A stretch of 42,466 nucleotides of DNA, from contig JAGWGZ010000005.1 of the NCBI GenBank assembly GCA_028867075.1, forward strand, positions 1-42,466, read 5' to 3'. This DNA comes from Nanobdellota archaeon (GTDB taxonomy: Archaea > Nanobdellota > Nanobdellia > Pacearchaeales > GW2011-AR1). A program made the translations under genes and the position numbers. Shown here in pieces: positions 1 through 42,466 of the stretch (its first letter is position 1; each line of letters starts with the position of its first letter). The notes under the pieces were generated by a model, which made no database searches, was not told the origin of the DNA, and saw only the letters and a program-made list of their open reading frames with translations.

Positions 1-12
1 TAACATTTGATT

Positions 13-504
13 ATGCCTTCAAAACCTGAAAGAAGTTTAGATTTCGGATTGCAGAGGTATATTCCTGCTAACCTGAAGGGGGTTTTATTTCCTTTATTGA
101 GAACCGGAGATTTTTATAGGATAAGTGGCAGCAGTGACGGTTATAGTGTGAGTTTTGTTGGAGGGATAGAAGGATGTGTTGATTATAAAAAAATAGGGCA
201 TTTTATAGCTAGCGGATTACCGTCTATTTTTGCCAAAACGCCTGCAATGTCCGAACCTCTGCCTTTACTTATGGAGAGAAATTATTTTAATGATGATTAC
301 GACCCTGAAGGAGGAGACACAGAGGATCATGTTCGCGCTTTTGTCGTCGATTCAACGCCTGCAAGAAGAGAAATAGGTCAATATAGGCGAGTTAACTCAG
401 ATGAACCGGATTTTAGTTTAGTAAATGGTGTCGAGTTCTTTAAACTTCAATTAAAAAATCTTCAACCATTTCTGGAGAAGTATCCTTTATTTTTCTTGAT
501 TTAA
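13..504 (+). CDS. Hypothetical protein
   Basis: A 163-residue protein that I do not recognise. The frame is open from a TTG at position 7, but the ATG at 13 is the more likely start. It has no obvious membrane segment or signal peptide, is mixed in composition with an acidic stretch around residues 92-105 (several D and E), and ends in a hydrophobic tail. No catalytic motif could be named. It stands alone ahead of the phosphatase gene, which has its own TATA-like sequence. Upstream context lies outside the window. Confidence 0.6.
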   Translation: MPSKPERSLDFGLQRYIPANLKGVLFPLLRTGDFYRISGSSDGYSVSFVGGIEGCVDYKKIGHFIASGLPSIFAKTPAMSEPLPLLMERNYFNDDYDPEGGDTEDHVRAFVVDSTPARREIGQYRRVNSDEPDFSLVNGVEFFKLQLKNLQPFLEKYPLFFLI

Positions 505-560
505 TTTCAAAATAAAATCTATCCGCAAATATTTATTAATCTGAAAACTTTCTGCACCAC

Positions 561-1115
561 ATGAGAATAATCTTTGTGCGACACGGTGAGGCGGAATTCA
601 ATGTAAACCCAATCAAAGAAAATGACAATAAGGGGCTCACCAAAAGAGGGAAAGAACAGGCAAAGCATCTGGGAAATAAACTAAAAGAGCAAAATATTTC
701 TGAGATTTATACAAGCAGCTTATTGAGGGCAAAACAAACAGGGGAGATCATTTCAAAGATAATCAAGGTTCCCATCAAGGATAATCTCAGAGAACTTGAT
801 GAATATCCCGGAAGGATTTTAAAATCAAAACTTTACACGCTTGCAAACAGAAGGCTGAAAAGGCTGAAAAGATTCCTCAGAGAAGTATCAAGAGAAAGGG
901 AAGAGGACAAGACCATATTAATCGTTGCCCACGGGATTACTAACAGAGTAATCATGAGCCATTTTCTGGAAATTCCCCTGAAAAAGCAATTACTCTCTTT
1001 TTGGCAGCAGAACACATGCGTAAACAGAATTTACTGGAACAACGAAGTTAAAAAGTGGAGGATGGACCGCATGAATGACATCTCGCATCTTCCGAAGAAT
1101 TTTGTTCTTGAATGA
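561..1115 (+). CDS. Histidine phosphatase superfamily (phosphoglycerate mutase-like) protein
   Basis: Member of the histidine phosphatase superfamily, which removes or transfers phosphate through a phospho-histidine intermediate. Visible motifs are the N-terminal RHGEAEFN with the catalytic RHG (residues 7-9), an internal ELDEY acid motif (about 79-83) and the second catalytic histidine in IVAHG (about 122). At 184 residues it is shorter than a full cofactor-dependent phosphoglycerate mutase and fits the small broad-specificity phosphatase branch (SixA/CobC/PhoE-like). The substrate cannot be read from sequence. It starts with ATG after an AT-rich TATA-like stretch (ATTTATTA near 530), so it probably has its own promoter. 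It is followed closely by tRNA-Trp. Confidence 0.85.
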   Translation: MRIIFVRHGEAEFNVNPIKENDNKGLTKRGKEQAKHLGNKLKEQNISEIYTSSLLRAKQTGEIISKIIKVPIKDNLRELDEYPGRILKSKLYTLANRRLKRLKRFLREVSREREEDKTILIVAHGITNRVIMSHFLEIPLKKQLLSFWQQNTCVNRIYWNNEVKKWRMDRMNDISHLPKNFVLE

Positions 1116-1122
1116 ACACAAA

Positions 1123-1133
1123 GTATTAAAAAC
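1123..1133 (+). promoter_or_regulatory. TATA box of tRNA-Trp
   Basis: GTATTAAAAAC lies about 27 bases before the first base of tRNA-Trp, the expected archaeal TATA-box distance. It sits just after the stop codon of the phosphatase gene. Confidence 0.5.
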
Positions 1134-1154
1134 AAATTCTCTTCGGAATTGTAA

Positions 1155-1225
1155 GGGTGCGTAGGCTAATGGTAAACTGGATGGCTCCAGCCCATCATTT
1201 GGGGGTTCGATTCCCTCCGTGCCCA
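1155..1225 (+). tRNA. tRNA-Trp (CCA anticodon)
   Basis: Cloverleaf folded by eye. The acceptor stem pairs GGGTGCG with CGTGCCC and has discriminator A. The anticodon stem pairs GATGG with CCATC around the loop CTCCAGC, giving anticodon CCA. The T arm is GGGGG-TTCGATT-CCCTC. The D stem is weak, with one mismatch. No CCA tail is encoded and there is no intron, although tRNA-Trp of many euryarchaea carries one. Reverse-strand translation across it gives a spurious protein that should not be annotated. Confidence 0.93.
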
Positions 1226-1290
1226 TGAGCGAAGCGAGTGGGTCAGAGTGCGAAAATTCATTTTTCAATCTCCGTCCCTGTTTAACAAGA

Positions 1291-1300
1291 TTTTTATATT
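1291..1300 (+). promoter_or_regulatory. TATA box of the cysteine desulfurase gene
   Basis: TTTTTATATT lies about 25 bases before the ATG at 1320, so the transcript would be leaderless or nearly so. This favours 1320 over the second ATG at 1326. Confidence 0.5.
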
Positions 1301-1319
1301 CGGAAAAGCTTAATGAATA

Positions 1320-2459
1320 ATGAAGATGAAACATATTTATCTTGACAATGCAGCTTCAACAATGGTTGATGAACGCGTTCTGAAAGAGATGATTCCATAT
1401 TTTACAGAGAGATATGCAAACGCCTCTTCTGTGCATGAAATGGGGAAGGAAGCGAAGAACGCGCTGGAAGATTCAAGGAAAGCAATTGCAAAAGCCATCG
1501 GGGCAAATAAAGATGAAATTTATTTTACATCCGGAGGAACAGAATCAAATAATTTCGCGCTTAAGGGATTGTTCTTCTCAAACTTTCCGTGGAAAACTCA
1601 TATTATAACAACAAAGATAGAACATGACTGCGTGCTCAACACATGCAAATGGCTTGAAGCGCGCGGAGCGCGGGTGACTTATCTTGATGTTGATGAGGAA
1701 GGCTTTGTAAATACAAAGGATATTGAAAAAGCGATAACAGACAAGACAATTGCTGTCTCAATAATCCACGGAAACAATGAAATCGGGACAATTCAGGATC
1801 TTGAAGAGATTGGAAGAATATGCAGAGCAAAAAAGATCCTGTTTCATACGGATGCGTGCCAGAGTTTTACAAAAGTCCCGCTTGATGTCGGGAAGATGAA
1901 TCTTGACCTTGCCACTTTGAATGCCCATAAAATTCACGGGCCGAAAGGAGTCGGCGCCCTTTACATCAGGAAAGGGATTGAAATAACGCCGCTGCTCCAC
2001 GGAGGAGGACATGAAAAGGGAATGAGAAGCGGCACAGAAAATGTTCCCGGAATTGTTGGGTTTGCGAAAGCTGCGGAGATTGCGACGAGAAAGGACATTG
2101 AAAAGATGAGGGGCTTGAGAGATAAAATGATAAATGAACTTCTAAATATGCCCGGAGTGAAACTCAACGGCCCGCGCGAAAAAAGATTGTGCAATAACAT
2201 AAATATCTCTTTTGACAAAGTTGACGGCGAAGTCATAGGCGGATATCTTGAAAATTTCGGAATTTTGACATCGGCAGGAAGCGCATGCATGTCACACTCA
2301 TCAAGCGGGATAAGCCATGTGCTGAAAGCAATTGGGTTATCAGATGAGAAAGCAGGAAATTCCATAAGAATAAGCATCAGCAGATTCACAACTGATGATG
2401 AAGTTGATTTCTTCCTTGAAAAAATGAGGAAAATTATGGAGAAATTCAGGAAGCTCTAA
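1320..2459 (+). CDS. iscS: Cysteine desulfurase (IscS/NifS family)
   Basis: PLP-dependent enzyme that takes sulfur from cysteine as an enzyme persulfide and feeds Fe-S cluster assembly or tRNA thiolation. Visible family features are the N-terminal YLDNAAST motif, a PLP-contact HTDACQS segment (176-182), the Schiff-base lysine in NAHKIHGPKG (K204) and the persulfide cysteine in SAGSACMS (C323). The 379-residue length is normal for class I (IscS/NifS-like) enzymes. No iscU or thiI lies beside it, so the sulfur acceptor is unknown. The assignment to the family is firm; the choice between IscS and NifS is not. Confidence 0.95.
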   Translation: MKMKHIYLDNAASTMVDERVLKEMIPYFTERYANASSVHEMGKEAKNALEDSRKAIAKAIGANKDEIYFTSGGTESNNFALKGLFFSNFPWKTHIITTKIEHDCVLNTCKWLEARGARVTYLDVDEEGFVNTKDIEKAITDKTIAVSIIHGNNEIGTIQDLEEIGRICRAKKILFHTDACQSFTKVPLDVGKMNLDLATLNAHKIHGPKGVGALYIRKGIEITPLLHGGGHEKGMRSGTENVPGIVGFAKAAEIATRKDIEKMRGLRDKMINELLNMPGVKLNGPREKRLCNNINISFDKVDGEVIGGYLENFGILTSAGSACMSHSSSGISHVLKAIGLSDEKAGNSIRISISRFTTDDEVDFFLEKMRKIMEKFRKL

Positions 2460-2508
2460 GTGAAAGATATTTAAACATAAATAGTTTATATGTTAAGGGA
2501 GGTGAAAA

Positions 2509-2694
2509 ATGCCGAAAAAAGAGATGATGAATTGCTGCAGAGCGCACACATGGAAGGGTGTATGGATGATTGTTGTTGGTGTCCTTATCCTCATCAATGT
2601 CTTCTGGCCTTTCCTTGATTGGGGTATCTTCGCAGGAGCTCTGTTTGTCCTTGCAGGAATCTGGAAGCTTCTGACGCCGCACAGATATCACTGA
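2509..2694 (+). CDS. Small two-helix membrane protein
   Basis: 61-residue protein with a basic, Cys-containing N-terminus followed by two hydrophobic segments (about residues 19-34 and 38-54), so it is probably an integral membrane hairpin. It has a strong Shine-Dalgarno sequence, GGGAGGTGA, about 6 bases before the ATG and a TATA-like TATTTAAAC upstream (about 2468), so it looks genuinely expressed on its own. Function not recognised; such small helical-hairpin proteins are common in archaea. Confidence 0.75.
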   Translation: MPKKEMMNCCRAHTWKGVWMIVVGVLILINVFWPFLDWGIFAGALFVLAGIWKLLTPHRYH

Positions 2695-2698
2695 GAAG

Positions 2699-2722
2699 AA
2701 TAAGTTTTTTATTTTATTTTTA
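2699..2722 (+). terminator. T-rich terminator after the small membrane protein
   Basis: A run of T-tracts (TTTTTTATTTTATTTTT) follows directly after the stop codon, the usual form of an archaeal intrinsic terminator. Confidence 0.45.
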
Positions 2723-2843
2723 AAATATATTTCTTGAGTATCTTAAACGCATGAATACTCATTGGAACTGAATTAATTATTTTAGTTATAAAATCTTGTT
2801 TTTAGTTTAAATTTCAATGTGGCTTTGCCCTAGAAGTCCTGAC

Positions 2844-2893
2844 TAAGAGGAAAATCATTAATTCTTGACCTAAAAGTAGGATAAAACCTCTTA
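2844..2893. repeat. Nested inverted repeat in the intergenic region
   Basis: TAAGAGG (2844-2850) pairs perfectly with CCTCTTA (2887-2893). Inside the 36-base loop is a smaller hairpin, CCTA-AAAG-TAGG (2869-2880). This lies in the roughly 250-base gap that separates the core genes from the accessory island. It could be a small RNA, a regulatory structure of the following gene or a remnant of an element end. No further gene was seen in the gap. Confidence 0.3.
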
Positions 2894-2946
2894 TTTTCTT
2901 CCGATTGACTGTAAAGTCTTAAAAAGTTTAAATTAGTGGTTTTTTA

Positions 2947-4047
2947 ATGAATCCAAAAGAAAAACTCCGTAATGAAACTATAAATTTTTTAAATAATTTT
3001 GGAGAGGATGACAAAATAAAAACTAAATTTAAAAATATTTGTGGTAAAACAGGCCAATATAATGTGCCAGATGAACTTTTCCAGAAAAGAACTAGTAGAA
3101 AAAATAGAGTACTAATAACTTGGAAAACAGTCAAGAAAAATAAACTAACCCTTGAGCAACTTGAGACATTCTATGGAGGAGTTGTTGTGGAATTTATAAA
3201 TGAAGACTATTTTGAAGAAGTTAAAGATGATAAATTATTTAATGAATTAAAAAATAGGTTGGGTTCGGATAAAATTGTTTCTGCAATGATTTCAATAAGA
3301 AATGAGGATGGAAGCTCTTCTTCGGGTGATGCAAGAAAAGCTTTCATAAAATTGAAAGAAAAATTTCCAAAATGGAACAATTTACTTATAAAAAGAAAAC
3401 CCGGAATTTCAAACGATGTGAATATTGGAAATGAAAAGTGGGAAGGATATATCTATGTACATATTGCAGGAGGGCAACAGGATGTAATAAAATCTCATAC
3501 ATCCTCTGAATTATTATTTAATCCAGCATGCGAGTATGCTAATGAAGAAATTTGTTTAGATATTGATTTAGTAATGTCATTTTTTGCTCTAAATAGCATA
3601 GACAAAGATAAATTAAATAAAAATCAGCAAAGAAAATTAAGTGAGTTATTAAACAAGCTTAAAAATGAATTAGTCAAGAGTAGTTACGATGGAGGCAACC
3701 TATTAGATTATTGTAAAAACCACCCCTGTTTAATTTTAGAAAAAAATAAATTATTTGACCCTATTCAAGTAGAACAAATCAATATTTCTGATTTTTCTAT
3801 AGACAATAAAGAAGATGACCGTAATTTAGATTTGACTCATAATGAATCGGTAAACAAGGCACGATTCTATTTTGACCATACAAAAAATTGTATATTAACC
3901 CCTGCAAGACCCAATAATCTCTTCTGGTCAAAACATCTGTCAAATATGATGCAACAAAATTTTTCTTTAGAAGAATACTTTAAACATGAAGAAGATATAG
4001 TGAAAAAAAGAAATGCAAAGTTAAAAGAGAGTGAGAAATTAATTTAA
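2947..4047 (+). CDS. Unknown 366-aa protein, candidate restriction endonuclease of the adjacent methyltransferase
   Basis: I do not recognise this protein by sequence. It is soluble, lysine- and asparagine-rich, and has no membrane segment. Its C-terminal quarter carries a conserved-looking motif with histidine and aromatic residues (around HNESVNKARFYFD, then a segment containing ARPNNLFWSKHLSNM). No clear PD-(D/E)XK or HNH signature could be assigned. The case for an endonuclease is positional: it converges on and overlaps by four bases the end of a DNA methyltransferase gene, a common layout in type II restriction-modification systems, and it shares that gene's AT-rich composition. A TATA-like CTTAAAAAG centred near 2922 suggests a leaderless transcript from the ATG at 2947. 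Confidence 0.55.
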   Translation: MNPKEKLRNETINFLNNFGEDDKIKTKFKNICGKTGQYNVPDELFQKRTSRKNRVLITWKTVKKNKLTLEQLETFYGGVVVEFINEDYFEEVKDDKLFNELKNRLGSDKIVSAMISIRNEDGSSSSGDARKAFIKLKEKFPKWNNLLIKRKPGISNDVNIGNEKWEGYIYVHIAGGQQDVIKSHTSSELLFNPACEYANEEICLDIDLVMSFFALNSIDKDKLNKNQQRKLSELLNKLKNELVKSSYDGGNLLDYCKNHPCLILEKNKLFDPIQVEQINISDFSIDNKEDDRNLDLTHNESVNKARFYFDHTKNCILTPARPNNLFWSKHLSNMMQQNFSLEEYFKHEEDIVKKRNAKLKESEKLI

Positions 4048-5261
4048 TTAAATTCTTCATATTCCTGTCCTTTGTTTGTAATGTTATTCTTTATTGATTC
4101 TTCAAATAAATCTCTTCTTATTTCGCATCCGACTCCGATTCTACCCAATCTATTTGCAACTATTGCAGATGTGAAGCTGCCTGCAAAAGGGTCAAGCACA
4201 ATATCCCCTTTGTAAGAAAAGAAGCGAACAGCCATCTCAGGAATATCTTCCGGGAAGGGAGCTGTGTGTCCCAATTTATTTTCTCCTTTACTGTTTATTT
4301 TAATAACTGGAGAAAAAGGAATAATATCCTTTCTCCATTTTTTTATTAGTTCTTCGGGAATTTCATTTCCTTCTCTCTTCTTTGAGTTTTGAGTAAGATT
4401 TGTTTTTAATGAGAATCTCTTTCCCCTATTGCCCTGACTTCTATTTGTGCAGTCATAGTTTTTACATTCCCAAGATTGTAATCCTATCTCCGATTGAGTA
4501 TTCCCGCTAACTTTTAGACTGCCACAGTCAGGGCATGGAAATCTTGTCTTATCAAGCCGATGTTTATGAAAAATTAATATGTGTTCATAAGCATTCATAG
4601 GATATTGATAAAATGGATAAGGGGTGCTTCCATTTTTATGTCGCTCACTTTGGACTTCTCCTTTATCCCAGATATAATCATCAACAAATGTAAAGCCTAC
4701 ATCTTCAAAAATTTTAATTAAATAAGAGCCGAGAGGTAATCTTCTATCTCCCCAAACAGATTTAACGGTTAGATTATCATTGTCAAATATGTCTCCGATA
4801 TTAAAAACGAAAACATGATGATTATCTAAAACTCTATAACATTGTTCTATTATCTTCTTCATATCTTTGAGATACTCATGAAGATTCTCCCACTGGGAGT
4901 ATTCTCTTGCATTATAATATGGTGGAGAAGTTACCATTAAGTGTATTGATTCTGCAGGCAAGTCTTTTAAGAAATCATAAACATTTCCCCAGTATATCTT
5001 AATCCTTCTATTGTCATTATTCATAAAATTAAATAAGGCCTGACTAAAATTCGGATTTTCTTCTCTCTGATATTTCCGCTTGATATATTCCTCATAAGTT
5101 CTAATAAATCTCTCTATAATCTCCTCCCTTGTTTGTTCTTTACCATCCCTTAGCTCATCAAGAAACTGCGTTAATTCTCCCGGATTAAATATCTGCCTAA
5201 GATATTTGTCACTTGTCTTAAGGATATTATTTAAGTAATCTGCCTCCTCTTTGTCTTCCAT
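4044..5261 (-). CDS. DNA methyltransferase, beta class (N4-cytosine or N6-adenine), with zinc-ribbon insert
   Basis: Modifies an exocyclic amino group in DNA using S-adenosylmethionine, probably protecting sites from a partner endonuclease. Motif order is that of the beta class (N6_N4_Mtase family): catalytic TSPPY (111-115) comes first, and the AdoMet-binding LDPFAGS (356-362) lies near the C-terminus with the following GVGCE. TSPPY is more usual for N4-cytosine enzymes, but the base cannot be fixed by eye. Between the two motifs is an apparent zinc ribbon with four cysteines (C243, C246, C266, C271), possibly part of target recognition. The N-terminal 80 residues are helical and charged. 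It lies 34 bases downstream of the NYN gene on the same strand, probably as one operon. Confidence 0.88.
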   Translation of the reverse strand: MEDKEEADYLNNILKTSDKYLRQIFNPGELTQFLDELRDGKEQTREEIIERFIRTYEEYIKRKYQREENPNFSQALFNFMNNDNRRIKIYWGNVYDFLKDLPAESIHLMVTSPPYYNAREYSQWENLHEYLKDMKKIIEQCYRVLDNHHVFVFNIGDIFDNDNLTVKSVWGDRRLPLGSYLIKIFEDVGFTFVDDYIWDKGEVQSERHKNGSTPYPFYQYPMNAYEHILIFHKHRLDKTRFPCPDCGSLKVSGNTQSEIGLQSWECKNYDCTNRSQGNRGKRFSLKTNLTQNSKKREGNEIPEELIKKWRKDIIPFSPVIKINSKGENKLGHTAPFPEDIPEMAVRFFSYKGDIVLDPFAGSFTSAIVANRLGRIGVGCEIRRDLFEESIKNNITNKGQEYEEFN

Positions 5262-5295
5262 AAAAAGTGAAGAGGTTAGTCTTTTTTAATATTTT

Positions 5296-6123
5296 CTATA
5301 CAGAATTTCTCCTCATCAATTCAGACATTTTCACAATTTCTGCTTCTGTAAAATCCTTCAGGTTTATAAAATAAGGCTGAACCATATCCTTCAAATCAGA
5401 GATATTGCTTGGTGAGCTATCACCAGCATAATAAGATACGACAGCAACTGTTCTTGAAAGGTTTTCTTTTACACATTTGACCGCTTCAACCAAGTCCGTA
5501 TCCCCACTAAGAATTATGGCAAAATCATATGCTTGGGTATGAGCTAAATGAACCAAGTCTGTAGCAAGGCTAACATCTACTCCTTTCTGGAACACATCGC
5601 CGTCAAAATTATTCTTCAATAAGGTAGTCTTCAATTCTGCGGGGAATTTAAATGAGTTAATATTGTTGAAGAATTTTTGCTGGGCATTTTTGTTTCTAAT
5701 TTGCCTATCTATTTGCTTAGTAAAGGATTCTTGTTTCTCTTTGAGATTTTTTATAATGCTAAGAATATGCTCCGCAGTATTATGGTGGACCATTTGTTTT
5801 AAATCGCAATTTTTCCTTATGTCTCTCAGCAAATCTCTTTCAAGATTGATAGTTCTTTGCAATCTCCATATTTTATTTTTGCATTCCCATTTGACTGCAT
5901 TAATTATTCGGGCATTATATCTCCCTGTATAGAAAATTACCTTAATCAATTTCAGTTCATCCTTGTTAAATTTATCCTTATAAGTTTCTTTAAATTTTTC
6001 AAATATAAACGGTATATATTTGTTGATGTCCCAAAATCTTTTTTTATCCTCATCACGACCATCATTAATGAGATTGAGACTCCCGTCAAAGTTATTTTTA
6101 TCAACAAAAATGATTACATTCAT
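5296..6123 (-). CDS. NYN (PIN-like) domain protein, predicted ribonuclease
   Basis: 275 residues with the acidic layout of NYN/LabA (DUF88-type) PIN-fold nucleases: an N-terminal strand IIFVDKNNFDG (D8, N10, N11), then after a long helical insert GVDVSLATDL (D183, D189) and IILSGDTDLVEAV (D208, D210). These aspartates would bind divalent metal. The insert (about residues 85-165) is charged and helical. NYN proteins cut RNA in several characterised systems, including toxins and defence modules. Here the gene is upstream of a DNA methyltransferase on the same strand with a 34-base gap, which suggests an accessory nuclease or toxin of the restriction island. A TATA-containing dyad at 6137-6169 probably controls both genes. 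The ATG at 6123 is 25-30 bases from that TATA. Confidence 0.8.
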   Translation of the reverse strand: MNVIIFVDKNNFDGSLNLINDGRDEDKKRFWDINKYIPFIFEKFKETYKDKFNKDELKLIKVIFYTGRYNARIINAVKWECKNKIWRLQRTINLERDLLRDIRKNCDLKQMVHHNTAEHILSIIKNLKEKQESFTKQIDRQIRNKNAQQKFFNNINSFKFPAELKTTLLKNNFDGDVFQKGVDVSLATDLVHLAHTQAYDFAIILSGDTDLVEAVKCVKENLSRTVAVVSYYAGDSSPSNISDLKDMVQPYFINLKDFTEAEIVKMSELMRRNSV

Positions 6124-6136
6124 ATAGAAATATCAA

Positions 6137-6169
6137 GAGGGTCCATACTTTTTAAAGTATGAGCCCCTC
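6137..6169 (-). promoter_or_regulatory. 33-base dyad spanning the TATA box of the NYN-methyltransferase operon
   Basis: CATACTTTTTAAAGTATG (6144-6161) has perfect 8-base arms and is extended outward by GAGGG (6137-6141) against CCCTC (6165-6169). Its AT-rich centre sits about 25-30 bases upstream of the NYN start codon on the minus strand, so the TATA box lies inside the dyad. A protein bound here would block TBP. This is the layout of an autoregulatory operator. Confidence 0.6.
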
Positions 6170-6217
6170 TATTAGTTATTATTTTTAATAAGAATAACTT
6201 CCTTAAAAAACTTAACA

Positions 6218-6227
6218 TTTATAAATA
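6218..6227 (+). promoter_or_regulatory. TATA box of the winged-helix/TGT-like operon
   Basis: TTTATAAATA lies about 25 bases before the ATG at 6248, pointing to a leaderless transcript that begins at that ATG rather than at the in-frame ATG at 6239. Confidence 0.55.
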
Positions 6228-6247
6228 ACATATATATCATGTGTTAT

Positions 6248-6511
6248 ATGGCGCAGCTTCTTCCTAAATGGCTTCAGAGAAGGCATTTGCTCCTAAAACA
6301 CGAATTTGACGGAAGAAAATTTACGTTTAAGGAAGCGCAGGAAGCACTTGGCGACGATTCCAGAATAGTTAACTTATGCTTGTCGGAACTTAGGAAAGCT
6401 GGATGGTTAACATCCGAACAAAATCCGAAAGAGACGAAGACAAAATTATACAAGCTGGAAGATAGGGAAAAGGTTGAAAGGGAGATAATAAATGAATTAA
6501 AAGATGGTTAA
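6248..6511 (+). CDS. Winged-helix DNA-binding protein, small
   Basis: 87 residues if started at the ATG at 6248, which fits the TATA box; an ATG at 6239 would add three residues. The pattern is a compact winged helix: basic helix 1 (LLPKWLQRRHLLL), a segment FTFKEAQEALGDDSRIVNLCLSELRKAGWL typical of helix-turn-helix plus recognition helix, then a wing (TKLYKLED). It probably binds DNA or acts as an antitoxin-like regulator. Its last codons overlap the start of the TGT-like gene by 8 bases, so the two are co-translated and probably work together. The family could not be named more closely. Confidence 0.75.
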   Translation: MAQLLPKWLQRRHLLLKHEFDGRKFTFKEAQEALGDDSRIVNLCLSELRKAGWLTSEQNPKETKTKLYKLEDREKVEREIINELKDG

Positions 6512-7631
6512 ATTTGAGGTCGAAGCTATTAGCAATCTACAGAATACCACTTTAAGAGCCGGCATTATCAAAGATGGCATGATAGAGATTCATACCCCGG
6601 CGAGAGTTCTTAATTCTGCCGAGTTTGACAATGGAAAAAAGATTGAATCTAAGGGTCTCGGAATTTCCCAATTTCCGCATCAGGTATTTGAGATAACCAA
6701 GTTCATGAAACCTGAGAGACTTGTGGAATTTTCCAGAAACGCCGATATTTCTGCAACTATCTTAAAGCAGGTGAAAAGAATATCTGATGCAGCGGGGGCG
6801 GGGAGATTGACAATCTTCCATCCAGTAATAAGCAGAAATCCTATTAGTGACGAGATAAACACGAAACTAATTGAATTGCAGCTTGCTTCAAATATAGACC
6901 TTATTGCAGTTATTGATGAGTATGGTTCTTCTGTCCCAAAATTCGTGAATCGCTTGCAGAGTTCAATAAAGAGAATAAATGATTCAGAGCAATATGCAGA
7001 ACCTATGCCTATGATTCGAATTGATTCTGATTACAACATCTTTGGAGAAAAGATTGATGCAGCAATAAACGAGGGGGTTAAAGTAATCAATATTGTTTAT
7101 GCACCAATAGATAAAAATTTTGCCAACTATTCTTACCTTATTAATCTCACAAAAAATAAAGGAAAAAAAGTCTGGATACACATGTCAGAAGTCCCGAGGA
7201 GACTGTATAAAAAAATTCCTGCAATGCATCTTCTTCCCTTGGTCGGGATTGATTCTTACGCACTAAATTCAAGGCCTTTTCCTATGGGGTTGATTAAGAG
7301 AAAAGAAGTTGCTGTGAAAAGATTTGATAACATTAGTCTCAGGTTCTTGACTTTGCCAGAACATATAAAGTTATATGGCGATAATCCTAAATGTAATTGT
7401 TTTGTTGAGAACAGACAAAAATTATCTGAAGTCCTTTCTGTTTTTCAAGCGGCAGAATTGCTTTCCCCCGCAATAGCCTGCCACGAGGCAATATCCAGTT
7501 ATTATGAGCTGCAAAATTTTCGAAGAGCTATAATTCAAAAAAGAGCAAGGGAATATTTATCTGGAAAAGAGAATCTTATATATCCAATTAAGAAATTGTT
7601 AAAGATTGACTTGGCTCAACAGCAATTGTAG
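6504..7631 (+). CDS. Diverged tRNA-guanine-transglycosylase/DpdA-like TIM-barrel protein
   Basis: 375 residues that can be aligned by eye with the queuine/archaeosine TGT fold. The N-terminus (FEVEA...TLRAGIIKDGMIEIHTPA) matches the TGT opening. IDLIAVIDEY (131-140) matches the base-binding segment with D138. LLPLVGIDSYALNS (243-256) matches the nucleophile strand. PKCNCF (296-300) with H327 corresponds to the zinc site, and the helix after H327 matches the TGT end. Two changes stand out: the expected nucleophile aspartate position reads alanine (A253), and the third zinc cysteine is missing. DpdA proteins, TGT relatives that insert 7-deazaguanines into DNA, are an alternative relative. It overlaps the winged-helix gene, lies in a DNA-modification island, and has no preQ0 genes nearby. 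Substrate and activity are unproven. Confidence 0.6.
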   Translation: MVKFEVEAISNLQNTTLRAGIIKDGMIEIHTPARVLNSAEFDNGKKIESKGLGISQFPHQVFEITKFMKPERLVEFSRNADISATILKQVKRISDAAGAGRLTIFHPVISRNPISDEINTKLIELQLASNIDLIAVIDEYGSSVPKFVNRLQSSIKRINDSEQYAEPMPMIRIDSDYNIFGEKIDAAINEGVKVINIVYAPIDKNFANYSYLINLTKNKGKKVWIHMSEVPRRLYKKIPAMHLLPLVGIDSYALNSRPFPMGLIKRKEVAVKRFDNISLRFLTLPEHIKLYGDNPKCNCFVENRQKLSEVLSVFQAAELLSPAIACHEAISSYYELQNFRRAIIQKRAREYLSGKENLIYPIKKLLKIDLAQQQL

Positions 7632-7818
7632 GATTCAATTCTGCAAGAGAAATAATCTGTACCTCTATTTCCTTGGCAAATTTTTTTGCCATGGCATTTC
7701 TTAAATGATGACAATACTGGAATTTTCGCCATTCTTCACAGTCATGATTACAAATGTAAGTTTTTCTCCACTCATTCATTTTATCTAAAAGCAATTTGTT
7801 TTCGCTTTCCCAGCTCAT
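7588..7818 (-). CDS. Small Cys/His-rich protein downstream of the AbrB-like gene
   Basis: 76 residues. A central motif C-x3-C-x8-C-H-H (within ICNHDCEEWRKFQYCHHLR) could bind zinc. The N-terminus is charged and helical; the C-terminus is plain and overlaps the 3' end of the TGT-like gene on the other strand by 44 bases. The ATG overlaps the stop codon of the upstream 54-aa gene (ATGA), strong evidence that both are translated as a pair. Function unknown. The small paired layout would fit a toxin-antitoxin-like or element-borne regulatory module. Confidence 0.6.
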   Translation of the reverse strand: MSWESENKLLLDKMNEWRKTYICNHDCEEWRKFQYCHHLRNAMAKKFAKEIEVQIISLAELNPTIAVEPSQSLTIS

Positions 7819-7979
7819 TTTTTTGGTATAACTATCAATATTTCCTCCCCAACAAAATCCCGGGGAACAGTGACTTTCCCGGATGATTCATTATTTAGGG
7901 AAACCTTCCGCGATAGAACCTCTTTTACTTCTATAGAAATTAATTTCAGCTGACCCTTGAATTTTCCTTCGAGTTTCAT
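7815..7979 (-). CDS. 54-aa AbrB/DUF2080-like small DNA-binding protein
   Basis: Short ORF read directly from the minus strand. It starts MKLEGKFKG and ends with a swapped-hairpin-like strand pattern, SGKVTVPRDFVGEEILIVIP. The SGKVxVPxxxVGE core resembles AbrB-type antitoxins and the archaeal DUF2080 transposon-associated family. It ends in an ATGA overlap with the Cys/His-rich gene. The palindrome directly before its ATG and a TATTTAAA-type box 25-30 bases upstream support it as the first gene of an autoregulated two-gene unit. The transposase gene diverges from it, so an association with the insertion sequence is possible. Confidence 0.65.
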   Translation of the reverse strand: MKLEGKFKGQLKLISIEVKEVLSRKVSLNNESSGKVTVPRDFVGEEILIVIPKK

Positions 7980-8012
7980 AGTCTATATATAGACTATTAA
8001 TAGACTATTTAA
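7980..8012 (-). promoter_or_regulatory. Palindromic operator and promoter of the AbrB-like unit
   Basis: AGTCTATATATAGACT (7980-7995) is a perfect 16-base palindrome touching the ATG of the 54-aa gene. A further half-site (ATAGACTA) follows, and a TATTTAAA-like box at about 8003-8010 gives a leaderless start. The arrangement of TATA, operator and ATG fits autorepression. Confidence 0.6.
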
Positions 8013-8117
8013 ATTTAACGCAAATTTAACTTAACCGAAAGATATTTAAATAACATATATGTTAATAGGATATAAGTAAATAGATAGGCAGGTATCAAGC
8101 CTGCTTTCATATTCAAA

Positions 8118-9215
8118 ATGGAAGAGCAAATCAAACTCCCAGTAGAAGCAAAATATTCCCAGAAATGGCACAAGTATAACCTTGCCAAAACCAATGAGAA
8201 ACGGCTTTTTGTAGAGCTGCTGCATGACTTATCAAGAATTATCCAAGAATCAAAATATTCCTTCGGAAGGCCTTCAATTCCATTAAGGGATTTGTTCTTC
8301 TGTGCCGGGCTTAAATTATACACTGGCTATTCTGGAAGGAAAGCTATGAGCGACATAAGGCATGCAAAAGAGGCAGGCTATATTTCTACCGCACCGCACT
8401 ATAATACTTTGACGGAATTCTTAAGATGCCCAGCAACTTATGATTTGTTTTCAAAGCTGCTTACAATATCTGCAATGCCCTTAAAGAAGTTAGAAGACCA
8501 ATATTCAATAGACAGCTCTGGCTTTGGCAGCTACCAGTATGAGAGGTGGATGAGAGTGAGGTTCAATCCAGAAGCCAAAAAGAAATGGAGAAATTATCTG
8601 AAAGGCCATATTATGATTGGAACCCGGACAAATATAATTTGTGAATGTGAAATAACACCGGGAAACTTTTCGGATGTGAGACAAGCTCCTTCTATGGTCA
8701 TAAAGGCCGGGGCAAATTTTGATGTGAAAGAAATATCTGCAGACAAAGGATACAGCTCAAAATTATTATTTCGGATTGTGCAGAGCATTGGCGCATTGCC
8801 TTATATCGCATTCAAGAATAATGCAAGGCTTCCAGATGAGAACACTGCAGATATTTGGAACCAAATGTTTCTTTTATTTCGGGATAAGCGTGAAGAATTT
8901 TTCCAGCATTATCACAGGCGTTCAAATGTTGAGGCAACATTCGGGATGGTCAAGACAAGGCTGGGGGAATTTCTCAAATGCAAGGATTACCATTCCCAAA
9001 GAAGCGAGCTAATAATGAAGTTTATCTGCCATAATATTTGCTGCCTTATCCAAGAGATGTATGAGAATAATATTCATATAGACTTTGAAAAAGAGAATAA
9101 GGTGTTTATTGACCAGAAAGTCCCTGAAGAGCTTATTACAAGAGATGCTTCAAAAGCCCAAAATCCGCTTGATACAGACTTCTCAGTCAGCGAAAATCAA
9201 GGGGGCGACTATTAG
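8118..9215 (+). CDS. DDE transposase, IS4/IS5 superfamily
   Basis: 365-residue cut-and-paste transposase. The catalytic triad can be seen as D132 (SIDSSGFG), D209 (EISADKGYSS) and E272 (RRSNVEATFGMVKTRLG, the Y-x2-R-x3-E-type signature). The N-terminal region (45-95, with GRPSIPLRDLFF) matches the DNA-binding part seen in IS5/IS1182-like enzymes. Length is normal and the frame is intact, so it may be active. A TATA-like ATATTTAAATAAC lies near 8042-8054. Clear terminal inverted repeats were not found by eye between 7980-8117 and 9216-9384. Confidence 0.9.
   Translation: MEEQIKLPVEAKYSQKWHKYNLAKTNEKRLFVELLHDLSRIIQESKYSFGRPSIPLRDLFFCAGLKLYTGYSGRKAMSDIRHAKEAGYISTAPHYNTLTEFLRCPATYDLFSKLLTISAMPLKKLEDQYSIDSSGFGSYQYERWMRVRFNPEAKKKWRNYLKGHIMIGTRTNIICECEITPGNFSDVRQAPSMVIKAGANFDVKEISADKGYSSKLLFRIVQSIGALPYIAFKNNARLPDENTADIWNQMFLLFRDKREEFFQHYHRRSNVEATFGMVKTRLGEFLKCKDYHSQRSELIMKFICHNICCLIQEMYENNIHIDFEKENKVFIDQKVPEELITRDASKAQNPLDTDFSVSENQGGDY
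8118..9215 (+). mobile_element. Insertion sequence (IS4/IS5 superfamily), ends undefined
   Basis: The intact DDE transposase marks an insertion sequence at the right edge of the accessory island. Only the coding part is given because neither inverted repeats nor a target duplication could be recognised. The palindrome AACATATATGTT (8052-8063) and a hairpin GCAGG...CCTGC just before the ATG are the only structures on its left side. Confidence 0.6.
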
Positions 9216-9258
9216 GGCAAAGTCTTTCAATGTCATCACATCCTAATGATGATAAATG

Positions 9259-9367
9259 TTTAAATAATACTTCTGAATAAAATACTCCGTTGTACAATCT
9301 GTAGTAATACAGGGAAGTTTAGCATACAATAACTTGTATGGCGAGGACCAAAGTTCCTTTGCTTAAC
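9259..9367 (+). promoter_or_regulatory. nrdR promoter and structured leader with two dyads
   Basis: TATA box TTTAAATAAT (9259-9268) predicts a start near 9290 and a leader of about 95 bases. It holds CTGTA-GTAA-TACAG (9299-9312) and CATACAA-TAAC-TTGTATG (9323-9340), both perfect inverted repeats, then AGGA/TCCT (9344-9358), with an outer pair GTTTAGC (9317-9323) against GCTTAAC (9361-9367, one mismatch). The dyads could be operators, for example sites for NrdR itself, or RNA hairpins controlling the nrd operon. Confidence 0.5.
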
Positions 9368-9384
9368 CTACTATTCAAAAACTC

Positions 9385-9822
9385 ATGAACTGCCCATATT
9401 GTTCACACGAAGAATCAAAGGTAACGAACAAGAGAGATTCGCCGCTCGGGATAAGGAGAAGGCGCGAGTGCCTTAAGTGTGGGAAGAGGTTCACAACATA
9501 CGAAAGAATCGAGAAAGCTGATTTTTATGTTGTGAAAAAAGACGGACGAAGGGAAAAGTTCAGCAGGGAAAAACTGGAGCATGGCGTGGAAAAAGCATTT
9601 GAGAAGCGCCCGGTTCCAAAAGAAAAAATAGAGAAGATGATAAACGAAATTGAAGAACATTTGAGAAAAACCGGGAAAAAAGAGGTAAAAAGCTCGGCAA
9701 TCGGCGAGCTCGTGATGAAAAAAATGAAAAAACTTGACCATGTCGCATATATAAGATTTGCATCCGTATATAGAGATTTCAATGACATAAAAGATTTTAA
9801 GGAGGAACTGAAAGAGTTGTAA
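9385..9822 (+). CDS. nrdR: Transcriptional repressor NrdR
   Basis: NrdR senses ATP/dATP through an ATP-cone and represses ribonucleotide reductase genes. The zinc ribbon is complete (C3, C6, C29, C32; opening NCPYCSHEESKV), followed by the basic RRRREC segment and an ATP-cone (about 46-136, VVKKDGRREKFSREKLEHGV). Length of 145 residues is typical. NrdR is almost universal in bacteria and sparse in archaea, so transfer from bacteria is likely. It is the first gene of the nucleotide cluster and is followed two bases later by the reductase it would control. The dyads in its leader are candidate binding sites. Confidence 0.95.
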   Translation: MNCPYCSHEESKVTNKRDSPLGIRRRRECLKCGKRFTTYERIEKADFYVVKKDGRREKFSREKLEHGVEKAFEKRPVPKEKIEKMINEIEEHLRKTGKKEVKSSAIGELVMKKMKKLDHVAYIRFASVYRDFNDIKDFKEELKEL

Positions 9823-9823
9823 G

Positions 9824-12322
9824 ATGGCAGAGGTTAATGTTAATGCAGATCCGTATTTGGGTACGACCGAATTGAAAAGATACATGCCTCCGGAATGGGA
9901 TTGGAAGAAGGAGCTCAGGACAAATCAATATATGAGCCCGGTACAAAGGAAAATAATTTTGAGGCTTCATGACCCTGACTATCAGCGGTTTGAACTCGAC
10001 CCATCTTTTGTGGATAAGTACAGAAGAATAAAACCTCCTTTCGGGTTTAATGGATTTGGTGAACTGGTTTACAAGAGAACTTATTCTAGAATTATGCCCG
10101 ACGGAAAGAATGAAGAATGGACAGACACTGTCAGCAGAGTCGTTAATGGGACTTATAATCTTCAAGAGAGATGGATTCAGGATAGGGGCCTGGAGTGGAA
10201 TGATTACAAGGCTCAGGAAAGCGCCCAGGAAATGTTTGACAGAATGTTCAAAATGAAGTTCCTTCCTCCCGGAAGAGGAATTTGGGCAATGGGGTCAGAA
10301 ATTACAGAAGAAAGAGGACTTTATGCTGCATTAAACAATTGCGCATTTGTATCAACGGAAAATATTTCAGAAAAATTATCGAAACCATTCAGATTTTTAA
10401 TGGATATGTCCATGCTGGGGGTTGGCGTGGGCTTTGATACTAAGGGCGCAGCGGAGGGGATGACTGTAAGAGGAGCAGATTATAGAAGAAGCAGAGAAAG
10501 ATTTGTTATACCTGATTCAAGGGAAGGATGGGTTGAAAGTGTAGGCAGAGTAATAGACAGCTATCTCCAGGGAACAAGCCCGATAAAGATTGTCTATGAC
10601 AGGATAAGACCGCGGGGAGAACTAATAAGCGGATTTGGAGGGAAGAGTTCCGGTCCTGAACCTTTAAGGGAGTTGCATGACAGTTTGGAAGAAATATTAA
10701 GCAAGAATAAAGGGAGACCGTTAACAGCCAGAACAATTGTTGATTTGCAAAATGTAATCGGAAGATGTGTTGTTGCTGGAAATGTAAGAAGGACAGCAGA
10801 GATTGCCCTTGGTGAAGCTAATGATGAGGAGTTTCTTGATTTGAAGAATTATGAAAGAAATCCCGAAAGGAGTGGATATGGATGGACCAGTAATAACTCT
10901 GTCTTTGGCGTTGTGGGTATGGATTATCATGAAATTGCCGAGCGTATAAGAAATAACGGCGAGCCGGGCGTAATCTGGCTTGATAACATCAGAAAATTCG
11001 GAAGGATGATTGATCCAGCAAATAATAAAGATCACCGTGCAAAAGGAGTTAATCCCTGCGTTGAGCAGTCTATGGAAGATTTCGAGCTTTGCAACTTAGT
11101 TGAAACGTTCCCATTTAACCACGATAGCAAACAGGATTATCTAAGAACCCTGAAATTTGCTTACATGTATGCCAAAACAGTCTCCCTCGGAGAAACACAT
11201 TGGCCTGAAACAAACAGGGTCTTGCTCAGAAACAGAAGAATCGGGGCCTCTGTAAGCGGGGTCTCTCAGTTCGTAAATAAAAACGGACTGGAAGCATTAA
11301 AAGAATGGCTTGAAGAAGGATATGCAACGATTCAGCATTATGATGAAGTGTACAGCAACTGGATGACTGTGCCTCGCTCAATAAAAACAACTTCTGTAAA
11401 ACCATCTGGGACTGTAAGTTCTGTCGCGGGCGCAACGCCGGGAATGCACTGGCCTATTTCAGAATACTACATTCGGAGAATGAGACTAAGCAAAGGCAGC
11501 GAACTGGTTGGTCCTTTAAAAGAAGCCGGGATACCTATTGAAGATGATTTCTATGACAAGAGCTCATTGGTTGTCGAATTTCCCGTGCATGTCGGTGAGG
11601 GCATAAGAAGTGAACAGGAAGTATCCATGTGGGAACAGTTTGAGATGACCACTTTCCTCCAGAAATATTGGGCTGATAACCAAGTAAGCGCTACAATAAA
11701 ATTCCAACCGGATTTAAGCACTCGGGAGGAGATAGAATTAGAAAGATTGCTGCAAAGGAGGGAAAAATGGGGCAGAAGAAGTTTGGAACTGAGTTTGGGA
11801 ACAGCGAAACCAATTGAAAAATTCGAAAAAGCTCTCAAGTTTGTTAGATTATTTGAAGAGAGGTATGGTGAGTTTGATGTTATACAAGACCAGAATAAGA
11901 TGGTGAGGTGGAATGATGTTCTGCACTTCGTAAAAGACAAGTATTTCATCTTTACACAATATGATAATGACCGAATCAAAGAGCTGGAAGAAAAGGCTGC
12001 GCGCTCCGAGGGAGGACAGATTGAGCATGCATTGAACCATTTCCAATATGAACTTAAGGGGATAAGTATGCTCCCAAAAAAAGAAGATGCCTATAAACAG
12101 TTACCATTTGAGCCAATAACAAGAGAAGAATATCTCGAGAGAACAAAGAATCTTAAGCCAATTGACTTCAGCAAAGTACAGTCAGAAAAAGCGAATGTTG
12201 ATAGATTCTGCAATAATGACACTTGTGAAATAGAAATAGAAAATCCTGATAATGGGCAGTCCCAAAAGAGGACAACTGTTGGTCCTCTATCAATTCCAAT
12301 GCTTAATAATCTGCCGCAGTAA
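9824..12322 (+). CDS. nrdJ: Adenosylcobalamin-dependent ribonucleotide reductase (class II, monomeric type)
   Basis: Reduces ribonucleotides to deoxyribonucleotides using a cobalamin-derived thiyl radical. The sequence follows the Lactobacillus leichmannii RTPR type. Active-site residues are C173 (NNCAF), the radical C412 with E414 (NPCVEQ) and C423 (ELCNLVE), the last two spaced exactly as in that enzyme. The C-terminal redox pair C796/C801 (FCNNDTCEIE) has the C-x4-C spacing of the RTPR relay. At 832 residues it is about 90 longer than the type enzyme. The cell therefore needs vitamin B12 or a B12 donor, yet no cobalamin genes are in the window. Thioredoxin, encoded at the end of the cluster, is the expected reductant. 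Probably cotranscribed with nrdR. Confidence 0.95.
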   Translation: MAEVNVNADPYLGTTELKRYMPPEWDWKKELRTNQYMSPVQRKIILRLHDPDYQRFELDPSFVDKYRRIKPPFGFNGFGELVYKRTYSRIMPDGKNEEWTDTVSRVVNGTYNLQERWIQDRGLEWNDYKAQESAQEMFDRMFKMKFLPPGRGIWAMGSEITEERGLYAALNNCAFVSTENISEKLSKPFRFLMDMSMLGVGVGFDTKGAAEGMTVRGADYRRSRERFVIPDSREGWVESVGRVIDSYLQGTSPIKIVYDRIRPRGELISGFGGKSSGPEPLRELHDSLEEILSKNKGRPLTARTIVDLQNVIGRCVVAGNVRRTAEIALGEANDEEFLDLKNYERNPERSGYGWTSNNSVFGVVGMDYHEIAERIRNNGEPGVIWLDNIRKFGRMIDPANNKDHRAKGVNPCVEQSMEDFELCNLVETFPFNHDSKQDYLRTLKFAYMYAKTVSLGETHWPETNRVLLRNRRIGASVSGVSQFVNKNGLEALKEWLEEGYATIQHYDEVYSNWMTVPRSIKTTSVKPSGTVSSVAGATPGMHWPISEYYIRRMRLSKGSELVGPLKEAGIPIEDDFYDKSSLVVEFPVHVGEGIRSEQEVSMWEQFEMTTFLQKYWADNQVSATIKFQPDLSTREEIELERLLQRREKWGRRSLELSLGTAKPIEKFEKALKFVRLFEERYGEFDVIQDQNKMVRWNDVLHFVKDKYFIFTQYDNDRIKELEEKAARSEGGQIEHALNHFQYELKGISMLPKKEDAYKQLPFEPITREEYLERTKNLKPIDFSKVQSEKANVDRFCNNDTCEIEIENPDNGQSQKRTTVGPLSIPMLNNLPQ

Positions 12323-12367
12323 TTTATTTAAACAAAAATTAAATTTTTTCTCGGGAGAAAAAGCAAG

Positions 12368-12961
12368 ATGAAAATATCTTCTCTAAGAATTTTGGAGCTG
12401 AATGACAAGTACAATTTAATAGAAGGATTATCTGAAAGGGAACTGAACAATCCTGAAGGTTCCGGAATTGATCTAAGGGCCGGACAGGTTCACAAGATTA
12501 CTGGAGACAGTTTTCTTGGAGCAGACGGCACCAGCAGAGAAAGATATTCATCAAAAACAGAGCTTCTCGGTGATGTTGAAAAAGACGGAAATAAGCTGAT
12601 CACATTAAAGCCAAGTGAGTTTGTTCTTGTAACCACAATGGAAGTCATTCATGCTCCTGCAGAAAAAATAAAATACGAAGAATCTTTTCCGGAGGGATAT
12701 ATCATTCCCAAAGTCTGGCCGAGAAGTTCTTTACAAAGAGGCGGAGTGAGCTTTCATGCTACAAAGACGGATCCGGGATACAGGGGAAAACTGACTTTCG
12801 GGATAAAGAACCAGGGCAGCGAGAACTTCTCCTTTGAACTCGGAGCAAGAATGCTCAACATAGAGTATGAACCTGTAATCGGGGAGATAAAGAGGGCCTA
12901 TTCAGGACAGCACCAAGGAGGCAGGGTAACGAGCCAAGGCCAGAAAGAAATCCAAAATTAA
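12368..12961 (+). CDS. dUTPase/dCTP-deaminase family protein lacking the deaminase glutamate
   Basis: Trimeric dUTPase/dCTP deaminase fold, acting in dUMP supply and dUTP removal. Recognisable blocks are GSGIDLRAG (31-39), PRSSLQRGG (118-126) and TDPGYRGKL (134-142), with the active-site aspartate D135. In dCTP deaminases a glutamate follows ten residues later (LE motif) and activates water for deamination; here the position is glycine (TFGIKNQG, G145). This suggests a dUTPase-only enzyme or a diverged deaminase. At 197 residues it is close to the deaminase length. It precedes thyA in the cluster, consistent with making dUMP. Sequence alone cannot settle the reaction. Confidence 0.8.
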   Translation: MKISSLRILELNDKYNLIEGLSERELNNPEGSGIDLRAGQVHKITGDSFLGADGTSRERYSSKTELLGDVEKDGNKLITLKPSEFVLVTTMEVIHAPAEKIKYEESFPEGYIIPKVWPRSSLQRGGVSFHATKTDPGYRGKLTFGIKNQGSENFSFELGARMLNIEYEPVIGEIKRAYSGQHQGGRVTSQGQKEIQN

Positions 12962-12962
12962 A

Positions 12963-13442
12963 ATGAAGAACTATTCTTTAACTTCTCAGGAAAGAAGCGA
13001 TTATTGTGTATGCTCTGTAGTCCAAGCTATTTTCAGAGCGCATAAAATAAATCTTTCACAAGATGAAATTGCAAGAAATTTGACGCGTTCGGGGGACGGG
13101 TTCAGGGTTGATGACGGCATATTTTCTGAATTCATGAAGACTAATGGATTTGAATATCATCATTTTGTCTACAATGAAACTCCTTTCAATGAACCAGACA
13201 CTTTACTCAACGAAATGAATGAGCATGGGGGGATTGTTGGGATAAGAGAGCCCGGCCAGATTTATCCGCATATATTAAGGAACCATGTTTACCTTCTCCA
13301 GAATTTTGAAGATCCTCTGCTTATGCTGATTAACCCAAAAAATAATGGTTTGGTCGTAAAAGACATTTACACCTTGAGGAGAGAAATGGCAAGGATGGAA
13401 GTGGGGTTTTTTGGACTTTTTAGAGAGTATATTGAAAGATAA
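12963..13442 (+). CDS. Papain-fold (peptidase C39-like) protein of unknown role
   Basis: 159 residues resembling the C39-like cysteine protease fold. A cysteine sits near the N-terminus before a helix (SDYCVCSVVQAIFRAH, C15 or C17), a histidine at the start of a strand (RNHVYLLQNF, H108), and an asparagine-proline turn follows (INPKNN, N124). These fit a Cys-His-Asn triad. There is no membrane segment, ABC domain or signal peptide, so it is not a bacteriocin exporter. It starts two bases after the dUTPase-like gene and precedes thyA, so it belongs to the nucleotide operon by position. Its substrate is unknown. Confidence 0.6.
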   Translation: MKNYSLTSQERSDYCVCSVVQAIFRAHKINLSQDEIARNLTRSGDGFRVDDGIFSEFMKTNGFEYHHFVYNETPFNEPDTLLNEMNEHGGIVGIREPGQIYPHILRNHVYLLQNFEDPLLMLINPKNNGLVVKDIYTLRREMARMEVGFFGLFREYIER

Positions 13443-13478
13443 TTATCTTTAAATAGAACAGAAATAAATTTTTTAAAA

Positions 13479-14597
13479 ATGGTGGAGCAATATCTTGAAC
13501 ATTGCAGAAGAATTTTGACTAATCCGGCTTCTGGATATAAACCGGGTAGCAAAGGTGCTGGATTAATCTCTTTATTCGGGCATCAAAATGAATATGATCT
13601 AAAGAAGGGATTTCCTTTGCTCACAACAAAAAAGATGTTTACAAGGGGAGTAATTGAAGAGTTACTCTGGTTCTTCAGAGGGGATACAAACATAAGATAT
13701 CTTGAAGAACGGGGGGTAACTATCTGGAGACCAAATACTTTCCAGTACCATCTTCCCGCAATGATCAAAGAGGGCATTTTTCCTAAATTTGTGGGGATGG
13801 ATGAAGCAAAATATTCTGCAGAATGGGAACAAGCAATGGAAGATTTTGGACAGATGATTAAGGAAAGTGAGGATTTTGCTGCGAGATGGGGTGATGCGGG
13901 GCCGATTTATGGGAAGCAATGGAGAGGATGGGAACATTATAACAAGAAAACTGGTAGAATCGATTTGATAGACCAACTTGGAAATGCAATAGAAGGGATG
14001 AAGAAAAAACCCTTCGGCAAAAAATACATGCTAACGGCATGGAACCCAGGACAGACTGATGAAATGTCGCAGCCATCCTGCCATGTCCTATCTCATCTAG
14101 ATGTGAATGAGGATGAAGATACAGGAAAACTTAGATTGGATTTGGGAATGTATCAAAGAAGTTCTGATATGTTTCTGGGAGTGCCTTTCAATATTGCAAG
14201 CTATTCAATTCTCACACATATAATTGCAAACCAGCTCGGACTGGAACCAGGGAGATTCGTTCATAGTTTTGGAGATGCTCATTTTTATACGGGATTGCAA
14301 GAAAGAAGCGAATGGTATTCAAGAACTTGGAAGGAACTAAAGCAAAAAGCAAGAGTTGTTTCAAGCAATGAAGAGTTTTTGAATATTCTTAACTGGATAA
14401 ATCAAAATGCTCCATCGGGCAATGAGGAAAGATATGATCATGTAACCGCAATCCTTGAACAGTTGACAAGAGAACCTAAACCCCTGCCCAGATTATCAAT
14501 AACCCCTGGAAAAAGTATTGATGATTTAACCATAGATGATTTCAAGATTGAAGGATATAAAAGCTATCCCTTGATAAAAAGAGAGATGCATGTTTAA
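13479..14597 (+). CDS. thyA: Thymidylate synthase (ThyA)
   Basis: Methylates dUMP to dTMP with methylenetetrahydrofolate, releasing dihydrofolate. The catalytic cysteine is C201 in SQPSCHVLS. The dUMP/folate-binding blocks YQRSSDMFLGVPFNIASYS and HSFGDAHFYTGL are intact, as is the opening FGHQNEYDLKKGFPLLTTKK. At 372 residues it is longer than the usual 264, with an insert around residues 90-140, as in some other archaeal and phage ThyA proteins. A TATA-like CTTTAAATAG precedes the ATG. It is followed without a gap by the dihydrofolate reductase that recycles its product. Confidence 0.95.
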   Translation: MVEQYLEHCRRILTNPASGYKPGSKGAGLISLFGHQNEYDLKKGFPLLTTKKMFTRGVIEELLWFFRGDTNIRYLEERGVTIWRPNTFQYHLPAMIKEGIFPKFVGMDEAKYSAEWEQAMEDFGQMIKESEDFAARWGDAGPIYGKQWRGWEHYNKKTGRIDLIDQLGNAIEGMKKKPFGKKYMLTAWNPGQTDEMSQPSCHVLSHLDVNEDEDTGKLRLDLGMYQRSSDMFLGVPFNIASYSILTHIIANQLGLEPGRFVHSFGDAHFYTGLQERSEWYSRTWKELKQKARVVSSNEEFLNILNWINQNAPSGNEERYDHVTAILEQLTREPKPLPRLSITPGKSIDDLTIDDFKIEGYKSYPLIKREMHV

Positions 14598-15119
14598 ATG
14601 GACCTCATAATGGTTGTGGCTGCTTCTGATAATGATGTCATCGGAATCCGTGATGAAAAAGGATTCAGAATCCCGTGGAGAATAAAAGAAGATGTAGAAC
14701 ATTTTGTGGGATTAAGGACCGGGAAACCAATAATAATGGGCAGATCAACCTATCTTTCCATCCCGGAAAGATTCAGGCCATTGAAAGGGAGCAAAAACAT
14801 TATACTTTCAAGCAGCATGGAGCCTTCTGAAGGAATTTGCGTTGCAAGAGACATACCTGAAGCATTGGAACTTGCGAATGGACAAGATACAATCCTTGGC
14901 GGTGGAGAAGTTGTTTACAGAGAATTCTTGCCGCTGATAACAAAAATTGAATTAACAAGAGTTCATGGGATTTATGAGGGAAATGTATACCTTCCGGAGA
15001 TAAACTGGGATGATTGGAATCTCATTGAGAATGGACGCATTGCGAGAGAAGAAGATGTTCCTCGGCTTTTGTCAAAAGATGGAATTTCATATTCTTTCTT
15101 AAGTTATGCAAGAAAGTAA
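14598..15119 (+). CDS. folA: Dihydrofolate reductase
   Basis: Reduces dihydrofolate to tetrahydrofolate with NADPH. Typical blocks are the opening MVVAASDNDVIG, the substrate aspartate in IPWRIKEDVEHF (D32), the cofactor-binding PIIMGRSTYLSIP, and ILGGGEVVYREFLP near residue 100. Length 173 is normal. The ATG follows the thyA stop codon directly, a coupling like that of bacterial thyA-folA pairs. Many archaea lack both genes and use ThyX or other folates, so the pair may be of bacterial origin. Confidence 0.93.
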   Translation: MDLIMVVAASDNDVIGIRDEKGFRIPWRIKEDVEHFVGLRTGKPIIMGRSTYLSIPERFRPLKGSKNIILSSSMEPSEGICVARDIPEALELANGQDTILGGGEVVYREFLPLITKIELTRVHGIYEGNVYLPEINWDDWNLIENGRIAREEDVPRLLSKDGISYSFLSYARK

Positions 15120-15159
15120 TTCTGGAAAATTTTATAAACATATTTCTTATTTTTAATTC

Positions 15160-15477
15160 ATGGAAGAAGTTCCTGAACTCACAAGCAAAGAATTTGAAAG
15201 TTTCACAAAAAATGGGATCGTTTTGATAGACTTTTTTGCGGACTGGTGCATGCCCTGTCTTATGATGGCTCCGGTGGTTGAAGAGCTCTCTGAAAAATTC
15301 AGGGGAAAGATAAAATTCGGAAAAGTCAATGTAGATGATTATCATGAACTTGCACATAAATTCAGCGTCATGTCCATACCAAACTTCGTGCTTTTCAGGG
15401 ACGGAGAGAAAATAGGACAGTTCATAGGCGCAATGCAGTCAGAGGATTTTGAGGACAAGCTCAAAGATATTGTATAA
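15160..15477 (+). CDS. trxA: Thioredoxin
   Basis: 105-residue thioredoxin fold. The active site is FFADWCMPC (C30 and C33), with Met in the place of the usual Gly. The cis-proline motif MSIPNFVLF (about 71-79) and the GEKIGQFIGA segment are present. Its place 40 bases after folA at the end of the nucleotide cluster makes it the probable electron donor to the class II reductase, whose C-terminal cysteine pair needs such a partner. An AT-rich stretch before the ATG (TTTTATAAAC) could also give it its own promoter. Confidence 0.93.
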   Translation: MEEVPELTSKEFESFTKNGIVLIDFFADWCMPCLMMAPVVEELSEKFRGKIKFGKVNVDDYHELAHKFSVMSIPNFVLFRDGEKIGQFIGAMQSEDFEDKLKDIV

Positions 15478-15487
15478 TTCTTTGCAT

Positions 15488-15520
15488 AGAATATTTTTTA
15501 AATTGGTTTTTTATTATTTT
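15488..15520 (+). terminator. T-rich terminator at the end of the nucleotide cluster
   Basis: Two T-tracts (TTTTTTAAATTGG and GGTTTTTTATTATTTT) follow the thioredoxin stop codon, as in archaeal T-tract termination. The first also resembles a TATA box for the tRNA-like fragment downstream. Confidence 0.4.
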
Positions 15521-15525
15521 CGTAT

Positions 15526-15551
15526 GGTTCCGTAGCTCAGCGAGGACACCT
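15526..15551 (+). pseudogene. 5' fragment of a tRNA-Lys-like gene
   Basis: The first 16 bases (GGTTCCGTAGCTCAGC, 15526-15541) are identical to the first 16 bases of the intact tRNA-Lys 89 bases downstream. After that the copy diverges and no anticodon arm, T arm or matching acceptor strand follows. The fragment begins an inverted repeat, CCGTAG against CTACGG (15529-15534 and 15549-15554). It is most simply a partial tRNA duplication. Confidence 0.55.
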
Positions 15552-15582
15552 ACGGTTTCCTTCGCTTAATCTTCCCTTTAAG

Positions 15583-15590
15583 TTTAAAAA
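15583..15590 (+). promoter_or_regulatory. TATA box of tRNA-Lys
   Basis: TTTAAAAA lies 25-32 bases before tRNA-Lys. It is flanked by the 8-base inverted repeat TTAATCTT / AAGATTAA, so the box sits in a potential hairpin or dyad. Confidence 0.45.
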
Positions 15591-15614
15591 GATTAATTCG
15601 CTACAACCATAAAC

Positions 15615-15688
15615 GGTTCCGTAGCTCAGCTTGGTAGAGCACTGGACTTTTAATCCAGGTGTCGGGGGTTCAAATCCCCTCGGGACCA
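15615..15688 (+). tRNA. tRNA-Lys (TTT anticodon)
   Basis: The acceptor GGTTCCG pairs with CGGGACC, with discriminator A. The D arm is GCTC...GAGC, the anticodon stem CTGGA/TCCAG surrounds the loop CTTTTAA (anticodon TTT), and the T arm is GGGGG-TTCAAAT-CCCCT. No intron and no encoded CCA. Confidence 0.96.
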
Positions 15689-15697
15689 CTTAATAAA

Positions 15698-16327
15698 ATG
15701 GACATAACAATCATTGAGAGATTTCTTGTTGTATTCGTACTGACATTTATCTACGGCCTGGAAAGACAGAGAAGCCACAAGCCGATTGGATTCGGAACAT
15801 TTATTCTTGTCGCGCTCGGCGCATGCGGGCTGGCAATAACAGCAGACCAGCTTGGAATCGCGAATTCAATAGGCCTGCTTGGGGCAATCGTAACGGGCAT
15901 TGGTTTCCTTGGTGCAGGAGCCCTGATAAGAACATCAGATAAAATTTTCGGCTTCACGACAGCAGCAAGCATCTGGCTCTTTTCAATATTCGGAATGCTC
16001 ATCGGACTGAACATGTATTATATCGGACTTATCATCTATCTATTGGTCTGGATTGTGGTCTTCACAGACAGGTATCTTGAAAAAAGATTCATAGGCTCTT
16101 ACAGGAAAGAAATCTCAATAAATACAAGAGGATTTGTTGAAAAAACAAGAATAACAGAGGTACTGTCAAAATACTGCACAAGTTTCAAGCTCATCAATGT
16201 CGGAATAAACCGGAAAAACAGAGAGGTAAAGCTGAAATACCTGATTGAGGGGCTCAAAAAAGATATCGAATCCCTTTTGAAGGAATTTTACGGAAAAAAA
16301 TGGTGCAATTCAGTGGAATTGGGATAA
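15698..16327 (+). CDS. MgtC/SapB family membrane protein
   Basis: 209-residue membrane protein. The N-terminal half has four to five hydrophobic helices, including GLERQRSHKPIGFGTFILVA and the glycine-rich IVTGIGFLGAGALIR stretch typical of MgtC/SapB proteins. The C-terminal 80 residues are soluble and ACT-like (ISINTRGFVEKTRITEVL onward). MgtC proteins are linked to magnesium homeostasis and to inhibition of ATP synthase, but the role in archaea is unclear. The longer reading frame from inside tRNA-Lys is rejected in favour of the ATG at 15698, only 9 bases after the tRNA. Confidence 0.88.
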   Translation: MDITIIERFLVVFVLTFIYGLERQRSHKPIGFGTFILVALGACGLAITADQLGIANSIGLLGAIVTGIGFLGAGALIRTSDKIFGFTTAASIWLFSIFGMLIGLNMYYIGLIIYLLVWIVVFTDRYLEKRFIGSYRKEISINTRGFVEKTRITEVLSKYCTSFKLINVGINRKNREVKLKYLIEGLKKDIESLLKEFYGKKWCNSVELG

Positions 16328-16360
16328 TTGAAAAATAAAACAAAAGCTTTTTAAACCAAA

Positions 16361-16371
16361 TTTTTATATCC
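16361..16371 (+). promoter_or_regulatory. rpoH: TATA box of the RNA polymerase operon
   Basis: TTTTTATATCC predicts transcription from about 16390, downstream of the possible TTG start at 16376 and upstream of the ATG at 16421. This supports the ATG as the rpoH start. Confidence 0.5.
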
Positions 16372-16420
16372 TTTATTGTCCCTGTTTAAAGATAAAAAGT
16401 TTTTTAAGAAAAAGAATCAA

Positions 16421-16627
16421 ATGCACATCCTCCAGTCCAAACATACCAAGCTCACCGAAAAAGATGCTGATGAAGTTCTTTCCAAATTAAATGTCTCAAA
16501 GGCCCAGCTTCCCAAGATTTTATCGACGGATCCTGCGCTCCCAGAGGGGTGCGAAGTGGGGAACATGATAAAAATTGAGAGAAAAGACGGGGATAAAACA
16601 GAGACGTATTTCAGGGTTGTCGTATAA
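16421..16627 (+). CDS. rpoH: DNA-directed RNA polymerase subunit H (Rpo5)
   Basis: Small archaeal polymerase subunit, counterpart of the C-terminal part of eukaryotic Rpb5, sitting at the downstream DNA jaw. With the ATG at 16421 the protein is 68 residues. The opening HILQSKHTKLTEKDADEVL matches the family start (HxLVPKHxxL), and SKAQLPKILSTDPA and GNMIKIERKDG...YFRVVV match the core. A longer frame from TTG at 16376 would add 15 basic residues but lies upstream of the predicted transcript start. It opens the rpoH-rpoB-rpoA-nusA operon; rpoB begins 8 bases after its stop. Confidence 0.9.
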   Translation: MHILQSKHTKLTEKDADEVLSKLNVSKAQLPKILSTDPALPEGCEVGNMIKIERKDGDKTETYFRVVV

Positions 16628-16634
16628 AATTCAA

Positions 16635-19600
16635 ATGGAAAAAAGCAATCATCTTATAGTGCGGAAGTATCTTCAGGAACACTCGCTCGTATCTTCAAAC
16701 ATAATCTCATTCAATGACTTCATAGAAAACAGAATGCAGGAAATTGCGAATGAGATTTCGCAGACGATGGAAAAGGGGGAATTTGATATCTCGCTCGGAA
16801 AAGTAAAAGTCGGGAAGCCGAATATAATAGAAGCTGACGGGAGTTCATCTCTGATAATGCCTTATGAGGCAAGGCTGAGGAACCTGACCTATTCTGCCCC
16901 GGTTTATCTTGAACTCACTGTAAAACATGAGGACCAGGTTGATTCTGAGACAGTTGAAATCGGAAGGATACCTGTAATGGTAAAAAGCAGTATATGCAAC
17001 ACTAATGGTTTATCAGGTGACGAGCTGATAAAAAACTATGAAGACCCGCAGGACTGCGGCGGATATTTCATAATCAACGGGAATGAAAGAGTGATGGTGA
17101 TGGCGGAAGACCTCGCGGAAAACCAGCCGTTCATTGAGGAAGACAAGAACGGAAATTTAACATTAAGATTGTTCTCATTGAGGGGAACATACAGAATTCC
17201 TGTTTTGGTTTCTGAAAATAAAGAGGGAATAATCAACACCTCTTTCAGCAGATTCAGGGACATTCCTGCAGTCATCCTGCTGAAGGCGCTCGGGCTGATA
17301 AAAGAGTCTGACATAGCCAAGTACATCGGAATGGAAACAGATGACATTATAGTCAACCTTTATGAGTATGTCAACATTGCTTCCCAGGAAGATGCGATGA
17401 TGTTCATTGCAGAAAAAACAAATTTGCAGGGGACAAAAAAAGAAATCCTTGACAGGGTAAAACAGAGAATTGATTCCTTCCTCTTCCCCCACATCGGCCA
17501 GGACAAAAAAGACAGGATAAAGAAAGCAGTTACCTTGTGCAAGCTGATAAAGCAATTCCTGATTGCAAAGGCAAACCCGGCACTCAGAACGTACAAGGAC
17601 CATTATGCAAACAAGAGAGTCAGACTTTCGGGAGATCTGCTTGCAAACCTCTTCAGAGTAAATCTCGGAATCCTTCTTAGAGACATACAATATTCACTTC
17701 AGAAATCCATGAAAAGAAAGAAATTTTCATCATTAAGGGTGATATCCAAGTCAACATTGTTTTCCCACAGGATTGAATCCGCAATAGCAACAGGAAGCTG
17801 GGTCGGCGAGAGGAGCGGAATTACGCAGAATATGGACAAGACAAATTATCTTGCAACAATCTCTCAGTTACAAAGAGTTTCCAGCATGCTTTCAACAGAA
17901 CAGGAAAACTTTGAGGCAAGAACTCTTCATCCGACGCAATACGGAAGATTCTGCCCGATTGAAACTCCTGAAGGAACTGAAATTGGACTGAGGAAAAATC
18001 TTGCAATATTAAGCAGAGTATCCACAAGGGTTGAAATCAATGAGGCTGAATTTGTAAAAGAGCTGGAAAAAGACGGGCTTGACGAAGAAGGAATAGAAGG
18101 AACAGAAGTTTTCCTCAATGGAGTGTTCATCGGGAACATAAAGAATGCAAAAGAATTTGTAAAAAGCATCAGGGAAAGAAGGAGAAGCGGGAAACTTCCT
18201 CTTCAGATGAGCGTAAGAGATTACCCTGAATTTAAGATAGCGGTCATCTCAACAGATCCGGGAAGAGTTCTAAGGCCGTTGATTGTCGCTGAAAACGGAA
18301 TCTCAAAGCTTACTGATAATCATCTTGTCCAGGTTGAGCAGGGTGAAATGAACTGGGATGATATGACAAGAGAAGGAATCATAGAATATCTTGATGCTGC
18401 GGAAGAGGAAAATGCGCTCATCGCACTTAGAAAAGAGGACCTGACCCCGGAGCACACACATCTTGAAATTGAGGGAATAACCTTGATGGGAGTTGTCACG
18501 AGCCTACTGCCATATGTTAACCACAATTCATGTGCAAAACTTATCAAAGGAAGCAAGGGATACAAGCAGGCACTCGGAATTTATGCTGCGAACTATCTTG
18601 CGAGAATCGACACTGACGTTTCTGTCCTCCAGTATCCCCAGAGGCCGATTGTAAAGAGCTTCATTTATGACACTCTGAACATCTATCCGGCAGGGCAGAA
18701 CCTTGTCGTCGCAATAATGACTTATGATGGATACAACATGGAAGATGCCATCGTATTTAACAGGGGAAGCATAGACCGTGGCGTCGGAAGAAGCTTTTTC
18801 TTCAGGCCATATTCCGCGGTTGAAATGAATTATTCTGGAGGACTAAGAGATGAAATTGCAATTCCCGAAAAAGATTCCTCCGGATACAAGATGGAATCCA
18901 GCTACAGAATGCTTGAGAATGACGGAATAATCTTCCCAGAAGCTGATGCTGCAGAGGGGGATGTCCTCATAGGAAAGATGTCTCCTCCAAAATTCCTCTC
19001 GGAAGCGCGTGAGATTTCAGTCAAGACCAAAAAAGAATCTTCTGTCACAATGAGACAGGAAGAAAAAGGAACTGTTGAGTCTGTATTCGTCACCGAAGAT
19101 TCCGAAGGGAACAAAATTGTTCAGGTAAAAACAAGAGACCACAGAATTCCTGAAATCGGGGACAAGTTCGCAGCACCATCTGGACAAAAGGGAGTCATCG
19201 GCGCGATTGTTCCTGAAGACGACATTCCATTTACATCAAGAGGAATAAGACCAGATGTCCTGTTCAATCCTCATGGACTTCCAAGCAGAATGACTGTCGG
19301 ATATCTTCTTGAATTGCTCGCGGGAAAAGTAGGCTGCCTGAGGGGAGAAGTTGTCGACGGAACACCATTCCTCGGAGAGAGCAAAGAATCTCTTGAAGCG
19401 CAGCTGAAAAGCCTTGGATTCAGGTATGACGGAAAAGAGACAATGTACAACGGGATAACCGGAAAGAAATTTGACATCAAGATTTTCGTCGGGGACCTCT
19501 ACTACCTGAAACTGAAATATATGGTCGGCAACAGGATACATGCAAGAGCGTCCGGAAAGATTGCACTTCTTACAAGGCAGCCCGTCGAGGGGCGTGCAAG

Positions 19601-19889
19601 GGGAGGAGCGTTGAGGCTTGGTGAAATGGAACAACAAGCTCTTGTAGCCCATGGTGCGTCATTATTGCTTAAAGAAAGATATGATTCTGACAAGATTGTC
19701 CTTAACATCTGCACAAGATGCGGTTCAATCGCAATTGAAGACAACATAAGAAGCAAGATAATCTGCCCTATCTGCGGCAGCGAAGAAGCAGAGCCGGTTG
19801 AAGTCTCTTATGCATTCAAACTCCTGCTTGAAGAACTGCAGGGACTGCACATTCACACTAAATTCAATTTAAAGAATAAATATGAGTAA
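16635..19889 (+). CDS. rpoB: DNA-directed RNA polymerase subunit B (unsplit)
   Basis: The second-largest polymerase subunit (Rpb2 counterpart) as a single chain of 1084 residues, whereas many methanogens and haloarchaea have it split into B'' and B'. Landmarks are CPIETPEGTEIGLRKN (from about 441), IMTYDGYNMEDAIVFNRGS in the centre, GDKFAAPSGQKGVIG (from about 842), which is part of the catalytic centre, and a C-terminal zinc site with two CxxC pairs (CTRCG and CPICG, about 1025-1060). The open frame extends upstream into rpoH; the ATG at 16635 gives the family N-terminus. The end overlaps the next small ORF by 8 bases (ATGAGTAA). Confidence 0.97.
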   Translation: MEKSNHLIVRKYLQEHSLVSSNIISFNDFIENRMQEIANEISQTMEKGEFDISLGKVKVGKPNIIEADGSSSLIMPYEARLRNLTYSAPVYLELTVKHEDQVDSETVEIGRIPVMVKSSICNTNGLSGDELIKNYEDPQDCGGYFIINGNERVMVMAEDLAENQPFIEEDKNGNLTLRLFSLRGTYRIPVLVSENKEGIINTSFSRFRDIPAVILLKALGLIKESDIAKYIGMETDDIIVNLYEYVNIASQEDAMMFIAEKTNLQGTKKEILDRVKQRIDSFLFPHIGQDKKDRIKKAVTLCKLIKQFLIAKANPALRTYKDHYANKRVRLSGDLLANLFRVNLGILLRDIQYSLQKSMKRKKFSSLRVISKSTLFSHRIESAIATGSWVGERSGITQNMDKTNYLATISQLQRVSSMLSTEQENFEARTLHPTQYGRFCPIETPEGTEIGLRKNLAILSRVSTRVEINEAEFVKELEKDGLDEEGIEGTEVFLNGVFIGNIKNAKEFVKSIRERRRSGKLPLQMSVRDYPEFKIAVISTDPGRVLRPLIVAENGISKLTDNHLVQVEQGEMNWDDMTREGIIEYLDAAEEENALIALRKEDLTPEHTHLEIEGITLMGVVTSLLPYVNHNSCAKLIKGSKGYKQALGIYAANYLARIDTDVSVLQYPQRPIVKSFIYDTLNIYPAGQNLVVAIMTYDGYNMEDAIVFNRGSIDRGVGRSFFFRPYSAVEMNYSGGLRDEIAIPEKDSSGYKMESSYRMLENDGIIFPEADAAEGDVLIGKMSPPKFLSEAREISVKTKKESSVTMRQEEKGTVESVFVTEDSEGNKIVQVKTRDHRIPEIGDKFAAPSGQKGVIGAIVPEDDIPFTSRGIRPDVLFNPHGLPSRMTVGYLLELLAGKVGCLRGEVVDGTPFLGESKESLEAQLKSLGFRYDGKETMYNGITGKKFDIKIFVGDLYYLKLKYMVGNRIHARASGKIALLTRQPVEGRARGGALRLGEMEQQALVAHGASLLLKERYDSDKIVLNICTRCGSIAIEDNIRSKIICPICGSEEAEPVEVSYAFKLLLEELQGLHIHTKFNLKNKYE

Positions 19890-20073
19890 AGATACATATA
19901 ATCAGAAAAAGTCAAGAGTAGTGGAGATGTGGTTTGAAGAAGGTTTCACAAATCTTGCTTCGATAATTTTCAAAACTGAGAACCCTGAAAGGTTCATAAA
20001 AGAATCAAAAGGAGTGAAATACTTTGAATACGGGGCTCTTCGTTATGAATTTAGAGGGAGGACTTTGCAATAA
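19882..20073 (+). CDS. Conserved-looking 63-aa ORF between rpoB and rpoA
   Basis: The ATG overlaps the rpoB stop codon (ATGAGTAA) and the stop codon lies one base before the rpoA ATG, so the ORF is translationally coupled on both sides. The 63 residues are charged with aromatic residues (VVEMWFEEGFTNLASIIF, VKYFEYGALRYEFRGRTL) and predict a small helix-plus-strand fold with no membrane segment. I do not recognise a family. It does not resemble RpoG/Rpo8, Rpo13 or any other small polymerase subunit I know. Its place suggests a role with RNA polymerase, but this is inference from position. Confidence 0.65.
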   Translation: MSKDTYNQKKSRVVEMWFEEGFTNLASIIFKTENPERFIKESKGVKYFEYGALRYEFRGRTLQ

Positions 20074-20074
20074 A

Positions 20075-23000
20075 ATGATTCAGCAAACAATAAGAAAAAA
20101 AGTAGACGAAATAAAGTTCACTTTGTTCAGTCCTGAAGAGATTAAAAAGATCTCAGCCGCAAAAATAGTGACACCTGAACTCTATGATATTGATGGCTAT
20201 CCTGTTGATGGTGGATTGATGGACCTTAGACTTGGTGCGATTGATCCTGGTGTAAGATGCAGAACCTGCGGCGGAAGACTGAAAGAATGCCTCGGCCACC
20301 CGGGAAGAATTGAACTGGCCCGTCCTGTCGTGCACCTGAAATACATACCTCTTCTGGAAATGGGGTTAAGATGTTTCTGCCACAAGTGCGGGAAGCTGCT
20401 GCTGGATGACAAAAATCTCAAGAAATATTCACAAAGCGAGAGGGCAAAGAAAGCAAAGGATGTAAAGAAATGCCCATACTGCGGGGCAGAGCATGAGAAA
20501 ATAAAAGTTGATAAGCCGACAAGCTTCTATTCCGGAAAAAAGAGACTGTTCCCGACGACAGTAAGGGAAATATTAGTCAACATTCCTGATGAAGAGCTTA
20601 AGAAAATCGGGGTTGATCCCGCAAGCGCAAGGCCTGAATGGGCAATACTGACATACCTTCTTGTTCCGCCTGTAACTGTCCGCCCTTCTATTATTCTTGA
20701 AAGCGGTGAGAGAAGCGAAGATGATCTGACTCATAAACTTTCTGACATAATAAGGGCAAATCAGAGATTATGGGAAAATCTGAATGCAGGAGCCCCTGAG
20801 GTTATAATTGAGGACCTATGGGATCTGCTGCAGTTCCACATTACAACATTCTTTGACAACACTGTTTCAAGAATTCCGCCTGCAAGGCATAGAAGCGGGC
20901 AGCCGCTTAAAACAATCACTGAAAGAATCAAGGGAAAAGAGGGGAGAATAAGAAAGAACCTTGCCGGAAAGAGGGTTAATTATTCTTCCAGAACAGTCAT
21001 CTCTCCCGATCCCTACATGGAGATAAATGAAATCGGAGTTCCATACGAGATCGCAAGAGTTATAACTGTTTCTGAAACTGTCAATGATCTGAACATAGAA
21101 AACCTGAAGAAATTAATTTTAAGCGGAGATGAATATCCGGGCGCGAATTATGTGATAAGACCCGACGGAAAGAGAAAAAAGATAACTCCTGAACTGAAAG
21201 AAGAGATAATCAATGAGGTAATTCCAGGATACAAAGTTGAAAGACATCTGCAGGATGGAGATGTCGTACTGTTCAACAGACATCCAAGCCTTCACAAAGG
21301 AAGCCTCATGGCGCACTTTGTCCGTGTCCTTCCCGGAAGGACATTCAGAGTTCATCCTGCGGCAGTAACCCCTTACAATGCCGACTTTGACGGAGACGAA
21401 ATGAATATCCATTCTCCCCAGACAGAAGAAGCCAGAGCAGAGGCAAGAATCCTACTTGATGTGAAAAAGAATTTAATCTCTCCAAAGAACAACACGAACC
21501 TTATCGGGTGCACTGGAGACGCTGTCACAGGGAACTACCTCCTGAGCCTTGGTGAATTCACAAAAGATTTTGCTGATGATTTGCTTTACAAGTGCGGAAT
21601 AGACAAAGAAGTTTCTGCAAAGAAAGTTCCGGGGACAGAAATAATTTCCCATATACTTCCAAAGACTGATTTTGAAAATGAATCAGTAAAAATCAAAGAC
21701 GGAAAAATTGTCAGGGGCTTTATTGACAGAACTGTATTCAGTGATGAGGATGGCGAGATGGTGATGAAACTGGACAAGGAACTTGGAAGAGATGCTACAT
21801 TTGCTACGCTAAAAAATGCATATGCCCTCGGAACAAGATACATAACAAACAGGGGAATCACGATTTCTGTCGGGGATTTGGATGTCAGCAAGAGAGTCTT
21901 GGAAGAAAAAGACAAAATAATAAAAGCTGCTGAGAAAAAGACAGAAGAGGTAATTGAATCTTACAATAACAAAACTCTTGAAATAATTCCGGGAAAAACA
22001 AGGGAGGAATCAAGGGAGCTGAAGATTCTGCAGATACTCAATGAAGTCAGGTCAAAGATCAGCGAGATAGTCAGGGAAGAGTTCCCGGACGAAAATCCCG
22101 TATCCTACATGATAAAGTCCGGAAGCGTCGGAAATATACTGAACATAACGCAGATGGCCTGCTCTGTCGGACAGCAGGACCTTGAGGGAAAGAGAATTGA
22201 CATCGGATTTAATGACAGAACTCTGTCTTTCTTCAAGAAAGGGGATTTATCTCCTAAGTCAAGGGGATTTATCAACAGTTCATTCATGAACGGGCTGAAG
22301 CCGGACGAATTTTTCTTCCAGGCAATGACCGGGCGTTCAAGCCTTATGGATACTGCACTGAGAACTCCAAAATCAGGATATCTTTACAGAAGACTTGCAA
22401 GCGCTTTGCAGGATTTAAGAGAAGAATATGACGGAACAGTGCGAAACAGCAACGGAAACATAATCCAGTTTGAATATGGCGGGGATGGGCTGGATGTCTC
22501 CAAGCTCCATCTCGAACAGAAGATTGAACCTGGAGAGGCAATAGGAATCGTGACTGCCCAATCATTCGGAGAGCCTTCAACACAAATGGTCCTGAGAACT
22601 TTCCACTTCGCGGGAGTTTCCGAGATGCAGGTCACGCAGGGACTTCCAAGGCTGATAGAAATCTTTGATGCAAGAAAGAAGCCAACCTCCCCAAAAATGG
22701 AGATTTATCTCAACAGGGAATTCAATAATGAGAAAGATGCAAAGACACTTGCAGAAAGGATCAAAGAAGTCAAAATAGAAGAAATCTCTGATGAAATCAA
22801 GCTTAATTTCACTGACAAGAAAATAGAGATAATCCTGGACAAAGAAAGGCTTAAACATGCGCACATTTCAACGGAAAAAGCAGTTGAACGGTTAAGAGAC
22901 CTCGGGTACAAGGCGAAAGAAAGGGGAGACGGCATCATAATAGATTCTGCAGAGTCAAATTTCAGAGAGATTTACCAGCTCAAGGAAAAGCTTAAGAGAA

Positions 23001-23560
23001 CTGTGATCGCAGGAATAAAGAACATCAGCCAGATACTCATCGTCAAGAGAAACAAGGATTTTGTGATAATGACCCTCGGAACAAACCTTAAAGAAATACT
23101 GAAAATGAAAGAGATTGATGCAGAGAGAATTCTCTCAAATGACCCTTATGAAGTGGCAGATGTCTTTGGAATAGAAGCTGCGAGACAGCTCATAATGAAT
23201 GAAATCCACGACGTCCTTAATAACCAGGGACTGGATATTGACAAGAGGCATTTGAAACTCGTGGCTGATGCGATGACGAACACAGGGGTGGTGTCGGGAG
23301 TCACCAGAATGGGAATAATCTCGCAGAAATCCTCAATACTCGCACGTGCAACATTCGAAACACCAGTAAAGCAGTTCGTTAATGCGACAGTCAAGGGAAG
23401 TAGGGACAAACTTGCAAGCGTTGTTGAGAATATAATTCTTAATCAACCTGTTCCCGTCGGAACCGGGCTTCCGGGATTGCTTGTAAAGGTCCTTGGGCCG
23501 CTGACAAAGGATTCCGGGGATTCTGCACCCAAGGAAAGAAAGTCCAGGGAGAAGAAATAA
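20075..23560 (+). CDS. rpoA: DNA-directed RNA polymerase subunit A, fused A'+A''
   Basis: The largest polymerase subunit (Rpb1 counterpart) as a single 1161-residue chain. In most archaea it is two genes, rpoA1 and rpoA2. Landmarks are the N-terminal zinc site (C62, C65, C72, H75), a second zinc site with CHKCG and CPYCG (about 105-137), the catalytic magnesium motif NADFDGDE (435-442), a bridge helix near 750 (FFQAMTGRSSLMDTALRT), and the A''-type trigger loop IGIVTAQSFGEPSTQM with FHFAGVSEMQVTQG (from about 820). The C-terminal A'' segment continues to GTGLPGLLVKV. No stop or likely internal start is seen at the usual split near 790-815. The start at 20075 fits the family and follows the 63-aa ORF stop by one base. 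Confidence 0.96.
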   Translation: MIQQTIRKKVDEIKFTLFSPEEIKKISAAKIVTPELYDIDGYPVDGGLMDLRLGAIDPGVRCRTCGGRLKECLGHPGRIELARPVVHLKYIPLLEMGLRCFCHKCGKLLLDDKNLKKYSQSERAKKAKDVKKCPYCGAEHEKIKVDKPTSFYSGKKRLFPTTVREILVNIPDEELKKIGVDPASARPEWAILTYLLVPPVTVRPSIILESGERSEDDLTHKLSDIIRANQRLWENLNAGAPEVIIEDLWDLLQFHITTFFDNTVSRIPPARHRSGQPLKTITERIKGKEGRIRKNLAGKRVNYSSRTVISPDPYMEINEIGVPYEIARVITVSETVNDLNIENLKKLILSGDEYPGANYVIRPDGKRKKITPELKEEIINEVIPGYKVERHLQDGDVVLFNRHPSLHKGSLMAHFVRVLPGRTFRVHPAAVTPYNADFDGDEMNIHSPQTEEARAEARILLDVKKNLISPKNNTNLIGCTGDAVTGNYLLSLGEFTKDFADDLLYKCGIDKEVSAKKVPGTEIISHILPKTDFENESVKIKDGKIVRGFIDRTVFSDEDGEMVMKLDKELGRDATFATLKNAYALGTRYITNRGITISVGDLDVSKRVLEEKDKIIKAAEKKTEEVIESYNNKTLEIIPGKTREESRELKILQILNEVRSKISEIVREEFPDENPVSYMIKSGSVGNILNITQMACSVGQQDLEGKRIDIGFNDRTLSFFKKGDLSPKSRGFINSSFMNGLKPDEFFFQAMTGRSSLMDTALRTPKSGYLYRRLASALQDLREEYDGTVRNSNGNIIQFEYGGDGLDVSKLHLEQKIEPGEAIGIVTAQSFGEPSTQMVLRTFHFAGVSEMQVTQGLPRLIEIFDARKKPTSPKMEIYLNREFNNEKDAKTLAERIKEVKIEEISDEIKLNFTDKKIEIILDKERLKHAHISTEKAVERLRDLGYKAKERGDGIIIDSAESNFREIYQLKEKLKRTVIAGIKNISQILIVKRNKDFVIMTLGTNLKEILKMKEIDAERILSNDPYEVADVFGIEAARQLIMNEIHDVLNNQGLDIDKRHLKLVADAMTNTGVVSGVTRMGIISQKSSILARATFETPVKQFVNATVKGSRDKLASVVENIILNQPVPVGTGLPGLLVKVLGPLTKDSGDSAPKERKSREKK

Positions 23561-23564
23561 GAGG

Positions 23565-23981
23565 ATGGAAAGCACAATAAGCATGCAGGACATGAGGCAT
23601 CTCAACCTTTTCAGAGATATAACGAAGATAAGCACAAGATTCTGCCTCAGGTATAATGATACAATCTTCTTCTGCGTTCCAAGAAATCTCGTTTCAAGGG
23701 CAATAGGCGAAAATGGAAAGAATTCAAGAGAACTGAATAGAATACTCGGGAAGAAGGTAAGAATAATCTTTTCTCCAACAGGAATTCATGAGGTTGGAGA
23801 ATTTATAAAAGCAATAATAGATCCGGTAGAATTCCAGAGCATTGAAGTCAGGGAAAACGAGATAATAATTCGTGCTGGTGCAAAGAACAAGGCAGCGCTT
23901 ATCGGAAGAGAAAAGAGGAGATTCCTGGAAATGAAGAAAATCGTAAAAGATTTTTTCGGGAAGGAACTGACAATAGTTTGA
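23565..23981 (+). CDS. nusA: NusA-like KH-domain transcription factor
   Basis: Archaeal NusA, reduced to KH domains that bind RNA; associated with transcription elongation or termination. Two KH-type cores are visible: VSRAIGENGKNSRELNRILGKKVRII (about 44-70) and AALIGREKRRFLEMKKIV (about 109-126). Length 138 matches the archaeal form, which lacks the bacterial S1 and polymerase-binding parts. GAGG sits directly before the ATG, four bases after the rpoA stop. In many archaea rpl30e lies between rpoA2 and nusA; it is absent here. Confidence 0.92.
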   Translation: MESTISMQDMRHLNLFRDITKISTRFCLRYNDTIFFCVPRNLVSRAIGENGKNSRELNRILGKKVRIIFSPTGIHEVGEFIKAIIDPVEFQSIEVRENEIIIRAGAKNKAALIGREKRRFLEMKKIVKDFFGKELTIV

Positions 23982-24024
23982 TGGCAAATATTTTTAAACT
24001 AATTTTAGCAAAATAAAGAATAAT

Positions 24025-24447
24025 ATGGGACAAAAGAATGCGAGAAAACTCGTGAAAGGAAGGAAAAAGTTCAGATGGAGCAATAAGAAATACAAAGTCA
24101 GAGCCCTCGGACTTTACCAGAAATCAGACCCTCTTAAAGGCGCGAGCCAGGCAAAGGGGATAGTTCTCTCTAAGTTCCAGAAAGAAGCGCGTCAGCCAAA
24201 TTCAGCGATGAGAAAATGCTGCAGAGTTCAGCTGACAAAGAATGGAATCAGCGTCGGTGCATTCATTCCTGGAAATTTGGCGCAGAAATTCATCGATGAG
24301 CACGATGAAGTCATAATTGAAAGAATCGGCGGGCGTTCTGGACGAAACAAAGGAGACATTCCCGGAATAAGGTTCCAGGTAATTAAAGTAAATGACCAGC
24401 CATTGCAAAGATTATGGCTTGGCAAGATTGAAAAGGGTAGAAGATAA
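24025..24447 (+). CDS. rpsL: Small ribosomal subunit protein uS12
   Basis: Decoding-centre ribosomal protein. The archaeal/eukaryotic form is clear from [19 protein letters not shown] at the start, [21 protein letters not shown] (decoding loop, about 49-68) and [20 protein letters not shown]. Length 140 is normal. An AT-rich TATA-like sequence (AATATTTTTAAAC, near 23987-23999) lies about 30 bases upstream, so a new transcript may begin here. Confidence 0.97.
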
Positions 24448-24448
24448 A

Positions 24449-24661
24449 ATGAAGGTCGTCAAAAATCTCGGGCTAAACATTGAAGCCAGCGGTCTTGTAT
24501 CTGTTGTTTCAAACAGCACAGGCAGACATTATAATATTTCTGTAACAAAGCTGGTTTATAATGAGAAGACAGGTGCATATTCTCTCGTGGTGGAAGATTT
24601 GCTTCCGGTAATGACAGAAAGAATGGATAAAATAGAAAGGGCACTGGAGGAATATAGATAA
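24449..24661 (+). CDS. Hypothetical 70-aa protein in the ribosomal operon
   Basis: Starts at the ATG one base after the rpsL stop codon and ends one base before the next small ORF, so it is tightly coupled on both sides. The frame is open further upstream into rpsL, but the junction ATG is the natural start. The protein (MKVVKNLGLNIEASG...) appears beta-rich with a C-terminal helix (MTERMDKIERALEEYR). I do not recognise a family. Archaeal str clusters do not normally contain it. Confidence 0.65.
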   Translation: MKVVKNLGLNIEASGLVSVVSNSTGRHYNISVTKLVYNEKTGAYSLVVEDLLPVMTERMDKIERALEEYR

Positions 24662-24662
24662 A

Positions 24663-24839
24663 ATGGATTACAATATGCTAAGCGATGTTGCTGAATATGT
24701 CTCAATGGGTTGTGCTATCATTGCTGCAGCCGGTGCAGTTTATGCTCTATTCGGAAAAAGCAGATTTGCAAAATACATCAATGGAAGCTCTAATCAGACA
24801 TTAAAAGAAAATAATTTAGAGAAAGAGGTTAAGCAGTAA
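24663..24839 (+). CDS. 58-aa single-helix membrane protein in the ribosomal operon
   Basis: Short ORF read directly. It starts one base after the preceding stop and ends one base before the rpsG ATG. The protein opens MDYNMLSDVAEYVSMG, has one hydrophobic helix (about residues 15-30, CAIIAAAGAVYALF) and a polar C-terminal tail. The exact fit between two genes on the same strand supports real coding. A membrane protein wedged between uS12 and uS7 genes is unusual. Function unknown. Confidence 0.65.
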   Translation: MDYNMLSDVAEYVSMGCAIIAAAGAVYALFGKSRFAKYINGSSNQTLKENNLEKEVKQ

Positions 24840-24840
24840 A

Positions 24841-25455
24841 ATGCCAACACCGAGAGCAATTCCGCAGTTTAAGATTTTTGATAAGTATGATTTATCAGGT
24901 ATTTCTGTGAAAGATCCCGGATTGAGGCAAGTAATTTTCTTGGAACCAAAATTGATTTTGAAAAGCCAGGGGCGAAATGTCCAGAAGTTCGGGCAGGCAA
25001 AAGTCAATATTGTCGAAAGACTAATGAACAGGCTCGCTGTCGCCGGGCATAGAGGAAAGAAGCACAAGATTCAGAAAGGGCGTTCAACAGGAAAATACTC
25101 AAAGAACATGAAAATAATTCTCGAAGCACTTGAATTAATTGAAAAAAAGACAAGCAAAAATCCTGTTGAGGTCCTTGTAAATGCAATTGAAAACTCCGCC
25201 CCAAGAGATGAAATCACAGTTATAGAATACGGGGGCGCAAGGTATCCGCAGGCAGTGGATGTCTCTCCGCTGCGAAGAGTCAATCTTGCAATACGCTGGC
25301 TTATTCATGGCGCTTCCGACAGGGCATTCAACAAGAAAAAGACAATAGCACAGGCAATTGCAGAGGAAATAATGCTTGCGGCTGACAACAGCGGTGACAG
25401 TTTTTCCGTGAGAAAAAAGAACGAATCCGAGAAACAGGCTGATTCTGCAAGATAA
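24841..25455 (+). CDS. rpsG: Small ribosomal subunit protein uS7
   Basis: Assembly-initiating protein of the 30S head. Archaeal-type uS7 of 204 residues: KFGQAKVNIVERLMNRLAVAG near the middle, GRSTGKYSKNMKIILEALELIEKKTSKNPVEVLVNAIENSAPRDE as the core, YPQAVDVSPLRRVNLAIRWL for rRNA contact, and the C-terminal AEEIMLAADN. It follows the 58-aa membrane protein ORF by one base. The charged C-terminal tail (residues 190-204) is an ordinary extension. Confidence 0.97.
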   Translation: MPTPRAIPQFKIFDKYDLSGISVKDPGLRQVIFLEPKLILKSQGRNVQKFGQAKVNIVERLMNRLAVAGHRGKKHKIQKGRSTGKYSKNMKIILEALELIEKKTSKNPVEVLVNAIENSAPRDEITVIEYGGARYPQAVDVSPLRRVNLAIRWLIHGASDRAFNKKKTIAQAIAEEIMLAADNSGDSFSVRKKNESEKQADSAR

Positions 25456-25489
25456 TAATTCTTTTAAACTAGAGGGAGGTTCATCAATT

Positions 25490-25777
25490 ATGAGAAGGCA
25501 CACACTGGTTGGTATATCCTATGATGAAAATTCTCCTTCAGTTGCACTGAACTTTGATGGATGGGGAGCGGTCCTCTCGCGTGAATTGCATAATGGAAAA
25601 TATCTGAATATGGATCTGGCGAAGAGATTGAAACCTGGTGATGATGTTCTGATAGAAGGAGCACCGGATGATGATCCGAGGGATTTTGTGAATCACGGCG
25701 GAGGCAAAGTAACATTGGTGTATGTGCAGGATAAGGCAGATCATAACAAGTTTGACTTATTGTATGTCCTAAGGTAA
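25490..25777 (+). CDS. Hypothetical protein
   Basis: 95 residues starting at an ATG preceded by a good Shine-Dalgarno sequence (GAGGGAGGTT, about 9 bases away), which favours this strand over an equally long opposite frame. The protein is soluble with a strand-rich pattern, for example TLVGISYDENSPSVALNFDGWG and VTLVYVQDKADHNKFDLLYVLR. It looks like a small beta-barrel, but no family could be named. It lies between rpsG and fusA, outside the usual archaeal order. Confidence 0.65.
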   Translation: MRRHTLVGISYDENSPSVALNFDGWGAVLSRELHNGKYLNMDLAKRLKPGDDVLIEGAPDDDPRDFVNHGGGKVTLVYVQDKADHNKFDLLYVLR

Positions 25778-25841
25778 ATAACACCTTGAAAACATTTAAA
25801 AAAGAATTTTCTTAATTCATAATATTACTGTTAAAATAAAA

Positions 25842-28034
25842 ATGGCAGACAAAGAATCGCAATCACAAAAGATACAGAGAATCAACAGAGTTCAGAAGAA
25901 CATAAGGAACATAGCGACGAGCGCGCACATTCACCATGGAAAGACCGCACTCACAGATAATCTTCTTGCTGCTTCTGGATACATGGCTGCAAAAAATGCG
26001 GGAAATCTTGAAGAAGGAATGGCAACATGGCAGCATGCCGATGAACAGGAGAGGTTAATGACAGTTGATGCTGCAAATGTCTCAATGGTTCATGAATACC
26101 AGGGGGAAGAATATTTAATCAATCTCATTGACACGCCGGGGCACGTTGATTTTGGAGGAAATGTCACGAGGGCCATGAGGGCCATAGACGGAACAATTGT
26201 ACTTGTCTGCGCTGTTGAAGGAATAATGCCCCAGACAGAAACTGTCATAAAGCAGGCACTGAGGGAGAGAGTCAAGCCGGTTTTGTTCATAAACAAGGTT
26301 GACAGGCTGATGAATGAGATGAAGCTTACTCCGGAAAGCATGCAGGGGAGATTTGTAAAAATAATTGAAGAGTTCAATGACTTGATCAGGAAGATAGCAG
26401 AACCGGAATTCAAAAGCAAGTGGCTCGTTAACATCAATGATGGAAGCGTCGCATTCGGAAGCGCAAAGGGAAATTGGGCCCTGTCTGTTCCTTTCATGAA
26501 GAAAAAAGGAATCACATTCAAGGATATTTTCACGCTGGAAACAATGTCTGAAGAAGAGAAAAAAGACTGGACCTGGAAAAACGCACCTTTGTATGAGGTT
26601 CTTCTTGACATGGTAGTAAAGCATCTTCCAAATCCTCTTGAAGCGCAGAAATACAGAATTCCAAAGATCTGGCATGGGGAACTTGAAAGCGAATTCGGAA
26701 AAGATCTGTTAAGCTGCAATCCAAAAGGAAAAATCGGGTTTGTCATAACAAGAATCGTCATTGACCAGCGCTCAGGGAAAGAGATCTCGGCGGGCAGGTT
26801 ATTCTCGGGAACCCTGAAAAACGGAATGGATGTCCACCTTAATCTCGCAAACAGAGATCAGAAAATACAGCAGATATTAATTTACAACGGCATAAAACCA
26901 GAGCAGATTGAAGAAATTGGGGCAGGGAATGTGCTTGCAATCTCAGGAATAACAGGGGAAGCCGGAGAAACGATCACCCTTGAGCCTGAAACTCCTTTTG
27001 AAGAACTCAAGCATATTTTTGAGCCAGTCGTTACAAAATCCATTGAAGTAAAGAAACTAATGGACTTGCCGAAACTTATTGAGATACTAAAGCAGGTTGC
27101 AAAAGAAGACCCCTCTGTAAAAGTTGAAATTAATGAACAGACTGGAGAGAGCTTAATTTCTGGCATGGGTGAACTGCACCTGGAGATTATAGAAAACAGA
27201 ATTAAAACAGAGAAAGGCCTGGATGTAAAGACATCCCCGCCAATCGTCGTTTACAGAGAAACAGTCAACAAAGAATCGCGGGAAGTTGAAGGGCGTTCTC
27301 CTAATAAGCACAACAGCTTCTTCATAAAAATTGAGCCACTGGAGGATGATGTTTACGAAGCAATAAAGAGCGGAGAGATTCCTGAAGGAAGAGTCAAGAA
27401 AAAGAGCCAGGACCTGGCGAACAAGTTTGCAAGATTTGATAACTGGGATAATGACACCGTCAAGAACATAAGGGATATTTACAAGGGGAACATATTCCTC
27501 GATGAGACAAAGGGAGAAGTCCATATCGGGGAAGTCATTGAAATGGTCCTTGATGCTTTTGAGATGGTTATGGACCAGGGGCCTTTGGCAAGAGAACCCT
27601 GTGTGAAGATGAGAATCTCTCTCGCAGATATCAGACTGCACGAAGACGCAATTCACCGTGGCCCTGCCCAGGTTTATCCTGCTGTCAGAGAAGCAATAAC
27701 AGAGGCGATGAAAACAGCGGATGCTTCACTCCTTGAGCCGGTGCAGGTTCATGTCATAGAATGTCCTGACAAATTCATGGGCGAAATGACAAAACTCGTC
27801 GGCGGAAAAAGAGGGCAGCTGCTGAATGTCTCGCAGGAAGACTTCGGGGTTGAAATAAGAGCAAAGATTCCTGTCGCTGAAATGATCGGCTGGAGCAACG
27901 ATTTGCGTTCTGCTACAGAGGGAAGAGGAACCTCGTCTCTTGCAGACCAGCTCTTTGAGAGAATCCCCGTCAACATGCAGGTGGATGTCATAAGAAAGAT
28001 CAGGGATAGAAAGGGCCTCGCTGAAAACCAATAG
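25842..28034 (+). CDS. fusA: Translation elongation factor 2
   Basis: Ribosome translocase (aEF-2), 730 residues, normal length. GTPase motifs: P-loop AHIHHGKT (28-35), switch region, DTPGHVDFGG (G3) and NKVDRL (G4). The P-loop carries histidine (H31) where the family has aspartate (AHIDHGKT). Later domains show GMGELHLEI and DIRLHEDAIHRGPAQVYP; the last holds H605, the position of the diphthamide modification, so the target residue is kept. A C-terminal GWSNDLRSATEGRGT matches the family. It has its own AT-rich promoter-like region. Confidence 0.96.
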   Translation: MADKESQSQKIQRINRVQKNIRNIATSAHIHHGKTALTDNLLAASGYMAAKNAGNLEEGMATWQHADEQERLMTVDAANVSMVHEYQGEEYLINLIDTPGHVDFGGNVTRAMRAIDGTIVLVCAVEGIMPQTETVIKQALRERVKPVLFINKVDRLMNEMKLTPESMQGRFVKIIEEFNDLIRKIAEPEFKSKWLVNINDGSVAFGSAKGNWALSVPFMKKKGITFKDIFTLETMSEEEKKDWTWKNAPLYEVLLDMVVKHLPNPLEAQKYRIPKIWHGELESEFGKDLLSCNPKGKIGFVITRIVIDQRSGKEISAGRLFSGTLKNGMDVHLNLANRDQKIQQILIYNGIKPEQIEEIGAGNVLAISGITGEAGETITLEPETPFEELKHIFEPVVTKSIEVKKLMDLPKLIEILKQVAKEDPSVKVEINEQTGESLISGMGELHLEIIENRIKTEKGLDVKTSPPIVVYRETVNKESREVEGRSPNKHNSFFIKIEPLEDDVYEAIKSGEIPEGRVKKKSQDLANKFARFDNWDNDTVKNIRDIYKGNIFLDETKGEVHIGEVIEMVLDAFEMVMDQGPLAREPCVKMRISLADIRLHEDAIHRGPAQVYPAVREAITEAMKTADASLLEPVQVHVIECPDKFMGEMTKLVGGKRGQLLNVSQEDFGVEIRAKIPVAEMIGWSNDLRSATEGRGTSSLADQLFERIPVNMQVDVIRKIRDRKGLAENQ

Positions 28035-28122
28035 GTCCGCGATGATTTCTGCGAAATACATCGGAAGGGATTGGCGGAAGATCAGTAATTGTCTTACTTC
28101 TTAGTGGTGACAGTTCATAAGA

Positions 28123-28130
28123 TTTATAAG
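28123..28130 (+). promoter_or_regulatory. TATA box of the transglutaminase-like gene
   Basis: TTTATAAG lies about 25 bases before the ATG at 28152, so this gene has its own leaderless transcript between fusA and the EF-1A gene. Confidence 0.5.
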
Positions 28131-28151
28131 TAACAGAGTTATAAAATTATT

Positions 28152-28793
28152 ATGAAAAAAGACAACAAAATAATAAAGGGAATTAAGAGAGCAGCACAAG
28201 CCGGTATGCTTGCATTTACATTAAATTATGCAATGCCCATTGTCATAGTTAATGATATCTCTGCAATCAGGAGAGGAGACTTGCCCGAGAGTTATCTTGA
28301 GGATATAAATCACTCTCCTGTTCACGATAAAAACAGGAGTTGGGGAGCTGAAAGATATCTAAATCTTGCAAACATTGTTGTAGATGATATTGAAAAACAA
28401 AAGGATTGGGTGTGCCAAGATTATGCGGGCGCAGTTTATGAGACTTACTTGGACATAATCAGAGCAAATAACAGGAAAGATTTGGAAAAGAAAATCAGAT
28501 TAGCATACAATTATGATTTTGAAAATTCAAGCCAGGGACATGTATGGATTGAAATCAATGAGAATGGAAAGTGGATTCCAAAAGGAGTAACTCCCTGGGA
28601 GCTTAATTCTTATGGAGTACCACAATCGAGAAATCCAAAAGATTACAAGCCTGAATTTGTAAGCATTCCTGGAAAAAGAATAACTTACCCTGTTTCATTC
28701 CATTCCCTCATCAAAACAGGCGGTGCTGTTAAAATATTTTATAACCTCGCTGGAAATATTGCAAAAGCATCTAGTGAGAACAATCAAAACTAA
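28152..28793 (+). CDS. Membrane-anchored transglutaminase-like protein
   Basis: 213 residues. A basic N-terminus is followed by one hydrophobic segment (about 17-34, GMLAFTLNYAMPIVIV), probably a signal anchor. The outer part has a transglutaminase-like Cys and His: C88 in DWVCQDYAGAVYETYL and H130 in GHVWIEINENGKWIP. The third catalytic residue, usually Asp after the tryptophan strand, is not evident (IPKGVTPWE), so activity is uncertain. The family includes proteases and cell-surface enzymes. It interrupts the usual fusA to EF-1A spacing and has its own promoter. Confidence 0.65.
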   Translation: MKKDNKIIKGIKRAAQAGMLAFTLNYAMPIVIVNDISAIRRGDLPESYLEDINHSPVHDKNRSWGAERYLNLANIVVDDIEKQKDWVCQDYAGAVYETYLDIIRANNRKDLEKKIRLAYNYDFENSSQGHVWIEINENGKWIPKGVTPWELNSYGVPQSRNPKDYKPEFVSIPGKRITYPVSFHSLIKTGGAVKIFYNLAGNIAKASSENNQN

Positions 28794-28802
28794 ACCGCAA
28801 AA

Positions 28803-28810
28803 TTTATAAA
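28803..28810 (+). promoter_or_regulatory. tuf: TATA box of the EF-1A gene
   Basis: TTTATAAA lies about 60 bases before the ATG, giving a leader of roughly 30 bases. Confidence 0.45.
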
Positions 28811-28865
28811 CGTAATTTTTTATTAAACAATATCAAAAATTCTTTCGGGAATTTAACATATTAAC

Positions 28866-30149
28866 ATGGCTAAAGAAAAACCAAACATGAACGTCGTGTT
28901 CGTCGGGCACGTTGACGCTGGAAAGTCAACCACAGTCGGAAGGCTTTTGTTCGACTCGGGCGCTGTTTCCGAGCAGGAAATGGCAAAGCTTAAGCAGGAA
29001 GCTGAAAAGCACGGAAAGATTGGATTCGAGTTCGCATATGTCATGGACCAGATCCGAGAATCAAGAGAAAGAGGAGTTACAATTGACCTTGCTTACAGAA
29101 AAATTCTTACAAACAAATTCCAGATAACAATCATTGACGCGCCTGGACACAAGGACTTCGTCAAGAACATGATTACAGGAGCAAGCCAGGCTGATGCTGC
29201 ATTCCTTGTTATATCAGCACCTTCCGGAGTTGAACTTCAGACAAAAGAGCACCTTTGGTTGCTTAGAACAATGGGTGTCCAGAATGTTGCAGTTATAGTC
29301 AATAAAATGGACATGGTTGAATTCAAGGAAGATAGATTCAAGAAAGTCAAAGAAGAGGTCAGTCAGCTTTTGGGCGCTGTCGGATACAAGCTTGACAAGG
29401 TTCAGTTTATCCCGATTGCAGGCCTGAAGGGAGATAATGTTGTGAAGAAATCAGCAAATATGTCCTGGTATAGCGGACCAACAGTCATGGAGCAGTTTGA
29501 CCTGTTCCCGATGCCTGAACTCCCAACAAACCTTCCAATGAGAATGCCTGTTCAGGACGTTTATGAGATTACCGGAATCGGAACAGTTCCCGTCGGAAAA
29601 GTTGAAACAGGAATAATGAAAGTAGGACAGAAAGTCAAGATACTTCCAGGAAGAACAGGAAAAGGTGTTGATGGTGAAGTCAAGACAATTGAAATGCACC
29701 ATGAGGCAATACCGGAAGCTGTTGCAGGAGATAATGTCGGAATAAACATAAGAGGGGTAGGAAAGAAAGACATTGCAAGAGGAGATGTTATTTGCGATGC
29801 GTCCGCGCCAGTTCCGATTGTTGAAGAGTTCACAGCAATGATAACAATAATCAACCACCCAACTGTTTTGGCAAAGGGATACACACCTGTATTCCACGTC
29901 CACACTGCCCAGGTTCCATGCCAGTTCGTCGAGCTTTTGGAGCAGATAGATCCTAGAACAGGGCAGGTTATTAAGGAACACCCTGACTTTTTGAAGAACG
30001 GGGATCTTGCAAAGGTTAAGATAAAACCACAGGGAAATCTCGCTCTTGAAACACAAAAGCAGAATCCGTTCATGTCAAGATTCGCAGTCAGAGACGCAGG
30101 ACAGACAGTTGCAGCAGGCGTCTGCATTGAACTGAAGGCAAAGGCCTAA
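28866..30149 (+). CDS. tuf: Translation elongation factor 1-alpha (EF-Tu counterpart)
   Basis: Delivers aminoacyl-tRNA to the ribosome as a GTP complex. 427 residues. GTPase motifs are complete: GHVDAGKS (14-21), the switch I segment [28 protein letters not shown] (G3) and NKMDMVEF (G4). Domain 2 and 3 landmarks include [16 protein letters not shown] and [20 protein letters not shown]. It is the last translation gene of the cluster. In many archaea rps10 follows, but here the next gene is an unrelated exported protein. Confidence 0.97.
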
Positions 30150-30222
30150 TTCAGATTGTCTCTTTGTTTCTTAATTCTATTAATGCATTTTACATTTCAA
30201 TAAAACTTAAAAGGGGATATCT

Positions 30223-31200
30223 TTGTTTAATGAAATGAAGAAGCGCAATAAGATTATTGCATCCATTCTAGCAATCCTTGCATTTTTCGGAGCAGAAGCA
30301 TATTGGCTCAGAGATGACATAGCTATCAAAATTGCAGATGCCCGCAGGCAAAATACTCCGATAGTAAAGCCAATCGAATATCATGACAGAGCAGTCATAG
30401 TTGTGGGCAAGGGGGATCCCTTTTTCTATTCTGAGAAAGGCAGAGAGGATATACTAGAACCATCCCTTGAATTATACAATTTTTTCAGTTCTAATCTCGG
30501 TAAAAGCAATGTTTCCTTCTTTGTCCCCAAACAAATGATGTGCAAATTACCTCCAGAGGTAGAAATTACAGGTCCTGATACGAAAGAGAGTGTTGACTCT
30601 GCAATAGAATCTTCTGCAAAAAATGCAAGAAATCTTTACATTATTCTTATGGAAACTCCCTTAAGAGAACGCGACACTCTGCTTAATGGTGTTGGAGAAA
30701 ATCCATGGATAAATCTAGACGGGGGAGAATATAGTTCAAGAGAGCTACTGCCCACAATAAAAGACGGATGCCAAGAGTCTACAATTTTAATAGAGAACAT
30801 AGCCGATTATGGCAATTACCTTCGGGGGTTAACAGGCATTCCCATTTGGCAAATAGGCCCTTTTATACGCTTTACCGGATTAAGAGAAAGTGCGGGAACA
30901 GGGGTTGCCAGTGCAACCTATGGTTCTTATGCTCCGGCATTTATCTCTGGAATAGCGACTAACCCGAATTATAATTGGAGAGCTCCGAGAAATCTTCTTG
31001 CATTTGCGGTAAATCCATATGATTCTAAAGGAAGAATGTTCGGACGCGGTCTTGTTGAGAGATATAAAGAATCACCAGCTCAGTCTCTGCAAGATCTTCT
31101 AAAACCGGATTTGAGCTCTGGTTTGTATGTGAACGAAAAGGGAGACTTGGAACCCATAAATAAAAGTCCCACATATGAAGACCCCCTCTTTACAAAATGA
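30223..31200 (+). CDS. Exported or membrane-anchored protein, unknown
   Basis: 325 residues from a TTG at 30223 that follows a GGGG-rich stretch (30213-30216); an in-frame ATG at 30235 is the alternative. A basic start and one hydrophobic helix (about 9-25, IIASILAILAFFGAEAYW) suggest a signal anchor. The outer domain looks alpha/beta, with strands such as AVIVVGKG and NLYIILMETP and a later STILIENIADYGNYLRG. The strand order loosely recalls caspase/legumain folds, but the catalytic His-Gly and Cys are not present, so that is only an impression. It lies alone after the EF-1A gene. Confidence 0.6.
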   Translation: MFNEMKKRNKIIASILAILAFFGAEAYWLRDDIAIKIADARRQNTPIVKPIEYHDRAVIVVGKGDPFFYSEKGREDILEPSLELYNFFSSNLGKSNVSFFVPKQMMCKLPPEVEITGPDTKESVDSAIESSAKNARNLYIILMETPLRERDTLLNGVGENPWINLDGGEYSSRELLPTIKDGCQESTILIENIADYGNYLRGLTGIPIWQIGPFIRFTGLRESAGTGVASATYGSYAPAFISGIATNPNYNWRAPRNLLAFAVNPYDSKGRMFGRGLVERYKESPAQSLQDLLKPDLSSGLYVNEKGDLEPINKSPTYEDPLFTK

Positions 31201-31268
31201 GAGTGGTTACGACACTGTGAGTAGGTTTTCACATAAATCTTTTTAAATTCATTTAATCAGAATACATT

Positions 31269-31430
31269 ATGGCAAGAGAAAACGGGGAGATAATAAAAAG
31301 GGCTGTGATTTCCGGCGCTGCGCATGCCTTGAAATTTAAGGAGAAAAATCCTTCTGCAAGCGATTCTGAAGCCCTGCGGGAAGTCGTGAGAGAACTTGAA
31401 ACAATAATAAGAGAGATTGACAGGGAATAA
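31269..31430 (+). CDS. Hypothetical 53-aa helical protein
   Basis: Short ORF read directly from the sequence. It has a TATA-like TTTTTAAATT about 25 bases before the ATG, giving a leaderless start. The protein begins MARENGEIIKRAVISGAAHA and continues with a long charged helix (SEALREVVRELETIIREIDRE). It looks like a small helical hairpin. Unknown family. Confidence 0.55.
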   Translation: MARENGEIIKRAVISGAAHALKFKEKNPSASDSEALREVVRELETIIREIDRE

Positions 31431-31482
31431 ATATATTTCACACTCCAATAATTCTTAAAAATAGATTAGTACAAAAATAGTT

Positions 31483-31764
31483 ATGGGATTATATGATTAT
31501 GAAGAGGTTATGGATTCATTGATAAATTATGATCATTTTAGGACCGCTAAAGAATCTTTCCAAGGAGATAAAACGGAGGTTAATGCTAAAGCCCTAATGT
31601 ATTGGATACAAAACGTAAGGAGATTACCAAATTCTCGGATAAGAGCATATCTTCCATACTCTATGGGGGTGGACGATCATGCATTAGGATTATTAGAAGA
31701 AGAGTGCAAAAAAGTTTTGATTCCAATCGCCAAGTTAACAATTCAAATCGTCCATAACATTTAA
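31483..31764 (+). CDS. Hypothetical protein
   Basis: 93 residues with an ATG start and a TATA-like TTCTTAAAAATAG about 25 bases upstream. The protein is mostly helical and soluble (MGLYDYEEVMDSLINYDHF; LLEEECKKVLIPIAKLTIQIV). I do not recognise it. The 155 bases that follow, up to dnaG, hold only weak inverted repeats (TTCCG/CGGAA near 31770-31790) and no further gene. Confidence 0.55.
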   Translation: MGLYDYEEVMDSLINYDHFRTAKESFQGDKTEVNAKALMYWIQNVRRLPNSRIRAYLPYSMGVDDHALGLLEEECKKVLIPIAKLTIQIVHNI

Positions 31765-31920
31765 AAAAGTCTTTTCCGTTTGGATTTCGGAAGATATCAC
31801 GAGATATTGATTATCACATTCACTTTATACTAATTTCGGTTGAAAGTAAAGAAGAGTGGTTTGCTTAGGATATTTTCTATGAGACTTTAAGTTTCATCTA
31901 ACTAAAACAATTAAAGAAAA

Positions 31921-33090
31921 ATGGCAAAAATAAGTCCAGTATCAATAAAATACATGGTACATGCGAATTTTGCGGTCGAAGGCTTCCTGGAAAAGCCTGA
32001 TGTAATCGGAGCCCTTTTCGGGCAGACAGAGGGGCTTCTTGGTTCTGATCTGGAAATGAGAGAGCTGCAAAAAGAAGGCAAGATCGGAAGAATTGAAGTT
32101 GAACTTGAAAAGAAGGAAAAAAGGACAACCGGAAAAATTCATATTCCAACTGCGCTTGACCAGTCAGAGACAGCTTTGATTGCAGCAGCTATAGAAACAA
32201 TAGAAAGAATCGGCCCATGCGATGCCCAGATTGAAGTTGAAAGGATTGAGGATGTCAGGGGAAGCAAGAGAGATTACATTGTCGAAAGGGCAAAAAAGCT
32301 CATGAAAGACCTCTCCGGCGCTACAGACTCAAGGGAAATCTCAACAGAAATCAGGAGCTCAACAAGAGCGGCTGACATTGAGGAATACGGCGATGAAAAG
32401 CTCCCTTCAGGGGACTTGTCCGGAAATGAGATAATTGTCGTTGAGGGAAGAGCAGACGTTGTGAACCTCATGAGAAACGGAGTAAGCAATGTCATAGCCA
32501 TGAATGGGACAAAGCTTCCGAGAACAATCAGCGATCTGAGCCTTGAAAAAGACATCACCCTATTCGTTGACGGTGACCGGGGCGGAAGGCTGATAATCCA
32601 GAATGTTGTAGACAATGCAAAAGTCAGAGAGATTGCCGTGGCTCCGGACGGAAAAGAAGTTGAAGAGCTTACTGGCAAGGAAATTTTGCAGGCATTGAGA
32701 AAGAAAATGCCGGCAGCTGAATTTTTATCAAGAGATAGGTCTGAAAGGGCCTATCCTTCTTTTAACAGGTATCATGAAAGAGAACCAAAGAGAGAGGAAT
32801 CCAAGGAAAGAAAAGATGGTTTTGATGAAAAGAAAATTGAAGAAATATTCAACAGAATAAAAGGGACAGGAAAGGCTATAACACTTGACGGGAATCTTAA
32901 TGAGATAAAAGAAGTTTCTGTAAAAGGTTTGAATCTTTCATTAAAGAAGTCGGGAGGTGTGAAGGCAATCGTGATGGATGGCACCGCAACAAACACTCTG
33001 ATAAAAACTGCAGAAGAAGAGGGTTGTGAAGTATTGGCTGCAAAAAATTTCACTTCAACTGATACAAAGATGAAATTAATGAGCTTCTAG
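31921..33090 (+). CDS. dnaG: DnaG-type TOPRIM primase (archaeal)
   Basis: Archaeal DnaG, known for RNA primer synthesis in vitro and for association with the exosome. The N-terminus KPDVIGALFGQTEGLLGSDLEMRELQKEGKIGRI is family-specific. The TOPRIM domain shows the catalytic glutamate in VVEGRADV (E175) and the metal-binding D217 and D219 in FVDGDRGG. The C-terminal part (about 290-389) holds a charged linker followed by a second small domain. Length 389 is near the family norm. It stands alone. Confidence 0.95.
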   Translation: MAKISPVSIKYMVHANFAVEGFLEKPDVIGALFGQTEGLLGSDLEMRELQKEGKIGRIEVELEKKEKRTTGKIHIPTALDQSETALIAAAIETIERIGPCDAQIEVERIEDVRGSKRDYIVERAKKLMKDLSGATDSREISTEIRSSTRAADIEEYGDEKLPSGDLSGNEIIVVEGRADVVNLMRNGVSNVIAMNGTKLPRTISDLSLEKDITLFVDGDRGGRLIIQNVVDNAKVREIAVAPDGKEVEELTGKEILQALRKKMPAAEFLSRDRSERAYPSFNRYHEREPKREESKERKDGFDEKKIEEIFNRIKGTGKAITLDGNLNEIKEVSVKGLNLSLKKSGGVKAIVMDGTATNTLIKTAEEEGCEVLAAKNFTSTDTKMKLMSF

Positions 33091-33143
33091 AATTCTGAAA
33101 TATATCCCGTAATCTTTTTAGAGCTGAGATTAACAATATAACG

Positions 33144-33431
33144 ATGGGTAAAAAGTTGAGTATTGAAGAAATGAAGTTAATAGCAAAAGAAAGAGATGGT
33201 GAGTGTTTATCTGACGTTTATATTAATCAAGATAATAAATTATTATGGAAATGTTCTAAAGGACATACATGGGAGGCTTCTTCTGGTGCTGTTAAGAGAG
33301 GTACTTGGTGCCCCATATGCTCACACAATATAAAATTAACTATACAAGAGATGCAGGATTTAGCAAAAGAAAAAGGAGGGCAATGGTGCCCAAGATGTGC
33401 TAAAATTAAGAAAAACAAGAACTTCAATTAG
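33144..33431 (+). CDS. Zinc-binding repeat protein with a truncated second repeat
   Basis: 95 residues built from the repeat common in viral and mobile-element-linked proteins: a helix LSIEEMKLIAKERDGECLSD, a strand region, KLLWKCSKGHTWEAS, then RGTWCPICS. The four cysteines in the first unit (with the GH-T-W motif) would bind zinc. A second unit begins LTIQEMQDLAKEKGG and jumps directly to QWCPRCAK, missing about 38 residues. The protein thus looks like an internally deleted remnant of a longer repeat protein. Function unknown; related repeats occur in nucleic-acid-binding proteins. Confidence 0.65.
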   Translation: MGKKLSIEEMKLIAKERDGECLSDVYINQDNKLLWKCSKGHTWEASSGAVKRGTWCPICSHNIKLTIQEMQDLAKEKGGQWCPRCAKIKKNKNFN

Positions 33432-33461
33432 TTCTATAAACTCTTTTTATTTTCAGAAATC

Positions 33462-34238
33462 ATGACAATAATTTTCGGCCCTGCGGGCCTCGGGCCTGTA
33501 AAAGAAGCAATCTCTAATCTTGAAAAATATCATGACCTTGGATTGCGGGCATGTGAAATTGCTTTTACTTACGGTGCTTATATAAAAAATAAAGAAGATG
33601 CTGAAGCGATCGGCAAAAAAGCCAAAGAACTCAGGATAAAGTTAAGCATTCACGCGCATTACTGGATAAATCTTAATTCAGAGGAAAAAGAGAAGATAGA
33701 ACAAAGCAAGCAGAGAATTCTTGAATGCTGCAAGGTTGGAACCTGGCTCGGTGCAGAATGTGTTGTTTTTCATGCCGGCTTTTATGGTGGGGATAAAGAG
33801 AAGGCGTTTAATAATATAAAGACAGCAATTATTGAACTCCAAAAAGAGTGCAAAGAAAGACATTATACTCCAAAACTAGCGCCTGAAATAATGGGAAAGG
33901 TAAATGTCTTTGGAAGCGTTGAGGAAATTGAACGACTTGCGAAAGAAACTGGTTGTTCGTTCTGTATTGACTTCGCGCACATCCTTGCGCGGGAGAAAGA
34001 TTACAGGTTTAAAGAGGTTATGAAAAGATTTGGCGATTACAAACACTGGCACGTGCATTTTTCCGGAATTGTCTATGGGGACAAAGGAGAGAAGCATCAT
34101 ATAACGACTCCTGAAAAAGAAATCGGAGAACTGATTCATAATTTACCAAAGAACAAAGATGTAACAGTAATCAATGAAAGCCCTTCTCCCGTCGCTGATT
34201 CAGTTCTTGGCCTGAAGATGTACAAAGACTTTCACTGA
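33462..34238 (+). CDS. nfo: Endonuclease IV (AP endonuclease)
   Basis: TIM-barrel AP endonuclease acting in base excision repair with three metal ions. The metal ligands are visible along the barrel: His in LSIHAHYWINL, His in VVFHAGFYGG, Glu in LAPEIMGK, Asp/His in CIDFAHILA, His in WHVHFSG, His in GEKHHITT, and Glu in VINESPSP. Length 258 is slightly short for the family (about 280). The opening MTIIFGPAGLG matches the archaeal form. Confidence 0.92.
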   Translation: MTIIFGPAGLGPVKEAISNLEKYHDLGLRACEIAFTYGAYIKNKEDAEAIGKKAKELRIKLSIHAHYWINLNSEEKEKIEQSKQRILECCKVGTWLGAECVVFHAGFYGGDKEKAFNNIKTAIIELQKECKERHYTPKLAPEIMGKVNVFGSVEEIERLAKETGCSFCIDFAHILAREKDYRFKEVMKRFGDYKHWHVHFSGIVYGDKGEKHHITTPEKEIGELIHNLPKNKDVTVINESPSPVADSVLGLKMYKDFH

Positions 34239-34304
34239 TTGTCTCAACATTTGGTTACTGATTTTAGTACTCTAAAATTACTATATTATGTTATCACAAT
34301 AAAG

Positions 34305-34313
34305 TTTATAAAG
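34305..34313 (+). promoter_or_regulatory. TATA box of the surface protein gene
   Basis: TTTATAAAG lies about 27-30 bases before the ATG at 34340. Confidence 0.45.
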
Positions 34314-34339
34314 TAATAAAAAACTAAGATTTGTATAAA

Positions 34340-35569
34340 ATGAACAAACAAAAAACAGCCGGAGTTTATTTTTTGGCGCTGTCTTTGGTGACAAGCATAA
34401 TACTTTTGGCAGCTGCTGTTTCGGCAGCACAACCTCTTGCAAATTTCTCATCTGTTAAAGTAAATGGCCTTGAAACACTGTCCGGTGCTCCGGGTTATTC
34501 AAGCAGTGTGGCAGTATATGCCGGAGAAAATCTGCCTGTAACGGTTTCCTTTGCGGCAAATGTTCCTGAAAGCAATGTAAGAATGACTGTTGAAATCCAG
34601 GGAGTAAGTTCTGACTCCCAGAATGAAGCATTTATAGGAAATATAGAAGCAGGACAAACTTATACACAATCACTAAACCTTAATGTTCCTTCCGATATCG
34701 GAGATGCACCAAGCGGCCATGTCAATATGATAGTGACTATATGGAACGGGGATGCTTCTGTAAACCAGGCACAAGTACCAATTACATTGAACGAGCAAAG
34801 ACAGTCATATGATGTTCAGGTAATGTCAATGAATACACCACAGGATGTTCATGGAGGAGATCTTGTTCCAATTCAGGTTGTTCTGAAGAACACAGGTTAC
34901 AACCAGCTTAATGATTTATATGTAACAGTAAGCCTTCCGGCACTTAACCTTCAAAAAACAGTTTACTTTGGAGACTTGGCTGTTCCCGGAGCAAATGATA
35001 CTGTAACAGGCACAGTTTACCTTCAGGTTCCATATAATGCCGTAGCTGGAGCGTACACGCTTCAGGCAGAGATAAAGAACAGTTATCTTGACAGTATCGC
35101 GCAGACAATCATGAACATTTCAAATGAATTCCAGAGCAATGTGGTTGTTGACAATCCGCAACAAACAGCAAATGTCGGGCAAAGCGTTACCTACAATCTG
35201 GAAATAGTAAATCCTACCAGCAACATAAATGTTTACAGCATTGTTCCCCAGATGATTTCAGGAGTTTCAATAACAGGAGATTCTGTAATTACTGTTCCTG
35301 CAGGTTCAAGCAAGACAGTATCGCTTACAGCAACGCCAAGCTCATCAGGAACATACAATCTCAGCGTTAATGTGTTCTCCGGAGGACAGCTTACAGGAAA
35401 TGCGGCACTCATGCTCGGTGCACAAGGTATCTCTTCAAATCCGGTAATAATCCTCACCATTATCCTCACAGTCATCTTTGTAGCACTTCTTGCTGTCCTG
35501 ATTGTTCTTCTTACAAGGAAGCCTGTAACAGAAAAAAAGCAGGAAGACTTTGGTGAGAGTTATTATTAG
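34340..35569 (+). CDS. Secreted surface protein with beta-sandwich repeats and C-terminal anchor
   Basis: 409 residues from the ATG at 34340; a TTG at 34331 would add three. The N-terminus is a signal peptide (about 6-32, ending VSAAQ). The middle has three repeated beta-sandwich regions of the CARDB/NEW3-like kind: conserved phrases LPVTVSFAANVPESNV, VPIQVVLKNTGYNQLNDLYVTVSLP and VTYNLEIVNPTSNINVYSIV. A hydrophobic helix near the end (about 365-388, IILTIILTVIFVALLAVLIVLL) anchors it with a short cytoplasmic tail. Probably a cell-envelope protein; partner unknown. Confidence 0.8.
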   Translation: MNKQKTAGVYFLALSLVTSIILLAAAVSAAQPLANFSSVKVNGLETLSGAPGYSSSVAVYAGENLPVTVSFAANVPESNVRMTVEIQGVSSDSQNEAFIGNIEAGQTYTQSLNLNVPSDIGDAPSGHVNMIVTIWNGDASVNQAQVPITLNEQRQSYDVQVMSMNTPQDVHGGDLVPIQVVLKNTGYNQLNDLYVTVSLPALNLQKTVYFGDLAVPGANDTVTGTVYLQVPYNAVAGAYTLQAEIKNSYLDSIAQTIMNISNEFQSNVVVDNPQQTANVGQSVTYNLEIVNPTSNINVYSIVPQMISGVSITGDSVITVPAGSSKTVSLTATPSSSGTYNLSVNVFSGGQLTGNAALMLGAQGISSNPVIILTIILTVIFVALLAVLIVLLTRKPVTEKKQEDFGESYY

Positions 35570-35635
35570 AATTTTTAAAACATTCTCTAAATTTTCAAAA
35601 TATTTTTAAAATAAGCTGGTTTAGGAGGTAAGAGG

Positions 35636-38008
35636 ATGATAATTCAAAAAGATTTCACTGGATTAACTAGTTCTGAGGTTGAAGAAAGAACAAAAACTTT
35701 TGGATTAAATCAAATTCCTGAAAAAAAAGCTGGCTTCATAAAGCGCATTGCAAAATGGATTGTCTCACCGATAAGTTTGATGCTTATAGCAGCATCTGTA
35801 CTTTCATTCATAGGGAGAAATACCTTTGATGGATATTTCATAGTATTTCTTTTGTTCCTAAACTTTGGAGTGAGCTTCTGGCAGGAAAACAAAGCAGACA
35901 AGGCAATAGAAAAACTGAAGGAGAAACTGGCCATACAGGTAAAAGTACTGCGGGACGGGCATTGGATTTACCTTGAATCAAAATATCTTGTTCCGGGTGA
36001 TGTTCTTGAGTTGGACATAGGGGATATAGTCCCTGCTGATACAGAGATTATTGACTCAAAGAATCTTGCCGCAAACGAGTCTGTAATCACAGGAGAATCG
36101 CTTCCAAAAGATAAGAAAGATGGGGACAAGCTCTTTTCAGGCTCTTACATCTCCTCAGGGGTATGCAAAGCCAGGGTAACTGCGACTGGAAAGAATACAT
36201 TTTTTGGGAAAACCTTGGTCTCAATAGAGACAAGCAAGAAAAGGAAGAGCATTCTTGAAAGAGACATCCTGAGGATTTCAAAATACCTCTCGGGAATAAG
36301 TATTTCAATCGCGCTTATCCTCACTGCATTTTATCTTATAGGCCACAAACCCCTTAGTGACTTATTGATACTTGACATAAGCCTTATAATCGCGGGAGTC
36401 CCGATAAGCCTTCCGACAGTTATGACACTTATCATAAGCATTGGAGTTCTCGCACTTTCGAAGGAAAATGTGATTGTAAGGCGGCTCTCGAGCCTTGAAG
36501 ATTTCTCAAATGTCAACATGCTGCTCACAGACAAGACCGGAACTCTGACTAAAAACCAGATTAATGTTGAAAAAATAATAACTTACAATGGATTCAAGGA
36601 AAAAGACGCGACAAAATACAGTTATTATGCAATACAAGGAAATGAAAAAAATCCGGTTGATGCTGCAATAATAAGCAATGCGAAGAAAAGCGGGTTTACA
36701 GAAAGGCCAGATTTTGTTGACTTTGTGCCTTTTGATTCATCCAGAAAAAGAAGCACTGCAACCATAAAGGAGAACAATAAAACCGTTACATTATCTATTG
36801 GAGCGCCGCAGGTTATAGAAAAATACTGCTCTTTTGGAAAGGGAGAGAAAAAGAAATTTGAAGAGGACTTCGTAAGTGCCGGTAAAGGGGGGTACCGACC
36901 ACTCGCAATAGGAATTGCACGGGGGAACAAGGAAAAGGGCCTGAAACTTATAGGAATGACTCTGCTTTCAGACACCCCTTATTCTGATATAAAAGATACT
37001 GTCCAGTTCATGAAAGACAATGGTATTGATGTCAAGATGTTAACAGGCGATAATGATGCAATTGCAAAAAGGGTTGCGGGCGACCTTGGATTCACAGGGC
37101 AGATAATAAACAGAAGCCAGCTAAAAGAGAATGACATAAAGAATGTCCCGGGAAACTGGATAAATTCGGTGGCAGGATTTTCAGAAATATATCCTGAGGA
37201 TAAAATGGGGATCGTGCAGCTTGCGCAAAAAGGAAATAATACAGTAGCTGTTACGGGTGATGGGGTCAATGATTTGCCTGCTATACACACTGCTGACGTT
37301 GGAATAGCGGTGAGCAACGGCGTTGATGCGCTGAAAAGCTCTGCGGACATTGTTCTACTAAGTGACGGACTATCTGTGATTAAGACAGCAATCATTGAAG
37401 CCAGGAAAATATTCAGCAGACTTTATACTTATTCAATTTACAGGATTTCGGAAAGTTTCAGGCTAATTTTGTCTATCGGAATTCTTGGGCTCGCATATGG
37501 AATTTATCCTCTTACAGCAATTCAAATCATAATTCTCGCACTTCTTAATGACCTCCCAATCATAACCCTTGCATATGACAGGGTGAAAGCAGTCAATAAA
37601 CCGGCAAGCATTGATGTAAAGAAGAGGTTTATTCTTGCAACATCGTTCGGATTTGTCGGGCTCTTCAATTCAGTGTTATTCTTCTGGCTTGCAAACAATA
37701 TTTTCCATTTGCCGCTCGACATAATACAGACAATGTTTTTCCTCAAACTTACAATAGGCGGCCACATGCTGATCTATGTTGCACACACAAGAGATAGGTG
37801 GTTCAAATTCCTTCCGTCAAAGCAGGTCATAATAGCAACTCTGACGACGCAAGCGGTCGGAACAATATTGGCGGTAACAGGGACATTCATGAACCAGATT
37901 CCTATAACTTATGCCCTGATAATGTGGGGCTGGGCTTTTGTCTGGATGCAAATAACAGATTTGACAAAATTCTTTGTCAGAAAAGAAGAAAGGTTGCTAA
38001 TGGGATAG
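35636..38008 (+). CDS. P-type ATPase, P3A-like (proton pump type)
   Basis: 790 residues. Phosphorylation motif DKTGTLT begins at D299, the actuator motif TGES is at 152-155, and TGDGVNDLPA lies near residue 540. The spacing and the segment GVPISLPTVMTLIISIGVLALSKENVIVRRLSSLEDFSNV before DKTGT match plasma-membrane H+-ATPases (P3A). About ten membrane helices, no long N- or C-terminal regulatory domain. A strong ribosome binding site (GGAGGT) precedes the ATG. The ion is inferred from the family, not shown. Confidence 0.87.
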   Translation: MIIQKDFTGLTSSEVEERTKTFGLNQIPEKKAGFIKRIAKWIVSPISLMLIAASVLSFIGRNTFDGYFIVFLLFLNFGVSFWQENKADKAIEKLKEKLAIQVKVLRDGHWIYLESKYLVPGDVLELDIGDIVPADTEIIDSKNLAANESVITGESLPKDKKDGDKLFSGSYISSGVCKARVTATGKNTFFGKTLVSIETSKKRKSILERDILRISKYLSGISISIALILTAFYLIGHKPLSDLLILDISLIIAGVPISLPTVMTLIISIGVLALSKENVIVRRLSSLEDFSNVNMLLTDKTGTLTKNQINVEKIITYNGFKEKDATKYSYYAIQGNEKNPVDAAIISNAKKSGFTERPDFVDFVPFDSSRKRSTATIKENNKTVTLSIGAPQVIEKYCSFGKGEKKKFEEDFVSAGKGGYRPLAIGIARGNKEKGLKLIGMTLLSDTPYSDIKDTVQFMKDNGIDVKMLTGDNDAIAKRVAGDLGFTGQIINRSQLKENDIKNVPGNWINSVAGFSEIYPEDKMGIVQLAQKGNNTVAVTGDGVNDLPAIHTADVGIAVSNGVDALKSSADIVLLSDGLSVIKTAIIEARKIFSRLYTYSIYRISESFRLILSIGILGLAYGIYPLTAIQIIILALLNDLPIITLAYDRVKAVNKPASIDVKKRFILATSFGFVGLFNSVLFFWLANNIFHLPLDIIQTMFFLKLTIGGHMLIYVAHTRDRWFKFLPSKQVIIATLTTQAVGTILAVTGTFMNQIPITYALIMWGWAFVWMQITDLTKFFVRKEERLLMG

Positions 38009-38038
38009 GTTTAAATATTTTGTAATAATCAACAAAAT

Positions 38039-38302
38039 ATGAAAGATAAAATGAGGTTGAACACATTAAAATTCGGAATCAGCGGAGGAATAGTCTGGGC
38101 ATTTGTTGTTCTTGGAGTGTCCATATTTGCAAACAATTTCCCAACCTGGGAAATGTTAATTCATGAATGCTATGGATTTTTGGGATACAATCCGTCAACT
38201 TTCTTGGGGGTTGTTCTTGGAGTGGTTTATGGCTTCATAGACGGCTTTGTGGGTTTCTTCGTCCTTGCGTGGATTTACAATCTTTTGAATAAAAAAGATT
38301 AA
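38039..38302 (+). CDS. Small two-helix membrane protein (holin-like family)
   Basis: 87 residues with hydrophobic segments at about 15-32 (GGIVWAFVVLGVSIFANNF) and 55-80 (FLGVVLGVVYGFIDGFVGFFVLAWIYNLL). The pattern matches small archaeal and bacterial proteins annotated as bacteriophage-holin-like, but there is no phage context and the actual role is unknown. It overlaps the end of the SMC gene on the other strand by four bases. Confidence 0.7.
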   Translation: MKDKMRLNTLKFGISGGIVWAFVVLGVSIFANNFPTWEMLIHECYGFLGYNPSTFLGVVLGVVYGFIDGFVGFFVLAWIYNLLNKKD

Positions 38303-41157
38303 GCCTTCAAGCTTATTACTTTACTGACGCCTTCGTTCATGCTTATTCCGTAAAGGTTGTTCGCATTAAGAATCACTTCATCATTGTGAGTCACTGCGAT
38401 GTACTGGCCTTTTTCCATGTATTTCTTCAAGAGGAGAGCAAGTCGCTCTGAATTCCTCTTGTCAAGAGCGGCATCAATTTCGTCAAGCACATAAAATGGA
38501 TAGGGTTTCAGCTCCTGAATTGCAAAAATCAGGGAAAGAGCAACAAGGGTCTGTTCGCCTCCCGAAAGAGAGGTGACATCAAAATATTTTCCATGCCCTG
38601 TCTTGAGCATGACGTTGACGCCGCCTTCAAACGGCTCTTTTTGGTTTTCCAGCTCAAGAAATACCTGCCCTTTTGAACTGAGTTCAGAAAAGTTGCGTGA
38701 GAATATTTCATTCAGGGCATTGAATGTCTTCATGAGGGTCTTCTTTTTTCGCAAATCAATCTCGCTTATGACCTTTAAGATGCTTTCTTTTTCGCCTTCT
38801 ATCACCTGCATTTTTTCTTTTATGGAATCATACTCTTTTTTCACAGAATCGTAAACCTCAAGGGAGCGGAGATTTACAGAACCGATGTTCAACAGTATCT
38901 CCTGCGTCTTTTCAAGCCTTTCCGCCAGGACTTCTTTGCTTGCCTTTATTTTCTCTATCCCTTCATAATCCTGAAGTTCTATCCTGAAGTTTTCAGCCTC
39001 TGCATTTATTTTCGCATCTTCAATCTTGAGGTTATTTATTTCCTGCTCTATGTTATACAGAACATTCTGGTTCTGCGAAATTGATATCTGGCTGTCGCGG
39101 ACATCTTTCTGTAAGTCGTCACGTTCAGAGATCATCTTCCTGAATTTCTCGCTAAGCTGCTCTTCCTGTTTCTTTTTATCACTCAGAACTTTCTCCTTTT
39201 CAAGAATGTACTCTGTAAACTTTCTTATGTCGCCTTTCATTTCTTCTTCGTCTCCTATGATTTGCCTGAGCGTGGATTTTATCTTTTCAACATCGCGAAT
39301 CCTGAATGAAATCTCAGAGCTCATATCCTCCTCGCTGATCAGAGGTATTTCCTGAATCTTGAGCCTAAGTTCCTCGTATCTCCTCTCAATATCAGACTCC
39401 GACTCAACCTGTTTTTCAAGCACCTCTTTCTTCTTTCCAATTTCATTAATTTCGGTTTTTGCAGAGTCTATTCTTTCCTGCAGAACTTTTATCTGGTTTT
39501 TCTTTTCTTCAATTCCGGTTAAGGTGATTATATCTGATTCTGATTTTGAGATTTCTGAGGATATATTTTCAATTTGCTCCTTAAGAATCTTCTTCTTGTG
39601 GAATATTTCCCCGAGTTCCTCATCAGCCTTTTTTATTTCATTTCCGAGCAAGTTTATTTTCTCAGCTGTCTCACGACTTATGGAATGAACGTGCTCTTCT
39701 GTAATCTTGTTCTTGCAGACCGGACAAATATCCATTTTCGAGATTTTGACAATCAGTGATTTCTGGTTCTCGATTTCGTGCTCATTTGAATATGATATTT
39801 TCTCCAGCTTTATTTCGTCACTTTCAAGCTTTTCAAGCATCTCTCTTTTCTCAACGAGGGAGATTTTCAACGAGCTTAATTTCTGCTTGTCTGAATTCTT
39901 GTCAAACAGATTTTTCGCAATTGTCTTTATCTGCTCTAAAAGAAAAGACGATTCCTGTTCATATCCGCGAAGCATGATCTTTTTGTCTTCAAATCTCTCT
40001 TGCAGGGTCTTCAGTTCTGATTTATTCAGGTAGAATTTCTTTCTCTGGAGTTCAAGCTTCTCAAGCTCGCTGTTTTTCAGCTCCATCTCCTTTCTTTTGA
40101 AAGCTGCTTTCGGGCTTTCTTTTTTCATTTTTTCAATCTCCGACGACAATTCAGAGAGATTCCTGTTCAGGCTTTCTTTCTGCCTTGATATTTCACCCAG
40201 CCGCTTCTGGCTGTTCTCCAGCCTTGCATTTGTTCCTGCCAGATCGGCCCTGAGATTTGTTATCTCCTGGTTGAGCTTTTCCTGTTCCAGTCCAGTGGAA
40301 CTTTGTATTTTTGAGTTTATTGCAGTTATCCTGGACTCCATATCAGAAATTCGGGCCTGGATTTTCATTATTTCTCTTTTCACCTTGTCTTTTTCTTCGC
40401 TTTTTTTGTCAACTCTTTCCTTTAGTTGCTCAACTTCCTTTTCTTTTTTCTGCAAGTCGGAATAAATCATGCCTGCCTTGAATTTTTTTACATCTTCCTG
40501 AAGTTTCTTGAATTTCAAGGCCTGCTGCCTTTCCTTTTCAAGATTATTCATGTAAGCTGTTCTCTCCCGCAGGATTGTGGAGATTTCTTTCAGCTTTTCC
40601 TCTGTCTTCTCAAGTTCCTTGAGTGATTTTTCTTTTCTCACCTCATAAATTGAAATCCCGGCAATCTCTTCAATAATCTTTCTCCTTTCCTCTGTATGCA
40701 TCTTGACGAAATTCTGGATTTCTCCCTGCAGGATTATGTTAAATCCATTGGGGTCAATTCCCGCCTGAGCCAAAAGAGATAAAACATCCTGCCTTGTCTT
40801 TGTCTCGTTGTTTATCCTGTAAATGCTCTGTCCGTTTTTCCTGACAATTCTTTCTATAGCAATTTCATTCCTGTCGATGCTGAATGACTTATCTGAATTA
40901 TCAAATACAATTTCAACTACAGCTTCCCCTGAACCTGAGACAAATTTGTTTCCCTGGAATATAAGATGACTTGATTTCGCAGCCCTCATGGACTTTGAGC
41001 TCAGCCGTCCAAGGACAAAGCATAAAGCATCGGTTATATTGCTTTTTCCCGAGCCATTGGGGCCAAGGACAACATTTATCTGGGGGACAAATGGAATCTC
41101 TGTTTTCTTTGCAAAACTCTTGAACCCTTTCATCACCAGCTTTTTTATATAAGTCAT
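38299..41157 (-). CDS. smc: SMC-family ATPase with Rad50-style zinc hook in place of the hinge
   Basis: 952 residues. The N-terminal head is SMC-like: MTYIKKLVMKGFKSFAKKTEIPF, Walker A GPNGSGKSN (about 34-42), ILQGEIQNFVKMHTEERR (Q-loop side). The C-terminal head has the SMC signature LSGGEQTLVALSLIFA and Walker B FYVLDEIDAALD. Between them lie two coiled coils of about equal length. The middle is not a globular hinge of about 150 residues but a CxxC with the zinc-hook pattern, CPVCKNKITEEHV: C478 and C481 of 952, exactly central. Ordinary SMC is about 1170 residues with a hinge. Two such hooks would join through one zinc ion, as in Rad50. The gene stands alone; no scpA, scpB or mre11 is near. 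Confidence 0.92.
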   Translation of the reverse strand: MTYIKKLVMKGFKSFAKKTEIPFVPQINVVLGPNGSGKSNITDALCFVLGRLSSKSMRAAKSSHLIFQGNKFVSGSGEAVVEIVFDNSDKSFSIDRNEIAIERIVRKNGQSIYRINNETKTRQDVLSLLAQAGIDPNGFNIILQGEIQNFVKMHTEERRKIIEEIAGISIYEVRKEKSLKELEKTEEKLKEISTILRERTAYMNNLEKERQQALKFKKLQEDVKKFKAGMIYSDLQKKEKEVEQLKERVDKKSEEKDKVKREIMKIQARISDMESRITAINSKIQSSTGLEQEKLNQEITNLRADLAGTNARLENSQKRLGEISRQKESLNRNLSELSSEIEKMKKESPKAAFKRKEMELKNSELEKLELQRKKFYLNKSELKTLQERFEDKKIMLRGYEQESSFLLEQIKTIAKNLFDKNSDKQKLSSLKISLVEKREMLEKLESDEIKLEKISYSNEHEIENQKSLIVKISKMDICPVCKNKITEEHVHSISRETAEKINLLGNEIKKADEELGEIFHKKKILKEQIENISSEISKSESDIITLTGIEEKKNQIKVLQERIDSAKTEINEIGKKKEVLEKQVESESDIERRYEELRLKIQEIPLISEEDMSSEISFRIRDVEKIKSTLRQIIGDEEEMKGDIRKFTEYILEKEKVLSDKKKQEEQLSEKFRKMISERDDLQKDVRDSQISISQNQNVLYNIEQEINNLKIEDAKINAEAENFRIELQDYEGIEKIKASKEVLAERLEKTQEILLNIGSVNLRSLEVYDSVKKEYDSIKEKMQVIEGEKESILKVISEIDLRKKKTLMKTFNALNEIFSRNFSELSSKGQVFLELENQKEPFEGGVNVMLKTGHGKYFDVTSLSGGEQTLVALSLIFAIQELKPYPFYVLDEIDAALDKRNSERLALLLKKYMEKGQYIAVTHNDEVILNANNLYGISMNEGVSKVISLKA

Positions 41158-41206
41158 TATAGAAAAAGAGAAGGGGAATTTTTAAAGATTTAGAAATGTT
41201 CCAGAG

Positions 41207-41500
41207 TTATTTCTTTTTCCTGCTGCCAGGTAGTTCTTCTTCAAACTTATCCCAGTTTCGGTAAATGACAAAGACGATAATCGCGAGAATAACGAACACA
41301 AAGGGTGCGGTCACATACCAGGGTGAGCCCATAAAACCAAGAACAAGCAAAACAAGTATAAGAAAAATAATTCCTCCTATGATACCCATCATGGAAAAGG
41401 CATGGTTCAGATTTTTGCTGTTCCGGCGGTTTTCAGAGGCATATTCATCAGGGTCTTCATAATCCTCCTCTCCATTCTCATCACGTTCTTCATTCTTCAT
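41207..41500 (-). CDS. Small membrane protein with acidic N-terminus
   Basis: 97 residues from the ATG at 41500, chosen because a TATA-like CTTTAAATAATT lies 25-30 bases upstream on this strand; a TTG at 41515 would add five. The first 30 residues are strongly acidic, followed by two hydrophobic helices (about 38-60, FSMMGIIGGIIFLILVLLVL, and 63-85, VTAPFVFVILAIIVFVI) and a basic tail. Function not recognised. Confidence 0.65.
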   Translation of the reverse strand: MKNEERDENGEEDYEDPDEYASENRRNSKNLNHAFSMMGIIGGIIFLILVLLVLGFMGSPWYVTAPFVFVILAIIVFVIYRNWDKFEEELPGSRKKK

Positions 41501-41532
41501 TAACTGATCAGACAAAAGAATTATTTAAAGTT

Positions 41533-41820
41533 TCAGTAAGGAGCGCGGCGTCTTGGGGGCAAGCCGATTTCTCTAGCAAGACCTTGCATCGGCCTTCCGG
41601 CCTCAACCGAGGTGATGTACATCAATATGTTTTTTGCTCCCTGAATTTCCATATCTCGTCCTTGCGGATCTTTATATTTCAAAACAGCATCACTGAATCC
41701 AACTGTAGGTATCACTACCCCGGGAAATTTGCTGCTGGCAAAGAAAGCATCTAGGACCTCTTTTTCCGAAGCTACTCTATCATTCACAAAAAGGGTGTAC
41801 TCGATGTATGATTCTGCCAT
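41533..41820 (-). CDS. Hypothetical protein
   Basis: 95 residues. A TATA-like TATATAAATC lies about 25 bases before the ATG on this strand. Predicted small alpha/beta domain: YIEYTLFVNDRVASEKEVLDAFFASS, a glycine-containing turn, and a basic C-terminal tail (LPPRRRAPY). I could not name a family. Confidence 0.6.
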   Translation of the reverse strand: MAESYIEYTLFVNDRVASEKEVLDAFFASSKFPGVVIPTVGFSDAVLKYKDPQGRDMEIQGAKNILMYITSVEAGRPMQGLAREIGLPPRRRAPY

Positions 41821-41866
41821 TTTATTTCGTGTTTTTCGGATTTATATAGATTTATGTACTTGTTTA

Positions 41867-42466
41867 TCAGAATTCATCCAGCTTTTTCTGGCTGGCTTTT
41901 GCGAGGGCAATCCTCCACGTTTCCCAAGTCTTTCTAAAAATCCCTTCATTGCCGTATTTTTCCAGGTTCTCTTCAATGAACTTTATCGTGATTGGATCAT
42001 GGCAGTAACCAGAACCTATTTTCCCGTATTTTTCATTCAGCAGGGCCATTTCCTTGTCTCTGACACGCTTCGCAAGAATTGATGCTGCGGATGTTGCAAT
42101 GTGGTTCTCATCAGCCTTGTGCTCGCAGATTAGGATTATGTTTGACCTGTTTTCTATTTTTGAAAGCACGATTTCCCGCCAGGTGTCTGTTTTTGGATTA
42201 GGACAGTCTATTATGACCGTTATTTCACTAAAACCTTTATTGATTTTATTTATTATCTCTGCTGCTGCAATTGCTTCAAGCTCGTTGAGTTTTATCCCTT
42301 TTATGTTCTTGTCTTCAATTTCCAGAGGCGGAATAATTGTTATTTCAAAAGTCTCTGCAAGGGCTTTTATTTCATCCTCAAGTTCCTCGCGCTTTTGCTT
42401 CGTGAGCCTTTTTGAATCTTTTACCCCGAGTTTCTTCAGCTTTTTTTCAAATTTCTCATCTATCAG
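41867..42466 (-). CDS. rnhB: Ribonuclease HII, N-terminus cut by the window edge
   Basis: Removes RNA from RNA-DNA hybrids. The frame is open to the last base, giving 199 residues without the N-terminus; the GTG at 42169 is an internal codon, not the start. Visible blocks: KDSKRLTKQKREEL near the window edge, where DSKxL is typical; NELEAIAAAEIINKI; IIDCPNPKTD with the catalytic aspartate; and ADENHIATSAASILAKRVRD with the last acidic residue. The GIDEAGRG motif must lie just outside the window. C-terminal GSGYCHDP and WRIALAK are normal for archaeal enzymes. Confidence 0.92.
   Translation of the reverse strand: MIDEKFEKKLKKLGVKDSKRLTKQKREELEDEIKALAETFEITIIPPLEIEDKNIKGIKLNELEAIAAAEIINKINKGFSEITVIIDCPNPKTDTWREIVLSKIENRSNIILICEHKADENHIATSAASILAKRVRDKEMALLNEKYGKIGSGYCHDPITIKFIEENLEKYGNEGIFRKTWETWRIALAKASQKKLDEF

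Follow-up and report, generated by a model that had tools for sequence, protein, structure and literature searches.

An archaeal SMC protein whose hinge is replaced by a Rad50-type zinc hook

The window analysed here is a stretch of 42,466 nucleotides from a Nanobdellota archaeon (assembly GCA_028867075.1, contig JAGWGZ010000005.1), whose draft genome of 575 kb in 26 contigs is 88.7% complete. Towards the end of the window lies an smc gene (38299..41157, minus strand, as are all features below unless stated otherwise), which starts with ATG, encodes 952 amino acids and was assigned from its open reading frame together with profile and PDB matches. Both halves of the ATPase head are intact: the N-terminal half (residues ~1-165, 40663..41157), delimited by matches to the archaeal SMC heads 5xei and 4i99 and by an AlphaFold2 model, contains the Walker A motif GPNGSGKS (residues 32-39, 41041-41064), and the C-terminal half (residues ~801-952, 38302..38757) contains the signature SLSGGEQ (38551-38571; LSGGEQ being residues 864-869) and the Walker B motif PFYVLDEID (38473-38499; FYVLDEID being residues 888-895). 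Between them run an N-terminal coiled-coil arm (residues ~166-474, 39736..40662) and a C-terminal arm (residues ~490-800, 38758..39690), both defined by AlphaFold2 helices and by alignment with the corresponding arms of hinge-type SMCs. The centre of the chain is MDICPVCKNKITEEHV, and the apex reads CPVCKNKITEEH, carrying C478 (39724-39726) and C481 (39715-39717), two of the three cysteines found in the whole protein (46, 478 and 481). The predicted zinc-hook core, MDICPVCKNKITEEH, spans residues 475-489 (39691..39735) and is recognised by Pfam model PF04423, by profile matches to Rad50 hooks including 1L8D and by an invariant CPxC. The upstream syntenic neighbour is rnhB (RNase HII, 41867..42466, PF01351), which runs off the window; downstream, on the opposite strand, lies a gene for a P-type cation ATPase of 790 amino acids (35636-38008). 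Close relatives of the SMC come from assemblies labelled Pacearchaeota, Nanoarchaeota or plain archaeon.

The head and arms are those of an SMC protein. The window SMC scores 516 bits with TIGR02169 and 508 bits with TIGR02168, as against 105 bits with the best Rad50 model and 99 bits with the model for the archaeal SMC-related proteins known as ASRPs, and it matches Pfam SMC_N with E = 3e-50. It falls short of the NCBIfam equivalog cut-offs (729 for TIGR02169 and 567 for TIGR02168), which is a formal failure, albeit one expected when the hinge is absent; hinge-type relatives reach 836-849 and 649-650, respectively. Its top PDB matches are SMC heads, and the AlphaFold2 fold matches the SMC heads 5xei from Pyrococcus yayanosii and 4i99 from Pyrococcus furiosus, the latter a head with the C-domain of ScpA (TM 0.89 by target). 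In a head tree including seven Rad50 proteins of the same order, Rad50 is separated at 100/100. Rooting with Rad50 is misleading owing to very long branches, and hinge-type SMCs were used instead in a second tree; here, the whole order forms a single clade, sister to the hinge-type SMCs of the same class (100/100). The gene also shares its position with undisputed smc genes: rnhB is close to smc in the majority of hook-type loci and in five of the eight hinge-type loci examined. Because this linkage is found in both kinds of locus, we regard the window gene, on sequence grounds, as the orthologue of hinge-type smc with its apex exchanged, and not as an added paralogue.

The hinge is missing from the protein and from its wider lineage. 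PF06470, the hinge model, finds no match in the window SMC or anywhere in the source genome (it was detected in 10 of 14 control genomes), and none in the 40 orthologues scanned, with all eight hinge-type controls positive. Across the sampled genomes of the phylum a hinge is present in 228 of 279, but is absent from all 33 of the window's family and from the five others of its order. The remaining 13 hinge-less genomes belong to the same class but lie outside the order, and comprise four with contig-broken SMC fragments, three with weak matches and six with no match. Three genomes of family f55 (G099, G126 and G257, two of them single contigs) yielded neither an SMC-profile match nor a hinge and possibly represent a lineage without SMC. 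The boundaries of the exchange can be drawn from six genomes in which both aligned pieces reach the apex: the alignment of hinge-type SMCs of the same class with the hook-SMC model runs to about positions 452-474 and resumes at about 494-501, and between these boundaries the hinge-type SMCs have 153-217 residues, compared with 21-41 in the window's hook family. The AlphaFold2 model (mean pLDDT 80) contains no globular hinge; an N-arm of helices 169-210, 220-344, 354-414 and 424-474 leads into a turn at 475-486 holding the CxxC, from which the C-arm side returns as helices 487-586, 590-602, 610-729, 741-758 and 765-826.

What occupies the apex instead is strongly conserved. All 40 aligned orthologues, which share 39-62% identity with the window SMC, retain C478, P479 and C481, and CPxC is present in all 45 distinct hook-form sequences, which rules out a chance CxxC; elsewhere in the arms there are only 16 cysteines per 18,851 residues. 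Conservation over residues 474-489 averages 3.27 bits, as opposed to 2.36 for the arms. Rad50_zn_hook (PF04423) matches the window SMC at residues 477-507 with E = 0.0012, at 19.0 bits and hence under the cut-off of 24.3, so the assignment depends on the profile of the family; the same model matches 20 of 40 family members, the best at 7e-7. A model built from the SMC hooks recovers 27 of the 32 Rad50 proteins of the order (best E 1.1e-14) and matches no hinge-type or hook-less SMC, and hhalign pairs the SMC hook with Rad50 hooks at 98.6% and E 9e-16. Searched against the PDB, the 16-row hook profile ranks the archaeal Rad50 hook 1L8D first (E 1.6e-4), with BRCA1 RING fingers close behind (E 8e-4), and phmmer with the 61-residue hook alone retrieves only RING fingers and similar structures at E near 1. 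Because the RING fingers trail so closely, the homology of the SMC hook to Rad50 hooks, which these profile comparisons indicate, rests mainly on the direct comparison with Rad50. An earlier note on this DNA had described an SMC with a zinc hook and no hinge, and had called this a hybrid architecture. Both descriptions hold, given the Pfam matches, the AlphaFold2 model, the conserved CPxC and the lack of PF06470, with a Rad50-type hook seated on SMC head and arms. The two observations that it had named as speaking against its reading, namely a hinge match at residues 440-540 and a head grouping inside Rad50, were not made.

The partners expected of an archaeal condensin are also encoded. ScpA, the kleisin, occurs in 51 of 56 genomes of the family (E 1.8e-12 in the source genome) and ScpB in 52 of 55 from the order (E 4.5e-39 in the source genome). 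In addition, the source genome contains a separate Rad50 of 682 amino acids, which carries a CPTC hook of its own and directly adjoins Mre11 on another contig (C20:5301-8613 of genome G000, L025). Rad50 proteins of ~680-700 amino acids are usual in the order. The proposal of the earlier note that the protein may replace both SMC and Rad50 thus fails; across the order, 54 of 55 genomes encode Rad50. Its picture of a complex joined head-to-head through zinc is likewise an unlikely geometry, the hook lying at the apex, distant from the heads, where it would join arms as a hinge does. Because ScpA and ScpB are encoded as well, the protein would simply be the SMC of an SMC-ScpAB complex.

These data bear directly on several other explanations. 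The zinc hook and the 105 bits obtained with the Rad50 model could be accounted for if the protein were an orthologue of Rad50, or a Rad50/SMC fusion performing both jobs together with Mre11, but this is hardly credible given that the head falls with SMC by models, PDB matches and tree, that mre11 adjoins a true rad50 elsewhere in the same genome, with Rad50 near-universal in the order, and that kleisin and ScpB are conserved. Membership in the ASRP family (coalescin ClsN and Sph), whose members combine zinc hooks with SMC-like heads (PMC9389158), is very improbable: the 99 bits scored with the ASRP model NF045487 fall well short of the 300 that this model requires and are no more than what Rad50 (99) and hinge-type SMCs (112 and 110) obtain, the TIGR02169 score is five times higher, the arms are full-length and the synteny is that of hinge-type smc. 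One might suspect that the hinge was lost through misassembly of a chimera or through an error of reading frame, as the source genome is a draft and its named relatives are metagenome assemblies, yet the same architecture occurs in full-length frames of 45 distinct orthologues from several families and independent projects, and a hinge is found in 0 of 38 sampled genomes of the order, so that the probability of an artefact is negligible.

Very probably, this protein is the SMC of an archaeal SMC-ScpAB condensin whose hinge was exchanged in situ for a short zinc hook of the Rad50 type. In the model suggested by homology, two SMC chains would be joined at their arm tips, where one Zn2+ would be held by C478 and C481 from both chains, four cysteines in all, and the heads at the other end would be bridged by ScpA with ScpB, closing the kleisin ring; the complex would then organise or extrude chromosomal DNA in the usual ATP-driven manner, but without hinge-type DNA contacts. 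Zinc binding, dimerization, binding to ScpA and function of the hook-SMC are all predictions from sequence. Two published experiments make zinc-joined arm tips plausible: Bacillus subtilis grows normally on rich medium when its Smc is furnished with the Rad50 hook of P. furiosus, and the chimeric Smc(Zh) shows normal arm association (PMC5344682), while Rad50 carrying the MukB hinge is functional in fission yeast (PMC6969161). It could be argued that the hook is real but serves mainly to pair SMC with Rad50 through mixed hooks, or with other SMC dimers, instead of closing a homodimer. SMC and Rad50 of one cell have homologous hooks, and the sequence of a hook is not known by itself to dictate partner choice; we nevertheless consider such a role improbable, as SMC needs an apex dimer for which the hook is the sole candidate, and the Smc(Zh) chimera associates and supports growth normally (PMC5344682).

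Within the window's own phylum, which the survey for hooked SMCs covered, the trait spans one Pacearchaeota-like order, some members of which have neither hinge nor hook. Families f4 and f91 and part of f3 have an SMC of only ~780-810 amino acids that lacks both the hinge and a CxxC; the hook-less mini SMCs are L067-L074 (genomes G273, G330, G327, G332, G326, G329, G322 and G324). AlphaFold2 models their tip, from eight sequences and with moderate confidence, as two antiparallel helices (360-404 and 408-444), i.e. a predicted helical hairpin. As these close relatives do without it, the hook is not indispensable in the order. A further candidate for a hook-less SMC, from Aenigmatarchaeota (L012:6626-8995, 790 amino acids with very short arms), was dropped, because the middle of this short-armed SMC looks like a hinge on visual inspection. 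In the head tree, family f91 branches first and the f3 mini SMCs fall inside the hook-bearing sequences; a single clade of hook SMCs is rejected (p-AU 0.008), and the apex has therefore changed at least twice within the order. The SMC hooks of families f3 and f88 have their highest-scoring counterparts among the Rad50 hooks of their own order (up to 117 BLOSUM62 units over 48 columns), which hints at the Rad50 of the same lineage as donor of the hook, although 48 columns are too few for proof, and the tree built from the 48-residue hooks cannot identify the donor for the same reason. A broader scenario, in which the apex of SMC acts as a module that is exchanged freely, its hook derived from Rad50, perhaps, given the scores of the f3 and f88 hooks, acquired or converted repeatedly, and absent from three sub-lineages with a helical-hairpin tip, and in which mixed SMC-Rad50 dimers might form, is speculative and on balance unlikely. 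As a separate feature of smc genes, an intein of ~530 amino acids in the Walker A motif (GPNGSGK/C...HN/S) splits the ATPase P-loop in L083, L081 and L082 (genomes G261, G323 and G241); the same intein is probably also present in G213 and G298, and the sister-class genomes G044 and G057 have a matching gap near residue 40 of SMC.

With canonical SMC of the SMC-ScpAB complex (TIGR02169/TIGR02168; e.g. in P. furiosus and P. yayanosii), the window SMC shares the head, the arms, the encoded ScpA and ScpB and the rnhB-linked locus known from the same class, but it has a zinc hook instead of the PF06470 hinge and is ~210 amino acids shorter (952 versus ~1165). With Rad50 of the Mre11-Rad50 complex (hook 1L8D), it shares the CPxC apex hook and the same flanking pattern, and differs in its SMC head, in its encoded kleisin and ScpB and in the presence of a separate Rad50-Mre11 pair in the genome. 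The ASRPs (coalescin/ClsN and Sph; PMC9389158) are likewise archaeal members of the SMC superfamily with a zinc hook; the window protein is set apart from them by model score, and is the canonical SMC itself, encoded by genomes that have retained ScpA and ScpB. The closest parallel is Smc(Zh) of B. subtilis (PMC5344682), the same domain swap onto SMC arms, which is a laboratory construct, whereas the window SMC is natural, fixed in its lineage and long diverged. Hinge-less SMC variants from the ocean, apparently actinobacterial (PMC12153180), also combine an SMC head with a coiled coil, but unlike the window SMC they lack a CXXC; the short hook-less SMCs of the order resemble them. The papers searched, an incomplete set without bioRxiv preprints, contain no description of a natural SMC that combines a zinc hook with kleisin partners.

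In one order of tiny archaea, evolution has arrived at the same domain exchange that had been engineered in a bacterium in the laboratory. A review separates SMC, with hinge and kleisin, from Rad50, with zinc hook, Mre11 and no kleisin (PMC10586767); a kleisin-encoding lineage with a Rad50 apex, and related families with neither apex, cross this divide. They also serve as a warning that annotation of SMC and Rad50 by a single domain misleads. The short SMCs of the order are suited to structural work, and the lineage as a whole offers a natural test of whether the work of a condensin needs the hinge fold and its DNA contacts, a question so far probed by engineered chimeras.
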